A model generated the notes under the pieces. It was not told where the DNA came from, ran no database searches, and saw only the letters and a list, made by a program, of their open reading frames with translations. A stretch of 64,000 bases of DNA, taken from Candidatus Planktophila lacus (GTDB taxonomy: Bacteria; Actinomycetota; Actinomycetes; Nanopelagicales; Nanopelagicaceae). Location: the NCBI RefSeq assembly GCF_002287925.1, contig NZ_CP016769.1, positions 62,001-126,000 on the forward strand. Direction: 5' to 3'. The first letter of the stretch is position 1; each line of letters starts with the position of its first letter. Below are positions 1 to 64,000 of this stretch, in pieces. The position numbers and the translations under genes are program-made.

Positions 1-1
1 T

Positions 2-136
2 CAACCGATGGACGGGGACTCGTTGGCAAATACAAACCATTTAGCTGCAACCGTGCTTTCGTTACCGATGTATCCGGAATTAGATGAAAGCGATGTCAAC
101 CGAGTTATTGAAGGGATAAACAATGTTCAATCGTGA
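2..136 (+). CDS. DegT/DnrJ/EryC1/StrS aminotransferase, C-terminal end only
   Basis: Open reading frame entering from the left edge and ending in TGA at 134-136. The last 44 residues contain the block TVLSLPMYPELDESDVNRVI, which is the usual C-terminal signature of PLP-dependent sugar aminotransferases (DegT/DnrJ/EryC1/StrS). These enzymes aminate keto-sugar nucleotides. It overlaps the next gene by 14 nt, so the two are probably co-transcribed. With the FdtA-like isomerase downstream it could make a dTDP-3-amino-3,6-dideoxyhexose (FdtB role), but the catalytic part lies outside the window, so the substrate is inference. Confidence 0.8.
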   Translation, partial: QPMDGDSLANTNHLAATVLSLPMYPELDESDVNRVIEGINNVQS

Positions 137-854
137 GGAATTTGAAAATGATAAAGTTATTGATATTCAGAATGCCTATTTAGACTCAGATCTTAGGAGA
201 AAAGGTCTAGATTTCGTCATTCAGTCAGATAAGCATAAATATGGTTATTTTTGGACTTGGATGGGATTGCCGATAATTCAGATGCCAGAAGATATAGTGT
301 TAACTCAAGAAATTATGTGGGATACCAAGCCGGATGTAATCATAGAAGCTGGTATTGCATGGGGCGGAAGTTTAGCCATGTACGCTGGATTCCAAGAACT
401 CCAAGGATTCGGACATACGTTTGGAATTGATGTAACGATTCCCGATCACAATCGGGAAGCAATTCTAGGAATTCCAGTTGCTGATCGAATAACTTTGATT
501 GAGGGATCATCCACTGACCCTTTAGTTTTTTCTAGAATAGCTAATGAAATTCCTGCCGACGCAAATGTAATGCTTGTTTTAGATAGCAACCATACCCATG
601 AGCACGTCCATGCTGAATTGAAACTTTGGTCTCCATTATTAAAGAAAGGCAATTACATAATAGTTTCTGACACAATTGTAGAGAAGATTCCTCTTCAAAC
701 TCATCGTCCTAGGCCATGGGGACCGGGGAATAACCCAATGACAGGAATGCATGATTTTCTTAAAAATAATTCGAATTTTACTTTTGAAAACATGTATTCT
801 AAGAGAGCTATAAATTCATTCAATCCAAATGGCTACTTACTTTGTACGGAATAG
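123..854 (+). CDS. CmcI-family SAM-dependent methyltransferase (cephalosporin hydroxylase-like)
   Basis: 243 residues matching the CmcI/rhamnosyl O-methyltransferase family (PF04989 type). The SAM-binding region is EAGIAWGGSLAMYA at about 75-88, with the acidic strand end GIDVTI at 101-106 and LVLDSNHTHEHV near 150-161, the metal/SAM region typical of this family. The family usually O-methylates sugars in surface glycans or antibiotics. Start ATG at 123 overlaps the end of the aminotransferase, suggesting coupled translation in the glycan operon. The acceptor sugar cannot be read from sequence. Confidence 0.8.
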   Translation: MFNREEFENDKVIDIQNAYLDSDLRRKGLDFVIQSDKHKYGYFWTWMGLPIIQMPEDIVLTQEIMWDTKPDVIIEAGIAWGGSLAMYAGFQELQGFGHTFGIDVTIPDHNREAILGIPVADRITLIEGSSTDPLVFSRIANEIPADANVMLVLDSNHTHEHVHAELKLWSPLLKKGNYIIVSDTIVEKIPLQTHRPRPWGPGNNPMTGMHDFLKNNSNFTFENMYSKRAINSFNPNGYLLCTE

Positions 855-866
855 TTTCTAAGGGGA

Positions 867-1853
867 ATGGGTTTGCCAACTCTCGATGAGAATAATTCTT
901 CAATTAAGCGAGCTCTTGTAACTGGTTCGTCTGGAAATATCGGCAGCACTCTAGTCCCAAGATTACTTGCTGAAGGCTGGGAGGTATTTGGTGTTACAAG
1001 TCGGCCAGGTATCTCCAGCCATCCGTTATTTCATGAGATTTATTTTAATTGGCATGCCCCTAAGAAGATTTTAGTGCCTCAGATAGATGTAATTTTCCAT
1101 CTCGCTTCTCAGAATAGCGCCTATGAGGCGCGAGAAAATGTGGTAAAAAATGTCACAAATACTCTTTTAAGTTTTGTGACAATTATTGAAAGCGTGAAGG
1201 AGTCTGGCTCTAGACCGGTCCTAATACAGACAGGATCGATTAGTGAATACGGACTGGAAATGCCTGCTTCTACTGATACAAGCTACCCAAATCCCCAAAC
1301 TTTCTATGAGTGCAGCAAGTTAACTACGCAGGTCTATGGTGATCAATATGTAAGGGAAAATATTGTTAGCCAAAATTTTGTACTCCGCCTTTCAAATGTT
1401 TACGGAAATAATCAGAGGACAGATGGCGCTCAACGAGGTTTTCTAGACCGTTGTATCAGATTGGGAATATCTGGACAACCTCTGACTTATTTCGGAACCG
1501 GCAACTATGTTCGAGACTACATTCATATTCAAGATGTCATTAATGCACTTCTTACTTGTTATGAATATCGACGAAAACTAGAGCATCGATCTTACGATAT
1601 TGGAACGAATGTGGCGACAAGTGTTTTTGAAATGCTTCAAATAGTCATTCGAGAAATAGACGATATTGCTAAAATTCGAACAAAACTTTACCAAAAAGAT
1701 TTTCCAGCGAATAGCTATGATATTGAAAAGCGCAATGGATTTGTGCGGCAAACCACGTTCGGGTATGAAACAGGTTGGAAAGCAAAGATAACTCTGTCTG
1801 AAGGTATACGAGAGTCTGTATACTCGATTTTTACAAGGGACTCAAAGATTTAA
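867..1853 (+). CDS. NAD-dependent epimerase/dehydratase (extended SDR)
   Basis: 328 residues with an N-terminal Rossmann motif VTGSSGNIGS at about 18-27, FHLASQNS after strand 4, the serine region TGSISEYG and an active-site YECSK (YxxxK). These are the marks of extended SDRs acting on nucleotide sugars. The annotated ATG sits only 1-2 nt after AAGGGG; an in-frame TTG at 873 would have better spacing, so the start is uncertain by two codons. It is 12 nt after the CmcI-like gene. Substrate unknown; a 4-keto-sugar reductase or a 4-epimerase are both possible. Confidence 0.75.
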   Translation: MGLPTLDENNSSIKRALVTGSSGNIGSTLVPRLLAEGWEVFGVTSRPGISSHPLFHEIYFNWHAPKKILVPQIDVIFHLASQNSAYEARENVVKNVTNTLLSFVTIIESVKESGSRPVLIQTGSISEYGLEMPASTDTSYPNPQTFYECSKLTTQVYGDQYVRENIVSQNFVLRLSNVYGNNQRTDGAQRGFLDRCIRLGISGQPLTYFGTGNYVRDYIHIQDVINALLTCYEYRRKLEHRSYDIGTNVATSVFEMLQIVIREIDDIAKIRTKLYQKDFPANSYDIEKRNGFVRQTTFGYETGWKAKITLSEGIRESVYSIFTRDSKI

Positions 1854-2004
1854 CTCAATCTAAGTCTGTTCGATTACTATTCTAAGAGCGGATTATCAAA
1901 CCATTGAAATTGTTGGGTTAATTTTAAATCTACGAAGGAGACCCCGGTGACTTAACTTCATCGCCGGTTCCGCAGAGTTAACTTCGCCAACAAGGATAAT
2001 GGTA

Positions 2005-2010
2005 TATCTT
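2005..2010 (+). promoter_or_regulatory. -10 box (TATCTT) for leaderless FdtA-like gene
   Basis: TATCTT lies exactly 6 nt before ATG 2017, the same geometry seen before many genes of this window. It supports ATG 2017 rather than ATG 1999 as the start. The 145 nt gap before it also holds an imperfect direct repeat TTAACTTC at 1952-1959 and 1978-1985. Confidence 0.5.
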
Positions 2011-2016
2011 TTACCA

Positions 2017-2433
2017 ATGGAATACACAACTTCTTCAATTAACGATGTCTTATTGCAAGATTTAGACGTTATTAGTGATGATAGAGGTCAATTGACTGTT
2101 ATAGAAATTCAAAAAACCTTCAAAATTCTGTTAAGTAGAGTTTTCTTTATTCAAACTGACGGCCTAACTACAAGGGGTGGTCACGCACACAGATTATGTA
2201 ATCAAATTTTTATATGTAACTCAGGAAGCGTAAATGTTTTATGCTCCGATTCAAAAGAGATTACAAATTACTATCTACAAGATTCTACCTTTGCTCTTTT
2301 TGTTCCTAAAGGAATTTGGGTCGAACTTGAGTTTCAAAGTCCAGCACTTATCACAGTGCTTTGTGATCAACCGTATATGGAAGCCGAATATATACGAGAC
2401 GTAGAATCTTTTAACTTAGAAAAGAGTATTTAA
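2017..2433 (+). CDS. FdtA/QdtA-like dTDP-4-oxo-6-deoxyglucose 3,4-ketoisomerase (cupin)
   Basis: 138 residues from ATG 2017, the family's usual length. It has the cupin signature RGGHAHRLCNQIF, equivalent to the RGxHAHKxxxQ block of FdtA/QdtA, where the histidines do the isomerisation. These enzymes convert the RmlB product dTDP-4-keto-6-deoxyglucose into a 3-keto sugar that an aminotransferase then aminates. RmlA, RmlB and a DegT-type aminotransferase are all encoded nearby, which supports the pathway. An upstream in-frame ATG at 1999 has AAGGA only 2 nt away; I prefer 2017 because of its -10 box. FdtA versus QdtA (galacto or gluco product) cannot be told. Confidence 0.75.
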   Translation: MEYTTSSINDVLLQDLDVISDDRGQLTVIEIQKTFKILLSRVFFIQTDGLTTRGGHAHRLCNQIFICNSGSVNVLCSDSKEITNYYLQDSTFALFVPKGIWVELEFQSPALITVLCDQPYMEAEYIRDVESFNLEKSI

Positions 2434-3365
2434 TGAAAATCATTATAACAGGAGGTTTAGGTCACATAGGGTCACGACTAATTCGTGAAATACCCGAATT
2501 AATTGACGTATCTGAGATTGTAATAATTGATTCCCTAACCACTCAGCGCTATTCGTCACTCTTCGAGCTCCCATTGAAAACGAAATATACTTTCATACAA
2601 GATGATATTCGCCGACTTAACGCTTCCAGTATTGCAAGGTGTTCAGATGCTAATTTGTTAATCCATTTAGCAGCGATAAACGATCTAACTTCTGGAAAAC
2701 TAACTTATGCCGACTTAGAAGCCAATAATCTGGCCGCTACCCTTGCTGCTATTTCATTGTGTGAAAAGTTTGAAATACCATTAATCTTTCCTTCAAGCAC
2801 TAGCATCTATACATCAACAGGCTTAAATATTCTAGAAACTGAACCACTTGAGAGTAATCCGAACATATATGCGCGATGTAAGACAGTCGAGGAAGAGTCT
2901 GTAAATAATTTTTTCGCTCGAGGAGGGAAGGGAGTCATTTTTAGACTTGGAACGATTCATGGAAAATCTGAGGGTATGCGATTTCATACAGCAATCAATA
3001 AATTTTGTTTTCAAATTGCAATCGGAGAGCCGATAAGCATATGGAGGTCAGCGCTAACTCAAAAAAGACCCTATCTTGGACTGATTGACTTTGTGAATGC
3101 AATTTGTTTTGTTATTTCGAATAAAGCAATTTATAATGAAACTTATAATCTAGTCACCAAAAATTATTCGATCACTGATATCCTGCAGATTTTCGAAAGT
3201 GTCACAAACAAGAGCATTAATATAACTATAGAGGATAACGATCGTATGAATGATTTAGATCTTCAGGTATCAAATGAAAAATTCGTAAGCACCGGCTTCA
3301 GTTATAGAGCGTCGATTGAAAATGATATCTCTGAAACCTTAAAGTTATTGGGTGATTTAAGGTGA
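2433..3365 (+). CDS. NAD-dependent epimerase/dehydratase (extended SDR)
   Basis: 310 residues; NAD-binding GGLGHIG at 7-13, catalytic serine region PSSTSIY at about 120-126 and YARCK (YxxxK) at 146-150. Its first base is the last base of the FdtA-like stop codon (TAATG junction), so the two are translationally coupled. It probably reduces or epimerises the C4 keto group of a dTDP-sugar made by the RmlB/FdtA route, but this is inferred only from neighbours. Confidence 0.75.
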   Translation: MKIIITGGLGHIGSRLIREIPELIDVSEIVIIDSLTTQRYSSLFELPLKTKYTFIQDDIRRLNASSIARCSDANLLIHLAAINDLTSGKLTYADLEANNLAATLAAISLCEKFEIPLIFPSSTSIYTSTGLNILETEPLESNPNIYARCKTVEEESVNNFFARGGKGVIFRLGTIHGKSEGMRFHTAINKFCFQIAIGEPISIWRSALTQKRPYLGLIDFVNAICFVISNKAIYNETYNLVTKNYSITDILQIFESVTNKSINITIEDNDRMNDLDLQVSNEKFVSTGFSYRASIENDISETLKLLGDLR

Positions 3366-3925
3366 CCACGAATGACGATTTTCAGAAGAAGTATTCCAAA
3401 GTCTGGACGCGGAAAATCAACCGATATTATGATGATAGGGGCCATTTTCTAGAGCACTTCAGACAAAATCAAGCTATAGATATTGATGTTAATTTCGTTC
3501 AAGACAGTGTCAGTTTTTCGCACAAGAACGTGCTAAGAGGTTTACATATTCAAGAGAATCAATGGCAATTATCTACTTTATTAAGGGGATCAGTAAGGTA
3601 TTTCGTTCTAGATGTAGATCCGAAATCCAGTGACTATTTAAAGTTACATATACTAGATCTCTCTACTGAAGGTACATCTCAGGTCTTGGCAGCGCCTGGA
3701 GTGGCTCATGGCTTTTTTGCCGAAAGTTCAGAAGTCGTGATGGCATACAAGACCTCCACGTACTATGACGATTCATTACAGTACGGGATTAACTTCTCTA
3801 GTTTTAGTGATCTAAACATTACATTCGGCAATTCTATTAGATCAATACGCGATATGAAGTTTGTTGGACTAACAAAGATTCTTAGTAATGAAAAATTTAA
3901 CGAATTTCAATCTAGAATTATCTGA
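3362..3925 (+). CDS. RmlC-like dTDP-4-keto-6-deoxy-sugar epimerase (cupin)
   Basis: 187 residues, the normal RmlC length. LRGLHIQ at 58-64 carries the catalytic histidine, GSVRYFVLDVDPKS matches the sugar-nucleotide strand, and PGVAHGFFA matches the PxGxAHGF block. The C-terminal half (SLQYGINFSSF) departs from the DPxLxIxWP pattern of true RmlC, so it may be a 3- or 5-epimerase of another deoxy sugar. GTG start overlaps the previous stop (GTGA), giving tight coupling to the SDR gene. No clear RmlD is seen in the window, which also argues against plain L-rhamnose synthesis from these genes alone. Confidence 0.75.
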   Translation: MTTNDDFQKKYSKVWTRKINRYYDDRGHFLEHFRQNQAIDIDVNFVQDSVSFSHKNVLRGLHIQENQWQLSTLLRGSVRYFVLDVDPKSSDYLKLHILDLSTEGTSQVLAAPGVAHGFFAESSEVVMAYKTSTYYDDSLQYGINFSSFSDLNITFGNSIRSIRDMKFVGLTKILSNEKFNEFQSRII

Positions 3926-3943
3926 TCGAATCATTGATTAATT

Positions 3944-5017
3944 ATGATGAAACCGAAGGAAGATATAACAATTTTACTATTGGTCAAAGATAGATTTGAC
4001 TTTTCGAAGAGATGGTTAGACTACGCCGCTCTAACTCATCAGAAATTTCCGGTTGTGGTTGCAGACGGAAGTACAGAAGACCAACTCCGCCATGAAGTTG
4101 AAAAAATATCAGGTCTTCTTGACATTAAGTACATTTATCCAGGTCCAGATTTGAGCATTTCAGATTTTATTTCGAAAACGATTATTGCGTTGAAATCAGT
4201 TCAGACAAAATTCACATTTATGGCCTCCGATGATGACTTCTATTTTAGTGATGCACTTGAAAAATCAATGATTTTTCTCGAATCAAGAGCTGATTTTGTT
4301 TTATGTAATGGAGGTGCTTTAGATTTCGGTCTATCAGTTCGCCCTACGTCGAAAAATTCCATATTTGGCGAAATACGTTATGTCCGCAAGCTTGGCCAAT
4401 TTGACTCTTATTTAGAAGACGATCCATTCAAGCGTATATCAAGCTATCGAAAGACTAAGCGTTCATACTGGCATTCTGTGATTACTACCAAATCCCTATT
4501 GAGATCATGGGAGATTGCAGCGGAATTGAAATTGACTCGCTATGACACATTAGAAGATTTCTTAAATCTATACTGGCTTACACAAGGCAAATACATGAAT
4601 TTAGAAGGTGAAACATTATTGTTTCACCAAGTTCACGATACTATGATTTCTCAGACTCTCGAAAGTGATATTTCAAGAGAGAGTAATGAAGTGTGGAGAG
4701 CGGAGAATCGGAGAGTCGAGGACTATATTTCCTTGATTCTGGGTGGTAAATCGATTCAAGGGGAAGCGGCTCCGATTTTAGTTCAATCGAAGAACCCCAA
4801 GAAATTTTCTTTATTTAAGCATCTAAATCGGTCCTGCAATTTCACCTCTACGCTGCTTAAAAAAATTCAATACAAAATTAAGGAGAGGTTAAATATAGAA
4901 CCAAAATTGGTTCTAACTGGACTACAAATATCAGAAAATACACTCCTTCAAATCAAAGAAATTCAAAATTTTCTCACAAATGTTAAAAAGCGGACTTTCG
5001 ACCGAGACATGAGCTAA
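3944..5017 (+). CDS. GT-A glycosyltransferase (TIGR00180-like)
   Basis: 357 residues. The N-terminus ITILLLVKDRFDF is a typical first strand of GT-A enzymes, and FTFMASDDDFYF at about 90-101 holds the Asp cluster that binds metal and nucleotide sugar. The length and DDD motif fit TIGR00180-type glycosyltransferases. Starts with tandem ATGs (3944, 3947). Ends the first plus-strand run of the island; 86 nt without a gene separate it from the convergent methyltransferase. Donor and acceptor unknown. Confidence 0.75.
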   Translation: MMKPKEDITILLLVKDRFDFSKRWLDYAALTHQKFPVVVADGSTEDQLRHEVEKISGLLDIKYIYPGPDLSISDFISKTIIALKSVQTKFTFMASDDDFYFSDALEKSMIFLESRADFVLCNGGALDFGLSVRPTSKNSIFGEIRYVRKLGQFDSYLEDDPFKRISSYRKTKRSYWHSVITTKSLLRSWEIAAELKLTRYDTLEDFLNLYWLTQGKYMNLEGETLLFHQVHDTMISQTLESDISRESNEVWRAENRRVEDYISLILGGKSIQGEAAPILVQSKNPKKFSLFKHLNRSCNFTSTLLKKIQYKIKERLNIEPKLVLTGLQISENTLLQIKEIQNFLTNVKKRTFDRDMS

Positions 5018-5103
5018 TTTAGAACTGTCTTCCCATTCACATCACCCATTGGGATCCGCTGGCACTCATTTCTTTCTAAACGCATTCGGATGGACGCAAG
5101 TTG

Positions 5104-5925
5104 CTAAATATCTTGTCTCATGAATGATATTCCTATCCCAGCTCCTGGATACCAGTGATCTTTGGGCACCTCGCGAAAAAAAACATATTGTCTATTATTT
5201 GCGATAGAAAAATTTCGAAGCGAATCGGAAACATGAGAGTTATCTCCAAGAATAAATGATTCTTGTTTCAAACTCTTTTTGATTGTTTCATATTCGCTTC
5301 TTTCATAATCAAAATCATGATTCGAGTCATTAATAAACAAATCAATCGTAACATTAAGTTCTTTAAGCGATTGAATTGAGTCCCCATAAATTATTTCACC
5401 AAAACTTGAATAAGGCTCTGAATACATGCCCCCTGCATTCGGATCAATATCAGTTCCGTAGTAATACCCCTCAGCTCCGTCCTTTGCATTATTCATAAGA
5501 GCTAAGGACAAGATGCAGCTCCCCATTCCTTGCGCTACGCCAGTTTCTACGATTGTCGCTGGCTTCAAGATTCTTGCAATTGCATACCAACCTATCCGTC
5601 TCGCGTACTCAGCTTTTGAATCTCTAAGCTTGCTATTTTGGGCGAAATATTTCGCGATATGAGCGTGGAGACTTCCATCGTTACGAACTTCAGAGAAGTA
5701 ATACATTACTAATTCATACTTAACATTAAGAATAAGTGCCAGTAACGAAGCCAAATCCATGAGATTTGATTCCTCAAGCTCATAGTAGAAATTGCTAAAC
5801 TCAGTTCTACTTGATGACCAATCTTCGATCTCTTCTAATTTCTTTGAATAGTAGGTCAGCGCTCGTTTTCTTCTCGTCAAGTAGTGCTTTAAAATTAGAA
5901 CGTTTCTCGGCGTAAGTCTAAACAT
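5104..5925 (-). CDS. Class I SAM-dependent methyltransferase (Methyltransf_24 type)
   Basis: 273 residues; an N-terminal helical part of about 115 residues, then TIVETGVAQGMGSCILSLAL (SAM loop), YYGTDIDPNAGG (acidic strand 2) and DLFINDSNHDFDYERSEYE, a pattern of Methyltransf_24/CmcI-like enzymes. GGAG lies 8 nt before the ATG. It is downstream of rmlB on the same strand (45 nt gap), so it is probably expressed with it and methylates a sugar of the surface glycan. The target is not known. Confidence 0.7.
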   Translation of the reverse strand: MFRLTPRNVLILKHYLTRRKRALTYYSKKLEEIEDWSSSRTEFSNFYYELEESNLMDLASLLALILNVKYELVMYYFSEVRNDGSLHAHIAKYFAQNSKLRDSKAEYARRIGWYAIARILKPATIVETGVAQGMGSCILSLALMNNAKDGAEGYYYGTDIDPNAGGMYSEPYSSFGEIIYGDSIQSLKELNVTIDLFINDSNHDFDYERSEYETIKKSLKQESFILGDNSHVSDSLRNFSIANNRQYVFFREVPKDHWYPGAGIGISFMRQDI

Positions 5926-5970
5926 ATTCTCATCTCCAATTCATTAAGCCTATTGGATAATCGCGATCTC

Positions 5971-6903
5971 TCATATTTTTATGAGTCTGCGAATCTCATC
6001 GCGAATATTTAGTACAGGTGTCCAGTTAAGCTCACTACGAATTTTATTTGAGTTGATCGCATATCTAAAATCGTGGCCAAGACGATCTTGTACAAATTCG
6101 ATTCTTTCTTTTCCAAAACTAAATTCATTTAATATTATCTCGACTAGTTCTAAATTAGTTAGATGTTCTACATCTCCGACATTATAAATCTCTCCCGATT
6201 TACCATGGTGGAAAACCAAATTTATCGCTTTGCAGTGGTCATCGACATGAATCCAGTCCCGCGTATTCAATCCGTTTCCATATACGGGGACTTGTTTTCC
6301 TTCTTTAAGCAATTTAATAAAAAATGGAATTATCTTCTCTGGAAACTGATTAGGACCGTAATTGTTTGAGCATCTGGTGATTACGACATCTGAGTTAAAA
6401 GTTTTTTTATATGAAAGCACAAGGAGGTCTGCAGCTGCTTTAGAAGCGCTGTATGGAGATGAGGGATCCAGTGAATCAGACTCAACTGAGTACCCATTCA
6501 AAACGCTCCCGTAGACCTCATCGGTTGATATTTGCAAATATCTTTTGGAGTATTTATGAATTGACTGAAGAATATTTGCAACCCCTAGATAATTGGTTTC
6601 GATGAATTCACGTGGTGAAGATATTGATCTATCTACATGTGTTTCTGCGGCAAAATTAATTATTCCATCTGAATTTCGAATCAAATCATCAATCACTGGA
6701 GCATCTAGAATGTTACCGTGAACGAATTTAAACCTTTTATTTTCCTCAAATCCAACTATGTTTTGATAACTTCCAGCATATGTAAGGGCATCAATTACAA
6801 TGACGTCCCAGTCCTCAAACCCCGGAAGGTCGTTTTCCAATAGCAACGCAACAAAGCGTGATCCTATAAATCCAGCACCACCAGTCACAATTATTTTGGG
6901 CAT
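5971..6903 (-). CDS. rmlB: dTDP-glucose 4,6-dehydratase RmlB
   Basis: 310 residues. NAD-binding GGAGFIG at 8-14, the RmlB active-site block STDEVYGS (Thr-Asp-Glu), SPYSASKAAAD with the YxxxK pair, and TRCSNNYGPNQFPEKIIP, which is strongly conserved in RmlB. It dehydrates dTDP-glucose to dTDP-4-keto-6-deoxyglucose, the branch point for deoxy- and aminodeoxy-sugars. Slightly shorter than the usual 320-350. Divergent from rmlA with only 17 nt between start codons; a shared -10 heptamer sits in that gap. Confidence 0.92.
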   Translation of the reverse strand: MPKIIVTGGAGFIGSRFVALLLENDLPGFEDWDVIVIDALTYAGSYQNIVGFEENKRFKFVHGNILDAPVIDDLIRNSDGIINFAAETHVDRSISSPREFIETNYLGVANILQSIHKYSKRYLQISTDEVYGSVLNGYSVESDSLDPSSPYSASKAAADLLVLSYKKTFNSDVVITRCSNNYGPNQFPEKIIPFFIKLLKEGKQVPVYGNGLNTRDWIHVDDHCKAINLVFHHGKSGEIYNVGDVEHLTNLELVEIILNEFSFGKERIEFVQDRLGHDFRYAINSNKIRSELNWTPVLNIRDEIRRLIKI

Positions 6904-6908
6904 GGAGG

Positions 6909-6915
6909 TACTATA
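6909..6915. promoter_or_regulatory. Two-way -10 heptamer TACTATA between rmlB and rmlA
   Basis: TACTAT (6909-6914) is 6 nt before the rmlA ATG, and on the other strand TATAGT (6915-6910) is 6 nt before the rmlB ATG. The two hexamers share five bases, so both genes should start transcription on or next to their first codon from one DNA element. No space exists for leaders or Shine-Dalgarno sequences. Confidence 0.6.
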
Positions 6916-6920
6916 ACCTT

Positions 6921-7799
6921 ATGAAGTCCCAAGGAATACTATTAGCTGGCGGATTAGGAACAAGACTTGGCCCTCTGACCAAGTCGGTAAATAAGCATTT
7001 TTTGCCGATATTCGATAAACCAATGATTTTCTATTCAATAAGTACGATGCTACTTGCGGGAGTAAAGAGTCTGACGCTCATAACAAATGCTGAGCATGTT
7101 GAATCGTTTCGAAACCTACTTGGCGATGGAAGTCAATGGGGCATCGAGATAAATTTCGCAATCCAGAATAGTCCAGAAGGAATTCCACAGGCTTTTTCTA
7201 TAGCTGAACCGTATCTGGAAGAGAACACTCACATTATACTGGGGCTTGGAGATAATATTCTTTATGGTCTAGGTACGGGTAGAAGTCTTTCGGCGAATGT
7301 AATCCCAGAAAAAGCTTCAATATATTGTTTTTCGGTTTCTAATCCAACTGATTTTGGCGTCGTTGAAATCAATACACGCGGAATGATCATGTCTCTAGAA
7401 GAAAAACCATCTCTTCCGAAGAGTAACTTGGCAATCACCGGATTCTATTCTTTTCCTTATGATGCGATTGAAGAGAGCAAGAAACTCGTAAAATCTGCGC
7501 GAGGTGAGTTTGAGATAATTGACCTACTTAAAGTTTATGAAAGTCAAGAGAGATTGCACGCGAATGTTTTACCGCGGGGCACCGCCTGGTTGGATGCTGG
7601 ATCTCAGGAGGGACTTCTTGAATCTTCAGAGTTTGTCCATGCATTACAGAAACGCCAGGGGCTACTTGTAGGGTCCCCAGATGAAGCCGCCTGGCAAATT
7701 GGAAACATAGACTCTGAACAACTAGCCCGTAACGCAACCAAATATGGAAAATCGGAGTACAGGACAGCACTTTTAGCCTTAATTGAAGGGGCAAACTAG
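6921..7799 (+). CDS. rmlA: Glucose-1-phosphate thymidylyltransferase RmlA
   Basis: 292 residues, standard RmlA length. LLAGGLGTRLGPLT (nucleotide loop), KHFLPIFDKPMIFYSI and GLGDNILYG are the expected motifs; NDP-sugar pocket residues follow in LEEKPSLPKSNLAITGFY. It joins dTTP and glucose-1-phosphate to give dTDP-glucose for RmlB. Probably leaderless from the TACTATA element. The variant KHFLP in place of KQLLP is seen in some actinobacterial homologues. The following FkbM-type gene begins 2 nt after its stop. Confidence 0.92.
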   Translation: MKSQGILLAGGLGTRLGPLTKSVNKHFLPIFDKPMIFYSISTMLLAGVKSLTLITNAEHVESFRNLLGDGSQWGIEINFAIQNSPEGIPQAFSIAEPYLEENTHIILGLGDNILYGLGTGRSLSANVIPEKASIYCFSVSNPTDFGVVEINTRGMIMSLEEKPSLPKSNLAITGFYSFPYDAIEESKKLVKSARGEFEIIDLLKVYESQERLHANVLPRGTAWLDAGSQEGLLESSEFVHALQKRQGLLVGSPDEAAWQIGNIDSEQLARNATKYGKSEYRTALLALIEGAN

Positions 7800-7801
7800 T
7801 T

Positions 7802-8605
7802 TTGAGAAGATTACCAGACTGGTTATCTACAAAAATTCTTGGTCATAGCCTGAAAGAAGAGTCCGGCGATCGATTGATTAGATACGGATCTTCATATGGA
7901 GGTTGGACCATTTGTCGATGCGCCAAGCACTTTAGTGATGAAGGAATTTTGATAAGCGCTGGAATAGGCGAAGATATATCCTTTGATGTGGATTTACTCA
8001 GAACCTCAAACTTGTTGGCAATTTTGATAGATCCAACTGATAGGGCTGAGAATCATGTGAAAGCTTACCTATCATCCTCGGAACAACTTGCGGAACCCAC
8101 CTACACAAATGATGGAAATCAGTTAATTTCTAACTATTTCTCAAATGATAACGTTAAGCAGCGAGTCAATCTAATAAAGAAAGCCTTATGGATAGGAAAT
8201 GATGGCGTTAATCTTTATCCACCGCAAAACGATACACACGTTTCGTATAGGTTGGCCCGAAACCGAGAATCAAAGAATCACTCAAGTAAGTTTCCTTCAA
8301 TTGATCTTAACACAATTATTGCTCAGAAAAAAAGTGAAAGAGACTATTTCTACGAAACTAATTTTTTCATTTTGAAAATGGATATAGAAGGTTCAGAATT
8401 CTCTGTGCTAAAGAATCTGAAAAAGACATCTACTCGACCACGGCAGATACTAGTTGAATTAGATTTTATGAGAGAAAGAAGTCCGATCCTGAAAATATTT
8501 AAATTATTTGCATTTCTCAAAGTTATGAAGAAATGTGACTATAGGCTCTCAAAAATTGAAAAACTTAACTGTCTATTTCTTGATACGCGTGATTCAACTT
8601 TATGA
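7802..8605 (+). CDS. FkbM-family SAM-dependent methyltransferase
   Basis: 267 residues. ISAGIGEDISFDVDLL acts as the SAM loop and LKMDIEGSEFSVLKNL is the FkbM family hallmark. The product should O-methylate a sugar of the glycan. Start codon is TTG two bases after rmlA's stop, with GAAGGGG upstream inside the rmlA end, so translation is coupled. Its last four bases overlap the next glycosyltransferase (ATGA). Confidence 0.75.
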   Translation: MRRLPDWLSTKILGHSLKEESGDRLIRYGSSYGGWTICRCAKHFSDEGILISAGIGEDISFDVDLLRTSNLLAILIDPTDRAENHVKAYLSSSEQLAEPTYTNDGNQLISNYFSNDNVKQRVNLIKKALWIGNDGVNLYPPQNDTHVSYRLARNRESKNHSSKFPSIDLNTIIAQKKSERDYFYETNFFILKMDIEGSEFSVLKNLKKTSTRPRQILVELDFMRERSPILKIFKLFAFLKVMKKCDYRLSKIEKLNCLFLDTRDSTL

Positions 8606-9609
8606 AAATACAAAATACAAATTTCTGCACTCATTTTTCGAGTAGCTATATTCCACAGGGTGTTACATTATTGTTGTCCGTAAGGGAGCATTACCCCGAT
8701 TCAATAATCTGGGTAATGCCGTTAGACGATATCTCTAGATTGACTCTGTCCGAATTGAATATTGAAAATGTCAGGATACTCACGATAAGCCAAGCACCAG
8801 CGTTGTTCGCAAATTTCGAAAAATTTCTATCAGTCAGATCCTTTGCAGAATCAATATTTTCAATCAAGCCACAGATTATCGAACACGTAATCCAAAAATC
8901 TCCAGAAGAAGCGTTACTGTTTTATTTAGATGCCGACACCTTTATTTTTGCGCCCTTGGAATTGCAGGAGGACTTCCAAGAGAAAAGTATTTTTCTTAGC
9001 CCTCATTACTTCACCCAAATGTCTATTGGGAGTGAAAGTTCCGGCAGATATAACGCTGGACTAGTTGGCTTTAGGAATAATGATTTTGGTCGAGCTTCAA
9101 TTAGGTATTGGAGTGACCTTTGTGAGGAGTGGTGTTCCGTGATACCTGAGTTGGGAAGGTACGCAGATCAAAAGTATCTAGAAGAAATCAGAAACAAATG
9201 GAATACAGATGTTGGAATTCTGGAGTACGGAAATAATTTCGGTACATGGTCTTTCGCCCAGGATCTGCAAGTTGAGAGTAGAAATCAAGATATTTACATT
9301 AATGAAAAGAAATTAACATCATTTCATTTTCACGGACTAAAGATTTCTAGATTATTAATTCGGACCGGCATTACCATGTACGGACATTTTCCGGCTGAGA
9401 CGAAGATTAAAAAACTGATTTATGCTCGGTATAGAATTTATATCAACCAAGTTTTAGAACTTCTTGCTGGAATCGAGACAAAAGGAACGTATAAAAATGA
9501 GAATATTTTCCCAAAAGTAGGCGGATTACGAAATTTTCTTGCCCTTGTGCGCAGACGGGACTTCATACTTATGAAGAAGGTGCCAATTATCTTTGTGAGA
9601 AAAAATTAA
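8602..9609 (+). CDS. GT-A glycosyltransferase (GT8-like)
   Basis: 335 residues. FYLDADTFIF holds a DxD metal site near residue 113 and GRYNAGLVGFRNND matches the acceptor region of GT8 and related nucleotide-diphospho-sugar transferases; ADQKYLEEIR continues the fold. Overlaps the FkbM gene by 4 nt and ends 1 nt before the next transferase, so rmlA through 10537 reads as one operon. Sugar specificity unknown. Confidence 0.72.
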   Translation: MKIQNTNFCTHFSSSYIPQGVTLLLSVREHYPDSIIWVMPLDDISRLTLSELNIENVRILTISQAPALFANFEKFLSVRSFAESIFSIKPQIIEHVIQKSPEEALLFYLDADTFIFAPLELQEDFQEKSIFLSPHYFTQMSIGSESSGRYNAGLVGFRNNDFGRASIRYWSDLCEEWCSVIPELGRYADQKYLEEIRNKWNTDVGILEYGNNFGTWSFAQDLQVESRNQDIYINEKKLTSFHFHGLKISRLLIRTGITMYGHFPAETKIKKLIYARYRIYINQVLELLAGIETKGTYKNENIFPKVGGLRNFLALVRRRDFILMKKVPIIFVRKN

Positions 9610-9610
9610 T

Positions 9611-10537
9611 ATGAAACCTGCTCCTATATTGGTCCTTGGCTACAACCGGCCTGATTATTTGAAGAATCTTCTTGAATTTCTGAAAGACCAAAAGAATTTA
9701 AGGCTATACATATCCATAGATGGCCCAGTTTTGAATAATCCTCGCGATGAATTCCTAGTAAAAGAATGTCAGAAGTTGGCAATTGAATCAAAGGAATGGG
9801 CTGAAACGAAACTCTTATTCTCTGGTTCAAATAATGGTTGCTATTTAGGAGTGACAAAAGCAGTCGATTGGTTTTTCGCAAACGAAGAGTTCGGAATCAT
9901 TTTGGAGGATGATCTGGTGTTTGACTCCACAGCGATTACATTCCTTACGCATGGTCTCTCACAGTTCTCAAAAAATGTGGAAATTGGTGCAATCTGTGCC
10001 TTCAGTCATTTATCCCCGCATTCGATTTCCGATGCACCAATTTCAACTCAAATGGTTTCGTTTCCATCGAGTTGGGGATGGGCAACCTGGAGAGATCGTT
10101 GGGCGAAATTAGAACGAGATTTTTCTAGCTATTCATATCCATTGTTTATTTCTAGGTCCATAAAGTATGGTGGTTTATCCGGGGTGAGAACCTGGTTACA
10201 GATTAGAAAACGCCTCGAAGATGAAAAATTGGATTCTTGGGCATACAGGTGGCTGCTTACACATTCTCGATATGGATGGAAAGTGGTTGTGCCTTCACGC
10301 AGTCTTATTACTAATATTGGATTTAGGCAAGATGCCACCCATACCAAAAACAATAAACCGATTCTAGGTATTCAGAGTTTTATCAAAGAAGTAAGCACTC
10401 CAAAATTCATTTTTAGTAACCATATAGACCAAGACTACGATAGATTCTTGTTAAGAAACATTTATGGAGTTATTCCAATAGGGGAAAAAATTATCGCCAA
10501 AATCAAAAGTGTTTTCAATAAAGGGATAAAGATATAA
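9611..10537 (+). CDS. GT-A glycosyltransferase (GNT-I/HlpA-like)
   Basis: 308 residues. PILVLGYNRPDYL at the N-terminus, FGIILEDDLVFDS (EDD metal site) near 95-107 and SSWGWATWRDRW near 157-168 are the signature of the glycosyltransferase group often annotated as hemolytic protein HlpA-like. It is a glycosyltransferase by fold; the hemolysin name is historical. The 3' end overlaps a convergent gene by 23 nt. Confidence 0.72.
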   Translation: MKPAPILVLGYNRPDYLKNLLEFLKDQKNLRLYISIDGPVLNNPRDEFLVKECQKLAIESKEWAETKLLFSGSNNGCYLGVTKAVDWFFANEEFGIILEDDLVFDSTAITFLTHGLSQFSKNVEIGAICAFSHLSPHSISDAPISTQMVSFPSSWGWATWRDRWAKLERDFSSYSYPLFISRSIKYGGLSGVRTWLQIRKRLEDEKLDSWAYRWLLTHSRYGWKVVVPSRSLITNIGFRQDATHTKNNKPILGIQSFIKEVSTPKFIFSNHIDQDYDRFLLRNIYGVIPIGEKIIAKIKSVFNKGIKI

Positions 10538-11414
10538 ATTCAGAAGAATCAATTACGTTATGTCTAATATGGTTCATCGAACCGTTAGGGAGAGAAACCT
10601 TACTCGCTTTATCTTGATTTAACTTCAGAATCGCAACCCATACTGATATCTTTGAGTTTGTCCCGATGAAAGTGCCACCCGATGAAAGGTTCCGTATCGT
10701 ACCCCACGGATCTTGGACAATAGGACTGATTGTGTCGAAAGGATACTTTTCGAGGAAATATTCCAAGGCTATTTCTGGAGAATCAGATGATAGATAGATA
10801 AGTCTGGAATTAGAGTCTTTCGTTTTGTATTGTTCAATCGCGGAATAAATTCTTTCAAACGACAACGGACCTTTACTTTCAAGCAACAAAAGGTCTCCAA
10901 GTCTTACGTGCACTCGCAAGACATCTAAGCTGATTGAATCTGAATTATCATCAATAAGCCAACTCTTTCCACATCGTTCCGCTCTTGATTTCATCAATAG
11001 TAGAGTTTCTTTCGAAATCGTACGATAAGAGTAATGTCCACGAATTTCAGTGGTCCAGTTACGTATTTTTTTGTACTCATGATTCGTATTCGCAGTTGCC
11101 AAGAAACCCAGTGTCCGCAAAGCAAACTTGACTAATTTAGAAATTCCGAATTTATTTATAAAGTTTTTCTTACCGGAACCATAATTTGGCCTAAACGAAT
11201 TACTAAAATCATCAACAACTTCCAGTGGTAATTCTAGACTAAGAAAATCTAAATCGGATTGCCGTTTCGTTACACCAGAATTATGAAGTACTAATTTGAA
11301 TTTGCGTTTCGGAAAATCATGTATCAGATCTTCAAGAAGTGCCCAAGCATATAGTTGGGAACCTAAACCACCCCAACAATGGACTCTTACGCTGGTACGT
11401 TCCTTTAGAAACAT
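10515..11414 (-). CDS. GT11-like (alpha-1,2-fucosyltransferase-related) glycosyltransferase
   Basis: 299 residues from ATG 11414. Motifs parallel GT11: GGLGSQLYAWALLEDL (compare GGLGNQLFQYA), LRVHVRLGDLL (HxRxGD, donor phosphate contact) and FIGTNSKISVWVAIL (compare SNSTFSWW). It may transfer a deoxyhexose, which suits the deoxy-sugar genes around it. A GTG at 11432 would add six residues, but TACAAT sits 6 nt before ATG 11414, so the shorter form is preferred. Confidence 0.65.
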   Translation of the reverse strand: MFLKERTSVRVHCWGGLGSQLYAWALLEDLIHDFPKRKFKLVLHNSGVTKRQSDLDFLSLELPLEVVDDFSNSFRPNYGSGKKNFINKFGISKLVKFALRTLGFLATANTNHEYKKIRNWTTEIRGHYSYRTISKETLLLMKSRAERCGKSWLIDDNSDSISLDVLRVHVRLGDLLLLESKGPLSFERIYSAIEQYKTKDSNSRLIYLSSDSPEIALEYFLEKYPFDTISPIVQDPWGTIRNLSSGGTFIGTNSKISVWVAILKLNQDKASKVSLPNGSMNHIRHNVIDSSEFISLSLY

Positions 11415-11420
11415 TCCGAG

Positions 11421-11426
11421 ATTGTA
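11421..11426 (-). promoter_or_regulatory. -10 box (TACAAT) for leaderless GT11-like gene
   Basis: On the minus strand TACAAT ends 6 nt before ATG 11414. Matches the leaderless layout found elsewhere and settles the start choice. Confidence 0.5.
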
Positions 11427-11452
11427 TGTCACTTTGTTACATTAAACCCACC

Positions 11453-11511
11453 TATAAGACATAGAATCGCTCTGACTCGATTTTCAATTCAGTGCGGACG
11501 TATAAGACATA
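11453..11511 (+). repeat. Direct repeat TATAAGACATA, two copies
   Basis: Perfect 11-bp copies at 11453-11463 and 11501-11511, 48 bp start to start, in the 159-nt gap between divergent glycosyltransferase genes. Both copies contain or adjoin -10-like sequences (TAGAAT follows the first). They could be tandem promoters or a regulator's binding sites; nothing more can be said. Confidence 0.5.
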
Positions 11512-11573
11512 ATGAGATTACTGCTGGAAACTAGAGAATTAGATGTCGAGTATTGGAAAGGTTATAGGCGGCT

Positions 11574-12635
11574 ATGGAAAATAAAGACAGATACTCATTC
11601 TTCTCGCTGGCGGGATTTTCATATTCTCGAGGTGCAGTTTATCTGAATGGAGGTGAAAGGTTATTTTCTAGTAATTCTAAATTCACAGAAGTTCCTAGCA
11701 AACTTTTGACAGACCTGCCTAGTCTGATTTCAAGAATTCGATCAGCCGCATCACAGAATTCAAAAATCGTGGTGCTTTCACCAAGTCACCTACTGGTGCC
11801 TGTCATAAAAATCATTACAGGTAAAAGCATAATCCTTGATGCAGGCTGGTCGCTCACAGAAGCAGAAATTGCTAGATGGCACGGAATCGGTAGCGTCCCG
11901 AGAATAGTAAAATGCCTAATCATTGATTTCCTGGCATTTCAACTTGCATCTAAAATTATTGTTGAAACAAATCACCAAAAATCATTCATTTCTTCAAGAT
12001 TCCTGATACGAAAGAATAAAATAATTGTATTAATGACTGGCTTTGATGAAGTGAATTTTAATGAGAAAAGCAAAAAACCATTCGAGCTTGAGGACACTAA
12101 TGGAACTGTGTCACAACCCATCGTGCTATTCAGGGGCTCATATACAAACGAAGCAGGATTTGAACTATTGTCTGAAGTAAGTAAGAGAATGGAAAATATA
12201 GATATTCAATTTATTATTTCAAGTAACCGAATACCAAGAGAATTAGTTTTTGGAAAGAATACAATATTGATATCAAGGCGGATATCGAATCGCGAAATGA
12301 AATACTTATACGAAATAGCAACAGTTTGTATTGGACAAATTACTAACAGGCCGCGACTGAAAAACACAATTCCGCATAAGGCATTTGAAGCGGCATTTTT
12401 TGGGAAACCTTATCTGAGCTCGGATACTTTAGGAATTCGTGAATTCTTGCCCGAGAATAATCAGTGCTATTACTTGGAAGAATCATCGGTTGCATGTTTA
12501 GAAAAAGCAATACTAGAAATCACAGCCAATGCTAAAATACAATCTGATTTGTCACTCAATATTGCCAAGCGCTACAAGGAAGTCGCTACTCAAGCGACTT
12601 TGAGCCTAAAGTTTTTTGAAATAATTTCCAATTAG
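11574..12635 (+). CDS. GT4-like glycosyltransferase (GT-B fold)
   Basis: 353 residues. The C-terminal half has PIVLFRGSYTNEAG and PHKAFEAAFFGKPYLSSD followed by IREFLPE, the Glu-containing nucleotide-sugar region of GT-B family 4 enzymes. The N-terminal half is divergent and lacks an obvious first Rossmann glycine motif, so the assignment is to fold rather than family. The 3' end overlaps the convergent gene by 4 nt. Confidence 0.6.
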   Translation: MENKDRYSFFSLAGFSYSRGAVYLNGGERLFSSNSKFTEVPSKLLTDLPSLISRIRSAASQNSKIVVLSPSHLLVPVIKIITGKSIILDAGWSLTEAEIARWHGIGSVPRIVKCLIIDFLAFQLASKIIVETNHQKSFISSRFLIRKNKIIVLMTGFDEVNFNEKSKKPFELEDTNGTVSQPIVLFRGSYTNEAGFELLSEVSKRMENIDIQFIISSNRIPRELVFGKNTILISRRISNREMKYLYEIATVCIGQITNRPRLKNTIPHKAFEAAFFGKPYLSSDTLGIREFLPENNQCYYLEESSVACLEKAILEITANAKIQSDLSLNIAKRYKEVATQATLSLKFFEIISN

Positions 12636-13711
12636 ATATTGTGGTCCAATTGATTGTACAAAGCTTTGATTCTATTACTCATATCTCTCGCATCAAATTT
12701 CTCTAACCTAAGGATCTGTCTTTGAACAATTGTCTTCCTTGATTGCAAAGAAAGACTGGCAAGAATTTTTTTTGATAAATCCAAATAATTTCCAGTTTCA
12801 AATAGCGTTTCGGGAAACTCACCAATCACTTCAGGAATAGCTGAGTTATTTGCGGCAATAATCGGAACTCGATTTGCCATTGCTTCAAGCAGAACCAACC
12901 CAAATCCTTCATAGCTGCTTGTCAACAGGAACAGGTCAATATTTTGCAGGTATTTATCGATATCACCTCTCTTGCCTTGCCAATCAATTTTGTTTCTAAT
13001 CCCAAGCTCTTCAGCGAGTTCCTTTAGATCTCTTTCCAGTGGCCCAGATCCTACAATCGACAAAGTGGCGTTGGGAACATCCCCAACAATCAGTGCGAAT
13101 GCTCGAAGTAGGGTTGGTAAGTCTTTTTGAGGCACTAATCGAGCTATGGTTCCAATCTGATAACTTTTGCTCGCATCATAAAGAATTCGTGAATTCAGAA
13201 TCCTGTTCTTTTGATATCCGTAAAGGACAACTGCAGAGATAGATTTAGGCGAAATTTCATTATTTCTTTCCAGATAATTCTGTACCGCTTTTGATATTGC
13301 GATACATAAATTTGCCCTTCGAGTCACAAATCTCGATATAAGAATGGAGAAGAATCTAGGAGCACCAGGAAAGAATGGTTCTGCATTATGCCGGCTAACA
13401 ACAAAGATCTGGTGAGCGACTGAGAAACGAGTAATTAGTTCGGCCCTTGGAAGGTGAGCGTGAATAATCATATTTTGATTTGAAATGTACTTCCGAATGA
13501 GAACGGTTTGTCTCAAGGGATTCAAGTTAGCAAATTGAGAAATTACTTCGACTCCCAAATTGGTAAAGTCTTCTTCTAGATCAGGATTATCTTTAAGGTA
13601 AAGAACCGAAACCTTTTCGCCGCTTGCAACTTGCTCTCCTGCGAGTACGAGAAGTTGGTTCTCTGCACCCCCACGACTGATCGTCGTAATTACATGCAAG
13701 ATCGGCTTCAT
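12632..13711 (-). CDS. GT4 glycosyltransferase
   Basis: 359 residues. ISRGGAENQLLVLA is the GT4 acceptor loop, GTIARLVPQKDLPTLL begins the C-terminal Rossmann domain, and SSYEGFGLVLLEAMANRVPIIA is the EGFGLxxxEAM donor motif with both glutamates. Last gene of a three-gene minus-strand run (15740 to 12632); its start overlaps the UDP-xylose synthase stop by one base (TAATG). Confidence 0.85.
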   Translation of the reverse strand: MKPILHVITTISRGGAENQLLVLAGEQVASGEKVSVLYLKDNPDLEEDFTNLGVEVISQFANLNPLRQTVLIRKYISNQNMIIHAHLPRAELITRFSVAHQIFVVSRHNAEPFFPGAPRFFSILISRFVTRRANLCIAISKAVQNYLERNNEISPKSISAVVLYGYQKNRILNSRILYDASKSYQIGTIARLVPQKDLPTLLRAFALIVGDVPNATLSIVGSGPLERDLKELAEELGIRNKIDWQGKRGDIDKYLQNIDLFLLTSSYEGFGLVLLEAMANRVPIIAANNSAIPEVIGEFPETLFETGNYLDLSKKILASLSLQSRKTIVQRQILRLEKFDARDMSNRIKALYNQLDHNI

Positions 13712-14643
13712 TATTTAATGATTGACTTAAAATGTGCGATAGTTCTCAAAAGTCCCTCTTCAATTTGTATTTTTGGCTCCCAAGACAAAACACTTTTGGC
13801 TCTTGAGATATCAGGCTTACGTTGCTGGGGGTCATCTAAAGGAAGTGGCATGAAGACAATTTTTGAAGTTGATTGGCAAAGTTTCACTACTAAGTTTGCA
13901 AGTTCAAGCATCGTAAATGTTCCAGGGTTTCCAATATTTATAGGTGCATCGAGTGGCGCTTTTAATGCAAGTGTGCCGATAATTCCCTCTACCAAATCGC
14001 TTACGTAGCAAAAAGAACGAGTCTGGGTTCCTTCCCCATAAATTGTTATGTCTTTGCCTTGAATTGCTTGGACTATAAAATTACTGACTACGCGTCCATC
14101 ATTTGGAGACATATTTGGGCCGTATGTATTAAAAATACGAATCACTCTTGCATCTAAACCATATTGCCTTTGATAGTCAAAGCACAGTGTTTCTGCTGCG
14201 CGCTTTCCTTCGTCATAGCAGGATCGAATTCCAATCGGGTTTACGTTTCCCCAGTAGGTTTCCTTTTGTGGAGATTCTGTGGGGTCACCATAAACTTCGC
14301 TAGTTGATGCTTGAAGAATAATCGCACCTGATTCTTTGGCTAGGTGCAGCAGATTTATGATTCCAAGAAAATTAGTTTCAATTGTTCGAACAGGATCCAA
14401 CTGATAATGAATTGGTGAAGCTGGGCAGGCAAAATTTAAAATAGCATCAATATCAGTTGTGTAAGGTTTACGCACATCATGTTTGACAAATGTAAAATCA
14501 CGATGCCGTAGTAGATGTTCTATATTTTCGAGTGAACCTGTAGATAGGTCATCTAAGGCAATAACATGATGACCATCATCAATTAGCCGCTGGCTCAGAT
14601 GAGAACCCAAGAAACCCGCTGCACCTGTAAGGAGAACCTTCAT
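13711..14643 (-). CDS. UDP-glucuronate decarboxylase (UDP-xylose synthase type)
   Basis: 310 residues, the length of bacterial UXS. GAAGFLGSHL (NAD site), LNFACPASPIHYQLDP, STSEVYGDP and NPIGIRSCYDEGKRAAETL are specific signatures of UDP-xylose synthases; RIFNTYGPNM follows. It would make UDP-xylose from UDP-glucuronate. No UDP-glucose 6-dehydrogenase is seen in the window, so UDP-glucuronate must come from elsewhere. Sits between two GT4 genes, one of which may use UDP-xylose (inference). Confidence 0.85.
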   Translation of the reverse strand: MKVLLTGAAGFLGSHLSQRLIDDGHHVIALDDLSTGSLENIEHLLRHRDFTFVKHDVRKPYTTDIDAILNFACPASPIHYQLDPVRTIETNFLGIINLLHLAKESGAIILQASTSEVYGDPTESPQKETYWGNVNPIGIRSCYDEGKRAAETLCFDYQRQYGLDARVIRIFNTYGPNMSPNDGRVVSNFIVQAIQGKDITIYGEGTQTRSFCYVSDLVEGIIGTLALKAPLDAPINIGNPGTFTMLELANLVVKLCQSTSKIVFMPLPLDDPQQRKPDISRAKSVLSWEPKIQIEEGLLRTIAHFKSIIK

Positions 14644-14684
14644 GTAACTACTTTACACAGCAAGATGGGAGATTCCTTGAAGAA

Positions 14685-15740
14685 TCAATCCCGAACCAAT
14701 ATTTTCGATATTTGAAGGGCCCAGTTATTAAGGGAGTGTCCTTGAATAGCAACAATTCTTCTATTTTCTACCTCCCTGGTTATGTCAATCATCTGCATAT
14801 TCAATATTGCTTCTAATTCATTTTCGAGTGTCAGTGAATCCAAACTTTGCTTCGACCAGGAACCAAAGATCGCGAGATATTCAGGATTTGTTGTAATAAC
14901 TGGAATGCCTACAAAGGTTGCCTCAACAATCGACTTATCGAGTGATCCATTGTAAGCATGCAAAAAAGCATCGTAATTCTCTAAAGTTTTTGAAACTCCA
15001 GAGCGACGAATAGAAGGTTGAAATTTTAACCATCCTTCCTTGATTGCCTGGGCAAACTTCTGATTAGTATGTGCAAAATAAGAGTGAGCTGCCTTTGTGG
15101 TAGGCGATCCTATCTGCGTGAAGGTCAATTCAACATTTTTACAGGTTGCTATCTTTTTCACTACTTCAATAATCTCAGAAATATTCTTACTCTGATCAAA
15201 TCTACCGATATGAACTAAATCATTAATGTTAGTTTTTTTCTTTTGTGAAAACCCAAAATTATCAATATTAATTGCTTGACCAACTGAAAAGACTTTATCA
15301 CTTTTAATAGGGCAAGAACCCTTGGTTGAAGTAATAATCCCATTCGCAAAATAATGATTGATAGTCAGAAATATTGATTTATAAGTATGTGCATACCAAA
15401 GGAAGTGAGGTATGCGCAAAATTCTCAATGGAATAGATAACATTGCACTCTGTACTTCCGTCATATGGGAAAACACTACACAATTCCTATTTCTTCGTAT
15501 GAATTTGCTCGCAAGCTTGGCAAACTTAATACCGCTTTTAATAGGCTGTCCTACAATCCAATTGCTACTAAGAATCTGGACATTCGTAGAAACCTCGTGA
15601 AGCCCGACTCTTCCCGTAATTACTGTTACTTTCTCAAAGTATTTAGAGAGTTCGTTTACAGCCTCAACTTGGTGCGACAGGAGCGGATCTTCGAGGTCCA
15701 TGCAGTAATTGAAGACAAGAAGAGTTTTCCTTTGCAACAT
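14685..15740 (-). CDS. GT4-like glycosyltransferase
   Basis: 351 residues. C-terminal domain begins LVHIGRFDQSKNISEII and includes DKSIVEATFVGIPVITT, matching GT-B donor domains although the usual EGFG is changed to SLDKSIVEA. AAAGGAAAG provides a ribosome site just upstream of the ATG. First gene of the run 15740-12632. Divergent from the epimerase at 15829. Confidence 0.65.
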   Translation of the reverse strand: MLQRKTLLVFNYCMDLEDPLLSHQVEAVNELSKYFEKVTVITGRVGLHEVSTNVQILSSNWIVGQPIKSGIKFAKLASKFIRRNRNCVVFSHMTEVQSAMLSIPLRILRIPHFLWYAHTYKSIFLTINHYFANGIITSTKGSCPIKSDKVFSVGQAINIDNFGFSQKKKTNINDLVHIGRFDQSKNISEIIEVVKKIATCKNVELTFTQIGSPTTKAAHSYFAHTNQKFAQAIKEGWLKFQPSIRRSGVSKTLENYDAFLHAYNGSLDKSIVEATFVGIPVITTNPEYLAIFGSWSKQSLDSLTLENELEAILNMQMIDITREVENRRIVAIQGHSLNNWALQISKILVRD

Positions 15741-15828
15741 GTAGGCTTTCCTTTATTTGCGGTATCGCAGGGCTATTGTAGGAGACATAGTATCTTTACG
15801 ACTCAGACTAATGGGAAGTTGGGCCTAA

Positions 15829-16833
15829 ATGAAGATAATCGTGACAGGTGGAGCCGGTTTCATCGGATCATCGTTGTCCAAATATTTAGCGATGATGGGA
15901 CATGAAGTTTTGGCCGTTGACTCCATCACTTCATACTATTCCCAAAGCTTGAAAGAGCAGCGAGTTGAATCAATTTTGCGGCCTGCAGATGTCTCATTTC
16001 AAAAACTTGCCCTTGAAGATGAGATCGGTTTCCAAAAAGTAATTTCAAAATTTGCTCCTGAAACGGTAATCCATTTGGCTGCTCAACCAGGGGTTAGAAT
16101 CCCAGTAGAGAGTTCGGCAATTTACGTTCGTGATAATCTCGATGCATTCTCCAATGTGCTGATTAATGTGATTAGGAATGAAGTACCAAATTTTCTATTC
16201 GCTTCATCATCCAGTGTTTATGGCAACAACTCAAGAATCCCATACTCAGAAGATGAACTCGGGCTATCACCTGTCAGTTTTTATGGGGCAACAAAACTTT
16301 GCAATGAAATCTTATGCCGCAGCCTGATTTCGCGAACAAAAACTCGAGCGCGCGGGTTGAGATTCTTTACCGTTTACGGACCTTGGGGCCGTCCTGATAT
16401 GGCTTATTTTCGACTCGCAGGTCATAAATTAGGTAAGTCTAAGTTTGTATTGAACGGTGATGGAAGTACTTTACGAGACTTTACATATATAGATGATGTG
16501 ACAAGGATGATAGAAGGAATGATGACCGAAGTAAGCCACAGAGATTCTGGCTTTTTTGATGTTACAAACATAGGCGGCGGACAACCTAGGTCCATGAATG
16601 AACTTATCGACCTAGTCCTAGGCGAAGGTAATTCCTCGAGGTCACTTTCAAAGCAGTCAAACAATCCACTTGATGTAAATGCCACTGTCGCAAATGTTAC
16701 ATATCAAAAGAGCTTGATCTCTACCATCCCTTACATTTCGTTGGAAGATGGAATTTCGAATTTTATGGAATGGGTAGTTTCTGAGCAGGTATTAGAAAAT
16801 ATAGGAGACTGGATTGATTCAGTAGATCCATGA
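15829..16833 (+). CDS. UDP-glucuronate 4-epimerase-like SDR
   Basis: 334 residues. GGAGFIGSSL at 7-16, VIHLAAQPGVRIPVE, SSSSVYG, SFYGATKLCNE (YxxxK) and FTVYGPWGRPDMAYF are characteristic of UDP-glucuronate/UDP-galacturonate 4-epimerases. It would interconvert UDP-GlcA and UDP-GalA. The pairing with UDP-xylose synthase nearby implies UDP-glucuronate as a shared precursor. The 3' end overlaps the convergent GT4 gene by 15 nt. Confidence 0.8.
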   Translation: MKIIVTGGAGFIGSSLSKYLAMMGHEVLAVDSITSYYSQSLKEQRVESILRPADVSFQKLALEDEIGFQKVISKFAPETVIHLAAQPGVRIPVESSAIYVRDNLDAFSNVLINVIRNEVPNFLFASSSSVYGNNSRIPYSEDELGLSPVSFYGATKLCNEILCRSLISRTKTRARGLRFFTVYGPWGRPDMAYFRLAGHKLGKSKFVLNGDGSTLRDFTYIDDVTRMIEGMMTEVSHRDSGFFDVTNIGGGQPRSMNELIDLVLGEGNSSRSLSKQSNNPLDVNATVANVTYQKSLISTIPYISLEDGISNFMEWVVSEQVLENIGDWIDSVDP

Positions 16834-17946
16834 TTTCGCAAGATTAGTAATGGATTCTTGATCAACCTTTAATTGACGCTCTTGATTGTAATTAGCAGTT
16901 TCTTTGGAAAGTCTTTTGTCTCTGAATTTTTCCATCAAAGCTGCTGCCTCATCAACGGTCTTAAAAAGGTAAACGGATTCGGGGAAAAGTTCCCTAGCTT
17001 CTCTAGTTCCCTTATTTTCAAGAGCGATTACAAATACACCTTGTATAATAGCCTCCCTTATCGAAAGCCCATAACCCTCCTGTGGTGCGCAGACCAATAA
17101 ACAATTCAATTTTCTGTAAAATTCAACCAATTCAGAGTTTGGGATGCGCCCCTCAAAGTCTACAAATTTTTGCAATTCATTCATTGCGATATTAGATCTC
17201 AATTTAGAAGATTCAGGTCCGTCTCCGATAATCGATATACGAAAATTCAAATTTTGTGATGCCATTTTGTTGATTATTGCTAGACACAGGTCTGTCCCTC
17301 TTTCAGGGTGCAACCGGCCTATGAAGCCAATATTTAATCCTTTTACTTTTTTCAATTGGACCGGAAAGTGGGAGATTTGGACCGGGACTGGAGAAACCAC
17401 AATTTTGGATCGCAAATTATTGTTTCGAGAGACCAAAGTTTCACGTAAATGCGGTGAGACTACTCGAATAGAAGTGGAATAATTTATTGCAAGACTATAA
17501 ATTGATCTTCTTAAGATCATTAAAAAAAGATTTGAGCCCTTCGGCAATAATTCGCCATGAATTTGAAATTGAATTCGGTGACGTGGTTGAGATATAAAAC
17601 TAACAAAAAGGCAGGAAATAAATCCACGCCATGGATCACCCGAGATCAGAATTGTAGGTTTAATTTTAAATTTCTTTAGTTTAAACGTCGATAGTATAGA
17701 AAATCCTAAGGTGCCAAGTAGATTATTTTGCAGGGAAAAAATTCTTAGATTTGGGAACGTAGATTCATTTATTTGTAAATCTTGCAACCGACTTGATGAA
17801 ATAACTACCACTAGTTCTGAATATTTACCATTTGAGATTACTGCCATTTGTGTCGCGTAACGTTGGAGTCGTTTGAATACTTCGTTAATATCGACCGAAT
17901 TGCCAGAGTATTTGGGTAATAAGATAACAGGACAAAGTTTTGTCAC
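16819..17946 (-). CDS. GT4 glycosyltransferase
   Basis: 375 residues. NIGFIGRLHPERGTDLCL starts the donor domain and APQEGYGLSIREAIIQGVFVIA is the EGYGLxxxEA donor motif. GTG start overlaps the upstream GT4 stop (GTGA), so the two are coupled. Sugar specificity unknown. Confidence 0.82.
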   Translation of the reverse strand: MTKLCPVILLPKYSGNSVDINEVFKRLQRYATQMAVISNGKYSELVVVISSSRLQDLQINESTFPNLRIFSLQNNLLGTLGFSILSTFKLKKFKIKPTILISGDPWRGFISCLFVSFISQPRHRIQFQIHGELLPKGSNLFLMILRRSIYSLAINYSTSIRVVSPHLRETLVSRNNNLRSKIVVSPVPVQISHFPVQLKKVKGLNIGFIGRLHPERGTDLCLAIINKMASQNLNFRISIIGDGPESSKLRSNIAMNELQKFVDFEGRIPNSELVEFYRKLNCLLVCAPQEGYGLSIREAIIQGVFVIALENKGTREARELFPESVYLFKTVDEAAALMEKFRDKRLSKETANYNQERQLKVDQESITNLAKSWIY

Positions 17947-19079
17947 GGCGTCACCCTAGAATCATCTAATAATCCGTGTATGCGACCAAATATAGTCTTA
18001 CGATCAAACTCACGTATTGTGTGCAATCTCGCGAGTACTCCAGCTTTTGTTAAATCAAATTCATTCCCGAGAACATACTGAAGTGCGTTTTCAAGAGTAA
18101 AGCCCGTCGTTACGCCACAGAGAATTCCGTCCACAAGATGATGAATGACTTGTTCACTTCCCGTACCGCAATTTGCAATTGAGGTTAGACCGGAAGACCT
18201 CGCTTCTAAAAGCGCGTATGACGTGGCCTCTATTTGACTATTTAGTACAAACACTTTCGACTGCTGATAAATCAAAGGTAGTTGCTCTTGATTTTTGAGT
18301 CCAAGAAAGGTGACATTAGCCTTTTGTTTGATGGCCAATGCTTGCAAGTCAGTAAAAAGTGGGCCATCTCCTACGATCGCTAATCTAAGCTTCAATTTTG
18401 CACAGACTGCAATCAACTCATCAATTTGCTTTACAGGAACAAGTCTAGAAACAGTGACCACATCGTAAATCTTTTCTACATTAGAGTCAGGTTGATAAAG
18501 TTTAGTGTCCACAGTATTCCCTATTTCAACAATCTTGCTTTCTTTAATACCCCATGAAAGACATAAATCCCTAAGATACGGTGCGGGAACTATTACCTTC
18601 TCAGATCTTTTTAACGATCTTGAAAAAAGATACCGAAGAAGTTTATATTTATAATTCAGATTAATTGTTTGAAAAGCAAATACATCAACTGATGTATAAC
18701 CCGAACTACAAGCGCGCTCCCAAACAATATCACCAGGTATTTTCGAAAAATATTTTGCTTTTCTTGATGCAAGAAAGGAACCAAAAAAAGTTTCCAAGAA
18801 TGCACCATTAGCCATCAATACATGCGAGGATCTAAAACTCTTTCCAATTTCATATGCAAGTCTAAAAGTTCTAAAAAAGATACTTGATCTCCTACTGAAT
18901 AAATTGATGACTACGAATTCTGATGATCGGAATTTAAGTCTTTGATATTCATGCGTAGATATAACATTAACTCTGATTTTTCTATCGGAGAGATATCCAG
19001 CAAATGCCTCAGAAAAAGTGGCAGGACCTCCAACATCCGGAGGGTATATTCCAGATACGATAGTTATCTCCTCGGGCAT
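17943..19079 (-). CDS. GT4 glycosyltransferase
   Basis: 378 residues. YPPDVGGPATFSEAFAGYL near the N-terminus is the GT4 GG loop, VVTVSRLVPVKQIDELI starts the donor domain and VLNSQIEATSYALLEARSSG replaces the canonical EGF motif with EATSYALLEA. First gene of a two-gene unit. TAAATT is 6 nt before the ATG, giving a likely leaderless message. Confidence 0.82.
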   Translation of the reverse strand: MPEEITIVSGIYPPDVGGPATFSEAFAGYLSDRKIRVNVISTHEYQRLKFRSSEFVVINLFSRRSSIFFRTFRLAYEIGKSFRSSHVLMANGAFLETFFGSFLASRKAKYFSKIPGDIVWERACSSGYTSVDVFAFQTINLNYKYKLLRYLFSRSLKRSEKVIVPAPYLRDLCLSWGIKESKIVEIGNTVDTKLYQPDSNVEKIYDVVTVSRLVPVKQIDELIAVCAKLKLRLAIVGDGPLFTDLQALAIKQKANVTFLGLKNQEQLPLIYQQSKVFVLNSQIEATSYALLEARSSGLTSIANCGTGSEQVIHHLVDGILCGVTTGFTLENALQYVLGNEFDLTKAGVLARLHTIREFDRKTIFGRIHGLLDDSRVTP

Positions 19080-19085
19080 AGGGAA

Positions 19086-19091
19086 AATTTA
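19086..19091 (-). promoter_or_regulatory. -10 box (TAAATT) for leaderless GT4 gene
   Basis: On the minus strand TAAATT ends 6 nt before the ATG at 19079, the same spacing seen for other leaderless genes in the window. Confidence 0.45.
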
Positions 19092-19196
19092 CCGCATCAA
19101 AAGATGTAAGAGCTAAAAACATGGATTTAGACTGAAGAATGTATCCACCTACTCATCGATGTACCAAAAAGCTACTCGGCACGGTTAGAATGAAGT

Positions 19197-21062
19197 ATGA
19201 ATAAGTCTATGAACTTCACTTCTCATCTAAAACAAGTCAAATTAGATTTACGTTCGAACACAGTAATTCGTTGCCTAAGAACCTTGTCACTCAAAGATCA
19301 AAAATTGGTATTCGCGGTTTTGCTTATTCAAGTTTTCCTAAGTTTACTCGATTTGGCCGGGGTAGTGATTGTTGGCCTATTGGGATCTCTAACGATCAGC
19401 GGAGTCGGCTCAAATCAGCCTGGCGATCGTGTTATTGCTTTCTTAAAATTCTTAAGATTATCAGATAATTCTTTTCAATTTCAGGTGGGAGCACTTGGAA
19501 TTCTGGCTGCAACTTTACTAACATCAAAAACACTTATTTCATTGTACTTTTCTAGACGGACACTTTATTTCTTGAGTCGTAGCGGAGCTAGACTATCTTC
19601 AATTTTACTTTCAAAATTGCTTGGGCAAAATTTATTGAAAATTCAAGAGAGATCTATCGCAGAAACCCTCTATGCAGTGACTCATGGAGTTTCAGTAATA
19701 AATATTGGCGTTATCGGAGCCGCTGTTTACTTAATATCGGATATTTCATTACTAATTATTCTAGGGGCGGGCCTGTTTGTAGTTGATACTACCATTGCAA
19801 TTTCAACTCTCTTAATGTTTACGTTAGTAGCATTCACGCTGTACAAAAGAATGCATGTTTCTATGAAAAATATGGGAGTAAATTTTGCAGATATCTCAGT
19901 AGTTAGAAGTGAAAGAATTACTGAAATTATGAATTCTTACAGAGAACTTGTTGTCAAAAACCGAAGAAGTTACTATTCAAATGAAGTTGCAAGAATGCAG
20001 ACGAAACTCGCTGACTTATCAGCGGGTATTTCATTTCTGTCAAACATAAGCAAGTATGTAATTGAATTGACAGTTGTTATTGGCTCATTAGTGATTGCAG
20101 CCGTCCAGTTCTCGACGCAAACAGCAACGCATGCAGTGGCTGTACTTTCAATCTTTTTGGCGGCCAGTACAAGAATAGCGCCAGCGGTCCTACGCGTACA
20201 GCAAGGATTATTACAAATGAAAGGAAGTATTGGAATTGCCGCCCCAACTCTGAAATTGCTTGAAGATTTAGGCAATGAAGAGTCGATTGAAAAAACTACA
20301 GATGAGATTGATTTCGAACATAAAGGGTTTGTTGCAAATGCATTATTGGAAAAAGTATCTCTGACCTATCCCGGTAAAGCAATGCCTGCGATATCAAATA
20401 TTGATCTAAAAATAGAAGAAGGCTCAATTATTGCGTTAGTTGGCCCTTCGGGTGCCGGAAAAACCACTCTAGTTGATGTCCTACTGGGAATTTTACAGCA
20501 AGAAAGTGGGACAGTCGCTATTTCTGGAATGGAACCTTTATTGGCCATTTCCAGTTGGCCTGGAGCGCTCGGCTATGTACCTCAGGATGTTGTGATTTCA
20601 AATGGAACAATTCGTGAGAATATCTGTATGGGATACCCAATAGATATTGCGACGGATGATCTAATCATCGAGGCCCTAGATATCGCACAATTAACTAACT
20701 TTGTCAGAAGCCTTCCACTAGGACTCGATACTCCCGTTGGTGATCGTGGAACGAAGATAAGTGGTGGACAAAGGCAGAGACTTGGAATCGCCCGCGCGAT
20801 GTTTACTAAACCACGCTTCCTGGTGCTGGATGAAGCTACTAGCGCTCTTGATGGAGAGACTGAAGCGAATATTGCAGATGCGATTCAAAATATGAAAGGT
20901 AAGGCGACCGTTATTATGATTGCTCACAGACTTTCTACAGTCCGCGAAGCAGACAAATTAATATATTTAGAGAATGGAAAAATAGTCGCGACGGGAACTT
21001 TTGAAGAGGTTAGACGAACCGTTCCAGATTTTGATCGACAAGCTCAGCTTATGGGGCTTTAA
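19197..21062 (+). CDS. ABC transporter, fused permease/ATPase, probable glycan-lipid flippase
   Basis: 621 residues. About 330 N-terminal residues hold hydrophobic spans (for example VLLIQVFLSLLDLAGVVIVG); the ATPase follows with Walker A GPSGAGKTTLVD near 416, signature SGGQRQRLGIARAM near 521 and Walker B FLVLDEATSALD near 541, then the switch region MIAHRLSTV. The layout matches MsbA/PglK-type half transporters, which act as dimers. In a glycan locus it most likely flips an undecaprenyl-linked oligosaccharide. TAGAAT sits 5 nt before the ATG. A broken epimerase gene begins at the base after its stop. Confidence 0.82.
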   Translation: MNKSMNFTSHLKQVKLDLRSNTVIRCLRTLSLKDQKLVFAVLLIQVFLSLLDLAGVVIVGLLGSLTISGVGSNQPGDRVIAFLKFLRLSDNSFQFQVGALGILAATLLTSKTLISLYFSRRTLYFLSRSGARLSSILLSKLLGQNLLKIQERSIAETLYAVTHGVSVINIGVIGAAVYLISDISLLIILGAGLFVVDTTIAISTLLMFTLVAFTLYKRMHVSMKNMGVNFADISVVRSERITEIMNSYRELVVKNRRSYYSNEVARMQTKLADLSAGISFLSNISKYVIELTVVIGSLVIAAVQFSTQTATHAVAVLSIFLAASTRIAPAVLRVQQGLLQMKGSIGIAAPTLKLLEDLGNEESIEKTTDEIDFEHKGFVANALLEKVSLTYPGKAMPAISNIDLKIEEGSIIALVGPSGAGKTTLVDVLLGILQQESGTVAISGMEPLLAISSWPGALGYVPQDVVISNGTIRENICMGYPIDIATDDLIIEALDIAQLTNFVRSLPLGLDTPVGDRGTKISGGQRQRLGIARAMFTKPRFLVLDEATSALDGETEANIADAIQNMKGKATVIMIAHRLSTVREADKLIYLENGKIVATGTFEEVRRTVPDFDRQAQLMGL

Positions 21063-21246
21063 GTGACAAAGCGGCTAGTCACTGGAGGGGCTGGATACAT
21101 AGGTTGCCACCTTGTGCGAGCAATACAATCATCAAACCTAGAAGAAGTAATTATTGAATTACAAGTTAATTGATACGATTCCTAGAGGTTGTCTTTATAC
21201 ACGAGTGACATTTCAAATCGTGAATTCTTAAAAATATTGAAAGGTC
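21063..21246 (+). pseudogene. GalE-like epimerase remnant, frameshifted and truncated
   Basis: A GTG frame starting directly after the ABC transporter stop encodes RLVTGGAGYIGCHLVRAI, the N-terminal NAD-binding segment of UDP-glucose 4-epimerases, and stops at 21171-21173 after 36 codons. Similarity then continues in other frames: DTIPRGCLYT, then SDISNREFLKILKGL (compare GDIRDREFL of epimerases), until it meets the convergent glycosyltransferase. The rest of the gene is missing. It shows that an epimerase once followed the flippase. Confidence 0.7.
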
Positions 21247-22173
21247 TTATCTGTAACTATTCGAAGCCATTAACTTTAGAATTTTTCTTATGATTGAAGA
21301 CTTTCGAATTAGAAAGCGCGTATATCGTATCAATATAAAACGATTAACATTGTACGTATTCCAATACGCATTAATTAGTGCAGGATTTATATAGAGCTTA
21401 GAATCAGGAATCTTTAAATGGAGGTCAACGTGTTCGCTTACCAAAGCACCGGTTCTATCCCACGAGTCGTAGTTATGGTCAAAGAATATAGCCGACTTGT
21501 AAATCCCAAAACCACCAAATGCAGAATCTACCTGGATCCAAGGTAATGACTTCGGAATTCTTCTCATCTTTGAATAAATCGTAGACTTTCGAATTTTATT
21601 TCTATTAAGTAGAGATCTCAAATTCTTGAAAAAGAAATGCTTATTGCTTTCATTCATAAAGGCAGTTCTTTTGTTGTGTAATTCCGCGAAACAGTCGCCG
21701 TCTTGCCAATCTTTACAACGGAGTGCATAAATATCTGAATAACCACCTAATTGATTAGAAAAACATGCGTCCCAAACTATTTCATCCTGAAAGCAACTTG
21801 AAACTCCAATTTCACTGATTTTGGAATTCATTCCGTCAAGATCGGCAACTATGACGTAACTTAGGTTTTTCTTTGAATATTCTCCCCTGATGTGATTGAC
21901 ATAAGTATTACGGCAATACCTCAATCTTTCAATGCGGTTAGGAATGTCAGGTGAAAGCGTTCCTAAAGTTACGTAAGAAAAGTTTGGTATCGTCTTCGAA
22001 AGGGAGTTCAAAGTTTGTAATGTCGAATCTGATGAATCAGATTCGACTAAGAAAACATCGACCTCAGAAAAATACGTAAGAGCGCTTAAAACTCGCTTCA
22101 GTTCATTTTCAAGAACGGAAGCCACGTTTGAAACAGTCCCAACCAATAGAACCTTACCCGTGCTCATTTGCAA
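21247..22173 (-). CDS. Glycosyltransferase, GT69/CAP59-like
   Basis: 308 residues. FLVESDSSDSTLQTL near 41-55, ERLRYCRNTYVNHI and YVIVADLDGMNSKI resemble the GT69 (CAP59/CMT1) alpha-mannosyltransferase pattern also found in bacterial GT-A proteins. Two start codons are possible (ATG 22173 and ATG 22167); a TAGGAT box lies 8 nt before the first, inside the 18-nt gap to the helicase gene. Activity is inferred from fold only. Confidence 0.6.
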   Translation of the reverse strand: MQMSTGKVLLVGTVSNVASVLENELKRVLSALTYFSEVDVFLVESDSSDSTLQTLNSLSKTIPNFSYVTLGTLSPDIPNRIERLRYCRNTYVNHIRGEYSKKNLSYVIVADLDGMNSKISEIGVSSCFQDEIVWDACFSNQLGGYSDIYALRCKDWQDGDCFAELHNKRTAFMNESNKHFFFKNLRSLLNRNKIRKSTIYSKMRRIPKSLPWIQVDSAFGGFGIYKSAIFFDHNYDSWDRTGALVSEHVDLHLKIPDSKLYINPALINAYWNTYNVNRFILIRYTRFLIRKSSIIRKILKLMASNSYR

Positions 22174-22191
22174 ATATCCTAGAAGTATTTC

Positions 22192-24225
22192 TTATCTAGG
22201 ACGGCGGCGACGCTCAGACGAATTAGGCCGAGGTTTTCTAGAGCCACGGGACGGTCCCTTGCTTTCTACAACTGGCGTGACATAAGGAATTCCCGAAGGT
22301 TCTTGAGCGCCAGTGATTCTCATTAAATCTTGATCTAACGGTTTAACGCCTACAAACTTAGGAGTAACTCCAGCGCGCGTGGTAAGCCCCCCAACAGATT
22401 TCTGCTGTTTAGTTGTTGCCAGAGTAACAACCGCACCGGCTTCTCCCGCACGAGCAGTACGTCCTGAACGGTGTAGATAATCTTTATGGTCGGTAGGTGC
22501 GTCAACATGTACAACAAGAGAGATGCCATCCACGTGAATACCACGCGCTGCCACATCTGTTGCTACTAGTGCAGCATTTGCCTGCTGCTTGAACAATGCA
22601 AGTGTCCGAGTACGCACTGCCTGTGACTTGCCACCGTGAAGTGCTCCTACAGGAACACCCGCATGCGCAAGTTTGTCAGCAAGACGATCTGCGCCACGTT
22701 GAGTTTTTACGAAAAGAATCGTCTTTCCATTGCGTGCTGCAATCTGATTTGTGATGTCATCTTTATCGCCAGGGTGCATCACGAGAACGTAGTGCTCCAT
22801 TGTTGAAACAGATGCTCGGTCATTTTGTAGAGAATGAGTCTTAGGATTATTTAAGTACTGACGAACCAAAGCATCGACACCTCGATCAAGAGTGGCAGAG
22901 AAGAGAAGTCGCTGACCATTTGGTTTAGCTTGGTCAAGAATTTCTTTAACAACTGGCAAGAAGCCCATGTCGGCCATTTGATCGGCCTCATCGAGAACCG
23001 TGATTTCAAGGTCATCAAGTTGCACTTCGCCTTTGTTGAGCAAGTCAATTAGTCGTCCAGGAGTTGCAACGAGAATCGCTGTTGCTTTACGCATTGCAGT
23101 TATCTGTTTGGCATAAGGCATTCCACCTGCGATAACTACTGAATCATGACCGATTGCGCGGGCGAGAGGGGTTAGAACCTCATCAATTTGCTGGGCAAGT
23201 TCGCGAGTTGGTGTTAGAACTAAAGCCAATGGCCTATGTGGCTTAGCTGCTTTCCCACTGATATTTGTGAGCAAAGCAAGGCCAAAAGCAAGGGTTTTAC
23301 CTGATCCGGTTTGTCCGCGGCCAAGGATGTCGTGACCGGCAAGTGCGTCAGGAAGTGTTGCAATCTGAATTGGGAATGGATTTGTGATGCCTTGGGCGTT
23401 CAGTGCATTAGCAAGTGCCGGTGCGATACCCAAATCACGGAAAGTAGTTGTTACTTCAGATAAAGGTGTTGCATCAATCAAATTAGCATCAGCTAAGTTT
23501 GCAGAGATGTAATTGTCATCTGCACCGAAATCGACAGCTGCGTTGTTATGAGTCTTGAATGCTTTGCGATCATCGCGGGCATAAGCAGGTGAATCGTTGC
23601 GGCGATCACGAACTGGCTTGGCAGGACGTTCGGCACGGTAGTTCGATGCTGAAACATCTGGTGCAGATTTATGTTTTGCAAAAGTTTGCTTTGATGGTGC
23701 CCCTGGCTTGTATTTCTCGCGCTTGCCAGGAATAAAGTTTGGACGCCCATCATCTGTGCGGGCAACACGTTCTTTAGCTGCATCGCGACGAGTTGTTGGA
23801 CGAGTATCTGGTTTCTTGAATTCTGGACGTGCCGTTCGCTCGTTACGATCTGAAACAAATTTCTTTGCACGTGATTCTGGCTTAACAATTTCTTCACGAA
23901 CTTCGCGTGGCTTTGATGCTGTCTTTTCTTGGTATCGCTTTGCTCGCATCTTTGAGCGTTCTGTTAAACGAGCATCTTTCTTAGAAAGAGTTGATGTGTC
24001 GATATCTGAATAACGTTTTGTTGATGGCCTGCTAGCCGGCTTAGAAGAAGCGGCTTTAAATGGTTTTGCTGCTGTGCCTTTACGTGCTGATTTTTCTGCA
24101 ATTGTGTGGCGTGGCTTTGAAACTGGGGTTCCAGCAGAAGACTTCTTGGCGCGGGGCTTGCCGGCTTTGGCAGATGCTGCTCTGCGGGCTTTTCCGGGCG
24201 CGGTTGTACGTGGCTGTAGAGACAT
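22192..24225 (-). CDS. DEAD-box ATP-dependent RNA helicase with long basic N-terminus
   Basis: 677 residues from ATG 24225. The first ~240 residues are Lys/Arg/Ala/Ser-rich and probably disordered and RNA-binding. The core follows: FRDLGIAPALANAL and NPFPIQ (Q motif), GQTGSGKT near 305 (motif I), PTRELAQQ (Ia), LDEADQM near 411 (motif II), SATLDRG (motif III), VATDVAARGI (motif V) and HRSGRTARAG near 586 (motif VI). Such enzymes unwind rRNA and mRNA structure, especially in the cold. A TTG at 24252 would add nine residues; I prefer the ATG. Its base composition is that of the core genome, unlike the AT-rich genes on both sides. Confidence 0.9.
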   Translation of the reverse strand: MSLQPRTTAPGKARRAASAKAGKPRAKKSSAGTPVSKPRHTIAEKSARKGTAAKPFKAASSKPASRPSTKRYSDIDTSTLSKKDARLTERSKMRAKRYQEKTASKPREVREEIVKPESRAKKFVSDRNERTARPEFKKPDTRPTTRRDAAKERVARTDDGRPNFIPGKREKYKPGAPSKQTFAKHKSAPDVSASNYRAERPAKPVRDRRNDSPAYARDDRKAFKTHNNAAVDFGADDNYISANLADANLIDATPLSEVTTTFRDLGIAPALANALNAQGITNPFPIQIATLPDALAGHDILGRGQTGSGKTLAFGLALLTNISGKAAKPHRPLALVLTPTRELAQQIDEVLTPLARAIGHDSVVIAGGMPYAKQITAMRKATAILVATPGRLIDLLNKGEVQLDDLEITVLDEADQMADMGFLPVVKEILDQAKPNGQRLLFSATLDRGVDALVRQYLNNPKTHSLQNDRASVSTMEHYVLVMHPGDKDDITNQIAARNGKTILFVKTQRGADRLADKLAHAGVPVGALHGGKSQAVRTRTLALFKQQANAALVATDVAARGIHVDGISLVVHVDAPTDHKDYLHRSGRTARAGEAGAVVTLATTKQQKSVGGLTTRAGVTPKFVGVKPLDQDLMRITGAQEPSGIPYVTPVVESKGPSRGSRKPRPNSSERRRRPR

Positions 24226-24568
24226 AGAAATGCATACCAATCGAGACGACAAGCGCGTCTCGGGTATGGCCTCGAATGGGCCAGGGCGGTGATAAGACTC
24301 GCAAGTAAGTGGCCATCTGGCTCACTTTGGGGGGAAGTTCATCGATGCGGGGCGCGTCGATGAACATAGGGTAGCGCAATCTATAAAGATCTCCAAAATC
24401 TCTAAAAAGTGATCATGAGAGCCAGTTTTACATGAATTGTTGCCGTGGTGCGCATCGAGATTCGCTACTTAGTGGCGAGTAGGTTTATTGGCCGTCTTGT
24501 TTTAACCTTACATAGTGGAAATCAGACCATGCAATTAAAATTTTCCCCAATTATAGGCGTAGTTGTAG
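24226..24568. other. 343-nt intergenic region with structured helicase leader
   Basis: No gene is seen. Two perfect inverted repeats lie upstream of the helicase start: CGAGACG/CGTCTCG (24242-24262, 7-bp stem, 7-nt loop) and GTTCATCGA/TCGATGAAC (24337-24365, 9-bp stem, 11-nt loop). TATAGA-like -10 sequences occur further upstream on the minus strand around 24380-24390. A long structured leader before a DEAD-box helicase recalls cold-shock leaders. The part next to the FkbM gene (about 24420-24568) is AT-rich with no Shine-Dalgarno or clear promoter. Confidence 0.5.
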
Positions 24569-25366
24569 ATGAGTGACTTTGTGACGCTGAGTTGCCCTGC
24601 TGAGCTCCAATTTCTTCGCCCAGTAATTGTTGAAGACCTTTGCAGAGTGGGGAATTTGTCTGACGGTGGCTATGCCATGACCCTTTCTGCCATCGAAGGA
24701 TGCAATCGCTTTATTTCTCTGGGTCTTGGTGAGAATTGGTCATTCGAAAAATCAGTTTCCAAGCTCAAACCGAATGCAACAATAGATATTTTTGACCATA
24801 CAGTTTCCCTTACTTTCTTTGCAAGGAAGGCGTTGAAGGGATTAGTTAAATTTCTTTTATTTCAAGATTCGAAAGAGAATCTTCTGGAACGGTTTAGTAG
24901 ATTGAGAAGCTATTATTTTTTTTGGATTAAGAATAATAAGAATAATCACCATAAAATTAAAATTTCGAGAAATTCTCTGGAAGAAGCTTTATCGAACTAC
25001 TCAACAGCCGAAGTGTTTGGACTTAAAATTGATATTGAAGGTTCAGAATGGGAAATTTTGGATTTGATTGCCGAGAATCAAGCCAGATTTGAATTTATAT
25101 TAATCGAAGTCCATGAATTTGATCGACACACTGATCAATTGAAGTCTTTTCTCAACGTTCTATCTGACAGTTTCGTTCTTGCCCATCTCCATGCCAACAA
25201 TTTTGAAAATTTGGGAAGCAACGGATTTCCCAGAGTCTTTGAGATCACTTTGCTAAAGTCGCCAGGAGCCACAAATCCAGCTGGCTACCGGAGCGAACTG
25301 CCGATTCCTGGCTTGGATGTTCCGAATGCCAAAAATCGACCGGATTTCCTTATCAAGTTTCAGTAA
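24569..25366 (+). CDS. FkbM-family SAM-dependent methyltransferase
   Basis: 265 residues. FISLGLGENWSFE at 48-60 is the SAM loop and GLKIDIEGSEWEIL at 151-164 is the FkbM hallmark. AT-rich codon use like the glycan island, although the island seems interrupted by the helicase. A related FkbM gene lies at 7802. It probably O-methylates a surface sugar. Stand-alone gene, no good ribosome site visible. Confidence 0.72.
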   Translation: MSDFVTLSCPAELQFLRPVIVEDLCRVGNLSDGGYAMTLSAIEGCNRFISLGLGENWSFEKSVSKLKPNATIDIFDHTVSLTFFARKALKGLVKFLLFQDSKENLLERFSRLRSYYFFWIKNNKNNHHKIKISRNSLEEALSNYSTAEVFGLKIDIEGSEWEILDLIAENQARFEFILIEVHEFDRHTDQLKSFLNVLSDSFVLAHLHANNFENLGSNGFPRVFEITLLKSPGATNPAGYRSELPIPGLDVPNAKNRPDFLIKFQ

Positions 25367-25499
25367 ATGCACTGTCTTGCTGGTGAAATGTCCGTTTTGT
25401 CCCTTCCCCGCTACATATAGGGCTAGGATTCGTAGAAGGCTATAGAGGCACCGACGGGTGTCGCTGAAGTACAAAACCGGTTAAGAAGGAAGTCCCAAA

Positions 25500-26867
25500 G
25501 TGGCATTTAAGAAGTCTGCAGCCTCTGCAGGTCCTCGTGTGTGGACCGTCGCAGAGCTCGGTGCTTTCTACACAGAGCACCGTTCAGAGCTTCTCGCCCA
25601 CGCTAATCGCGTCCTAAAGGATTCCGCTAAGGCTGAAGAAATCACCCAAGATGCCTTGATTAAGTTCATGCTTGCTGCTCCAGAACTTGAATCAAAAGAT
25701 CATGCACTTTCTTATTTGCACCGCACCATCGAAAACCTCTGCATCGACTTGTTCCGCCTTGAAGGTCGTCGCCCTAACCTTGTGGTTATCGACGATGCCC
25801 AGGCTGAGGTTGAAGCTGCATGGCAGGTAGACGGGGATCATTCACAAGCTATTTCTGCTGCAGAAGATGCAGCAATCATTCGTCAGGCTTTGGCACTTCT
25901 TTCTCCTGCAGAGCGCGCAGCGCTTGTTATGTGGGAAATGGAAGGCCGTTCAACAGAGGAAATCGCAGCAGAACTTGGAATCAAGGAATCTGCAGTGCGC
26001 CACACTGTTTCTCGCGCTCGCACATCACTTCGCCGCGTGCTTTCAGAGCTCGTTATCGACGAAGAGCGTGGCCTAACAGCGCTTGACATGCTTTCTACTA
26101 CTTACAAGAAGGCAGCAGAGCTTGCCCAGAAATCTTCCAAGGTTGCTCTTTCACTCCTATTAGTTGTCACCGCTTTCCTTGGCTTTAACGCAATGACCGG
26201 CCGCGAAGGAGTATCGATTACTCCTTCTGCTCCATCAGAGATCGCATCTGGCCCAGTTGCTGGCTCATCTGATGCGGTTGCTCCAGTTGAGGCAAGCACT
26301 CCAACACCTTCTATTTCAATGCCAGCTAAGAAGTCCAGCACCATGGTCTCAGGCGTGGCAATCAAGTCAGCCAAGCTGGTCTTCCCAGGCTTGGACGAAA
26401 AGGGCATCCCAACAGGTTTCACTGTTGCGACCCAGGACGGCACCCCAGGCACCATCCGCGTAAATAAAAATACGCCGGTAGCCACTGAAGCCGGAACAGA
26501 GTTGACCACCCAGGCCATAACAGCGGTCGGTGGCCCAAATGTGATGATCTCTCAGAGCATCACAGTGGATGGCAACGGCACCACTTACCTCGTAAATGGG
26601 GTTTCAGCTGGTGTTGCAGGAAGCTGGACCCCACTCAACCTAGGCGCCACAACTGCCGATTTTGAGCGGATGTCCAACGGGCAGTACCTTGTGACCGTTA
26701 GAATTCTCGTAGTCTCAACCCCAACTTCAGAGTTCTATATTCCCGTGGGCAACCGCGGCTTCGACCTAACAGGTCCTATCAAGTCGATTACAACTCGACT
26801 AGTTCTTAATGCAGGCAAGACACAAATTTTGGCTCAGTCAATTCTTGTGACTGAAGACAAGAAGTAA
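25500..26867 (+). CDS. ECF-like sigma factor fused to a transmembrane anchor and extracytoplasmic domain
   Basis: 455 residues, GTG start with AAGAAGGAAG upstream. Sigma region 2 spans about 22-90 (AEEITQDALIKFML, ALSYLHRTIENLCIDLFR) and region 4 about 125-182, with the helix-turn-helix STEEIAAELGIKESAVRHTVSRAR. A hydrophobic span VALSLLLVVTAFLGF at about 215-229 follows, then a Ser/Pro/Thr linker (about 238-300) and a beta-rich domain to the end. So the DNA-binding part faces the cytoplasm and the tail should be outside. Ordinary ECF sigma factors end at about 180-200. Codon choice is strongly biased (AAG for Lys), as in the next gene. It lies directly upstream of the S-layer-like gene. Confidence 0.8.
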   Translation: MAFKKSAASAGPRVWTVAELGAFYTEHRSELLAHANRVLKDSAKAEEITQDALIKFMLAAPELESKDHALSYLHRTIENLCIDLFRLEGRRPNLVVIDDAQAEVEAAWQVDGDHSQAISAAEDAAIIRQALALLSPAERAALVMWEMEGRSTEEIAAELGIKESAVRHTVSRARTSLRRVLSELVIDEERGLTALDMLSTTYKKAAELAQKSSKVALSLLLVVTAFLGFNAMTGREGVSITPSAPSEIASGPVAGSSDAVAPVEASTPTPSISMPAKKSSTMVSGVAIKSAKLVFPGLDEKGIPTGFTVATQDGTPGTIRVNKNTPVATEAGTELTTQAITAVGGPNVMISQSITVDGNGTTYLVNGVSAGVAGSWTPLNLGATTADFERMSNGQYLVTVRILVVSTPTSEFYIPVGNRGFDLTGPIKSITTRLVLNAGKTQILAQSILVTEDKK

Positions 26868-27040
26868 AAGGTAAAAAGGTGAAGCACGTGAAATTTCACC
26901 TAAATAGATTTCTCCGTCGCGTCCGGATACACGGCGGGGAATTTGATACATCAGCACGTGCGATGTATCGAGAAGGAGTGACTAGTTCACTCCGAGCCGA
27001 CCTACGGATCGTCCGTAGATCGACTATCGAAAGGAAACAA
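26868..27040 (+). promoter_or_regulatory. Hairpin-rich 5' leader of the S-layer-like gene
   Basis: Between the sigma stop and ATG 27041 lie a 12-bp palindrome GTGAAATTTCAC (26888-26899) and three perfect inverted repeats in series: GATACATC/GATGTATC (26945-26969, 9-nt loop), GGAGTGA/TCACTCC (26975-26993, 5-nt loop) and CTACGGA/TCCGTAG (27002-27018, 3-nt loop). AAGGA at 27031-27035 is the ribosome site. Serial hairpins at the 5' end stabilise mRNA in known S-layer leaders. No intrinsic terminator separates it from the sigma gene, so readthrough is possible. Confidence 0.6.
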
Positions 27041-28960
27041 ATGTCTACAAAGACAACTTTCAAGCGCATTGCGCTTGTAACAGTTGCTGCGATGGGCTTT
27101 GGTGTTATGTCAGTTGTGCCTTCAACGGCTGCAACTTCAGCGGACACACTAACTCTCTCATCGGCTACAGCATCAATGAAAGATAGCGAAACATCGACAG
27201 CTACAACTGCGACTCTCGCTTTCTACGGTGCATTAGCTTCTGACTCAATGTCAGTAACAGCTTACGTAACTTCATCACCAGCAGGAAGCACAGCTGTTCC
27301 ACAGCTGACACTTGCTGAAACTTCAAACGCTTTTGTTGACACAGTTGCAATGACTGCGGCACAGGGCCTAGTTGGCGATGACCTTGCTCAACTTGCTTAT
27401 GTTGCTCCATCTGAAGCCGTTAAGTATGTGTCTGCAAAGTTCAAAATCAACATGGTGGCATCAACTGGTTCACAAGATGCAGGTGTAAAGGTTGGAACAT
27501 ACGTTCTTACACTTGTCCCAGCCGTAACAGCTGGTGGCGGACTTAAGAACGCTTCCAACGCAACATTGACAATCACTGTAACAGCGGATCCTTTGACAGA
27601 TACGGTTGCAACTTCTGCAACTTCAATCATCACAACATCAGCTGACACCACTGTTGCTTCAGATGCAACTGTTACTGCTGTAAAGACAGCGAAGACTGCA
27701 GCGACGTCTGCAATCTCAGCGGCATCTAACCAAGTTGCTTACATCAAAGTAACTTTGAAGAATGCTTCAGCGGTTACAACAACTGGTGAGTCTTACACAG
27801 CTATTGTTAAGTCAGGACCTGGTCTTCTAGGTTCAGGCGCAATCACAAATACTTACGCAACTAAGTCAACATTATCTGGAACAGCAGATGCACGTGGTCG
27901 TGCAATCGCTGTTGCAGCCGGCGACGCGGTAGCAGTATATGGTGATGGCTCTTCAGGAGTTTCAACAATTGAAATCCAATCAAAGGCTGGCGTTGTTCTC
28001 GCAACTGAGACAATTACATTCTTCGGTGATGCAACAACAGCAACAGCAACAGTCGAAAAGGCTGTTATTGGAGTCTCAGCTCAGGGTGCAGATGCTGTTC
28101 TTGTTAAGCTTGCTGATGCAGCAGGTACAAACATCATGACAACACCTGTTACTTTCTACGTAACTTCTTCAGATACAACAAAGATCTCAGGAAATTACAC
28201 ATCACAGTCAGTCGCATACGACACTACTGAAAAGGGCTACCTAGTAGACCTAACAGCAGTAGCTGCCGGAACTGCATCAATCACAATTGGTACTAAGTCA
28301 TCTGCAACAGCCACTACTGGTGTAAATGCAGCAGCTGTATCAGTGCGTGTTGGTGGAGGAGCAACAGCTCTTGACGATATCAAGGTTGCATTCGACAAGA
28401 CTTCATACCTTCCAGGTGAACTAGCAGTAATCTCTGTAACACCTGTTGACAAGGACGGCCTTGTTCTTGCTGATGGCGAAACCTACACAGTATTCGCAAC
28501 AGGCGGAATCGTTGCTCCAGTACAACTAGGTGGCGGTTCAGCGACTATCACTGGAACACAGCTAACAGGAAGCGGCCTTGGCCTAACTTCAGGCGTACAG
28601 ACCTTCAAGATCTACATGCCTGCATACCAGGGAACATTCACCTTCAAGTACACAACAGGAACATTCGCTACAACTGCTAAGTCAGCAGTAGCAAAGACTG
28701 TTTCAGCTGATGTAGTTGCGGCAGATGGTGGAGCAGCAGCTGCTGCAGCAGAAGAAGCAACAGCAGCAGCGAACGATGCTACTGATGCAGCTCTATCTGC
28801 AGCAGAGGCAGCAGAGGCAGCAACAGCTATGGCACAAGAGGCCGTAGATGCAGTTGCTGAGCTTTCAGCACAGGTCACACAGTTGATCTCAGCACTTCGT
28901 GCACAGATCACTACATTGACTAACCTCGTAGTAAAGATCCAGAAGAAGGTAAAGGCTTAA
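27041..28960 (+). CDS. Secreted S-layer-like surface protein with C-terminal coiled coil
   Basis: 639 residues from ATG 27041. Signal peptide: KRIALVTVAAMGFGVMSVV then PSTAATSAD. The mature part is Ala/Thr/Ser/Val-rich with beta-sandwich-like repeats; I see no Cys, His or Trp. From about residue 565 comes an Ala/Glu-rich stretch and a heptad-like helix (VAELSAQVTQLISALRAQI) ending in VKIQKKVKA, a likely coiled-coil anchor or oligomerisation segment. An upstream GTG-like extension to 26879 is open but has different composition and would bury the signal peptide, so I reject it. The strong leader, terminator and codon bias suggest very high expression. Function as S-layer is inference. Confidence 0.7.
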   Translation: MSTKTTFKRIALVTVAAMGFGVMSVVPSTAATSADTLTLSSATASMKDSETSTATTATLAFYGALASDSMSVTAYVTSSPAGSTAVPQLTLAETSNAFVDTVAMTAAQGLVGDDLAQLAYVAPSEAVKYVSAKFKINMVASTGSQDAGVKVGTYVLTLVPAVTAGGGLKNASNATLTITVTADPLTDTVATSATSIITTSADTTVASDATVTAVKTAKTAATSAISAASNQVAYIKVTLKNASAVTTTGESYTAIVKSGPGLLGSGAITNTYATKSTLSGTADARGRAIAVAAGDAVAVYGDGSSGVSTIEIQSKAGVVLATETITFFGDATTATATVEKAVIGVSAQGADAVLVKLADAAGTNIMTTPVTFYVTSSDTTKISGNYTSQSVAYDTTEKGYLVDLTAVAAGTASITIGTKSSATATTGVNAAAVSVRVGGGATALDDIKVAFDKTSYLPGELAVISVTPVDKDGLVLADGETYTVFATGGIVAPVQLGGGSATITGTQLTGSGLGLTSGVQTFKIYMPAYQGTFTFKYTTGTFATTAKSAVAKTVSADVVAADGGAAAAAAEEATAAANDATDAALSAAEAAEAATAMAQEAVDAVAELSAQVTQLISALRAQITTLTNLVVKIQKKVKA

Positions 28961-28988
28961 TTAGCCTCGATCTTCTAAAGATCTAGAA

Positions 28989-29033
28989 CCGAAACCCGGT
29001 TCCCTCTTCGGAGGGGCCGGGTTTCGGCTTTCT
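28989..29033 (+). terminator. Strong rho-independent terminator
   Basis: An 11-bp perfect stem CCGAAACCCGG/CCGGGTTTCGG (28989-28999 with 29017-29027) encloses an inner CCCTC-TTCG-GAGGG hairpin with a UUCG tetraloop and is followed by CTTTCT. It lies 28 nt after the S-layer-like stop. Confidence 0.9.
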
Positions 29034-29072
29034 GGGGGCAAGTTTGTGGGTAATAAGTAGTTAAGTAGAAAG

Positions 29073-29078
29073 TAAGAT
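29073..29078 (+). promoter_or_regulatory. -10 box (TAAGAT) for leaderless ligase-like gene
   Basis: TAAGAT ends 7 nt before the ATG at 29086 and follows the terminator of the S-layer-like gene, so a separate promoter is expected here. Confidence 0.5.
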
Positions 29079-29085
29079 TAGGCTT

Positions 29086-30801
29086 ATGTTGAACTCGGTT
29101 GCAGAGAAGTCACTTGCCCGCCTATTGATGGTCGGCTCAACCTTTATAACCATCTTTGTAGTTTGGGGCGCCGTTACTGATCCGGTAAATGTGACCAAGC
29201 TACTTGCCCTTGGAGGGGTTGCCGGCGCAGCCATAACGCTTGCTATTTCATTTGGGGCTAGAGATCTTTGGGCAAACTACAAGGTGGCTATTGCCTTGGC
29301 TGTTGTTTTCTCATTCACTGTTATTAACTCGGTTGTGCAAAGTGATGCACCAATGTCGCAACTTGTTTATGGTGCATACGGAAGAAATACGGGTCTCGTA
29401 ACTTACTTCTTACTAATTCTACTTTTTGTTTCAGCCCTTGCGTTATTCCAGAAGGCTAGCTTTCTAAAGGTCTCCTACGGCCTGCTTGCTGCTGGCGCTG
29501 TGAATGCCATTTACTCCTTATGGGTAATCACCTTCGGAGACTTTATTGGCTGGACCAACCCGTACGGAAATATTCTAGGCACGTTTGGTAATCCAAACTT
29601 TATTGGCGCATTTCTTGGGATGTTCGCAAGCGTTTTATTTGCCTTAACAATTAAACCGAATCTTGATTGGAAATTTAGAGCACCATCAATCGTATTGCTT
29701 TTGATTACATTCATTGAGATTGAGTCATCGAGTGCTATTCAGGGAATTGTCGTTGCAGCTGGTGGCATGTCCCTTGTTGGTTTCTTTTTCCTTAGATCTA
29801 AATTTGCTTCTCCACTTATCCCGAGTGTTTATTCTCTCCTCGTGTTGATTGGCGGAGTAATCGCTACGCTGGGCGCTCTTCAAAAGGGACCGCTCACAAG
29901 TTTGATTTATAAGAATTCAGTTTCACTTCGTGGAGAATATTGGCAAGCCGGATGGAATATGGCTGAGAAGTTCCCATTTTCAGGCGTTGGTATGGATACT
30001 TACGGTGATTGGTATAGAAGGCTTCGAGATGATCAAGCGCTGATAAATCCGGGGCCTAACACCATCTCTAACGCTGCACACAATGTGGTTCTTGATCAAC
30101 TGGCTTATGGTGGTTGGCCAATGTTCATTGCATACATCGCAATTATTATTTTGGTCACAATCGCAATTGTTAAAGTGGTGCTGCGGAATAAATCTTACGA
30201 CTTCACCTTCATAGGACTTGCAGTTGCTTGGATTTGCTATCAAGTTCAGTCGATCATCAGTATCAATCAGATCGGCTTGGCCATCTGGGGCTGGTTACTT
30301 GGCGGCACATTGATTGCTTACGAGCGCGCCACACGAATTTCTGATTCAAAAGATGGTGCGAATCAAGGTAATATTGGGTCAATAAAAAGCAAGAAGACAA
30401 AGCAGAGCGTTGGACTTTCTCCATTCATGGTCGGAGCACTTGGCGCTGTAGTTGGTTTATTGATAGCCGTTCCTCCGTATAGTTCTGATACAAAGTGGAA
30501 AGCCGCACTTAGCAGCGGAAGTGTTGAGCAAATAGAAAAGGCGCTGACGCCTGGATATTTAAATCCACAAGGTTCTTTCCGCTATGCAAATGCAACACAA
30601 CTTTTTGAAGCCAATAAACTTTATGATCAAGCGTACAAATACGCGAAAATTGGAGTCGATTTTAATCCTGAATTTTTCGATGCTTGGAAAATGCTCTATT
30701 ACATTCAGAAGTCAACTCCCGAAGAGAGAGAGTTAGCGAAGAAAAATTTGCTACGAATTGATCCTATGAACAAGAACATTTTTGACGTGCCAAAACAATG
30801 A
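29086..30801 (+). CDS. O-antigen ligase/polymerase-like membrane protein with TPR-like tail
   Basis: 571 residues. About ten hydrophobic spans fill residues 10-470. The block EKFPFSGVGMDTYGDWYRR followed by AHNVVLDQLAYGGWPMF is the Wzy_C/O-antigen ligase (PF04932) signature, where the Arg and His act on the lipid-linked glycan. A last membrane span (FMVGALGAVVGLLIAV) leads to an outside tail of about 100 residues with TPR-like helices (LYDQAYKYAKIGVDFNPEFFDAWKML, split here only for description). It likely polymerises or transfers glycan outside the membrane. Overlaps the dehydrogenase gene by 4 nt (ATGA). Confidence 0.78.
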   Translation: MLNSVAEKSLARLLMVGSTFITIFVVWGAVTDPVNVTKLLALGGVAGAAITLAISFGARDLWANYKVAIALAVVFSFTVINSVVQSDAPMSQLVYGAYGRNTGLVTYFLLILLFVSALALFQKASFLKVSYGLLAAGAVNAIYSLWVITFGDFIGWTNPYGNILGTFGNPNFIGAFLGMFASVLFALTIKPNLDWKFRAPSIVLLLITFIEIESSSAIQGIVVAAGGMSLVGFFFLRSKFASPLIPSVYSLLVLIGGVIATLGALQKGPLTSLIYKNSVSLRGEYWQAGWNMAEKFPFSGVGMDTYGDWYRRLRDDQALINPGPNTISNAAHNVVLDQLAYGGWPMFIAYIAIIILVTIAIVKVVLRNKSYDFTFIGLAVAWICYQVQSIISINQIGLAIWGWLLGGTLIAYERATRISDSKDGANQGNIGSIKSKKTKQSVGLSPFMVGALGAVVGLLIAVPPYSSDTKWKAALSSGSVEQIEKALTPGYLNPQGSFRYANATQLFEANKLYDQAYKYAKIGVDFNPEFFDAWKMLYYIQKSTPEERELAKKNLLRIDPMNKNIFDVPKQ

Positions 30802-32003
30802 AGATAGCGATCATCGGACAAGGTTATGTCGGACTTACAATCTCGGCATTCGCCTCCAAACACCATCAGGTTATCGGATTCGATAACAATCTTGAGAATG
30901 TCGAGCGGCTTAACAAAGGCATCTCTCATATAGAGGGTGTTGAATCAAAAGATATTGCTGAAGCGATTTCTCATGGAAAATATCTTGCGACAAGTAGCCC
31001 ATCCGATATTTCAGGTGCAGATATCGTAGTGATAGCTGTTCCCACACCCCTAACTCAAGATAGAAAGCCAGATCTTGGATATATTGAATCTGCGTGTAAA
31101 ACTATTGGCTCTTCTCTTTCGAAACAGGCACTGATTATTAATGAATCGACATCTTTCCCCGGAACACTTCGCGACTACATAAAGCCACTTGTTGAAATGT
31201 ACTCAGCAAACAAAGTGGATCATTTATATGCGATATCCCCAGAACGCGTTGATCCAGGCCGTACCGATTGGAATCAAAAGAATACCCCAAGGCTCTTCGC
31301 AGGATTAACGCAAGAAGCGACCGATAAAACTAGAGAGTTTTACTCAACATTTTGTGACAACTTGGTAGAAGTTTCTTCACCAGAAGTCGCCGAAGCCGCA
31401 AAGCTTTTCGAAAATACTTTCCGGCAAGTTAATATTGCGCTTGTAAATGAATTTGCAGAGATTTCACATGCGCTTGGAATCTCAGTTCATGAAACTTTAG
31501 AAGCGGCGAACACGAAGCCCTACGGATTTATGAAATTCAACCCTAGTGCCGGTGTAGGTGGACATTGCATACCTGTTGATCCTTCTTATCTTGCCCACGT
31601 TGCGGCTGAAAAAGGTGTTCCAGCAACTTTTATTGAGCGAGCAAACGAAGTAAATCTTGAAATGCCAAAATACATAGTTGAACGCGTAAAAAGTGATAAC
31701 CAAGGAACACTAAATGGTAAAAAAGTTCAAGTGGTTGGTGTTGCCTATAAACCAAATGTTGCAGATGTTCGTGAGACTCCAGCAGAACTTGTTATTCAAG
31801 CATTGAAAGCAGAGGGCGCTTTGGTGACTTGGCACGATCCGGTGGTTAAAATCTGGCGAGGCCGAGAATCTTCTGCTTTGGGCGGTGCAGAAATTGCAAT
31901 TGTTGTAACTCTACATTCAGTTATTGACATCGAATCCGTAAAGAAATCGGCTCCGTATGTATTTGATACAACTGGCAAAATCAGTGGAGCTAAAGGGCTT
32001 TAG
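30798..32003 (+). CDS. Nucleotide-sugar 6-dehydrogenase (UDP-N-acetyl-sugar type, WbpA/WecC-like)
   Basis: 401 residues. IIGQGYVGL at 5-13 binds NAD, PTPLTQDRKPDL is the family loop, SPERVDPG is the mid domain block, and GVGGHCIPVDPSYL near 252-265 holds the catalytic Cys. The GGHCIPVDP form is that of UDP-GlcNAc/UDP-ManNAc 6-dehydrogenases, whereas UDP-glucose dehydrogenases usually have GGSCFPKD. It makes a UDP-N-acetylhexosaminuronate. Coupled to the ligase-like gene; the 3' end overlaps a convergent membrane transferase by 14 nt. Confidence 0.82.
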   Translation: MKIAIIGQGYVGLTISAFASKHHQVIGFDNNLENVERLNKGISHIEGVESKDIAEAISHGKYLATSSPSDISGADIVVIAVPTPLTQDRKPDLGYIESACKTIGSSLSKQALIINESTSFPGTLRDYIKPLVEMYSANKVDHLYAISPERVDPGRTDWNQKNTPRLFAGLTQEATDKTREFYSTFCDNLVEVSSPEVAEAAKLFENTFRQVNIALVNEFAEISHALGISVHETLEAANTKPYGFMKFNPSAGVGGHCIPVDPSYLAHVAAEKGVPATFIERANEVNLEMPKYIVERVKSDNQGTLNGKKVQVVGVAYKPNVADVRETPAELVIQALKAEGALVTWHDPVVKIWRGRESSALGGAEIAIVVTLHSVIDIESVKKSAPYVFDTTGKISGAKGL

Positions 32004-33330
32004 TAATTCGCTGACGGATCGCAAGTATTCCCGCTACCTGCAATAAAATACTAAGGCTCATCGTTGGAATTCTAAACCGATGATCGCCAATTGTTCCCAA
32101 TGTTATTAGCCAAGCAAGTGCTATTGGTGTTAAAGCGAGCACTGCTACTTGCATTTCAAACTTCCCTCGGCGCTTAAGCGAAAAGAATCCCCAAACTAGT
32201 AGAGCTAGTTGTCCAACAAGCCAAGAGTAGGAAATGAACTTTCCAAATCCCCCTCGGACAAGATTGGCACCATCTACCGACTTCTGCATGTTCTGGACAG
32301 GTGAAATCTTTAGCCAAGGATTTCTGGCCATCGTTCCTTCGGCAACTGGACCAGACCATGGAGACCAGAAATAGAGAGATTTATTGAATGCGAGCTTAAC
32401 TGTCTTTGAAGGGTTAGATAAATACCATTTCACGATACAGAGAACTAGTTCGTTTTCTGAAACTTCTGCACCAGGAGTTTTCGGTTCGCATGCAATCCCA
32501 GGGCCAATTCGGTTATAGCCACCAAGAGTATCTTCGCCAACCCCAAGATACATCGTCACACCTAAATTGGTTGAGATAGTTGCCTTATCTACAGCTTGGG
32601 CGTTTCTGAATACTAATAAAGCCGGAAGCAGGACGATTGCAATAGCACCTACAGCTATGAACTTAACATTCAGTTTTTTTCCATATAGATAAAACGTATG
32701 AATCAATAGAAATACAACCCCAACCAATAGAAATCTCGGTTGAACAAAACTGGCAAGCCCGAACCAAAGGCCAATAAAAGCAGCTATACGCAAAGATTTA
32801 TTATCTTCATCAGGCTTCGTCAAAGATTTGATTGCTAGACCGAGAGCCATCATCATGCAGGATGCAACGGGAGTCTCATATCCAATGGCCAAACTTCCCA
32901 AGGCAAGAGTCGGGTTGAAGCTAATCAGTAAACTTGCTGTAAACGCCAGGTAAGAAAGAGTCGATTTTTGAATAGCTTTACTCAAAAAGTAAGTTGAATA
33001 AGCAAAGAAAAGTGATTGAACAATGCTCAACATATAGAGAAATTTGGTCAAGGAAATTGCTGCGAAAGGCCAAATCAGAATTGGATATCCGGCTGGCCAG
33101 TAAGTGAGCTTTTCTTGAGTGGAAAAGAATCCTTGATTTAATAGACCGTCAACACCGGCCAGGTAATTTTCTCCATCCGCGCCAGCCCAGCCACCGGCTT
33201 GGATATTGAAAATGACAATTAGCTTGATTAGGAGCGCGATTGCAGGGAAAACAATCAGGTATTTGTTTAATTTTCGGTCGCTCTTTGCAAGTTCAACAAT
33301 AGACTTCTTTGACTTTATTTGCTTAGCCAT
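31990..33330 (-). CDS. Polytopic membrane glycosyltransferase (GT39/ArnT-like)
   Basis: 446 residues with about ten hydrophobic spans. The first outer loop has GGWAGADGENYLAGVDGLL, with an acidic residue at the place of the catalytic Asp of GT-C enzymes, then YWPAGYPILIWPF. The fold suits a polyprenyl-phosphate-sugar dependent transferase. A good AAAGGAG lies 10 nt before the ATG, in contrast to the leaderless genes, as expected for the second gene of an operon with the epimerase at 33356-34309. Confidence 0.68.
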   Translation of the reverse strand: MAKQIKSKKSIVELAKSDRKLNKYLIVFPAIALLIKLIVIFNIQAGGWAGADGENYLAGVDGLLNQGFFSTQEKLTYWPAGYPILIWPFAAISLTKFLYMLSIVQSLFFAYSTYFLSKAIQKSTLSYLAFTASLLISFNPTLALGSLAIGYETPVASCMMMALGLAIKSLTKPDEDNKSLRIAAFIGLWFGLASFVQPRFLLVGVVFLLIHTFYLYGKKLNVKFIAVGAIAIVLLPALLVFRNAQAVDKATISTNLGVTMYLGVGEDTLGGYNRIGPGIACEPKTPGAEVSENELVLCIVKWYLSNPSKTVKLAFNKSLYFWSPWSGPVAEGTMARNPWLKISPVQNMQKSVDGANLVRGGFGKFISYSWLVGQLALLVWGFFSLKRRGKFEMQVAVLALTPIALAWLITLGTIGDHRFRIPTMSLSILLQVAGILAIRQRITKAL

Positions 33331-33355
33331 TTCCCTACTCCTTTATGTGACTTTC

Positions 33356-34309
33356 TTACTTATTCATTTCAGAAGATACGTCGTCAATGATTGAATCCAA
33401 ATTGTTTTCTGGTGACCAACCGATTGCGTTCATTATCTTTGTGATATCCGGAACGCGGCGCTGCATATCTTCATAGCCAGCCGTGTAAGCCTGATCGTAT
33501 GGCGTGTAAGTCAGTGTTGAAGTTGATTTTGTGCGCTCGATGATCTTTTCAGCAAGTTGGTTGATTGTGGTTTCGCCAACTCCACCGATGTTGTAGACCT
33601 CACCGATTGTTGAATCGGTCTTGGCAATTGTCAGGATTGCACGGACAGCGTCCGCAACATGGCAGAAGACTCGGGATTGGGTTCCATCGCCGTAGATTGT
33701 GATTGGTTCGTTTTTGAGTGCAGACTGGATAAAGCGTGGAACAACCATTCCATAGTGGCCGGTTTGACGTGGGCCCACGGTATTGAAGAGGCGAACGGTG
33801 GTTACTTTGAGTTCCTTGGTTAGAAACAGTGCGTGAGCGATGGCTTCTTCGAGAGCTTTGGCATCTGAATAAGTCCAACGAATCTTCTGTGGAGCACCGA
33901 CTACGCGGTCATCGGTTTCAGATAAAGGTTGCTTAGGGTTCTTTCCATAAACTTCAGAAGTACTTGCGATGATGATTCGCTTATTGAGTTTGGTTGCGGC
34001 ATTTAGAACTACCTCAGAACCTGTGAAATTTGTTGAAACAGATTCGATTGGGTTTTCCAGGATTGTGTTAACGCCAAGAGCTGCTGCCATGTGCAGAACT
34101 AGGTCGGCAGGGGCCATCGCTTTTTCGACGAGGGCGACGTCGCGGATATCGCCTTGGTGGATTTCGATCTGGTCTTTGATGTGGGCGATATTGGCTGCAG
34201 ATCCCGTGGACATGTTGTCGAGGATCGAGACCTGGTGGCCTTCTATAAGCAGGGCATCACAGAGGTGAGAACCGATAAAACCGGCTCCACCGGTGATGAA
34301 AACGCGCAT
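33356..34309 (-). CDS. NAD-dependent nucleotide-sugar epimerase (extended SDR)
   Basis: 317 residues. GGAGFIGSHL at 7-16, LHMAAALGVNTI, ASTSEVYGKN, WTYSDAKALEE (YxxxK) and RLFNTVGPRQTGHYGMVVPRF. It is close to the UDP-glucose/UDP-glucuronate epimerase group of actinobacteria, but GVNTIL and YSDAK are unlike GalE itself, so the substrate is open. TAGACT is 7 nt before the ATG. Base composition is core-like. Confidence 0.78.
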   Translation of the reverse strand: MRVFITGGAGFIGSHLCDALLIEGHQVSILDNMSTGSAANIAHIKDQIEIHQGDIRDVALVEKAMAPADLVLHMAAALGVNTILENPIESVSTNFTGSEVVLNAATKLNKRIIIASTSEVYGKNPKQPLSETDDRVVGAPQKIRWTYSDAKALEEAIAHALFLTKELKVTTVRLFNTVGPRQTGHYGMVVPRFIQSALKNEPITIYGDGTQSRVFCHVADAVRAILTIAKTDSTIGEVYNIGGVGETTINQLAEKIIERTKSTSTLTYTPYDQAYTAGYEDMQRRVPDITKIMNAIGWSPENNLDSIIDDVSSEMNK

Positions 34310-34316
34310 AGGGTGA

Positions 34317-34322
34317 AGTCTA
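34317..34322 (-). promoter_or_regulatory. -10 box (TAGACT) for leaderless epimerase gene
   Basis: On the minus strand TAGACT ends 7 nt before the ATG at 34309. Confidence 0.5.
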
Positions 34323-34403
34323 TCGGGGCAAGTGTGGAAATTTAGGGGCTGGCTCTCGGGTATCGCCCAGATAGTTCACAGAGTTATAAGGCAGGCTTTG
34401 CAT

Positions 34404-34568
34404 ATGACATCGGTAGCGGGCGTTCGTAAGTATTCGAGTGCGGGCACCGATTGGGCTGCGTGGTTGTTGGGTATTGGCTTGGGGCTCACCTTGGCGTTGC
34501 AGTTAACGACGATGAGCCATAGCGATATCACATCGGTTTATTCAGCGATTGTAGGTGCGCTTTGCTGA
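34404..34568 (+). pseudogene. Truncated ferric-reductase-like membrane protein
   Basis: 54 codons from ATG 34404. The sequence (YSSAGTDWAAWLLGIGLGL, then LTTMSHSDITSVYSAIVG) looks like the first membrane span and loop of actinobacterial ferric-reductase-like transmembrane domain proteins, and then stops at TGA 34566 where the second span should begin. Its end overlaps the convergent secreted-protein gene by 27 nt. I read it as the left-over 5' end of a deleted gene; a real small membrane protein cannot be excluded. Confidence 0.5.
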
Positions 34569-36293
34569 AGTAAATGAAGTAAAGCCTGAAATTGAAGACA
34601 ACGATGTATTCAACTCGAGACTCAAAGATCCATCTGCATTTACTTGAAGCGCAACCACCCCACGATCACGGCCTGTGACGATGGTGTAACCAACCGGCCA
34701 AGGAGCCATACTTCCTGGAGGATTTGTGGCAACACCAGCCGGTGGTGCATAGGAAAGTTGTGCAAGTTTGTAGACAACCATTCCACTAGCTGCTGTTAAT
34801 TTATCTGGCGCAACCTGACCGGATGCAACAACAAGTACGGCTTGATCAGCATCACCCTTTGGATCGTTCCACCAACCAGATGAAAAGACCCATGCTTTGG
34901 TATCGACTTGGTGGGGCGCAATAGCAAGGTGGCTCCAGGAATAATCGTTCTTCCCAGGAACGCTTCCGCTACCCAACATTGCGGTTGCATTTTCATAATC
35001 ACTGTTTAATCGACCAGCGTAACCATTTGTTCCAGCCAAGAACCAGTTTCCTGACGCTGTTCCAGCGATATCGTAATCAATCTTTCCAATGCGTGGTGAA
35101 CTTGTTTTCTGGAGCTGTGCTTCCATCGCCGTTCTGATTTCACTAGTAAAGAAAGGTAAATAGTCAGCTGTGTATGGTTTCCATGTATCCAAAGTCAGAT
35201 ATGCCTGCGGATTCTGGAACCCTGAAAGCCAAGTTGTTCCATCAAATATGTTGAAGTCGAGCATAGTTTCGGCTTGTCGCCCAAACTCTTCGCCCGCTTT
35301 AACTTTGACATTAGCCCTTAGATATCCATTGTTACTTGCTTTCGTAGCAAGAGATGCCAGTACGCCAGTTACTTTATTCATAACCATATAGACAGAGAAA
35401 ACGTTACAACCATGGTCAATTACTACTCGATGCGAATTAGGCGATCCAAGGTTTGAAACTTCGGTGATTATTCCATCTGCCGGTGAAGTTACCGGAACAT
35501 AATCAGCGGCTGTGAGTTGTGATGCGGATTTCGAGAGTGACTTCAAACCTATATAAGCGTGATCAATCGGCGTTACGTGTGTCGTAATCATGTATCCATA
35601 AGGAATTGATGGGGCTAATTGATCTAGCGGAAGTATTGGAGAAGTGAACTTAATTGTTGAGGGAGAACAAGTTGGTTCTTTGGCACTTGGTCCACCAAGA
35701 ATCTGCGCAAGAGTTGGATACCAATCAGGGCGTGATGTGTAACCGCTCGCTGGTGTTTTTGGAACATCGGTTGCGAGCACGTAACTAACTTTTCCATTCT
35801 TACATATTGCAGTGATTAAACCATTCCAACCTATTTCACCATTTTTGCTGCAAGAAGATCCGAGCTGACCTAATTTGAAAGAGGTGTTTTGGTTATTTCC
35901 ACCGCCTCCGCCGCCTCCGCCGCTTCCGCCTCCGCCAGTTCCAGATCCACCACCACTGCCTTGTTGTGCTTGTGGTCGCCATGAACTTTTTCCATCCCCA
36001 CCTTTTGTGCAATACAGAGTTGTTCCATTTGCACTCTTTGTTGGTGCGCTGCCTTCAGTGCAGAGAAAACCTTCTGAAGCGCTTTTATTGGCAGCGGGTT
36101 TGGCTGATGCAACGCCAGCGTTCCAAACCAACTTGGATCCTTTTTTCACACACGTGAATGTCTTGTCTGCGAAATTAACCTTTTGATTTAACTTCGTACA
36201 AGTGGCTCCTGCCTTCGGATTCGCTGCGACTGCTGGTGAAGTGCCGAAAACTGAAATAGTTGCGGCAAGGGCAAGGGCTAGGACTCTTTTCAT
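34542..36293 (-). CDS. Secreted protein with Cys-pair modules and an M23-like domain lacking catalytic histidines
   Basis: 583 residues. Signal peptide 1-23. Three short modules with two Cys and a Trp/Tyr end: about 31-58, 75-105 and 146-172; a Gly-rich linker at 112-132. Residues about 228-350 resemble an M23 endopeptidase/lipoyl-type sandwich: HVTPIDH, PVTSPADGIITEV, HRVVIDHGCNVFSVYMVMN, VKVKAGEEFG, LDFNIFD. The usual YxHL(HxH) is YMVMN here, so peptidase activity is doubtful. The C-terminal 200 residues are unrecognised. TACCTT lies 6 nt before the ATG. Likely exported and cell-wall associated. Confidence 0.65.
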   Translation of the reverse strand: MKRVLALALAATISVFGTSPAVAANPKAGATCTKLNQKVNFADKTFTCVKKGSKLVWNAGVASAKPAANKSASEGFLCTEGSAPTKSANGTTLYCTKGGDGKSSWRPQAQQGSGGGSGTGGGGSGGGGGGGGNNQNTSFKLGQLGSSCSKNGEIGWNGLITAICKNGKVSYVLATDVPKTPASGYTSRPDWYPTLAQILGGPSAKEPTCSPSTIKFTSPILPLDQLAPSIPYGYMITTHVTPIDHAYIGLKSLSKSASQLTAADYVPVTSPADGIITEVSNLGSPNSHRVVIDHGCNVFSVYMVMNKVTGVLASLATKASNNGYLRANVKVKAGEEFGRQAETMLDFNIFDGTTWLSGFQNPQAYLTLDTWKPYTADYLPFFTSEIRTAMEAQLQKTSSPRIGKIDYDIAGTASGNWFLAGTNGYAGRLNSDYENATAMLGSGSVPGKNDYSWSHLAIAPHQVDTKAWVFSSGWWNDPKGDADQAVLVVASGQVAPDKLTAASGMVVYKLAQLSYAPPAGVATNPPGSMAPWPVGYTIVTGRDRGVVALQVNADGSLSLELNTSLSSISGFTSFTSAKRTYNR

Positions 36294-36299
36294 GCGAAG

Positions 36300-36305
36300 A
36301 AGGTA
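36300..36305 (-). promoter_or_regulatory. -10 box (TACCTT) for leaderless secreted-protein gene
   Basis: On the minus strand TACCTT ends 6 nt before the ATG at 36293. Confidence 0.5.
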
Positions 36306-36371
36306 CTCCCGGGGGCTGGGGATGCCTAGAGGTGCTCGGTTAAAAGTTCGTTAATTAATAGGGTCAACCCT

Positions 36372-36377
36372 TAATCT
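36372..36377 (+). promoter_or_regulatory. -10 box (TAATCT) and adjoining inverted repeat for UPF0303 operon
   Basis: TAATCT ends 6 nt before ATG 36384. Directly upstream is AGGGT-CA-ACCCT (36360-36371), a small perfect inverted repeat overlapping the promoter that could bind a repressor of the sugar operon. Confidence 0.5.
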
Positions 36378-36383
36378 TGGTCA

Positions 36384-36875
36384 ATGGTCGAAACTACCGG
36401 GGGCTTTACCGGCGCAGGGCTTGCGCGCGAGGCCGAGGCTTTGATTTTGCCGTCTTTGACTCAGGCGCAAGCGATTGAAATTGGCGAGATTGGTTTTGCT
36501 AAAGCTAGTGCACGGGCGCTGCCGATAATTGTGGAAGTTCGTTTGGGCGACTGGACTGTTTTTAAAGTTGCTCTGCCAGGTTCGAAACCAGATAACGATT
36601 CTTGGGTGGCGCGTAAGGCGCGAGTTGTTATGGCGACAGGTAAGTCGACGATGCATGAGCGAGTAGCTGCTGAAGAACGCGGTGTTGATTGGTATTTGGA
36701 GACCGGTTTGAGTGAAGAGCTCCATGCAATTCACGGTGGCGGCTTGGCGTTAAATGTTGCGGGTAAAGGTTTGGCAGGAATTTTGTTGATTAGCGGATTG
36801 CCGCAAGTTGATGATCATTTGTTGGGCGTTGAAGTAATTACCGAATATTTGGCACGTCAAGGAGAGAACGCATGA
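36384..36875 (+). CDS. UPF0303 / heme-degrading-domain (HbpS-like) protein
   Basis: 163 residues, the family's usual length. KVALPGSKPDNDSWVARKARV, STMHERVAAEERGVDW and HAIHGGGLALNVAGKGLAGIL, then SGLPQVDDHLLGVEV, are typical of UPF0303 (PF03928-type) proteins. The biochemical role is unclear in this family; several members sit next to sugar kinases. It overlaps the PfkB kinase by 4 nt (ATGA) and begins a four-gene run. Confidence 0.78.
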   Translation: MVETTGGFTGAGLAREAEALILPSLTQAQAIEIGEIGFAKASARALPIIVEVRLGDWTVFKVALPGSKPDNDSWVARKARVVMATGKSTMHERVAAEERGVDWYLETGLSEELHAIHGGGLALNVAGKGLAGILLISGLPQVDDHLLGVEVITEYLARQGENA

Positions 36876-37777
36876 GCATCTGGGTTTGCGGAGAAGTATT
36901 GATTGATTTGTTGCCGGGCACACCAGAACGTGTGGCTGTTGTTGGTGGCGGACCTGCAAATACCGCAAAGGCGCTGGCGCGACTTGGCCATGATGTTCAC
37001 TTTATTGATGGAATTTCAACCGACGATTACGGGGTTTCTGCTCGTGCGGAGTTGTTGGCTGATGAAGTAAAACTAGATTTAGCTTTGACCAGTGATAAAC
37101 CAACTTGTTTGGCGATTGTTTCGCTCGGCGCCGATGGTGGTGCGACATACGAATTTAAGATCGATGGCACAGCAACATTTGATTTCGATTTAAAGTGGTT
37201 GCCGGATCCTTCAGTGCATAAGCCAAATGTGCTCCATATCGGCACGCTGGTAACGATTATCGAGCCCGGGGCAAGTGTTTTATACGACTGGGCGCTGCAG
37301 GTGGCGGAGTTTGCACCGATCGTCTTTGATCCAAATATTCGCCCATCTGTAATGGGAGATCGCGATCTTTATCAGGCAGCCGTTGAAAAATGGGCGGCAA
37401 TCTCAAGTGTTATCAAGGTCAGCGATGATGATCTGGCTTGGCTATTTCCTGATCAAAAGTTTGAAGACGTAGCCAAGCGCTGGGTTAAAGATGGTGCCGC
37501 ACTTGTGGTTGTTACGCGTGGTGCAAATGGTTCGATCGGTTTTACTGAAGGCGGAAGCGAAGAAACACCTGGTGTGAAAGTAGAAGTTGTCGACACGGTT
37601 GGCGCTGGTGACACTGTTGGCGCGATCATCGTTGAAGCGATGATTCAAGATGGAATTATGTCTTTGCAAGGTGAAGGTTTAAAGAAAGTCTTGGCGCGCG
37701 CAGCAGCAGCTGCCGCGATCACATGTTCTCGTGCGGGGGCGCAACCTCCTTACAAGCACGAGCTCGCAAAACTCTAA
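36872..37777 (+). CDS. PfkB-family carbohydrate kinase (fructokinase-like)
   Basis: 301 residues. VCGEVLIDLLP and VGGGPANTAKALARLG (PfkB signature 1 region) at the N-terminus, DPNIRPSVM in the middle and VDTVGAGDTVGAIIVEAM near 234-251, where GAGD holds the catalytic Asp and anion hole. It phosphorylates a sugar, fructose by best guess. Placed between UPF0303 and an aldose-epimerase-like gene, so the run may handle an incoming sugar. Confidence 0.85.
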   Translation: MSIWVCGEVLIDLLPGTPERVAVVGGGPANTAKALARLGHDVHFIDGISTDDYGVSARAELLADEVKLDLALTSDKPTCLAIVSLGADGGATYEFKIDGTATFDFDLKWLPDPSVHKPNVLHIGTLVTIIEPGASVLYDWALQVAEFAPIVFDPNIRPSVMGDRDLYQAAVEKWAAISSVIKVSDDDLAWLFPDQKFEDVAKRWVKDGAALVVVTRGANGSIGFTEGGSEETPGVKVEVVDTVGAGDTVGAIIVEAMIQDGIMSLQGEGLKKVLARAAAAAAITCSRAGAQPPYKHELAKL

Positions 37778-37788
37778 GAGGGTGCGCA

Positions 37789-38553
37789 ATGCAATATATC
37801 GATGATGCAGAATTTCAAATTGCAATTGATTTAGATAACGGCGCGCGCATTACATCGATTACTTGGCGCGATATGCAATTTGCAGTTCCTTATCGTGGAG
37901 ACCCTTTAACTCACGGTTGGTATGCGATGGGTCCATGGGCTGGGCGCATACGTGATGGAATCATGTTCGGTGCGGATGGTGAAGAGATTCAGTTGCCCAC
38001 AAATGTTGTGCCGCCGCATGCGATTCATGGTTATGGATTTACTTCTTCGTGGCAAGAGATTGGTCCGGGACGTTCTTTGCTTCATCTGCCAAAGCCTTAC
38101 GGTGGCGCAACTATCGAACAAACTATTGAAGTTTTAGATGATGCTGTGCGCTGGTCACTTGAATACGATCCTGGTGATTGCACCTTGCCGGCATGGCTTG
38201 GAATGCATCCTTGGTTTCCGCGCGATCTCGATCGGGGCGGCAGTGCAGAGATTGAATTTAAAGCAGCAAAGATGCTCAAGCGTGATGAAGATGGAATTCC
38301 AACCGGTGAATATGTTCCACAACCTGCGGGTCCGTGGGATGACGCATTCACTGAAATACAAGGTGTTCCGGCGGTTATCTGGGAAGACTGCGCGCGCATT
38401 GATGTTGAATCCGATGCGGCTTGGTGGGTTGTCTATAACGAAGATCCCGAAGGTGTTTGTATAGAGCCACAGACGGCGCCACCTGATGCGCAGAACTTAG
38501 GCATAAGTGGTGAGCATTACATCGAAGCGCTCTTCGTATTTTCCGAAGCGTAA
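37789..38553 (+). CDS. Aldose 1-epimerase family protein
   Basis: 254 residues from ATG 37789, which has AAGAGGG upstream; the longer open frame from 37723 overlaps the kinase and is rejected. WAGRIRDG, PPHAIHGYGF (the first catalytic His region) and AWLGMHPWFPRDL (second His) match galactose mutarotase-type enzymes; EPQTAPPDAQN near the end also fits. It interconverts sugar anomers or hexose-6-phosphate anomers. Eleven nt after the kinase. Confidence 0.78.
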   Translation: MQYIDDAEFQIAIDLDNGARITSITWRDMQFAVPYRGDPLTHGWYAMGPWAGRIRDGIMFGADGEEIQLPTNVVPPHAIHGYGFTSSWQEIGPGRSLLHLPKPYGGATIEQTIEVLDDAVRWSLEYDPGDCTLPAWLGMHPWFPRDLDRGGSAEIEFKAAKMLKRDEDGIPTGEYVPQPAGPWDDAFTEIQGVPAVIWEDCARIDVESDAAWWVVYNEDPEGVCIEPQTAPPDAQNLGISGEHYIEALFVFSEA

Positions 38554-38577
38554 AAAGAGAAAACGTAGGATTGGGTT

Positions 38578-39936
38578 ATGTCTACACAAATCGATCGTGG
38601 CCGTTTAGCGCAGCTTCGCAAAGTTGAAGAAGAGCGCTTTTTAGCAAATCACAAGAAGAGCGCGGAAGCTTTCGCTGATTCGCAGAAGGTGATGCACGAA
38701 GGTGTGCCGATGTCATGGATGGCTAAGTGGCCTGGTGCGCATCCGGTATTCGTAAAGGAAGCAAAGGGCGCGAAGTTCACCGATATTGATGGCAACACTT
38801 ATATCGATTTCTGTTTAGGCGATACCGGTTCTATGACTGGCCACTCACCAGATCCAACTATTGCTGCGATTAAGCGCCAGGCAGATATCGGAATCACTTC
38901 GATGTTGCCAACCCTTGATGCAGCCGTTGTTTCAAAGGAACTTGCTTCACGTTTTGGTCTGCCAAAGTGGCAATTTACGGTTACTGCAACCGATGCCAAT
39001 CGCCACGTCATTCGCTACTGCCGCCTGATTACTGGGCGTAGCAAGATCATCGTTATCGATCGCTGCTATCACGGCAGCGTTGATGAAACTTTTGCAACTT
39101 TGGATGATGCAGGAAATACAGTAAAGCGCGAAGGAAACCTCGGCGCACCTGTAGATCTTGATGTAACAACTCGCGTAGTTGAATTCAATGATTTGGCTGG
39201 CATGGAAGCGGCGCTAAAGCACGGTGATGTTGCGGCAATTTTGATGGAACCTGCGATGACCAATGTCGGCATTGTTCTGCCCGAAGATGGTTATCTATAT
39301 GCGGTTCAGGATCTTGCCAAGAAGTACGGCGCACTGTTGATCATTGATGAGACTCACACAATTTCTGTTGGTCCTGGCGGAATGACGCTAGACCTTGGAC
39401 TAAAGCCTGATTTCTTAACTATCGGCAAGGCCATTGCTGGCGGTATTCCAGTTGGCACATTTGGAATGACTGACGATGTCGCTAATTCAATTAAGAAGTT
39501 AGTTGAACTAGAAATTATTGACACTGGCGGAATTGGCAGCACCTTGGCAGGCAATGCAATGTCACTTGCTGCTATGCGTGCAACGTTGAGTGAAGTGTTA
39601 ACAGCTGCGGCATTTAAAGAGATGATCGCACTCGGTGATCGCTGGAGCGATGGCGTTGATGCGGCGATTGCAGAGTTTGATTTGGATTGGCACTGCAACC
39701 GTTTAGGTGCGCGCGGTGAGTACATCTTTAAAGGTAAGGCGCCGCGCACTGGTCGCGATGCTGCTGAATCAGGAGATTTCGAACTCGAGCAATACATTCA
39801 CTTGCGCTTGCTAAACGATGGTTTCTTGTTGACGCCATTTCACAATATGGCGCTGATGTCACCGGCAACAACCGCCGCTGACGTCGATGCGCATACTGCG
39901 GCATTTCGCGCCATGTGCGCTGAATTAGTCGGCTAG
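38578..39936 (+). CDS. Class III PLP-dependent aminotransferase
   Basis: 452 residues. FTDIDGNTYIDFCLGDTG near the N-terminus, IDETHTISVGPGG (Asp for the pyridine nitrogen), and TIGKAIAGGIPVGTFG with the PLP lysine. Overall resembles glutamate-1-semialdehyde aminomutase-like and other class III transaminases, but the long lead and GHSPDP rather than GHxHP make the substrate uncertain. Last gene of the run from 36384. A small RNA on the other strand ends 8 nt after its stop. Confidence 0.8.
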   Translation: MSTQIDRGRLAQLRKVEEERFLANHKKSAEAFADSQKVMHEGVPMSWMAKWPGAHPVFVKEAKGAKFTDIDGNTYIDFCLGDTGSMTGHSPDPTIAAIKRQADIGITSMLPTLDAAVVSKELASRFGLPKWQFTVTATDANRHVIRYCRLITGRSKIIVIDRCYHGSVDETFATLDDAGNTVKREGNLGAPVDLDVTTRVVEFNDLAGMEAALKHGDVAAILMEPAMTNVGIVLPEDGYLYAVQDLAKKYGALLIIDETHTISVGPGGMTLDLGLKPDFLTIGKAIAGGIPVGTFGMTDDVANSIKKLVELEIIDTGGIGSTLAGNAMSLAAMRATLSEVLTAAAFKEMIALGDRWSDGVDAAIAEFDLDWHCNRLGARGEYIFKGKAPRTGRDAAESGDFELEQYIHLRLLNDGFLLTPFHNMALMSPATTAADVDAHTAAFRAMCAELVG

Positions 39937-39943
39937 TTTCTCT

Positions 39944-39980
39944 AACAAAAGAGAAAGCCCCACATCACTGTGAGGCTTTC
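39944..39980 (-). terminator. Intrinsic terminator of the small RNA
   Basis: On the minus strand GAAAGCCTCACA-GTGA-TGTGGGGCTTTC forms a 12-bp stem with one G.U and a 4-nt loop, followed by TCTTTTGTT. On the plus strand the stem has a mismatch and is followed by CCATCCCG, so it should not work well for the aminotransferase message. Confidence 0.75.
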
Positions 39981-40075
39981 CCATCCCGCTTAAGTCATCT
40001 GATTCGCAGAATAAGACTTGAGCTTATTGATTCGAGCGATTTAGCTTTCGCCAGTGATCTCACTCCCGAACCGTT
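39944..40075 (-). ncRNA. Predicted small RNA (about 132 nt) with own promoter and terminator
   Basis: No ORF. On the minus strand: -35/-10 pair, start near A 40075, then possible three-way junction closed by GGTTCG (40072-40067) with CGAATC (40034-40029), holding hairpins AGTG-AGAT-CACT and GCGA-8 nt-TCGC; next AATAAG-7 nt-CTTATT (40028-40010); then the terminator stem 39980-39953 and TCTTTTGTT. The terminator's one imperfect pair is G.U on this strand but C.A on the other, which fixes the direction. I do not recognise it as a known RNA family. It is divergent from the HEPN gene and convergent with the aminotransferase. Confidence 0.6.
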
Positions 40076-40081
40076 GAGAAA

Positions 40082-40110
40082 AGTATAAAGATCGGGGCTG
40101 TGGATCACAA
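40082..40110 (-). promoter_or_regulatory. Promoter of the small RNA
   Basis: On the minus strand TTGTGA (40110-40105), a 17-bp spacer and TATACT (40087-40082), followed 6 nt later by A 40075. This is one of the best full -35/-10 pairs in the window. Confidence 0.65.
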
Positions 40111-40146
40111 CCTAATTTTGTCTGTGGTGTGGACGAAGGTACGCGA

Positions 40147-40569
40147 ATGGAAAAATTCTTAATTCGCTATAGCCAGACCTACATTTTGATTGGACAACTT
40201 GAATTGATTTTGCGTTCAAGGCTAGTTAAAACTCTCAGTACTTTTTCTGAAGAAAAAGGTTACGCAGAGTGGCATCAAGTCCTTGATTCAAAAACCACCT
40301 TCGATGTAAACAGCCCGAATCCAGGTTTTGGTCTTTGGAGAGATGTTTTATCTCAGCGAAATTTCACGCGCCTCTGGCTGCCATGCACCAGACACGCCTT
40401 CTTGGATCTGCCCTTCCCAGAATCCTTTAAGACTTATCAAAAGATCGATAACCGGATGCACTATGCGACCGGGACAAGAAATCGCGCTTGTCACTTCAAT
40501 TTTGCGAATGCCCGCAACGTTAAACATGAAGAAGCCAATTTAAAGTGGTTAATAAATGCCCTGGGGTAG
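40147..40569 (+). CDS. HEPN-domain protein, Abi/Swt1-like
   Basis: 140 residues, all-helical by appearance. RNRACH at 111-116 is the HEPN RNase motif RNxxxH (Rx4H). The N-terminal helix IGQLELILRSRLVKTL (15-30) has the spaced Glu and Arg common in Abi-like HEPN proteins. Many HEPN proteins are RNases of toxin-antitoxin or phage-abort systems. ATG 40147 with GAAGG 10 nt upstream is preferred to GTG 40129. No partner nucleotidyltransferase is adjacent; the neighbour is the divergent small RNA. Activity is inference. Confidence 0.6.
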   Translation: MEKFLIRYSQTYILIGQLELILRSRLVKTLSTFSEEKGYAEWHQVLDSKTTFDVNSPNPGFGLWRDVLSQRNFTRLWLPCTRHAFLDLPFPESFKTYQKIDNRMHYATGTRNRACHFNFANARNVKHEEANLKWLINALG

Positions 40570-40622
40570 CGATTTCCCTAGCAATAGTGGTGCCGAGCGC
40601 ATAAATTTAGCCTGAACTGGCG

Positions 40623-40645
40623 GACTACTGAGTAGTCATACTGAG
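40623..40645 (+). promoter_or_regulatory. Operator-like repeats before the secreted-protein pair
   Basis: Inverted repeat GACTAC-TGA-GTAGTC (40623-40637) overlapping a direct repeat TACTGAG (40626-40632 and 40639-40645), directly upstream of GAGAGGCGGAA and ATG 40654. May be a regulator site or an mRNA hairpin. Confidence 0.4.
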
Positions 40646-40653
40646 AGGCGGAA

Positions 40654-42210
40654 ATGAAGAAAAGTTGGAAGCTGATCCCAATCGTGGCTCTTGCCATTGG
40701 TTTGATCATTCCTGTTTCCGCACCTGCCGCTGAAGATACAGAGGCATTTTTTGCAGCGTCAATCACCAGAGAAAACCCTAGTGACAAGATATTTTCTATC
40801 AGCGATGATGTTGGAATCAATTTTTCGCAACTTGGTAACTGGCCTGACAAACTATGTAGTTCTACCAAGGATCCCAAGTGTAATTTCAACGCCGTCGATA
40901 ACCGTGAAGAAAACAGAATATCTGCAACCCCAATGCTAGGCCTCTGTGAGGCAGCGGCTAATGATGACTGTATTGAAAGTATCGAAATTAGTAACGATGC
41001 AACATCATTTAGAAATCTAACTTTCGAAAGATATATGCCCGATGGATTTTCAAGTCCGCTAGATGGAAATACTTTTCCTTCTGATTATTCAAAGAACTTG
41101 CCGCGCGGTGCAAATGCATCAATCTGGGTTGATAAAGAAGATGTTTCGGTATCGCCACTGAAGTACATTGCTTACTTTTCTTACGGTATGAACTACTCAC
41201 CCGCATCAGGAAAATTCGAGGTAACCGATGTAAATCTTGCGATTAGACCGTTTAAAGAGATCAACGGTTTTAGGTGGGATGCTCTTTGGACAGGTAGTGG
41301 GAAGAGTGGAATTCTTTTTGACTTTAAACCCAATTCGACATTTAGAGTGGCTGTTCACGTGTCGAATGAGACTTCAGGATGGTTTAAAGCAAGATTAAAA
41401 GACTTATCAATAGAAATCACGAAACTGAATCCTAGAAACAATCGCTTAGTAGTTGCCGGGACTTCCGTGACAGTTCCGAATTTTGGAGTCGCTCGTCAAG
41501 CGGAAGGCTTAGCAAGTAAAGAGGCTGAACTCGCGCAATATTTTGGCTATTTGAAAGGTGTAGTTAGCGCTGCACCAGGGAATGAAAGAATCTTTGAATA
41601 TTTAGAGTATTGGCGTCCCATTCTGAAAGATATTGCTCCGAAGACAAACACTTTCTGGACCTTAAACTCGACGCGCTGGACGAGTTCGAATAAATGCCTG
41701 AGTGATAAAACGCGCGTCTTAGGTGTCGTATCAACCAACTCGATGGGTTATGACGGCAACGCCCCTAAGTTTGTTGACGGATTCCTAAACTATCGCGTTG
41801 CGGGACTTCACTTTGCAGCAGATGGAAAGACTCTAAATCTTGGCACCTATGACCTTGTCATGCGCAGTGATGCAGCTCGTTGTCTCTACGGATTTTCAAA
41901 CGCTCCAGTTTCTGCAACAGTTTCAATTGCTGGGGCTGATGGCGCACAGAACGTTGCGACAACTGTTGTAACTGAAAAAGATGGCTGGCTAAAGATGAAA
42001 GCTGCCGGATTTACATTCAGCGAGAAGCAGATAAAGGTGAAGATAACTCAGGAGCCTTCTGCGGGTGCCACTCCTGCACCAGTTGCGTCTGCAGCCCCTG
42101 TTGCAGTTGCGAAGAAGAAATCCACGATCACTTGCGTTAAAGGCAAGACAACAAAGAAGGTAAGCGCTGTTTCGCCAAAGTGTCCGGCCGGATTTAAGAA
42201 GAAGGCTTAG
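40654..42210 (+). CDS. Secreted protein with C-terminal Lys/Cys tail, paralog 1
   Basis: 518 residues. Signal peptide: KKSWKLIPIVALAIGLIIPVS, cleavage near APAAED. Body has several Cys pairs (for example LCSSTKDPKCN, CEAAANDDCIES) and an Ig-like final domain (FSNAPVSATVSIAGADG). After an Ala/Pro linker the protein ends in KKKSTITCVKGKTTKKVSAV and SPKCPAGFKKKA. The next gene is a clear paralog and starts 3 nt after this stop. Function is unknown; exported and probably wall-bound by the tail. Confidence 0.7.
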   Translation: MKKSWKLIPIVALAIGLIIPVSAPAAEDTEAFFAASITRENPSDKIFSISDDVGINFSQLGNWPDKLCSSTKDPKCNFNAVDNREENRISATPMLGLCEAAANDDCIESIEISNDATSFRNLTFERYMPDGFSSPLDGNTFPSDYSKNLPRGANASIWVDKEDVSVSPLKYIAYFSYGMNYSPASGKFEVTDVNLAIRPFKEINGFRWDALWTGSGKSGILFDFKPNSTFRVAVHVSNETSGWFKARLKDLSIEITKLNPRNNRLVVAGTSVTVPNFGVARQAEGLASKEAELAQYFGYLKGVVSAAPGNERIFEYLEYWRPILKDIAPKTNTFWTLNSTRWTSSNKCLSDKTRVLGVVSTNSMGYDGNAPKFVDGFLNYRVAGLHFAADGKTLNLGTYDLVMRSDAARCLYGFSNAPVSATVSIAGADGAQNVATTVVTEKDGWLKMKAAGFTFSEKQIKVKITQEPSAGATPAPVASAAPVAVAKKKSTITCVKGKTTKKVSAVSPKCPAGFKKKA

Positions 42211-42213
42211 TCG

Positions 42214-43920
42214 ATGAAGAGAGCTTTGGCGGCAATAGTGATTGCCTTGTTTGCTTTGGCACATCCTACGGTTACGACCGCCGCGGGTGTTATTGATGAA
42301 CAATATTCGCTTAACGGCCAAGGTGACAACAGAAATAAAGTTGGCGTGTTTTTTGAAGAAAGCGTCGATACGTTGCGTATGCCTACGTTGCTCTTCGCTA
42401 ATGCTATGGATAAAGATAAACCTTCGCAGGGAATCGATTTCTGTTCAAGTTTGGAAGATCCAAAATGTAGCACTGCGCAATCTGTGCTTTATTACGCACT
42501 TCTACCGCCATGCAAATCACTTTTGGAAGCGGATTGCATCGAAAGTATTTATGCAATTGTTCCAGGTTCACCCGCTCGAATTAGGGGTGTATATCGCGAA
42601 TCGGTACCAAATAAAGTTGCCAATCCATATAAGGCGGATCCTGAAAATGGTTTGCCCCAAGGTTCGGTTGCAGGTGTCTGGGAAATTCCAAATGTAAAAC
42701 ATGGTGGAAACACAGCAGATTATGTGGCAATAGTTTCCCGTGTAGGAGCGATTAAGCGCGAAGGAACAAAATGGGTTGCAACATCAAACGGGAAAATCTC
42801 CAGAGACGGAGATTTTAGAGCTGCGATTTTTCCAACAAAAATAATCAGAGATGCGCGCTATAAATCCAATACTGCAAAAATAAGTCCAAGGTTAGACGCC
42901 AACTTTAATAGCGTACAGATTGGCCATCCAAGTCAGCTCCCATTCGATGTATGCGCTGTAGTTGGAGATGGCGTTTGCGCAATGCGTCAAGCATTCCCAG
43001 GAAACATCAAATTTGGAATGGTAATTAGATTCTCAAAGGTGATTAATGGGTGGATGCATGGACGTATTGATTCACCTGAAATTGATTACGAACTGACTAG
43101 TTACGGAACTCGAATTGATATGAAAGGAGAAGCTACCCGAGTACCTATTTTAGCTGGTTGGGCTATTCCTAGTGATTTTTCTGAGTCTGACCGCCGCCAG
43201 CACTCATACCTAAACAATGCTGATGGTTCAGGTATTTATCCTGGCGCTAGCGGGGATTACTCAATGGATCAGTTAATCATCTGGTCGAAAGTATTGAAAG
43301 ACAAGGCGGTAGCAAATCCAACACAATGGATTTTCTACGATCTTTCAGAACGTGATATTGCTAGTTCCAGCGCTTGTATAAAGTCTTCAAAAACGCTTGC
43401 AGGTTTTGTAACAACAAACTCAACGACTTATACAGCTACTCCACCGATTTATAACGAGCAAACCGGAACTCTGGACTACAAAGTAGCCTCTCCGCATTTT
43501 CTTGCCGATGGAAAAGTCTTCCAAGGAAAGTACAACCTGTATATCGATTCAAAGGTTGCACGTTGTATCTATAAATTTAGTAACGCCCCAATCTCAGCAT
43601 CGGTGAGTATTACTTCCTCAGATGGAGGCCAGCAGAACGTAGCGACAACAGTTGTAAATGAAGATAACGGTTGGCTCCATTTAAGTGCGACAGGATTTAC
43701 ATTTTCATCACCGACTTTGAAAGTAAAGCTGACTCAAGATGGATCAATTGGAACGCCAACTCCACAACCGAGTGCGGAACCTTCGGCTAGCGCTGAACCT
43801 CAAGTAGCTGCGATTCCGGTGATGAAGAAATCCACGATCACTTGCGTCAAAGGTAAGACAACAAAGAAGGTAAGTGCTGTCTCGCCGAAGTGTCCAGCTG
43901 GATTTAAGAAGAAGGCTTAG
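42214..43920 (+). CDS. Secreted protein with C-terminal Lys/Cys tail, paralog 2
   Basis: 568 residues. Signal peptide RALAAIVIALFALAHPTVTTAA. It shares with the previous protein the FCSSLEDPKCS Cys pair, the CKSLLEADCIESI pair, the final domain FSNAPISASVSI plus QQNVATTVVNE, and a nearly identical 31-residue tail after a Pro/Ser linker. The tail is highly similar also at DNA level. Tandem duplication is likely. The stop overlaps the convergent mshD-like stop by 4 nt. Confidence 0.7.
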   Translation: MKRALAAIVIALFALAHPTVTTAAGVIDEQYSLNGQGDNRNKVGVFFEESVDTLRMPTLLFANAMDKDKPSQGIDFCSSLEDPKCSTAQSVLYYALLPPCKSLLEADCIESIYAIVPGSPARIRGVYRESVPNKVANPYKADPENGLPQGSVAGVWEIPNVKHGGNTADYVAIVSRVGAIKREGTKWVATSNGKISRDGDFRAAIFPTKIIRDARYKSNTAKISPRLDANFNSVQIGHPSQLPFDVCAVVGDGVCAMRQAFPGNIKFGMVIRFSKVINGWMHGRIDSPEIDYELTSYGTRIDMKGEATRVPILAGWAIPSDFSESDRRQHSYLNNADGSGIYPGASGDYSMDQLIIWSKVLKDKAVANPTQWIFYDLSERDIASSSACIKSSKTLAGFVTTNSTTYTATPPIYNEQTGTLDYKVASPHFLADGKVFQGKYNLYIDSKVARCIYKFSNAPISASVSITSSDGGQQNVATTVVNEDNGWLHLSATGFTFSSPTLKVKLTQDGSIGTPTPQPSAEPSASAEPQVAAIPVMKKSTITCVKGKTTKKVSAVSPKCPAGFKKKA

Positions 43921-44390
43921 TTAAAGCCCAGGCTTGTATAAAGCGCTAAACCTTTTTCGTTATCGGCATCGACGTAAAGCATCGAGTGCTTTAAGCCTTT
44001 TGCAACGAGGTAATTAATCGCAGCAACAGAAACTGCGCGGCCGATGCCTTGATGTGCATGATCTGGATCAACTCCGACAACGTAAAGCTCGCCAACTGGC
44101 TCTTGATTTACGAAATCTTGATGGATCTTGGTCCAGCAAAAGCCAACTACTTCTTCACCTTTTACCGCGAAGAAAAAGCCTTCGGGATCAAACCAATTTT
44201 CGGCCATGCGGTTTTCTAGATCCTGCATCGCCCAATTTCCCTGATCTGGGTGGTGGGCAAATATCTTGTTATTTAGGTCGAGCCAACGTTCTTTATCGAG
44301 TGCAGGATCAAAGGTGCGAAGTGCGTATTCGCGTTTTGCAGTTGGGAGTGGATCGGTTAACGAGCGGTGGATCTTGAGAATATGGCGCAT
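43917..44390 (-). CDS. mshD: Mycothiol synthase-like N-acetyltransferase (single GNAT domain, short MshD)
   Basis: 157 residues. LNNKIFAHHPDQGNWAMQDL, NWFDPEGFFFAV, GFCWTKIHQDF, LYVVGVDPDHAHQGIGRAV and MLYVDADNEKGLALYTSLGF match the C-terminal catalytic GNAT half of MshD, which acetylates Cys-GlcN-Ins to give mycothiol. Full MshD has two GNAT domains and about 300 residues; here the N-terminal one is absent and the chain stops right after LGFN, short of the last strand. Downstream of glnR by 5 nt, as mshD neighbours glnR in mycobacteria. It may be a functional short form or a decayed gene. Confidence 0.72.
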   Translation of the reverse strand: MRHILKIHRSLTDPLPTAKREYALRTFDPALDKERWLDLNNKIFAHHPDQGNWAMQDLENRMAENWFDPEGFFFAVKGEEVVGFCWTKIHQDFVNQEPVGELYVVGVDPDHAHQGIGRAVSVAAINYLVAKGLKHSMLYVDADNEKGLALYTSLGFN

Positions 44391-44395
44391 GGTGG

Positions 44396-45109
44396 TTAGA
44401 CCCGCTCAGTAATAGGGCTCTCTTTGCCACCGTTAGGAAGTGTGAAGCGATAACCAACGTTACGAACTGTTCCGATAATTGCTTCGAATTCTGGGCCGAG
44501 TTTGGAACGCAGGCGACGTATGTGAACGTCGACAGTGCGTGTGCCTCCGAAATAATCATAACCCCAAATTTCTTGCAACAACTGTGCGCGAGTAAATACG
44601 CGTCCTGGATGCTGTGCGAGATATTTAAGAAGTTCAAACTCTTTAAATGTTAAATCAAGTGAACGGCCCTTGATCTTTGCGGTGTAAGTGCTTTCATCAA
44701 TTACAACATCGCCTGTGCGAATTTCACCGGCGGTTGGATCTGCTGCAGTTAGCGCGGCAAGGTGAGTACCAATACACATACGGATACGTGCATCGACTTC
44801 GGCAGGGCCTGCGGTATCGAGCATGACATCGTCGACGCCCCAGTCTGCGCTCATCGCAGATAGGCCACCTTCAGTTGTAATTGCAATTACAGGTGCACCA
44901 ACGCCGGTTGATGTAAGTAAACGTGTGAGGTTCTTTGCAGCAGGCAGATCGCGACGCGCATCAACAAAGACGATATCCATAACTGGCGAATCGATTAGGA
45001 CGCTGGCTTCAGCCGGCAAGATTTTTACTGTGTGCTGCAAGAGAGCAAGTGATGGAAGAACTTCCGCGCTCGCGCCATTGGTGTTTGTCAGTAACAACAC
45101 CTTGGCCAT
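44396..45109 (-). CDS. glnR: GlnR-type orphan response regulator (winged helix)
   Basis: 237 residues. Receiver-like domain 1-118 with [14 protein letters not shown] and [19 protein letters not shown]; OmpR-type winged helix from about 135 ([48 protein letters not shown]). The receiver matches atypical GlnR proteins, which control nitrogen assimilation without a cognate kinase. Position next to mshD agrees with mycobacterial gene order. TAGTCT is 7 nt before the ATG within a shared divergent promoter. Confidence 0.8.
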
Positions 45110-45115
45110 GGGATC

Positions 45116-45122
45116 TAGACTA
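45116..45122. promoter_or_regulatory. Two-way -10 heptamer TAGACTA between glnR and thioredoxin gene
   Basis: TAGACT (45116-45121) is 6 nt before GTG 45128; on the other strand TAGTCT (45122-45117) is 7 nt before ATG 45109. Only 18 nt separate the two coding regions, so both messages are probably leaderless from one element. Confidence 0.6.
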
Positions 45123-45127
45123 CCTTT

Positions 45128-45541
45128 GTGAAAACATTCGTTCCACTTCTTATTGTGCTGGCTGGCGCCACTGGCTTTGGCATCTGGTTTCAGCGCACGC
45201 GTGGGGAATTTCGCAAGAAGAAGACGGTAAATGGGCCGAAGTTAACGGCTGCGATCGTGGGAACCGAGCTTGGGTCGCGGGCAACGATGGTGCAGTTTTC
45301 ATCAGCGTTCTGTACTCCATGCCGGGCCACTAAGGCGTTGCTCGAAGATATGGTCAAAACGATGCCAGATGTTCGCTATGCCCACATCGATGCTGAATCG
45401 CACCTCGAATTGGTGCGTGAGTTAAATATCTTGTCGACGCCAACCACTTTGTTTCTAAATGGTGCAGGCGTTGAAGTTGGTCGCGCTATGGGCACGCCTA
45501 AGTGTGCACAAGTGCATACCGCGCTCGCTGCTATTCATTAA
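45128..45541 (+). CDS. Membrane-anchored thioredoxin-like protein (ThiX-like)
   Basis: 137 residues, GTG start. N-terminal span [18 protein letters not shown] anchors it; the thioredoxin fold follows with [20 protein letters not shown] (CTPC active site, residues about 61-64), AHIDAES and the cis-Pro block [10 protein letters not shown]. It reduces or shuffles disulfides; topology (thioredoxin domain in or out) is not certain. Sits beside glnR/mshD as Rv0816c does beside Rv0818/Rv0819 in Mycobacterium. Confidence 0.82.
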
Positions 45542-45550
45542 CGCCAGTTA

Positions 45551-45567
45551 TTGCGAAATATTCGCAA
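45551..45567 (+). repeat. Perfect inverted repeat TTGCGAA-ATA-TTCGCAA
   Basis: 7-bp arms with 3-nt centre, 9 nt after the thioredoxin stop and 57 nt before the DUF4395 start. No T-run follows, so a protein-binding operator is as likely as an mRNA hairpin. Confidence 0.5.
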
Positions 45568-45624
45568 GTAGCGTTTAGCGCTGATGCTCTTTATCCTTAA
45601 TGAATTCAAGTAAAGGAAGAGAAT

Positions 45625-46044
45625 ATGTCAGTACAAATAGATGCAAGAGGACCAAGATTTTCGGCGGCGATTACAACTGTGGTTTTAGCAGTCGCGCTAG
45701 TTACATCAAATATTTGGGTGGCTGCATTTCAAGCAGTTGTCTTTGCGATCGGTGCAATCCGTGGTCCGCAATTTACTCCTTACGCAGTTATCTTTAAGAA
45801 GTTAATTAAGCCGCGTCTAAAGTCAGAAACAACGTTTGAAGATGTGCGTCCTCCGCAATTTGCACAGAGCATTGGTCTTGCTTTTGCACTTGTTGCCGTG
45901 ATCGCATCTGTGACCGGTGCCGATGGGCTCTTTACAATCGCAGTTGGATTTGCACTTGCCGCAGCGTTTTTAAATTCAGCATTTAACTTCTGCTTGGGCT
46001 GCCAGGTATATCTACTGCTCGTACGCGCACGCGTAGCCAAATAA
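45625..46044 (+). CDS. DUF4395 membrane protein
   Basis: 139 residues, about four hydrophobic spans. DARGPRFSAAITTVVLAVAL near the N-terminus and FNFCLGCQVYLLL near the C-terminus (paired Cys in a membrane helix) are the DUF4395 hallmarks. The family is often encoded beside thioredoxin or rhodanese proteins, as here, suggesting a role in membrane thiol chemistry. AAAGGAAGAG provides a ribosome site. Confidence 0.82.
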   Translation: MSVQIDARGPRFSAAITTVVLAVALVTSNIWVAAFQAVVFAIGAIRGPQFTPYAVIFKKLIKPRLKSETTFEDVRPPQFAQSIGLAFALVAVIASVTGADGLFTIAVGFALAAAFLNSAFNFCLGCQVYLLLVRARVAK

Positions 46045-46057
46045 ATCACTTAGAAGG

Positions 46058-46063
46058 TAGGCT
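46058..46063 (+). promoter_or_regulatory. -10 box (TAGGCT) for leaderless fur gene
   Basis: TAGGCT ends 6 nt before ATG 46070. Confidence 0.5.
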
Positions 46064-46069
46064 CTAGCC

Positions 46070-46477
46070 ATGGCAGATCAACACGAACTCCGCGATAAAG
46101 GCTTGCGTTTAACACCTCAGCGCGAATTAGTTCTCTCTGCGGTACGCGAACTCGGACATGCAACTCCTGAAGAAGTTGCTGAAAAAGTCCGCACGACACA
46201 TCCCGGTATCAATCTTTCAACTGTCTATCGCAACCTAGAAACCCTCGAAAACGTTGGACTTGTCCAGCACACTCACTTGGGCCACGGTGGCGCGACTTAT
46301 CACGCAGCTGAAGAGTTAACTCACCTTCACTTGGTTTGCGGAACTTGCGGTTCTGTTGGCGATGCGCCAATCGATGTTGCCGCAAACTTTGTTCAGAATT
46401 TATCTGATGATTACGGCTTTAAGACAGATGTAACTCACTTTGCAATTTACGGCACCTGCGCAGCCTGCGTAAAATAA
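46070..46477 (+). CDS. Fur-family metalloregulator
   Basis: 135 residues. Winged helix LRLTPQRELVLSAVREL and LSTVYRNLETLENVGLV; metal-binding segment ELTHLHLVCGTCG with a second Cys pair YGTCAACVK (structural Zn, CxxC...CxxC). It is a repressor with Fe, Zn or peroxide as signal; the subtype cannot be decided. The gene ends 1 nt before ygfZ starts, so both are co-transcribed, which fits an iron-sulfur link through YgfZ. Confidence 0.88.
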   Translation: MADQHELRDKGLRLTPQRELVLSAVRELGHATPEEVAEKVRTTHPGINLSTVYRNLETLENVGLVQHTHLGHGGATYHAAEELTHLHLVCGTCGSVGDAPIDVAANFVQNLSDDYGFKTDVTHFAIYGTCAACVK

Positions 46478-46478
46478 C

Positions 46479-47384
46479 ATGACTGCGGTATTTGTCGAAG
46501 ATGGCGTCGATAAGGGCGCCATTTGGCATTTTGGCGAACCGAATAAAGAACAGAAGGCTCTGCTTGAAGGCAAAGCGTGGGCTGATCTTTCACACCTGCA
46601 AATAATCGCAGTCAGTGGCGTTGATCGCCTGAAGTGGTTACATGATTTAACAACCCAGCATTTATCTGAACTTCCGGTTGGCCAATGGACTTCAGCGCTG
46701 ATCTTGGATCCGCAAGGCCACGTCGAATATCAATTTAACTTGGTTGATGATGGCGAAACATCTTGGTTGGTTTTAGATCCTGGTTACATCGAAACTTTGA
46801 TTGCTTATCTGCAGAAGATGAAATTTATGTTGCGCGTTGATGTTCGCGATGCAACAAGTGAATACGTTGTTTTGCGCGCTCCCGGTTTGGTCAATGAAAT
46901 TGGTGGACCGTTTGCACTTGTTCCACGTGCCGAACTTGGGCAGATGCAAGAAACTTTTGGTGCAACCGCGATGCAGGTTGGCACTTGGGCACTTGATGCC
47001 GAACGCGTTGCGGCAGGCCGACCACGAATTGCCTTTGAAACCGACCATAAATCAATTCCAAATGAGCTTGGCGTACTTAACAAATCAGTGCATATGAATA
47101 AAGGTTGCTACCGCGGCCAAGAAACTGTTGCGAAGATCTTTAACCTTGGAAACCCACCACGTCGTTTAGTTCTGCTGCATTTAGATGGCAGCCAAGTTGT
47201 TATGCCTGCGCCAGGAACGCCTGTTATAAATGGTGAAGTACAAGTAGGTTTTCTTGGCACAGTTGCGCGCCACTTTGAATTAGGGCCAATCGCTTTAGCA
47301 ATTGTTAAGCGCAATACCCCGGTTGATGCGCAGTTAACTGTCGAGGGTGTGGCCGCTTCCCAACAAGTGATTGTGCCTGCGTAA
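46479..47384 (+). CDS. ygfZ: YgfZ/GcvT-domain folate-binding protein
   Basis: 301 residues. VSGVDRLKWLHDLTTQ near the N-terminus and NKGCYRGQETVAKI near 205-218, which is the YgfZ motif KGCYxGQE with the redox-relevant Cys. YgfZ supports iron-sulfur enzymes such as MiaB using tetrahydrofolate. The Cys motif separates it from GcvT proper. Followed at once by a tiny membrane ORF whose ATG begins directly after this stop. Confidence 0.87.
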   Translation: MTAVFVEDGVDKGAIWHFGEPNKEQKALLEGKAWADLSHLQIIAVSGVDRLKWLHDLTTQHLSELPVGQWTSALILDPQGHVEYQFNLVDDGETSWLVLDPGYIETLIAYLQKMKFMLRVDVRDATSEYVVLRAPGLVNEIGGPFALVPRAELGQMQETFGATAMQVGTWALDAERVAAGRPRIAFETDHKSIPNELGVLNKSVHMNKGCYRGQETVAKIFNLGNPPRRLVLLHLDGSQVVMPAPGTPVINGEVQVGFLGTVARHFELGPIALAIVKRNTPVDAQLTVEGVAASQQVIVPA

Positions 47385-47459
47385 ATGGCCACGATTGCAC
47401 AGGGTTTAGTTGTCTTCGCCGCGATGATGGTCATCATCTGGACGGTTAGCAAGCTTTAA
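47385..47459 (+). CDS. Small single-span membrane protein, 24 aa
   Basis: ATG immediately after the ygfZ stop; the product is MATIAQGLVVFAAMMVIIW then TVSKL, one hydrophobic helix with a short basic end. Position and composition suggest a real translated microprotein coupled to ygfZ, but it is too short for firm support. Confidence 0.45.
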   Translation: MATIAQGLVVFAAMMVIIWTVSKL

Positions 47460-47477
47460 AGGCCGTAAGATTAAGGC

Positions 47478-47612
47478 GTGGAAATCGTTAGCGCCGTCTT
47501 ATTGGGTTTAATCTCATTAGCAATTGGCGTCGGACTTTTAATTTACGGTTTCCGAGGACGTCGCGAATCTCAAGCACGTGATTCGCGTACATATCGAAGG
47601 GGCAGACTCTAA
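47478..47612 (+). CDS. Small single-span membrane protein, 44 aa
   Basis: GTG start; one hydrophobic helix (VSAVLLGLISLAIGVGLLIYG) followed by a strongly basic tail (FRGRRESQARDSRTYRRGRL), a classic N-out/C-in small membrane protein. Its stop is followed directly by the GTG of the nitrobindin-like gene, so translation is probably coupled. Function unknown. Confidence 0.6.
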   Translation: MEIVSAVLLGLISLAIGVGLLIYGFRGRRESQARDSRTYRRGRL

Positions 47613-48113
47613 GTGGCTTTTACAATTCCAGAAGGTCTGCATGCAGATTTAAATCCACTTGCCTGGTTGGTTGGCACTTGGCGCGGTAAAGGGCGCGGTG
47701 AATACCCAAATATTGAAGGCTTTGAATACGCACACGAAGTTGTCTTTAACCATGATGGTCGCCCATTTCTTAACTATTACTCACGCTCTTGGATCATCGA
47801 TGCCGAAGGCGAAATCATTCGCCCGGCTGCATCTGAAACAGGTTTCTGGCGCGTTAAGCCAAACAATGTTCTAGAAGTTTTGATTTCACATAACACCGGA
47901 ATCACCGAAGGTTGGGTCGGGCAGTTTGATGGTCCAAAGATTCAGTTAGTTCTTGATCAAGGTTATTCAGCGCCATCTGCAAAGATTGTTACAGCGGGCG
48001 TGCGTTTATACGGTCTTGTTGCTGGCGAACTCTTCTTTGCTTACGACATGGCCGCTGAAGGACAAGAACTTCAGGCACATATCTGGTCATCGCTCGAACG
48101 TCAGTCTGAGTAA
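47613..48113 (+). CDS. FABP-like/nitrobindin family protein (DUF1794)
   Basis: 166 residues, GTG start. WLVGTWRGKGRGEYP at about 19-33 is the GTWxGxG start of the ten-strand nitrobindin barrel; the heme-ligand region near the C-terminus is LQAHIWSSLER with a His. Nitrobindins bind heme and react with NO and peroxynitrite. Mycobacterial homologues (Rv0813c type) lie in a similar neighbourhood. Confidence 0.82.
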   Translation: MAFTIPEGLHADLNPLAWLVGTWRGKGRGEYPNIEGFEYAHEVVFNHDGRPFLNYYSRSWIIDAEGEIIRPAASETGFWRVKPNNVLEVLISHNTGITEGWVGQFDGPKIQLVLDQGYSAPSAKIVTAGVRLYGLVAGELFFAYDMAAEGQELQAHIWSSLERQSE

Positions 48114-48127
48114 ACGGTAAATAAATT

Positions 48128-49051
48128 ATGTTTAATGACGCTGTTTTGGCCGAATACGTTCGCGATGGATTTGTAGAGTCCGAACACCGCGGTTTCTTGG
48201 CGATGTTAAATTCTGATGGTTCACTCTTTAAATCATTGGGCGATATCGATACTCAGATCTTTCCGCGTTCGACAGTTAAATGCGCACAAGCATCAGCGAT
48301 GGTGCGCCATGGTCTGCAGTTAGAACCACGTTTATTAGCACTTGCCGCGTCTAGCCATTCAGGCGCTGCAATGCACATCGAAGGTGCACGCGAAATTTTG
48401 GCGAGTGTTGGACTAGGTGAAAACGCACTGCAATGTGCACTCGATCGCCCACTTGGAGAAAACGAACGTCGTGCTTGGGGAGATAACCCACCAACTCGTA
48501 TCGCCATGAACTGCAGCGGAAAACATGCGGCTATGTTGGCTACTTGTGTGAAAAATGGTTGGCCTATTGAAAGTTATTTAGAACAATCTCATCCGCTGCA
48601 AGTTGCAATCAAAGAAGAGCTTGAAAAACTAGCTGGGGAAAGAATTTCTTTTACTTCAACTGATGGCTGTGGTGCACCGTTGTTTATGCTTTCGGTAATT
48701 GGTTTAGCTCGCGCAATCCGTGCGATAACTATTTCAACGGATCCAATCCATCAAGATGTTATGGATGCAGCTCGCAAATTTCCAGAAATGGTTGGTGGCG
48801 CAGGTCGCCATAACACTGAGATGATGCAACAGGTGCCTGGCTTATTTATGAAAGATGGCGCAGAAGCGGTCAATGTCTGTTCATTGGCTGATGGGCGCAC
48901 ATTCGTATTTAAAGTAAGCGATGGCTCACTCCGTGCATTCCGAACGATCGTGCATGCCTGTTTAAATGAATTTGGAATCGATACACTGCTAACCCCAGAA
49001 AAAGTCATGGGCGGCCCGCGTGTAATCGGCACTATTCGCGCAACGATTTAA
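48128..49051 (+). CDS. Asparaginase (AnsA/Rhizobium-type, PF06089)
   Basis: 307 residues. PRSTVKCAQASAMV, ALAASSHSGAAMHIE, NCSGKHAAML and TSTDGCGAPLFML match the thermolabile rhizobial-type L-asparaginases, which use a Ser/Lys pair (SSHSG and CSGKH here). It converts asparagine to aspartate and ammonia, probably in the cytoplasm because no signal peptide is seen. Often follows FABP genes in actinobacteria. Confidence 0.85.
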   Translation: MFNDAVLAEYVRDGFVESEHRGFLAMLNSDGSLFKSLGDIDTQIFPRSTVKCAQASAMVRHGLQLEPRLLALAASSHSGAAMHIEGAREILASVGLGENALQCALDRPLGENERRAWGDNPPTRIAMNCSGKHAAMLATCVKNGWPIESYLEQSHPLQVAIKEELEKLAGERISFTSTDGCGAPLFMLSVIGLARAIRAITISTDPIHQDVMDAARKFPEMVGGAGRHNTEMMQQVPGLFMKDGAEAVNVCSLADGRTFVFKVSDGSLRAFRTIVHACLNEFGIDTLLTPEKVMGGPRVIGTIRATI

Positions 49052-49105
49052 CTAGCCATAACAAAGAGGCGTACCCTAGCAATTCCTTCGCTCGGCATAC
49101 TGGCG

Positions 49106-49111
49106 TATCCT
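49106..49111 (+). promoter_or_regulatory. -10 box (TATCCT) for leaderless mshA
   Basis: TATCCT ends 6 nt before ATG 49118. Confidence 0.5.
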
Positions 49112-49117
49112 TCGAGT

Positions 49118-50377
49118 ATGCAACGCCGCGTAGCCATGTTGATGGTTCACACCTGTCCGCTAGAACAAGCGGGTATTGGTGATGCTGGCGGTATGAATAT
49201 TTATGTTGCTGAAAGTGCAGCACGTATGGCGGCGCAAGGTGTGGAAGTAGATATCTTCACGCGCCGCGATCACTTAGATCTTCCAGCAGTTGTTGAACTT
49301 TCACCCGGTGTAAATGTCCATCACCTAGATGCGGGCCATGATCTGCATTTAACTAAAGAGCAAGTTCCACAGTATTTTCCTGAGTTAAGTGCCGAGCTAA
49401 AGAAAGCGCTATCTGGCGATCGCCACTACGACCTGATCCATTCGCATTACTGGTTATCCGGAAAAGTAGCGATGCAAGTTGCTAAAGATTTAAAGATGCA
49501 GCTAGTCCACACCATGCACACCATGGCGCGCGTTAAGAATTTGAATCTTGCCGAAGGTGAAACCCCTGAACCAATGATCCGCGTGCAAGGTGAAACACAG
49601 ATCGTTGCTGCAGCAAATGCGTTAACCGCTAATACCGATGCAGAAGCAGCGAGCCTAGTTTCGCTCTATGAAGCTTGCCCTGACATTGTTCACGTGGTTA
49701 CACCTGGTGTGGATCTATATAACTTCACACCGGGTGCGGGTCGTCAGGATGCTCGTAAATCACTCGGGATTGATGCCGATGCCCAAGTAATCACTTTTGT
49801 TGGGCGTATCCAGCCACATAAGGGCCCTGAACTATTAATCCGTGCAACATCCGAGATGCTTTTGCACTCTCCACAGCTGCGTCCAAAGCTTCGCGTTTAC
49901 ATAGTTGGCGGAGCATCTGGTGCAAATGGCAGCGAAGTAGAACGCCTAAAAGAACTTGTTATCTGGCTTGGTATTGATGATGTTGTTAAGTTCAATCCGC
50001 CGGTTCCACGTAGCGAACTTCCTAACTGGTATCGCGCCGCTGATTTAGTCTGCGTTCCAAGTTACTCTGAAAGTTTTGGACTCGTTGCACTTGAGGCACA
50101 AGCTTGTGGCACACCGGTTGTAGCAACTGCTGTTGGCGGACTTCGCACCGCAGTTGCCGACGGCATCTCTGGCGTACTTGTAGATGGCCATGATCCACGC
50201 GCATGGTCATCTGTTTTAGCGCGTTTGCTGCAAGAACCACAGCGCCGTGTGCTGCTTTCCATGGGCGCGATTGAACATGCATCTCACTTCGGTTGGGATG
50301 CCACCGCCCGCGGCACTTTAGATATTTACGATCAAGTTATCTCTGATGCAGCGCGCTCTGCCAAGTCGATCGGTTAA
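49118..50377 (+). CDS. mshA: D-inositol-3-phosphate glycosyltransferase MshA
   Basis: 419 residues, the usual MshA length. HTCPLEQAGIGDAGGMNIYV near 11-30 is diagnostic, followed by IHSHYWLSG and MHTMARVKN; donor domain FVGRIQPHKGPELLIRA and SYSESFGLVALEAQACGTPVVA. It transfers GlcNAc from UDP-GlcNAc to inositol-3-phosphate, the first step of mycothiol synthesis. The order mshA-ybjN-gpmA is that of mycobacteria (Rv0486-0489). Confidence 0.94.
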   Translation: MQRRVAMLMVHTCPLEQAGIGDAGGMNIYVAESAARMAAQGVEVDIFTRRDHLDLPAVVELSPGVNVHHLDAGHDLHLTKEQVPQYFPELSAELKKALSGDRHYDLIHSHYWLSGKVAMQVAKDLKMQLVHTMHTMARVKNLNLAEGETPEPMIRVQGETQIVAAANALTANTDAEAASLVSLYEACPDIVHVVTPGVDLYNFTPGAGRQDARKSLGIDADAQVITFVGRIQPHKGPELLIRATSEMLLHSPQLRPKLRVYIVGGASGANGSEVERLKELVIWLGIDDVVKFNPPVPRSELPNWYRAADLVCVPSYSESFGLVALEAQACGTPVVATAVGGLRTAVADGISGVLVDGHDPRAWSSVLARLLQEPQRRVLLSMGAIEHASHFGWDATARGTLDIYDQVISDAARSAKSIG

Positions 50378-50379
50378 TA

Positions 50380-50862
50380 GTGGCTGCTATTGATCCACGG
50401 ATTGTGATCGAAGAATTTCTTGATTCACACGATCTCGAGTTTGACCAGAAAGATCCCAATACCTTCCTGATCACCTTGCCAGGTGAGAAGAAGTTACAGA
50501 CCCACTGCGCGCTAATTGTTGGTGATCATTCTTTAAGCATCAACGCATTTGTGATTCGCAAACCTGATGATAACGAGGCTGCAGTTCATGCTTGGTGCAT
50601 GGCTAAGAATGCGGCCATGTACGGAATCGCATTTGCTACAAATGAACTCGGCGATATCTTTTTAGTTGGGCGTTTGCCGCTTGGCGCAGTCACCGATCGT
50701 GAGATTGATCGTTTAGTTGGCGCTGTTCTGCAATATTCAGATTCATCATTTAATCCACTGCTAGAACTTGGTTTTGCCAATTCAATTCGCCGTGAATGGG
50801 CTTGGCGGGTAAATCGTGGTGAATCACTGGCAAATCTCGACGCCTTTAAGCATCTAATTTAA
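50380..50862 (+). CDS. YbjN-domain protein
   Basis: 160 residues, GTG start 2 nt after the mshA stop. [21 protein letters not shown] and [26 protein letters not shown] match the YbjN/type III-chaperone-like fold conserved between mshA and gpmA in actinobacteria. No enzyme motif; a role as chaperone or adaptor is inferred in the family. Confidence 0.82.
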
Positions 50863-50894
50863 ATATTTGCACTCAACATGGCAAGATAAGCGCC

Positions 50895-51644
50895 ATGTCG
50901 AACTACGAATTAATCCTTCTGCGCCATGGCGAATCCGAATGGAACGCCAAGAATCTCTTCACCGGTTGGGTAGATGTTCGTTTATCTGCAGCAGGTGAAG
51001 CCGAAGCAGCACGTGGTGGAAAGCTATTGGCAGAGCGCAACCTTCTGCCTGATGTAGTTCACACATCTCTTCTACGCCGCGCAATTCACACTTCACAGCT
51101 GGCACTTGACGCATGTGACCGCCACTGGATTCCAGTTCGTCGTTCTTGGCGTTTAAATGAACGCCACTACGGCGCACTGCAAGGCAAGGATAAGAAAGAG
51201 ACGCTCGCTAAATACGGCGAAGAACAATTCAAGTTATGGCGCCGTTCTTACGATACGCCGCCTCCAGCAATTGAGGCCAACGATCCTTATAGCCAAGCAA
51301 ACGATGCGCGTTATGCTGATTTAGGTTCAGATTTGCCTGCGACAGAGTGCTTAAAAGATGTAGTCACGCGCATGATGCCTTACTGGCAAGAGTCAATCGT
51401 TCCTGATCTAAAGGCTGGCAAGCGCGTACTTGTTACTGCGCACGGTAATTCACTGCGTGCGCTAGTGATGCACCTAGATGGAATTTCACAGTCAGATATT
51501 GCTGAGCTAAATATTCCTACTGGAATTCCGCTGCTCTATAACTTGGATGCAGACTTTAAGCCCGTCAAAAAAGGCGGAGAGTATCTAGATCCTGAAGCTG
51601 CGAAGGCTGCTATTGAAGCGGTTGCGAATCAGGGGAAGAAGTAG
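50895..51644 (+). CDS. gpmA: 2,3-bisphosphoglycerate-dependent phosphoglycerate mutase
   Basis: 249 residues. [20 protein letters not shown] holds the phospho-His; [18 protein letters not shown] and [18 protein letters not shown] (second His) are all canonical. Interconverts 3- and 2-phosphoglycerate in glycolysis. The 3' end overlaps the convergent lipoprotein gene by 35 nt, the largest overlap in the window. Confidence 0.95.
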
Positions 51645-52146
51645 GCGCTGGCGTAGCAGCACCTGAAGTAACGTTGCGGTAATCATCGCGCTTGTCGCGA
51701 ATGATTACTTCTGCAGTTACATAACCAGCGCGGGCAAAGCCAAGTGATAACTTCACATGGCGACCTGCAACAGGTGAAACACCGTAGAAGACTGCCTTAG
51801 CGTTTGCGGTATCACCTTCAAAACGAATTGGTTGATTCTTCTTTAGCGCGCTCTCGCCAGTTAAAACCGCTTGGTTTGAACCAACGGCAATTCCGAGCAA
51901 TTTATCTTCAGTATCGCCTTGGTTAACAATTGTTCCAACGAGAACCGCGTCGCCTGTTTCAGTCGCAACTAAAAGCAGATTTAAAATCTCAATATCTACG
52001 CCATTATCTTTTAGCGAGAGTTCAACACCATCTGTTACTTGCTTAATCATGCGAGTTGGCGCATCTTGTCCTGGCCCACATGCAGTAAGTGTTAGCGCAA
52101 GAGAAATAGCAATAAGTGATGTAAGTGCTTTTTTAGTGCGAGGCAT
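51610..52146 (-). CDS. Secreted lipoprotein, unknown function
   Basis: 178 residues. Signal peptide with lipobox LTAC ([16 protein letters not shown]; Cys about residue 23). The rest is beta-rich with no Cys and ends in a Pro/Ser/Thr tail. Similar small lipoproteins stand beside carD in other actinobacteria; some are described as copper-chaperone-like, but I see no Met/His copper motif. Its 3' end overlaps gpmA. Confidence 0.75.
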
Positions 52147-52169
52147 AGGGCATATTCTCTCATGCGTTT

Positions 52170-52228
52170 TAAGCGCTTATTCCCTTTGATTTATTGGGGT
52201 TTTCTCACCTTAAAATGGCTGGTAGAAT
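52170..52228 (+). promoter_or_regulatory. carD upstream region: extended -10 and palindrome
   Basis: TGG-TAGAAT (extended -10, hexamer 52223-52228) precedes carD by 24 nt, leaving a short leader with GAAGGG as ribosome site. A perfect 10-bp palindrome TAAGCGCTTA lies at 52170-52179 between the divergent lipoprotein and carD. No good -35 is seen at 17 bp. Confidence 0.45.
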
Positions 52229-52252
52229 TGGTCGTCTAGCGAAGGGCAACAC

Positions 52253-52735
52253 ATGACATTTAAGGTCGGCGAAACCGTTGTTTATCCCCATCACGGAGCA
52301 GCTCTTATCGAAGCGATTGAAACTCGCATCATCAAGGGCGAAGAACGTACCTACCTAGTCTTGAAAGTTGCACAAGGAGATCTCACAGTTCGCGTTCCTG
52401 CAGACAATGTAGATCTAGTCGGAGTCCGCGATGTTGTCGACAGCGCCGGCCTTGATCGCGTATTTAACGTACTTCGTCAGCCTTACACCGAAGAGCCAAC
52501 AAACTGGTCACGTCGTTACAAGGCAAACCTCGAAAAACTTGCATCAGGAGATGTCATTAAGGTCGCAGAAGTTGTGCGCGATCTCTACCGTCGCGATCTC
52601 GATCGTGGACTCTCTGCTGGTGAAAAGCGCATGCTCGCCAAGGCGAAGCAGATCCTTATCTCTGAGCTAGCTCTTGCTGAGCGCACAGATGAAGAAAAGG
52701 CTGCAGTTCTCCTTGACGAGGTTCTCGCTTCTTAA
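52253..52735 (+). CDS. carD: CarD RNA polymerase-binding regulator
   Basis: 160 residues. Tudor-like N-terminal domain [20 protein letters not shown] and [16 protein letters not shown]; helical DNA-binding C-terminal domain with [13 protein letters not shown] containing the conserved Trp that wedges the promoter bubble, and [18 protein letters not shown]. It stabilises open complexes at rRNA and other promoters. Followed by ispDF as in many actinobacteria. Confidence 0.94.
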
Positions 52736-52751
52736 GTAACAAACTCTTCTC

Positions 52752-53873
52752 ATGATCGCCGCAATCATTGCTGCTGCAGGTAGCGGCGAAAGATTCGGCG
52801 CAGCAATTCCCAAAGCCTTAATCCAACTTGGTGATCGCACCCTTATTGAGCATGCCGTTTCTGCTATCTCTTCAGTTGCTGATCAAATAATTGTTACCGC
52901 ACCTAGCGGGTATGAAAAAGAGATTCAAACCCTGGTTGGCGATGGCATAACTGTTGTAACCGGTGGCGCTACACGTTCTGAGAGCGTTCGCATCGGTTTA
53001 TCTAAAGTTTCTGCAGACGCTGAGTACGTTTTGATCCACGATGCTGCTCGTGCACTTGCTTCTCCTGATTTAGCAAAGCGCGTTGTTGCAGCTCTTAAGA
53101 GTGGTGACGTCGCTGTAATTCCAGGACTTGCCCAAACAGATACCGTAAAAATTGTTGATGCCAGCGGAATTGTTACATCAACTCCAGATCGCGCTGCTAT
53201 GCGTCGCGTGCAAACTCCCCAAGGCTTCACATATAAATTGATTAGCCAAGCACACGCCCAATCTGGTGAAGCAACAGATGATGCAGCCCTTGTTGAATCA
53301 CTTGGTAAACCAGTTCGCGTAATCGAAGGCGAAGAACGGGCGATCAAAATTACGACTCCTGCCGATATGGCAACAGCGCTGCAGTTCTTAGGAAAATCAA
53401 CGAACTTTAAATCTGGTGTTGGCGTGGATGCTCATCACTTCGAAGCCGGACGCCAACTATGGCTCGCAGGTTTGTTATGGCCAGATCAAGATGGCGTCGA
53501 AGGCCACTCTGATGGCGATGTTGCAGCGCATGCAATTTGCGATGCTTTATTTGCCGCAAGTGGACTCGGTGATTTAGGTTCAAACTTCGGCACAAATAAA
53601 CCGGAATACAAGGGTGCATCTGGAACAACACTGCTTAAGGAAACTCTCGCACTAGTTGAAAAGAGCGGATACGCAATTTCACATGTATCAGTGCAAGTAA
53701 TCGGCAATCGTCCAAAGATCGGTTCACGTCGCGCCGAAGCGATTGCATCGCTTTCCACGGCTTTGGGTGGTGCAGAAGTAGCGTTACTTGCAACAACTAC
53801 CGATGGAATGGGCCTAACCGGTGAAGGCAAGGGCATTGCAGCCATTGCATCTGCGCTGATTTATTCTAAATAA
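52752..53873 (+). CDS. ispDF: Bifunctional IspD/IspF isoprenoid (MEP pathway) enzyme
   Basis: 373 residues. IspD part 1-220: [20 protein letters not shown] (CTP loop), LIHDAARAL. IspF part from about 222: [12 protein letters not shown] (metal His/Asp), [17 protein letters not shown], and [15 protein letters not shown] then [16 protein letters not shown]. One chain catalyses the cytidylyltransferase and cyclodiphosphate synthase steps, giving isoprenoids including the lipid carrier for glycans. In many actinobacteria the two are separate or only adjacent. Confidence 0.93.
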
Positions 53874-53884
53874 GCCTTGCAAGA

Positions 53885-53890
53885 TAGACT
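53885..53890 (+). promoter_or_regulatory. -10 box (TAGACT) for leaderless cysS
   Basis: TAGACT ends 6 nt before ATG 53897. The related string GAGACTTAGCCC precedes the ppk ATG at 57085. Confidence 0.5.
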
Positions 53891-53896
53891 TAGCCA

Positions 53897-55300
<1,404 letters not shown>

Positions 55301-56239
55301 ATGGCCGGCACTGCAAAACCTCGTGGCGCAGCTCGATCAAGTTCTAAAAAGGGACCAACTGGTGGCACTGGTGGAAAAAACAAACGTCGCTTAGAAGGTA
55401 AAGGTCCAACGCCTAAGGCAGAAGATCGTCCGTACCACGCAGCGGCAAAGCGTAAGAAGGCTGCCGAAAAGAAAGTTTCGCCGCGTACTCGCACTGGTCG
55501 AAGCGAACGACCAAAGGGAGAAATTGTTTCTGGTCGTAACGCAGTCCTTGAAGCACTTCGTGCCAGCGTTCCGGCAACCGAGTTAATCGTTGCACGCAGT
55601 ATCGATGTCGATGATCGCGTCGCTGAATCATTGCAACTTGCGCTGCATCACCAACTTCCGATTCGTGAAGTACACCGTGCAGAACTTGAAGGCATCAACG
55701 CTAATAGCCAAGGAATAATCTTGGCGATTAAGCCTTACCAATACTCTTCATTCCAAGAAATTACCGAACGCGCAAACCACCCGATCTTGATTGTGGCACT
55801 CGATGGCGTAACCGATCCTCGTAACCTCGGTGCAATTGTGCGAAGCGCAGCAGCATTTGGTGCAGCAGGAGTTGTTATGACCGAACGTCGCGCAGCGGCA
55901 ATGACCGCATCCGCTTGGAAATCTTCAGCTGGTGCTGCAGCGCGTCTGCCGGTTGCACAAGTAACCAATATGGCGCGCACAATTGATGATGCCAAGAAGC
56001 TGGGCTGCTTTGTTATAGGCCTAGATGGCGAATCTGATGAGACTTTGAGCGGTATGAAGGTTGCGAAAGAGAATGTAATGATCGTTGTTGGCAGTGAAGG
56101 AAAAGGTCTTTCCCGCCTAGTGCGCGAAAAGTGCGATCTTGTTGTCTCAATCCCAATGCGTGCAACTACCGAATCTCTAAACGCCAGCGTTGCAACTTCA
56201 ATCGCGCTCTTCTGGGTAGACGAGCAACGTCGCAAGTAA
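55301..56239 (+). CDS. rlmB: 23S rRNA 2'-O-ribose methyltransferase RlmB (SpoU family)
   Basis: 312 residues. Basic Lys/Arg-rich extension 1-75, then GEIVSGRNAVLEAL (substrate-binding domain) and the SPOUT knot: LDGVTDPRNLGAIVRSAAAFG, VVGSEGKGLSRLVREKCD, SIPMRATTESLNASVATSIALF. Methylates G2251 (E. coli number) of 23S rRNA. Starts right after the cysS stop, a common actinobacterial order. Confidence 0.92.
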   Translation: MAGTAKPRGAARSSSKKGPTGGTGGKNKRRLEGKGPTPKAEDRPYHAAAKRKKAAEKKVSPRTRTGRSERPKGEIVSGRNAVLEALRASVPATELIVARSIDVDDRVAESLQLALHHQLPIREVHRAELEGINANSQGIILAIKPYQYSSFQEITERANHPILIVALDGVTDPRNLGAIVRSAAAFGAAGVVMTERRAAAMTASAWKSSAGAAARLPVAQVTNMARTIDDAKKLGCFVIGLDGESDETLSGMKVAKENVMIVVGSEGKGLSRLVREKCDLVVSIPMRATTESLNASVATSIALFWVDEQRRK

Positions 56240-56252
56240 AGGTCACAGATAG

Positions 56253-57029
56253 ATGAAGTACACACGTTTAATTGTCTGTGGAGATTCGTACTCCGAAGGT
56301 ATGTCCGATGAAATTATCAATGGGCAATATCGCGGTTGGGCCGATCGCCTTGCAGATGTAATGGCGAAGGAGGTAGATGGTTTTAGTTACGCGAATTTAG
56401 CCATCCGTGGAAAGTTGTTAAAGCAGGTAATTGATGACCAACTTCCTGTGGCGCTTTCCTATGTAACAGGGCCAGAGACGTTGCTGACTTTTCACGCAGG
56501 TGCCAATGATGCGCTTCGCCCAAGTTATAAACCTGAAGTCGCGCAAGCTTTATATGCAGACGCTGTACGTCGCGCCGCCGCATCCGGTGCAACCCTCATG
56601 CTCTTTACAGTTTTAGAACGCACGGGAAATACAGGACGTGGTTCAGATGTATGGGCAGCGCGCTTTAGCGAATTCAATAAGATCGTTCGTAAAGTTGGAG
56701 CAGAAGTTGGAGCAATTGTTATCGATGCAAATGGAGAGGCGTTCTTTAGCGATAGCCGTTTCTTAGCATTTGATCGTTTACATTTAAATGCCGAAGGCCA
56801 CCACCGAGTTGCGCAAGCGTTGTTAGAAAAGTTGGGTTACCAATTCGATCCGGCTTGGCGAATTCCACTTCCACCTGCTCAGCAAACTCCCTGGTTAAAG
56901 AAGCGCGCAATATCTGCGATCTGGTTCTTTACCTTTGCACTTCCATGGGTCTGGCGCCGTCTTCGCGGAAAATCATCGGGTGATGGACGCACCGCTAAGT
57001 ACCCAACCCCCACAAGCTGGCCCGTTTAG
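56253..57029 (+). CDS. SGNH/GDSL-family hydrolase
   Basis: 258 residues. VCGDSYSEGMSDE near 8-20 (GDS block I), the block III-like FHAGANDAL, and FLAFDRLHLNAEGHHRVAQAL (block V, DxxH). No signal peptide; a C-terminal hydrophobic stretch IWFFTFALPWVWRRL could touch the membrane. An esterase or lipase of unknown substrate. Thirteen nt after rlmB. Confidence 0.82.
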   Translation: MKYTRLIVCGDSYSEGMSDEIINGQYRGWADRLADVMAKEVDGFSYANLAIRGKLLKQVIDDQLPVALSYVTGPETLLTFHAGANDALRPSYKPEVAQALYADAVRRAAASGATLMLFTVLERTGNTGRGSDVWAARFSEFNKIVRKVGAEVGAIVIDANGEAFFSDSRFLAFDRLHLNAEGHHRVAQALLEKLGYQFDPAWRIPLPPAQQTPWLKKRAISAIWFFTFALPWVWRRLRGKSSGDGRTAKYPTPTSWPV

Positions 57030-57084
57030 CCGCTGTCCACCTACCGATTACTCAATATTCACTTAAGCAAGAGAGACTTAGCCC

Positions 57085-59151
57085 ATGCCTGAAGCTGCTC
57101 ATTTAATTGATCGAGAGCTAAGTTGGCTCTCCTTTAACGAGCGTGTGCTCGAAATGGCTGAAGATAGTTCAATTCCAATTCTTGAACGAGTTCGCTTCCT
57201 AACAATTTTTGCATCAAATTTAGATGAGTTCTATATGGTTCGAGTTGCTTCAGTTCTTGGCAAACTTGAATCTAATCCGCACCTGGTTAACTCTGCCGGT
57301 TATACCGCAGCTGAATTAATTGCCGCAATCTCAGAGCGAGTTAAAGAGTTAACGCTGCGCCATGCAAACCTCTTTAAGAAAACGATAACCCCTGAACTTA
57401 AGAGCCACGATATCGAGATTATTCGCTGGGATGATCTATCCGATGATGAACGAAACCACGTCTCACGTATTTTTAGCGATCGCATCTTTCCGGTACTTAC
57501 GCCGCTAGCCGTAGATCCATCTCACCCATTTCCATATATCTCTGGGTTATCTCTAAACCTGGCAGTTATCGTCAAGAACCCGAAGAGCTCTGAAGAGTAC
57601 TTTGCGCGCGTTAAGGTTCCACCGATACTTTCGCGCTTAGTTTCAGTAAGCCCGGCAGCAAATAGCAAGCGCTTTTTACTGCTAGAAGATCTGATTTCAA
57701 TTCACCTACAAGAACTCTTCCCAGGAATGTTGATTCAAGATCACTACACATTTCGTATTACGAGAAATCAAGATATTGAACTTGAAGATGAAGACACTGA
57801 AGATTTACTTGATTCACTAGAGCAAGAACTTGCCCGCCGCCGTTTTGGTCCGCCGGTTCGACTGGAAATTGAAGAAGGTATTGATAAGCACTTACTAGAT
57901 AAACTCTGCCAGGAGTTAGATATAAACCCTGCAAACGTTCTTTCGCTTCCCGCGCCCTTGGATTTAACCGATTTAACAAAGATTGCAGATTTAGATCTAC
58001 CAAAGTTGAAGTACCCAGCATTTAGATCAAGAACTGCCGCGGCCCTTAGTGAAGTAGATTCCGAAGAGCCAGATCTTTTCTTTGCCGCGATTCGCCAGGG
58101 TGAAATATTGCTCCACCACCCCTATGAATCCTTCACTTCTTCAGTAGTTCAGTTCTTGCAGCATGCCGCACAAGATCCGAATGTGCTTGCGATTAAGCAG
58201 ACGCTCTACAGAACATCTGGTGATTCACCAATCATTGAAGCACTGATTGAAGCTGCCGAGGCGGGTAAGCAAGTTCTAGCAGTTATTGAAATTCGTGCTC
58301 GCTTTGACGAGCAGGCCAATGTGCGCTGGGCGCGAAAGTTAGAAGCAGCTGGTGTGCACGTGGTTTATGGATTGATGGGCCTTAAAACTCATGCCAAACT
58401 CTCACTCGTCGTGCGTGATGAATCGCAAGGCCTACGTCTCTACTGCCATATTGGTACTGGAAATTACAATCCAAAGACTGCGCGCTTTTATGAAGATTTA
58501 GGAATTCTTAGCGCAGATACTGTTTTAACGGAAGATCTAACAAAACTGTTCAACCAATTATCAGGTTTTGCACCTCACTCAACTTACTCAAGGCTATTAG
58601 TTGCTCCACGTACCCTTCGTACCGGCTTGTTAGAAAAAATCGAAAATGAAATCGCAAATGCGAAGGCTGGCAAGCCAGCCGGCATTCAGATGAAGCTCAA
58701 TTCACTGCTTGATGAAGAATTTGTAGAAGCGCTATATCAGGCATCTTCTGCTGGTGTAAAAATCGATTTAATCATCCGCGGTATATGTGCGATCCGCCCT
58801 GGCATTAAAGGTCTATCTGAAAACATTCGAGTTCGATCAATTTTGGGAAGATTCCTTGAGCATTCTCGTATTTATCATTTTGTTAATGGCGGCGATAATG
58901 AATACTGGATCGGTAGTTCAGATTTAATGCACCGAAACCTTGATCGCCGAGTAGAAAGCTTGGTGCGTATTGAGCGCCCAGCGCATAAGAGCTCATTGCA
59001 AGAGTTAATCGATCTTTCCATCAGCGACGAAACAGCAAGCTGGCACCAGGACGCCGATTCCTGGAAGCGGGTAACGACAGATAAATCAGGTGAGCCTTTG
59101 CAAGATTTGCAGGGTATTTACGTAAAGCGTTATCGAAAGGCTAGGCCATGA
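57085..59151 (+). CDS. ppk: Polyphosphate kinase 1
   Basis: 688 residues, standard size. IDRELSWLSFNERVLEMA start, RFLTIFASNLDEFYMVRV, and MGLKTHAKLSLVVRDE near 430-445 with the phosphorylated His; a second PLD-like site at EHSRIYHFVNGG. Makes polyphosphate from ATP. Coupled by ATGA to the Nudix gene; the exopolyphosphatase lies close on the other strand, so polyP turnover genes are together. Confidence 0.95.
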   Translation: MPEAAHLIDRELSWLSFNERVLEMAEDSSIPILERVRFLTIFASNLDEFYMVRVASVLGKLESNPHLVNSAGYTAAELIAAISERVKELTLRHANLFKKTITPELKSHDIEIIRWDDLSDDERNHVSRIFSDRIFPVLTPLAVDPSHPFPYISGLSLNLAVIVKNPKSSEEYFARVKVPPILSRLVSVSPAANSKRFLLLEDLISIHLQELFPGMLIQDHYTFRITRNQDIELEDEDTEDLLDSLEQELARRRFGPPVRLEIEEGIDKHLLDKLCQELDINPANVLSLPAPLDLTDLTKIADLDLPKLKYPAFRSRTAAALSEVDSEEPDLFFAAIRQGEILLHHPYESFTSSVVQFLQHAAQDPNVLAIKQTLYRTSGDSPIIEALIEAAEAGKQVLAVIEIRARFDEQANVRWARKLEAAGVHVVYGLMGLKTHAKLSLVVRDESQGLRLYCHIGTGNYNPKTARFYEDLGILSADTVLTEDLTKLFNQLSGFAPHSTYSRLLVAPRTLRTGLLEKIENEIANAKAGKPAGIQMKLNSLLDEEFVEALYQASSAGVKIDLIIRGICAIRPGIKGLSENIRVRSILGRFLEHSRIYHFVNGGDNEYWIGSSDLMHRNLDRRVESLVRIERPAHKSSLQELIDLSISDETASWHQDADSWKRVTTDKSGEPLQDLQGIYVKRYRKARP

Positions 59152-60053
59152 GTAAAGAAGATGGCGCACCGCTAATCCAAGCCGCAGGCGCTGTTTTATG
59201 GCGTAAAAGCTCTGAATCCGAAATCGAGATTGCCGTTATTCACCGTCCTCGTTATGACGATTGGTCACTTCCTAAAGGCAAAGTAGAAAATAACGAATCA
59301 CATATCGCAACTGCTTACCGTGAAGTTTTGGAAGAGACTGGCTACACATCTACTTTCGGTCCTGAAATTGGCGTAGTTGTTTACAAGCTGGAAGGTGCAC
59401 CTAAAGAAGTGCGTTACTGGGCGGCGCAAGCAAGCGATATTCAAGAAGGATCTCCTAATCCAGAAGAGGTAGATCAACTCGAGTGGCTTTCACCAAAGCT
59501 AGCCAAAGAGCGTCTGACAAATAAAGATGATCGAAAGATTGTTGATTATTTCTTGGAGTTTGGAACAGATACCTTCCCAATCATTTTGTTGCGCCATGCC
59601 AAAGCGTTAAAACGTACCGAGTGGAGCGGCGATGATGGCGATCGTCCTCTCGAGCATAAAGGTCAGTTACAGGCAAAGCGCTTGCTCCCAATTTATCTTC
59701 CATACGGGATAAAAGAAGTTCACACCTCTGATGCTCTGCGCTGCACCGAAACTGTTGAACCATTGACTCGCGCTATGGAGATAATTCCAATCTTCTCTGC
59801 CGATTTATCTGAATACGGGTATGAAAAGGATAAAGAAGTCTCATTGGATTACATTCAAGATTTAATGGATCGTGGTATTCCAGCGATAGTTTGTAGCCAT
59901 AACCCAATTATTCCTAAGTTGGTTAAGAAATTAGTTGGCAAAAAGTACTTTAAATCAATGGATCGCGAATTGGAGCCAGCCCAAGCAATTATCTTGCATT
60001 GCCGTACTGGAGAAGTTATTGCCTGCGATTGGATAGACGAACCCATAGTTTAA
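59148..60053 (+). CDS. Nudix hydrolase fused to histidine phosphatase (MutT1-like)
   Basis: 301 residues in two domains. Nudix box GKVENNESHIATAYREVLEETGY (22-residue box with REVLEE) at about 45-67; from about 145 a histidine-phosphatase domain starts with ILLRHAKALKRTEW and SDALRCTETVEPL. This architecture is the mycobacterial MutT1 type (Rv2985, next to ppk1 Rv2984), which removes 8-oxo-GTP and splits diadenosine polyphosphates. Overlaps ppk by 4 nt. Confidence 0.88.
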   Translation: MSKEDGAPLIQAAGAVLWRKSSESEIEIAVIHRPRYDDWSLPKGKVENNESHIATAYREVLEETGYTSTFGPEIGVVVYKLEGAPKEVRYWAAQASDIQEGSPNPEEVDQLEWLSPKLAKERLTNKDDRKIVDYFLEFGTDTFPIILLRHAKALKRTEWSGDDGDRPLEHKGQLQAKRLLPIYLPYGIKEVHTSDALRCTETVEPLTRAMEIIPIFSADLSEYGYEKDKEVSLDYIQDLMDRGIPAIVCSHNPIIPKLVKKLVGKKYFKSMDRELEPAQAIILHCRTGEVIACDWIDEPIV

Positions 60054-60086
60054 AACAAGGTCTAAAACAAGGTCTAAAACAAGGTC
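60051..60086 (+). repeat. 12-bp tandem repeat, three perfect copies
   Basis: TAAAACAAGGTC repeated at 60051-60062, 60063-60074 and 60075-60086, beginning inside the stop codon of the Nudix gene and filling the gap to the convergent ppx gene. Likely slippage product; the copies supply extra TAA codons in frame. Confidence 0.9.
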
Positions 60087-60095
60087 TAAATAAAG

Positions 60096-61013
60096 TTAGC
60101 GTTCCATCCAGTCTAGCCAGCGTAAAACAATACCTTCGCGCAGAGCCCAAGGGCAGATCTCAAGTTCATTGATATGCAAACGTTCCATGGTTGTTCGGGC
60201 AACAATCGCACCAGCGACAATCTGCCGTGCGCGGCTCTGTGAAACTCCGGGTAGCTCAGCACGTTCCTTATTGGACATCGCCTGAAGCTTCGGAATCATT
60301 TTTGTGAGCGAGTTAATCTTTAAATATTTTGGATTGTCATCAAACCAATGTTCGCCAAGACGAGCCAGCGTTCTAAAAGTTTTACTGGTTGCAACGAAGT
60401 GATCTGCGATATGTTCCATAATATCTTCGGGTACCGAACTCTTCACTGCCTCAATTACATAATTTTCCAAAGACTTTATCTCTTTAGAAGTGTGTGGATC
60501 CGAAGAAAGATATTCACGTGTCAGGCGTGATGCACCAAGTGGCAACGAAACAGTTGCTTCGGCGCTCTCGTCATCACCTACAGCAATTTCAAGCGATCCA
60601 CCGCCAATATCTAAAACTAAAAGTCTCCCGCTCGACCAACCGAGCCAGCGGCGCACTGCTAAAAATGTCATTCGAGCTTCATCATCTCCAGAGAGCACTT
60701 GTAGATCTATATCGAACTTCTTATTGATCTGAAGCAATATTTCTTTTCCATTTTTAGCATCACGTATAGCAGATGTCGCAAATGCCAAGATTTCTTCAGT
60801 CTTAAACTCTTTAGCGTGTGAAATTGCATCGGCTATCGCAGTTTCAAGCAACTCAACGCCTTCGGGAGCTATCTCGCCAGAAATGTTTAAATACTCGTGA
60901 AGGCGTAGTTCAACTTTTTGATTAGTTGCTGGGCTTGGTCGTGCTCCTGGGTGGGCATCAACTACTTGGAGGTGGACGGTATTAGAACCCACATCTAGAA
61001 CGCCCAATCGCAT
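60096..61013 (-). CDS. Ppx/GppA exopolyphosphatase family
   Basis: 305 residues. LGVLDVGSNTVHLQVVD (phosphate loop), EILAFATSAIRDAKN, LLVLDIGGGSLEIAVGD and SLPLGASRLTREYL are the family motifs. Short form of about 300 residues without the C-terminal HD domain, typical of actinobacteria. Breaks polyP or pppGpp. TAGGTT is 7 nt before the ATG. Confidence 0.9.
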   Translation of the reverse strand: MRLGVLDVGSNTVHLQVVDAHPGARPSPATNQKVELRLHEYLNISGEIAPEGVELLETAIADAISHAKEFKTEEILAFATSAIRDAKNGKEILLQINKKFDIDLQVLSGDDEARMTFLAVRRWLGWSSGRLLVLDIGGGSLEIAVGDDESAEATVSLPLGASRLTREYLSSDPHTSKEIKSLENYVIEAVKSSVPEDIMEHIADHFVATSKTFRTLARLGEHWFDDNPKYLKINSLTKMIPKLQAMSNKERAELPGVSQSRARQIVAGAIVARTTMERLHINELEICPWALREGIVLRWLDWMER

Positions 61014-61020
61014 GCGGCCA

Positions 61021-61026
61021 AACCTA
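61021..61026 (-). promoter_or_regulatory. -10 box (TAGGTT) for leaderless ppx gene
   Basis: On the minus strand TAGGTT ends 7 nt before the ATG at 61013. Confidence 0.45.
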
Positions 61027-61054
61027 CCTGTCTAGCGCCCTAATCTCGTTGATT

Positions 61055-61082
61055 TTTACATTGCGCCAATAACTGCCATAAT
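61055..61082 (+). promoter_or_regulatory. tRNA-Thr promoter
   Basis: TTTACA (61055-61060), 16-bp spacer, CATAAT (61077-61082); transcription would begin about 20 nt before the mature tRNA. Confidence 0.55.
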
Positions 61083-61109
61083 TACGCCCGTTGCCTTAAT
61101 CGGTAGCAA

Positions 61110-61181
61110 GCCTCTCTAGCTCAGTGGTAGAGCAGCGCACTTGTAATGCGCAGGTCGTCAGTTCAATCCTGACGGGGGGCT
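61110..61181 (+). tRNA. tRNA-Thr (anticodon TGT)
   Basis: 72 nt cloverleaf: acceptor GCCTCTC/GGGGGGC (two G.U pairs), D-arm GCTC-AGTGGTA-GAGC, anticodon stem GCGCA/TGCGC with loop CTTGTAA (anticodon TGT at 61142-61144), T-arm GTCAG-TTCAATC-CTGAC, discriminator T. CCA is not encoded. Confidence 0.95.
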
Positions 61182-61217
61182 CTGGAAAGTTTTGACCCGA
61201 TAGAAGAAGGGGTAACG

Positions 61218-61736
61218 ATGAAAGATTATTCGTTTCCTCACGAACAATTTGATGATCTGCTCGCCGCGAATGCTGAATACACAAAGTCGTTTCAGTACTC
61301 CGAATTAACCGGTTCAGCGGCAAAAGGTTTAGCGATCGTAACCTGCATGGATTCTCGTATTAATCCGCTTTCAGTTGTGGGCATGCGATCTGGCGATGCC
61401 AAGATCCTACGCAACGCCGGGGCTCGAGTTACAGAGGACGTTATCCGCACCTTGGTGCTCGCTACATATCTTTTAAATGTAAAGCGCATCCTGGTTATGC
61501 CACATACCGATTGCGCGATGGCGCGTGGCGATGAAGCAGATATCCATGCGCTGATTGACGAGAAATTCGGCGTCGATACGCGCTCACTTGAATTTCGTAC
61601 TACGCGTGATCAAAAGGCGGCGCTAGCGGTCGATGTAAACCGTATTCGCGCTTATCCACTTTTGCGTGATGGCGTCACCGTTGCCGGTGCAATTTATGAT
61701 GTTAAGACCGGAACTATTGTTCCGGTTGATTGCTAA
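61218..61736 (+). CDS. Beta-class carbonic anhydrase-like protein
   Basis: 172 residues. Zn motifs: VTCMDSRINPL (Cys, Asp-Arg pair) at about 44-54 and MPHTDCAM (HxxC) at about 95-102; GDAKILRNAGARV between them. Length and spacing fit the short beta-CA family common in actinobacteria. Hydrates CO2. AGAAGGGG precedes the ATG. The 3' end overlaps a convergent hydrolase by 23 nt. Confidence 0.9.
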   Translation: MKDYSFPHEQFDDLLAANAEYTKSFQYSELTGSAAKGLAIVTCMDSRINPLSVVGMRSGDAKILRNAGARVTEDVIRTLVLATYLLNVKRILVMPHTDCAMARGDEADIHALIDEKFGVDTRSLEFRTTRDQKAALAVDVNRIRAYPLLRDGVTVAGAIYDVKTGTIVPVDC

Positions 61737-62493
61737 CTCGCCGAATCGGCATCTTGGTTACTGGATAATTGAGATCCATTAAGAATTGATGGACAATCGC
61801 AATAAATAGCGCTGGTTTTTCCTTAGGTGCAATATGTGATGTTCCTGGAATTATCGCTAACTGGCTTAACTCGACCGCGCGATACATATCGAGGGTGTGT
61901 TCGTGAGAGAAAACATCATCATCGCCAGCAATAAAAAGCGTTGGACATTCGATTTTTGCTAATTCTGTAAGAGGGACGTCAGGCTCAGATTCCCAAATCT
62001 TTAACATTTTTTTAATTTTTTCATTTTGAGTGTGTGGAGCATCGGGTGAAGTTGCAGCATATTCAGCCTTATCTTCTTCGCTTGGTTCTACAAAAGGAAG
62101 ATGAGTCACTGCTCCAGACGGGTGGTAGTTAGCCCCGACGAGAATCAGCGATTTAACTAGCTCGGGGCGAGCAATCGCAACCGACATCGCAATGATTCCG
62201 CCATCTGACCAACCAATTAAATGTGCGGGCTCTTTGACGACATCTTCTAGATAGGCAATTGCTTCACGGATTTGAAAATCAAAATGAAAAGAACCTGCTT
62301 GATCGCCCGTGTAGCCATGTCCAGTGCGATCGTAGGCAAATAAATGAAAATCAGGTTCTAGATCAGGCGTTAAGACATAATCCCAGTGCGAAGTTTGGCT
62401 TAAGCCACCGTGCAGAAGTAGAACTGCTTCACCGTTGTTCTCCCATTCGTATGAATAGGTTTGGTGTCCACGTAAATCAATGTAGTCAGGCAT
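61714..62493 (-). CDS. Alpha/beta hydrolase
   Basis: 259 residues. LLLHGGLSQTSHWDYVL (oxyanion HGG), YDRTGHGYTGDQ, LIGWSDGGIIAMSVA (nucleophile elbow GWSDG, Ser about 95), CPTLFIAGDDDVF (acid) and PGTSHIAPKEKP (His). Complete triad; substrate unknown. Lies 14 nt downstream of the NDH-2 gene on the same strand. Confidence 0.85.
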   Translation of the reverse strand: MPDYIDLRGHQTYSYEWENNGEAVLLLHGGLSQTSHWDYVLTPDLEPDFHLFAYDRTGHGYTGDQAGSFHFDFQIREAIAYLEDVVKEPAHLIGWSDGGIIAMSVAIARPELVKSLILVGANYHPSGAVTHLPFVEPSEEDKAEYAATSPDAPHTQNEKIKKMLKIWESEPDVPLTELAKIECPTLFIAGDDDVFSHEHTLDMYRAVELSQLAIIPGTSHIAPKEKPALFIAIVHQFLMDLNYPVTKMPIRRVSNQPEQ

Positions 62494-62507
62494 GGTTGCT
62501 GCTTTGG

Positions 62508-63740
62508 CTACAGGCTATCCATGATGTGGCGATTGCCGCGGTCGAATGTTAAATAGTTCCAGGTCCAATCGGCGATAGTGCCGATCTTGTTGCGCCCGCC
62601 AAGTAAGTAGAACAAATGCAACCACAACCAGGCATACCAAGCTGGAATTCCTGTGATCTGAATGCCTTTAAATTGCACAACTGCTTTGTGGCGACCGATC
62701 GTTGCCATTGAACCTTTATCCAAATACTTGAAATCTTGTAGCGCGTGTCCGCGCGCGGCACGCATAATCTGTTTTGCAACCCAACGTCCTTGTTGCATCG
62801 CAACTGGTGCAACCATCGGCAAGAAACCACCATCTGCGCCCTTTGCGCTAGAGATATCACCGATCGCCCAAATATGTGGGTAGTGATTAACCTGCAAGTT
62901 CTGCGCAACGCTGATGCGGGTTCCTTCAAGTGGCAAGTTAAGTAGCCCACCAGTTGGTTCACCTTTAACGCCGGCTGCCCAGATGGTTACCTCTGATGGA
63001 ATTACAGATCCATCCTTAACAAGAATCTGACGTGGCTTTACTTGTTGCACAGCGGTATTGAGCAGAACCTTGACGCCAAGTTTCTCTAAATCTTTCTTAG
63101 CTCGCGCAGACAACTTTTCGCTAAACATCGGCAAGATTCTTGGCCCTGCTTCAATCAAGTAGATATCGATATGTTCTGCGGCATTTGCCTCATCGTTCTT
63201 AAGGGGACCACGTTTTAGCTCAGCAAGAGCACCAGCCATTTCAACGCCAGTTGGACCGCCGCCGACAACGCTAAGTGAAAGTCGGGTCTGATCTTCAAAG
63301 CGACAGAGATCCTCAAAACGGCGCATTACCTCAGCGCGAATACCAATTGCTTCATGCACGCTCTTCATACCAAGTGCATGCTCATTTACACCTGTAACTC
63401 CGAAATCTGCAGTTGCTGAACCGAGTGCAACGATTAAATGATCGAATTCAAGTACTTCTGATGAATCAAGCTTTACTGATTTGTTTTTGTGATCAACCGA
63501 GATTGGGGAACCCATTCGGAATTTCACGCCGCTCTTGCGCAGTGCGCCTCGGACTGGATGCGCCACATGGTCTGCAGCAAGGCCAGCAGTTGCTACCTGG
63601 TAGAGCAAAGGCAGAAATGTTTGAAAGTTGTGGCGATCAACAACGGTTACATCGGCGTCTTTCGATAGCGCCTTGGCTGCGGTTAGCCCGCCAAAGCCTG
63701 CGCCTAGAATTACGACGCGAGGTCGATTAGAAGAAGCCAT
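62508..63740 (-). CDS. ndh: Type II NADH dehydrogenase
   Basis: 410 residues. FAD site VVILGAGFGGLTAAKAL at 9-25, NAD site SLSVVGGGPTGVEMAGAL, and WAIGDISSAKGADGGFLPMVAPVAMQQG split by the second FAD contact. The C-terminal amphipathic helix region (YAWLWLHLFYLLGGRNKIG) attaches it to the membrane. Transfers electrons from NADH to quinone without proton pumping. Leaderless from TAGACT. Confidence 0.9.
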   Translation of the reverse strand: MASSNRPRVVILGAGFGGLTAAKALSKDADVTVVDRHNFQTFLPLLYQVATAGLAADHVAHPVRGALRKSGVKFRMGSPISVDHKNKSVKLDSSEVLEFDHLIVALGSATADFGVTGVNEHALGMKSVHEAIGIRAEVMRRFEDLCRFEDQTRLSLSVVGGGPTGVEMAGALAELKRGPLKNDEANAAEHIDIYLIEAGPRILPMFSEKLSARAKKDLEKLGVKVLLNTAVQQVKPRQILVKDGSVIPSEVTIWAAGVKGEPTGGLLNLPLEGTRISVAQNLQVNHYPHIWAIGDISSAKGADGGFLPMVAPVAMQQGRWVAKQIMRAARGHALQDFKYLDKGSMATIGRHKAVVQFKGIQITGIPAWYAWLWLHLFYLLGGRNKIGTIADWTWNYLTFDRGNRHIMDSL

Positions 63741-63746
63741 GTGCAG

Positions 63747-63756
63747 AGTCTAGGCT
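63747..63756. promoter_or_regulatory. Overlapping divergent -10 boxes between ndh and the SDR-like gene
   Basis: AGTCTAGGCT: minus-strand TAGACT (63752-63747) is 6 nt before the ndh ATG; plus-strand TAGGCT (63751-63756) is 7 nt before ATG 63764. The two hexamers share bases 63751-63752. Confidence 0.6.
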
Positions 63757-63763
63757 CTCCACC

Positions 63764-64000
63764 ATGAACTCGCAGAACTCAGGGCGTTTGATACTTGTAA
63801 CTGGCGCATCGGGCTATGTCGGCGGCCGTTTGGTACGCGACCTCGTAAGCGATAAATGCGATGTGCGAATTTTGGTACGCGATGCGCAGAAAGTTGCCGA
63901 TCAACCGTGGGCTAAGGATGTCAATATCGTTGAAGGCAACGCCACTGTAATTTCAGATTTGGATCGCGCTCTCAAGGGCGTGCATACCGCTTTCTATCTT
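63764..64000 (+). CDS. NAD(P)-binding (NmrA/SDR-like) protein, N-terminal part
   Basis: 79 codons to the right edge. RLILVTGASGYVGGRLVRDL is an NAD(P)-binding Rossmann start and VRILVRDAQKVADQPW with VEGNATVISDLDRALKGVHT fits atypical SDRs of the NmrA/complex I NDUFA9-like type, often followed by a DUF2867 domain in this family. The rest lies outside the window. Leaderless start from TAGGCT. Confidence 0.8.
   Translation, partial: MNSQNSGRLILVTGASGYVGGRLVRDLVSDKCDVRILVRDAQKVADQPWAKDVNIVEGNATVISDLDRALKGVHTAFYL

Follow-up and report, generated by a model that had tools for sequence, protein, structure and literature searches.

A 64,000-nucleotide stretch (the window) of the complete 1.46-Mb genome of Candidatus Planktophila lacus very probably carries a real small RNA gene on its minus strand, and comparison with relatives suggests that this RNA, predicted to be expressed, is most likely the antitoxin of an AbiF-like HEPN toxin encoded divergently beside it. 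The RNA is flanked by a class III aminotransferase gene (38578-39936, plus strand) and by an open reading frame for a HEPN protein (40147-40569, plus strand). We hold it to be probable, with good confidence, that the two constitute an AbiF-type toxin-antitoxin module, type III-like in action. The sequence evidence points to a conserved structure, a defined strand, a promoter and a terminator for the RNA, to its linkage with the HEPN gene and to loss of this gene where the RNA is kept. From structure, linkage and homology we infer the function; expression, toxicity, RNA-protein binding and phage defence are likewise to be taken as predictions. The divergent HEPN/Abi-type neighbor, which explains the RNA, was absent from a previous sequence-only reading of the window, which had proposed a stand-alone small RNA gene at this place.

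The features are collected in Table 1. On the minus strand, the promoter TTGTGA-17-TATACT at 40110-40082 and the terminator, a 14-bp stem at 39982-39951 followed by a U-rich tail, are present as the sequence-only reading had described them. Over positions 38000-42000, there is no excess of promoter-like sites (5 versus 5.4 in shuffles, sd 2.9) or of terminator-like sites (4 versus 4.1, sd 2.3). The 132-nt segment, previously called foldable, does form a more stable fold than 200 of 200 shuffles, but its z of -4.29 is owed mainly to the terminator (-6.35), the 5' hairpin alone giving -1.88 and the middle hairpin -1.11. The middle hairpin was considered as a second copy of the conserved motif and rejected, the covariance model R1 described below giving 1.8 bits there, on the opposite strand. 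The segment has a sole frame of at least 20 codons, a 37-codon GTG frame (39995-40108) which begins upstream of the predicted transcript start, and the earlier statement that there is no ORF is therefore right in substance. No Rfam family reached threshold for the RNA, in agreement with the claim that the RNA matches no known family; ctRNA_p42d and isrJ, rejected as identities, were below threshold and cover the terminator stem alone. Single-sequence statistics of this kind are weak for promoter, terminator and fold, and the stronger support comes from comparison.

Table 1. Features of the predicted RNA gene and its surroundings in the window.
Feature	Position	Strand	Basis or remark
Predicted RNA transcript, about 132 nt	39944..40075	-	ends inferred from -10 box and terminator
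-35 hexamer TTGTGA	40105..40110	-	sequence; TTG hexamer in relatives' copies
-10 hexamer TATACT	40082..40087	-	sequence; TAnnnT near hairpin in relatives' copies
Conserved antitoxin-like hairpin	40027..40075	-	R1 match (45.0 bits, E 5.2e-9); pair counts; RNAalifold
P1 of hairpin	40071-40065 with 40036-40030	-	
P2 of hairpin	40059-40057 with 40040-40038	-	
CAC bulge of hairpin	40056-40054	-	
P3 of hairpin	40053-40050 with 40045-40042	-	
GAAA loop of hairpin	40049-40046	-	
Second (middle) hairpin GCUCAAGUC...GACUUAAGC	39988..40023	-	likeness to conserved motif in outline only; unrecognized by R1
Intrinsic terminator stem, 14 bp	39951..39982	-	U-rich tail to about 39941; folding z -6.35
HEPN (Abi-like) gene, proposed toxin	40147..40569	+	ATG 40147, 140 aa; GTG 40129 also possible
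Accessory stretch with the RNA, the HEPN gene and two tandem proteins whose starts are signal-like	39937..43916	.	absent where aminotransferase and GNAT genes abut

The 5' hairpin at 40071-40030 has a conserved core and is composed, in order, of an outer stem, GAU/AUC, the CAC bulge and UGGC-GAAA-GCUA. A DNA search of 100 genomes found its 30-base core, at 90% identity, in two genomes besides the window, both copies directly 3' of the same aminotransferase gene and with a flanking stem which differs in sequence and still pairs. Twenty hairpin copies were aligned (A3), and 16 of them (A4) served to build the covariance model R1; three window-type rows were left out deliberately, together with a deviating copy (L055:427-473). 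RNAalifold, run on A4 with no structure supplied, returned the same 14-pair fold as that drawn by hand. Seven of the 14 pairs have changed on both sides, a count reached in 0 of 500 shuffles, and sliding the partners abolishes the pairing; compensating changes, for which an alignment of related genomes had been proposed as a check, are found in the 5' hairpin. What gains support is a single hairpin interrupted by internal loops, and neither the three-way junction nor the AATAAG/CTTATT hairpin suggested earlier from the single sequence gained support from the aligned copies. R1, although built without window-type copies, finds the window copy with 45.0 bits (E 5.2e-9), the next best match having 11.1 bits. 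Two P3 pairs are G.U in 7 and 3 of 13 distinct rows, and because these would be A.C mismatches on the other strand, the RNA is placed on the minus strand. Upstream, a TAnnnT box with its end 5-8 nt from the motif is present in 16 of the 17 copies suited to the promoter test (17 of the 20 in A3, inner copies of tandem sets being excluded), versus 12.7% at random places, and a TTG hexamer stands 17-18 nt before the -10 box in 8 of 17 relatives' copies. This box and the covarying hairpin in relatives give stronger support to the RNA gene than the single-sequence signals do, so that comparison lends good support to a minus-strand gene having a promoter and a terminator of its own. The HEPN genes of the genus have one to three hairpin copies upstream on the opposite strand, the window having one sure copy. 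Three hairpins follow each other head to tail with a 44-nt period and no spacers in G053 (L055:383-517), two with a 46-nt period in G158 (L038:2016-2108), and a second copy in G129 was judged by eye.

The RNA and the HEPN gene seem, from their distribution, to come and go as one module. A protein search found HEPN homologs at 17 loci in 16 of 135 genus genomes, and R1 gave 22 matches in 18 of the 135. An R1 match stands divergently upstream at 16 of the 16 HEPN loci with available upstream sequence; the 17th (G142) is cut off there by the end of its contig. The RNA is kept in three genomes that lack an intact HEPN gene: in G015 and G128 no HEPN gene was found and a GNAT gene comes next, and G007 keeps a HEPN remnant, seen by eye, which gives no profile match. 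In a further genome (G036) the HEPN frame is broken. The RNA occurs without the toxin gene but, in this set, the toxin gene never without the RNA, which is the pattern expected of an antitoxin. One genus member known from the profile search only (G157) gives no R1 match, and a variant hairpin is visible there by eye. At the junction which carries the module in the window, the aminotransferase gene abuts a convergent GNAT gene (gap of -5 to 10 bases) in 17 of 30 loci; the junction is variable, elsewhere holding the RNA-HEPN module or other genes. The sequence-only reading had named retention of the flanking genes with loss of the RNA as evidence against its proposal. Such loss does occur, at these 17 loci, yet the HEPN gene is gone there too: a junction without the RNA has no room for the HEPN gene either, which makes the RNA part of an accessory module and leaves the proposal standing. 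In the accessory stretch of the window, the two tandem proteins (40654-42210 and 42214-43920) have signal-like starts, a common C-terminal sequence TCVKGKTTKKVSAVSPKCPAGFKKKA and weak, sub-threshold PP2 matches. The G+C content is about 0.36-0.40 over positions 1-22000 of the window and 0.43-0.51 over 22001-64000, and this step near 22 kb may be an island boundary. In a named collection, relatives of the HEPN gene were found in seven MAGs, one Ca. Planktophila and six uncultured Actinomycetota, which makes an acI-type lake actinobacterium the very probable bearer of the gene.

The HEPN protein has an RNRACH motif at residues 111-116 (HEPN R-polar-x3-H). E19, R23, R111, N112 and H116 are kept in the aligned homologs, and R111, N112 and H116 are invariant in 14 of 14 (the alignment, A1, excludes G107, identical to the window, the broken frame of G036 and the cut C12 copy of G053; A6 excludes L088). 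The protein matched nothing in Pfam (including PF07751 at its gathering score), PADLOC, NCBIfam or PHROGs, and against PDB sequences its best match had only E 1.7. A profile search of 394 genomes of the class matched 57 genomes, spread over 28 of 137 genera, and outside the genus most open frames measure 200-300 aa. These matches fall in 78 places, of which six belong to the window's own species or genus; the 72 others include G157. Ten of 25 distant homologs were scanned with Abi_2 (PF07751), which matched seven of them, five below the cut-off of 25.6 bits and two (L063 and L067) above it; in PADLOC, the same ten matched PD-T4-5 (10/10) and AbiD (8/10), some weakly. Among plasmids, relatives of L063 are present in 911 records, some of them annotated 'Abi family protein', and the window protein as query found one weak match (E 7e-3). 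Its AF2 model is all-helical and of moderate quality (pLDDT 74.6, pTM 0.68). With this model, Foldseek found nothing in the PDB at E <= 0.001, and VIA ranked first 8vz6 (PbAbiF with its ncRNA; Z 7.8, rmsd 2.8, 122 aligned residues), a Z which falls below the value of about 13 under which matches of helical bundles can be unspecific. Five more HEPN toxins follow (Z 5.6-6.1), and the case for a possible AbiF-like fold lies in the first six VIA rows all being HEPN toxins.

Beyond the genus, R1 finds 4 of 25 class-level loci, as divergent matches (E 8e-6 to 1.4e-4); by reading, the other loci show a hairpin at the corresponding position, its outer stem rich in GC. The class-level core reads G-N-C, C-N-C bulge, U(hairpin)A, N, G-N-C, and for L061 and L084 RNAfold gives the topology as drawn. 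A strict pattern rule was derived from the 25 loci together with the genus copies and L116. Held-out homologs were taken from the 72 other places of the profile search: besides these 25 loci there were 47 places, of which 40 were retrieved and 39 were testable, L158 being too short. The strict rule matched 21 of these 39 on the minus strand and 1 on the plus strand (shuffles 5.5%), one of the 21 (L156) being by eye a doubtful family member; a relaxed rule matched 26 and 7, respectively (shuffles 10.5%). A strict minus-strand match is thus missing in 18 of the 39. In the 25 loci of origin, the strict rule succeeds in 17 and the relaxed rule in 25; the eight strict failures are mostly due to a P3 or P2 needing an A.C pair on the minus strand, and such pairs, as read from the class-level sequences, count against a simple hairpin model. 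A class-level model, R2, was built from 16 of 20 located hairpins and used in an RNA-first search of the 394 class genomes, giving 23 matches, spread over 21 genomes. A full divergent HEPN homolog stands next to 20 of them and a C-terminal remnant next to one, and two have no HEPN gene. For the ten matches outside the 13 training rows, several of them already known from the protein search, the figures are seven, one and two. R2 is insensitive: of the 57 class genomes matched by the HEPN profile it finds 19, and at E <= 0.001 it misses the window copy. What connects the window hairpin to the wider family is therefore the four R1 matches and the common outline.

At 16 Abi-type loci of plasmids and phages, a strict minus-strand hairpin is present in seven and missing in nine. 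Four of these come from a first set of seven (Streptomyces pSV2, Ancylobacter, Agrobacterium and a freshwater phage; shuffles 3.3%) and three from a second set of nine (Phocaeicola, Chryseobacterium and Kocuria). A minus-strand hairpin is seen by eye in L075, L130, L132, L143, L147, L154, L307 and L308; in the Agrobacterium (L307) and Rhizobium (L308) loci a U.G pair is what the rule excludes. Pairs of similar divergent layout recur across many Actinomycetes and, in Alphaproteobacteria and Bacteroidota, on some plasmids. In three loci (L122, L142 and L148) the RNA appears by eye to lie on the strand of the gene and to be followed by a terminator, as in RCd22, and L148 also has a strict plus-strand match.

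The Rfam family RF03085 (threshold 37 bits) has no match in the window, and none at E <= 10 in 39900-40160. It gave none in the rest of the genome, a weak result as the control genomes gave no match either, and none in the relatives scanned apart from the positive control, cyanophage S-CREM1. Its consensus, printed against S-CREM1, has an outer stem around AGC CUCUCAACGAU GCU. The core of the window RNA is GAUCACU...AAAUC, without the GCCUCU...AUGC of RF03085. GCCUCU with AUGC is found only in distant relatives, for example L077, L084 and L117, and some class-level and alphaproteobacterial relatives combine it with a short hairpin where the abiF loop is open. Sub-threshold Rfam matches in relatives were to Xoo8, Plastid-ycf2, Thr_leader, NPPA-AS1_3 and RRE. 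Viral contigs frequently contain the RF03085 core GCCTCTCAACGATGC (loci L163-L242; L115:632-668), in at least 120 stretches; 80 of them were examined, and a flanking stem of at least 5 bp is present in 69. One of the 80 lies within 600 nt of an RNxxxH-type frame, of 900 residues and without profile support, in a search for HEPN genes which was crude (our own profile and a regular expression). Judging from these sequences, stand-alone abiF-type RNAs of phages could be decoy antitoxins. The viral contigs held no exact Planktophila-type core and, in that search, no relative of the A2 proteins.

Other roles for the RNA can be weighed against that of an antitoxin. As its gene is head to head with the HEPN gene, the RNA could pair with the HEPN mRNA leader from the other strand and block translation, like a type I antisense, and in L061, L062, L064 and L069 its TTGACA box, by eye, overlaps or comes near the HEPN start codon. 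We nevertheless regard this as unlikely: the outer stem varies with compensation while the bulge and core bases are constant, the reverse of what an antisense needs, diverged tandem copies exist, and overlap requires a HEPN transcript start upstream of 40075. We would give even less credence to an ordinary regulatory sRNA, or a terminator relic of the neighboring genes, connected with HEPN through shared position alone. The folding energy does come mostly from the terminator and several copies sit at the same aminotransferase junction, but the pair recurs away from it in G010, G047, G122 and G129, there after another terminator, as well as in other families and on plasmids.

Two further readings assign the RNA to the HEPN gene or its product in another manner. 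That it is a cis-acting leader or attenuator of the gene seems very improbable, since the RNA has a promoter of its own and runs on the opposite strand throughout the genus and at most of the class loci that have a match, and strict plus-strand matches, 1 in 39, are no more frequent than in shuffles. In favor of such a leader are the place of the RNA immediately upstream of the HEPN gene, as PMC12373285 describes for RCd22, the seven plus-strand matches under the relaxed rule, and the plus-strand RNAs possible by eye in L122, L142 and L148, with the strict match in the last. Least probable, hardly to be credited, is a guide RNA, a hairpin which would load the HEPN protein and steer it to a target RNA as a crRNA does for Cas13. 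The idea draws on AbiD/F as the proposed ancestor of Cas13 (PMC12165695 and the review PMC12737573) and on the locus L055 with its repeated hairpins; these copies, though, are contiguous and spacer-free, and at most loci of the genus one sure hairpin stands by itself, with no variable, guide-like segment.

In the preferred reading, that of an RNA antitoxin with an AbiF-like toxin, the HEPN protein would be an RNase toxin of the Abi_2/AbiD/F group, and the minus-strand RNA would be made from its own sigma-70-type promoter and stopped at its own terminator. The conserved bulge and core of the hairpin would bind the toxin dimer and hold it inactive; were the RNA supply to fail, for instance upon phage infection, the toxin would be freed and growth would halt. 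A larger claim, which we advance tentatively as somewhat short of an even chance, is that of a separate, major RNA antitoxin family missing from Rfam: a P1-GNC-CNC bulge-U(hairpin)A-N-GNC hairpin, transcribed away from Abi-family HEPN toxin genes in Actinomycetota, Pseudomonadota and Bacteroidota at least. Two opposed promoters, rather than read-through of one terminator, would then set the toxin-antitoxin ratio, and in some genus genomes the hairpin would have been multiplied into short arrays free of spacers. The divergent layout and a hairpin missed by Rfam suggest that an RNA partner has escaped annotation beside many 'Abi family' genes, in Actinomycetota as in other phyla. The module would also represent a testable RNA-based defense in freshwater actinobacteria; phage isolates exist for the order Ca. 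Nanopelagicales (PMC10202952). AbiF with its RNA is the proposed starting point of RNA-guided Cas13, and the antitoxin-to-guide question could conveniently be studied with a compact 140-residue AbiF-like protein and its single hairpin of about 45 nt. In the open literature covered (titles and beginnings of abstracts, partly the best-ranked entries), nothing appeared on an Abi-associated RNA in Actinomycetota, and the string 'Actino' is absent from the main texts of PMC12373285, PMC12165695 and PMC12737573.

The system would resemble AbiF and its RNA in function and, by present RNA family membership, is outside RF03085. The structure of PbAbiF is reportedly that of Zilberzwige-Tal et al. (Cell, 2025), who may already describe related RNAs. 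According to PMC12373285, the RCd22 ncRNA of the Clostridioides difficile prophage phi027 binds and neutralizes AbiF and is co-transcribed with the toxin gene from immediately upstream; the review PMC12737573 states that inhibition of PbAbiF uses bases in a single-stranded bulge. AbiF-RCd22/RF03085 and the window system have in common a HEPN/Abi-type protein with the RNxxxH motif and a small structured RNA of about 100-130 nt directly upstream. In both, this RNA has a promoter and a terminator of its own, and its hairpin consists of an outer stem and a core. The GCCUCU...AUGC core of RF03085 is shared by some distant relatives of the window system. Unlike RCd22, the window RNA is divergent and not co-transcribed; unlike RF03085, it has the extra P3 hairpin where the loop is open, and its GAUCACU...AAAUC core gives no covariance-model match. 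In contrast to AbiF, the window protein has 140 aa and no Pfam match. The PbAbiF-ncRNA complex (PDB 8vz6; AbiFr) is its top structural match over 122 residues, PbAbiF having 297, about twice the length of the window protein; this likeness is one of the proteins. PD-T4-5 and AbiD of PADLOC are matched by the class-level homologs and neither by the window protein. With ToxIN and type III systems, it shares an RNA antitoxin against an RNase, here a predicted one, and repeat copies in some loci, but toxin and RNA structure differ (PMC12373285). Of the type III features, adjacency of a structured RNA to the putative toxin gene is seen at all 16 genus loci with upstream sequence, and the repeated motif, optional here, is present in one to three copies in the genus and one sure copy in the window; in place of toxin-antitoxin co-transcription with a terminator between the two, the RNA is divergent and has its own promoter.
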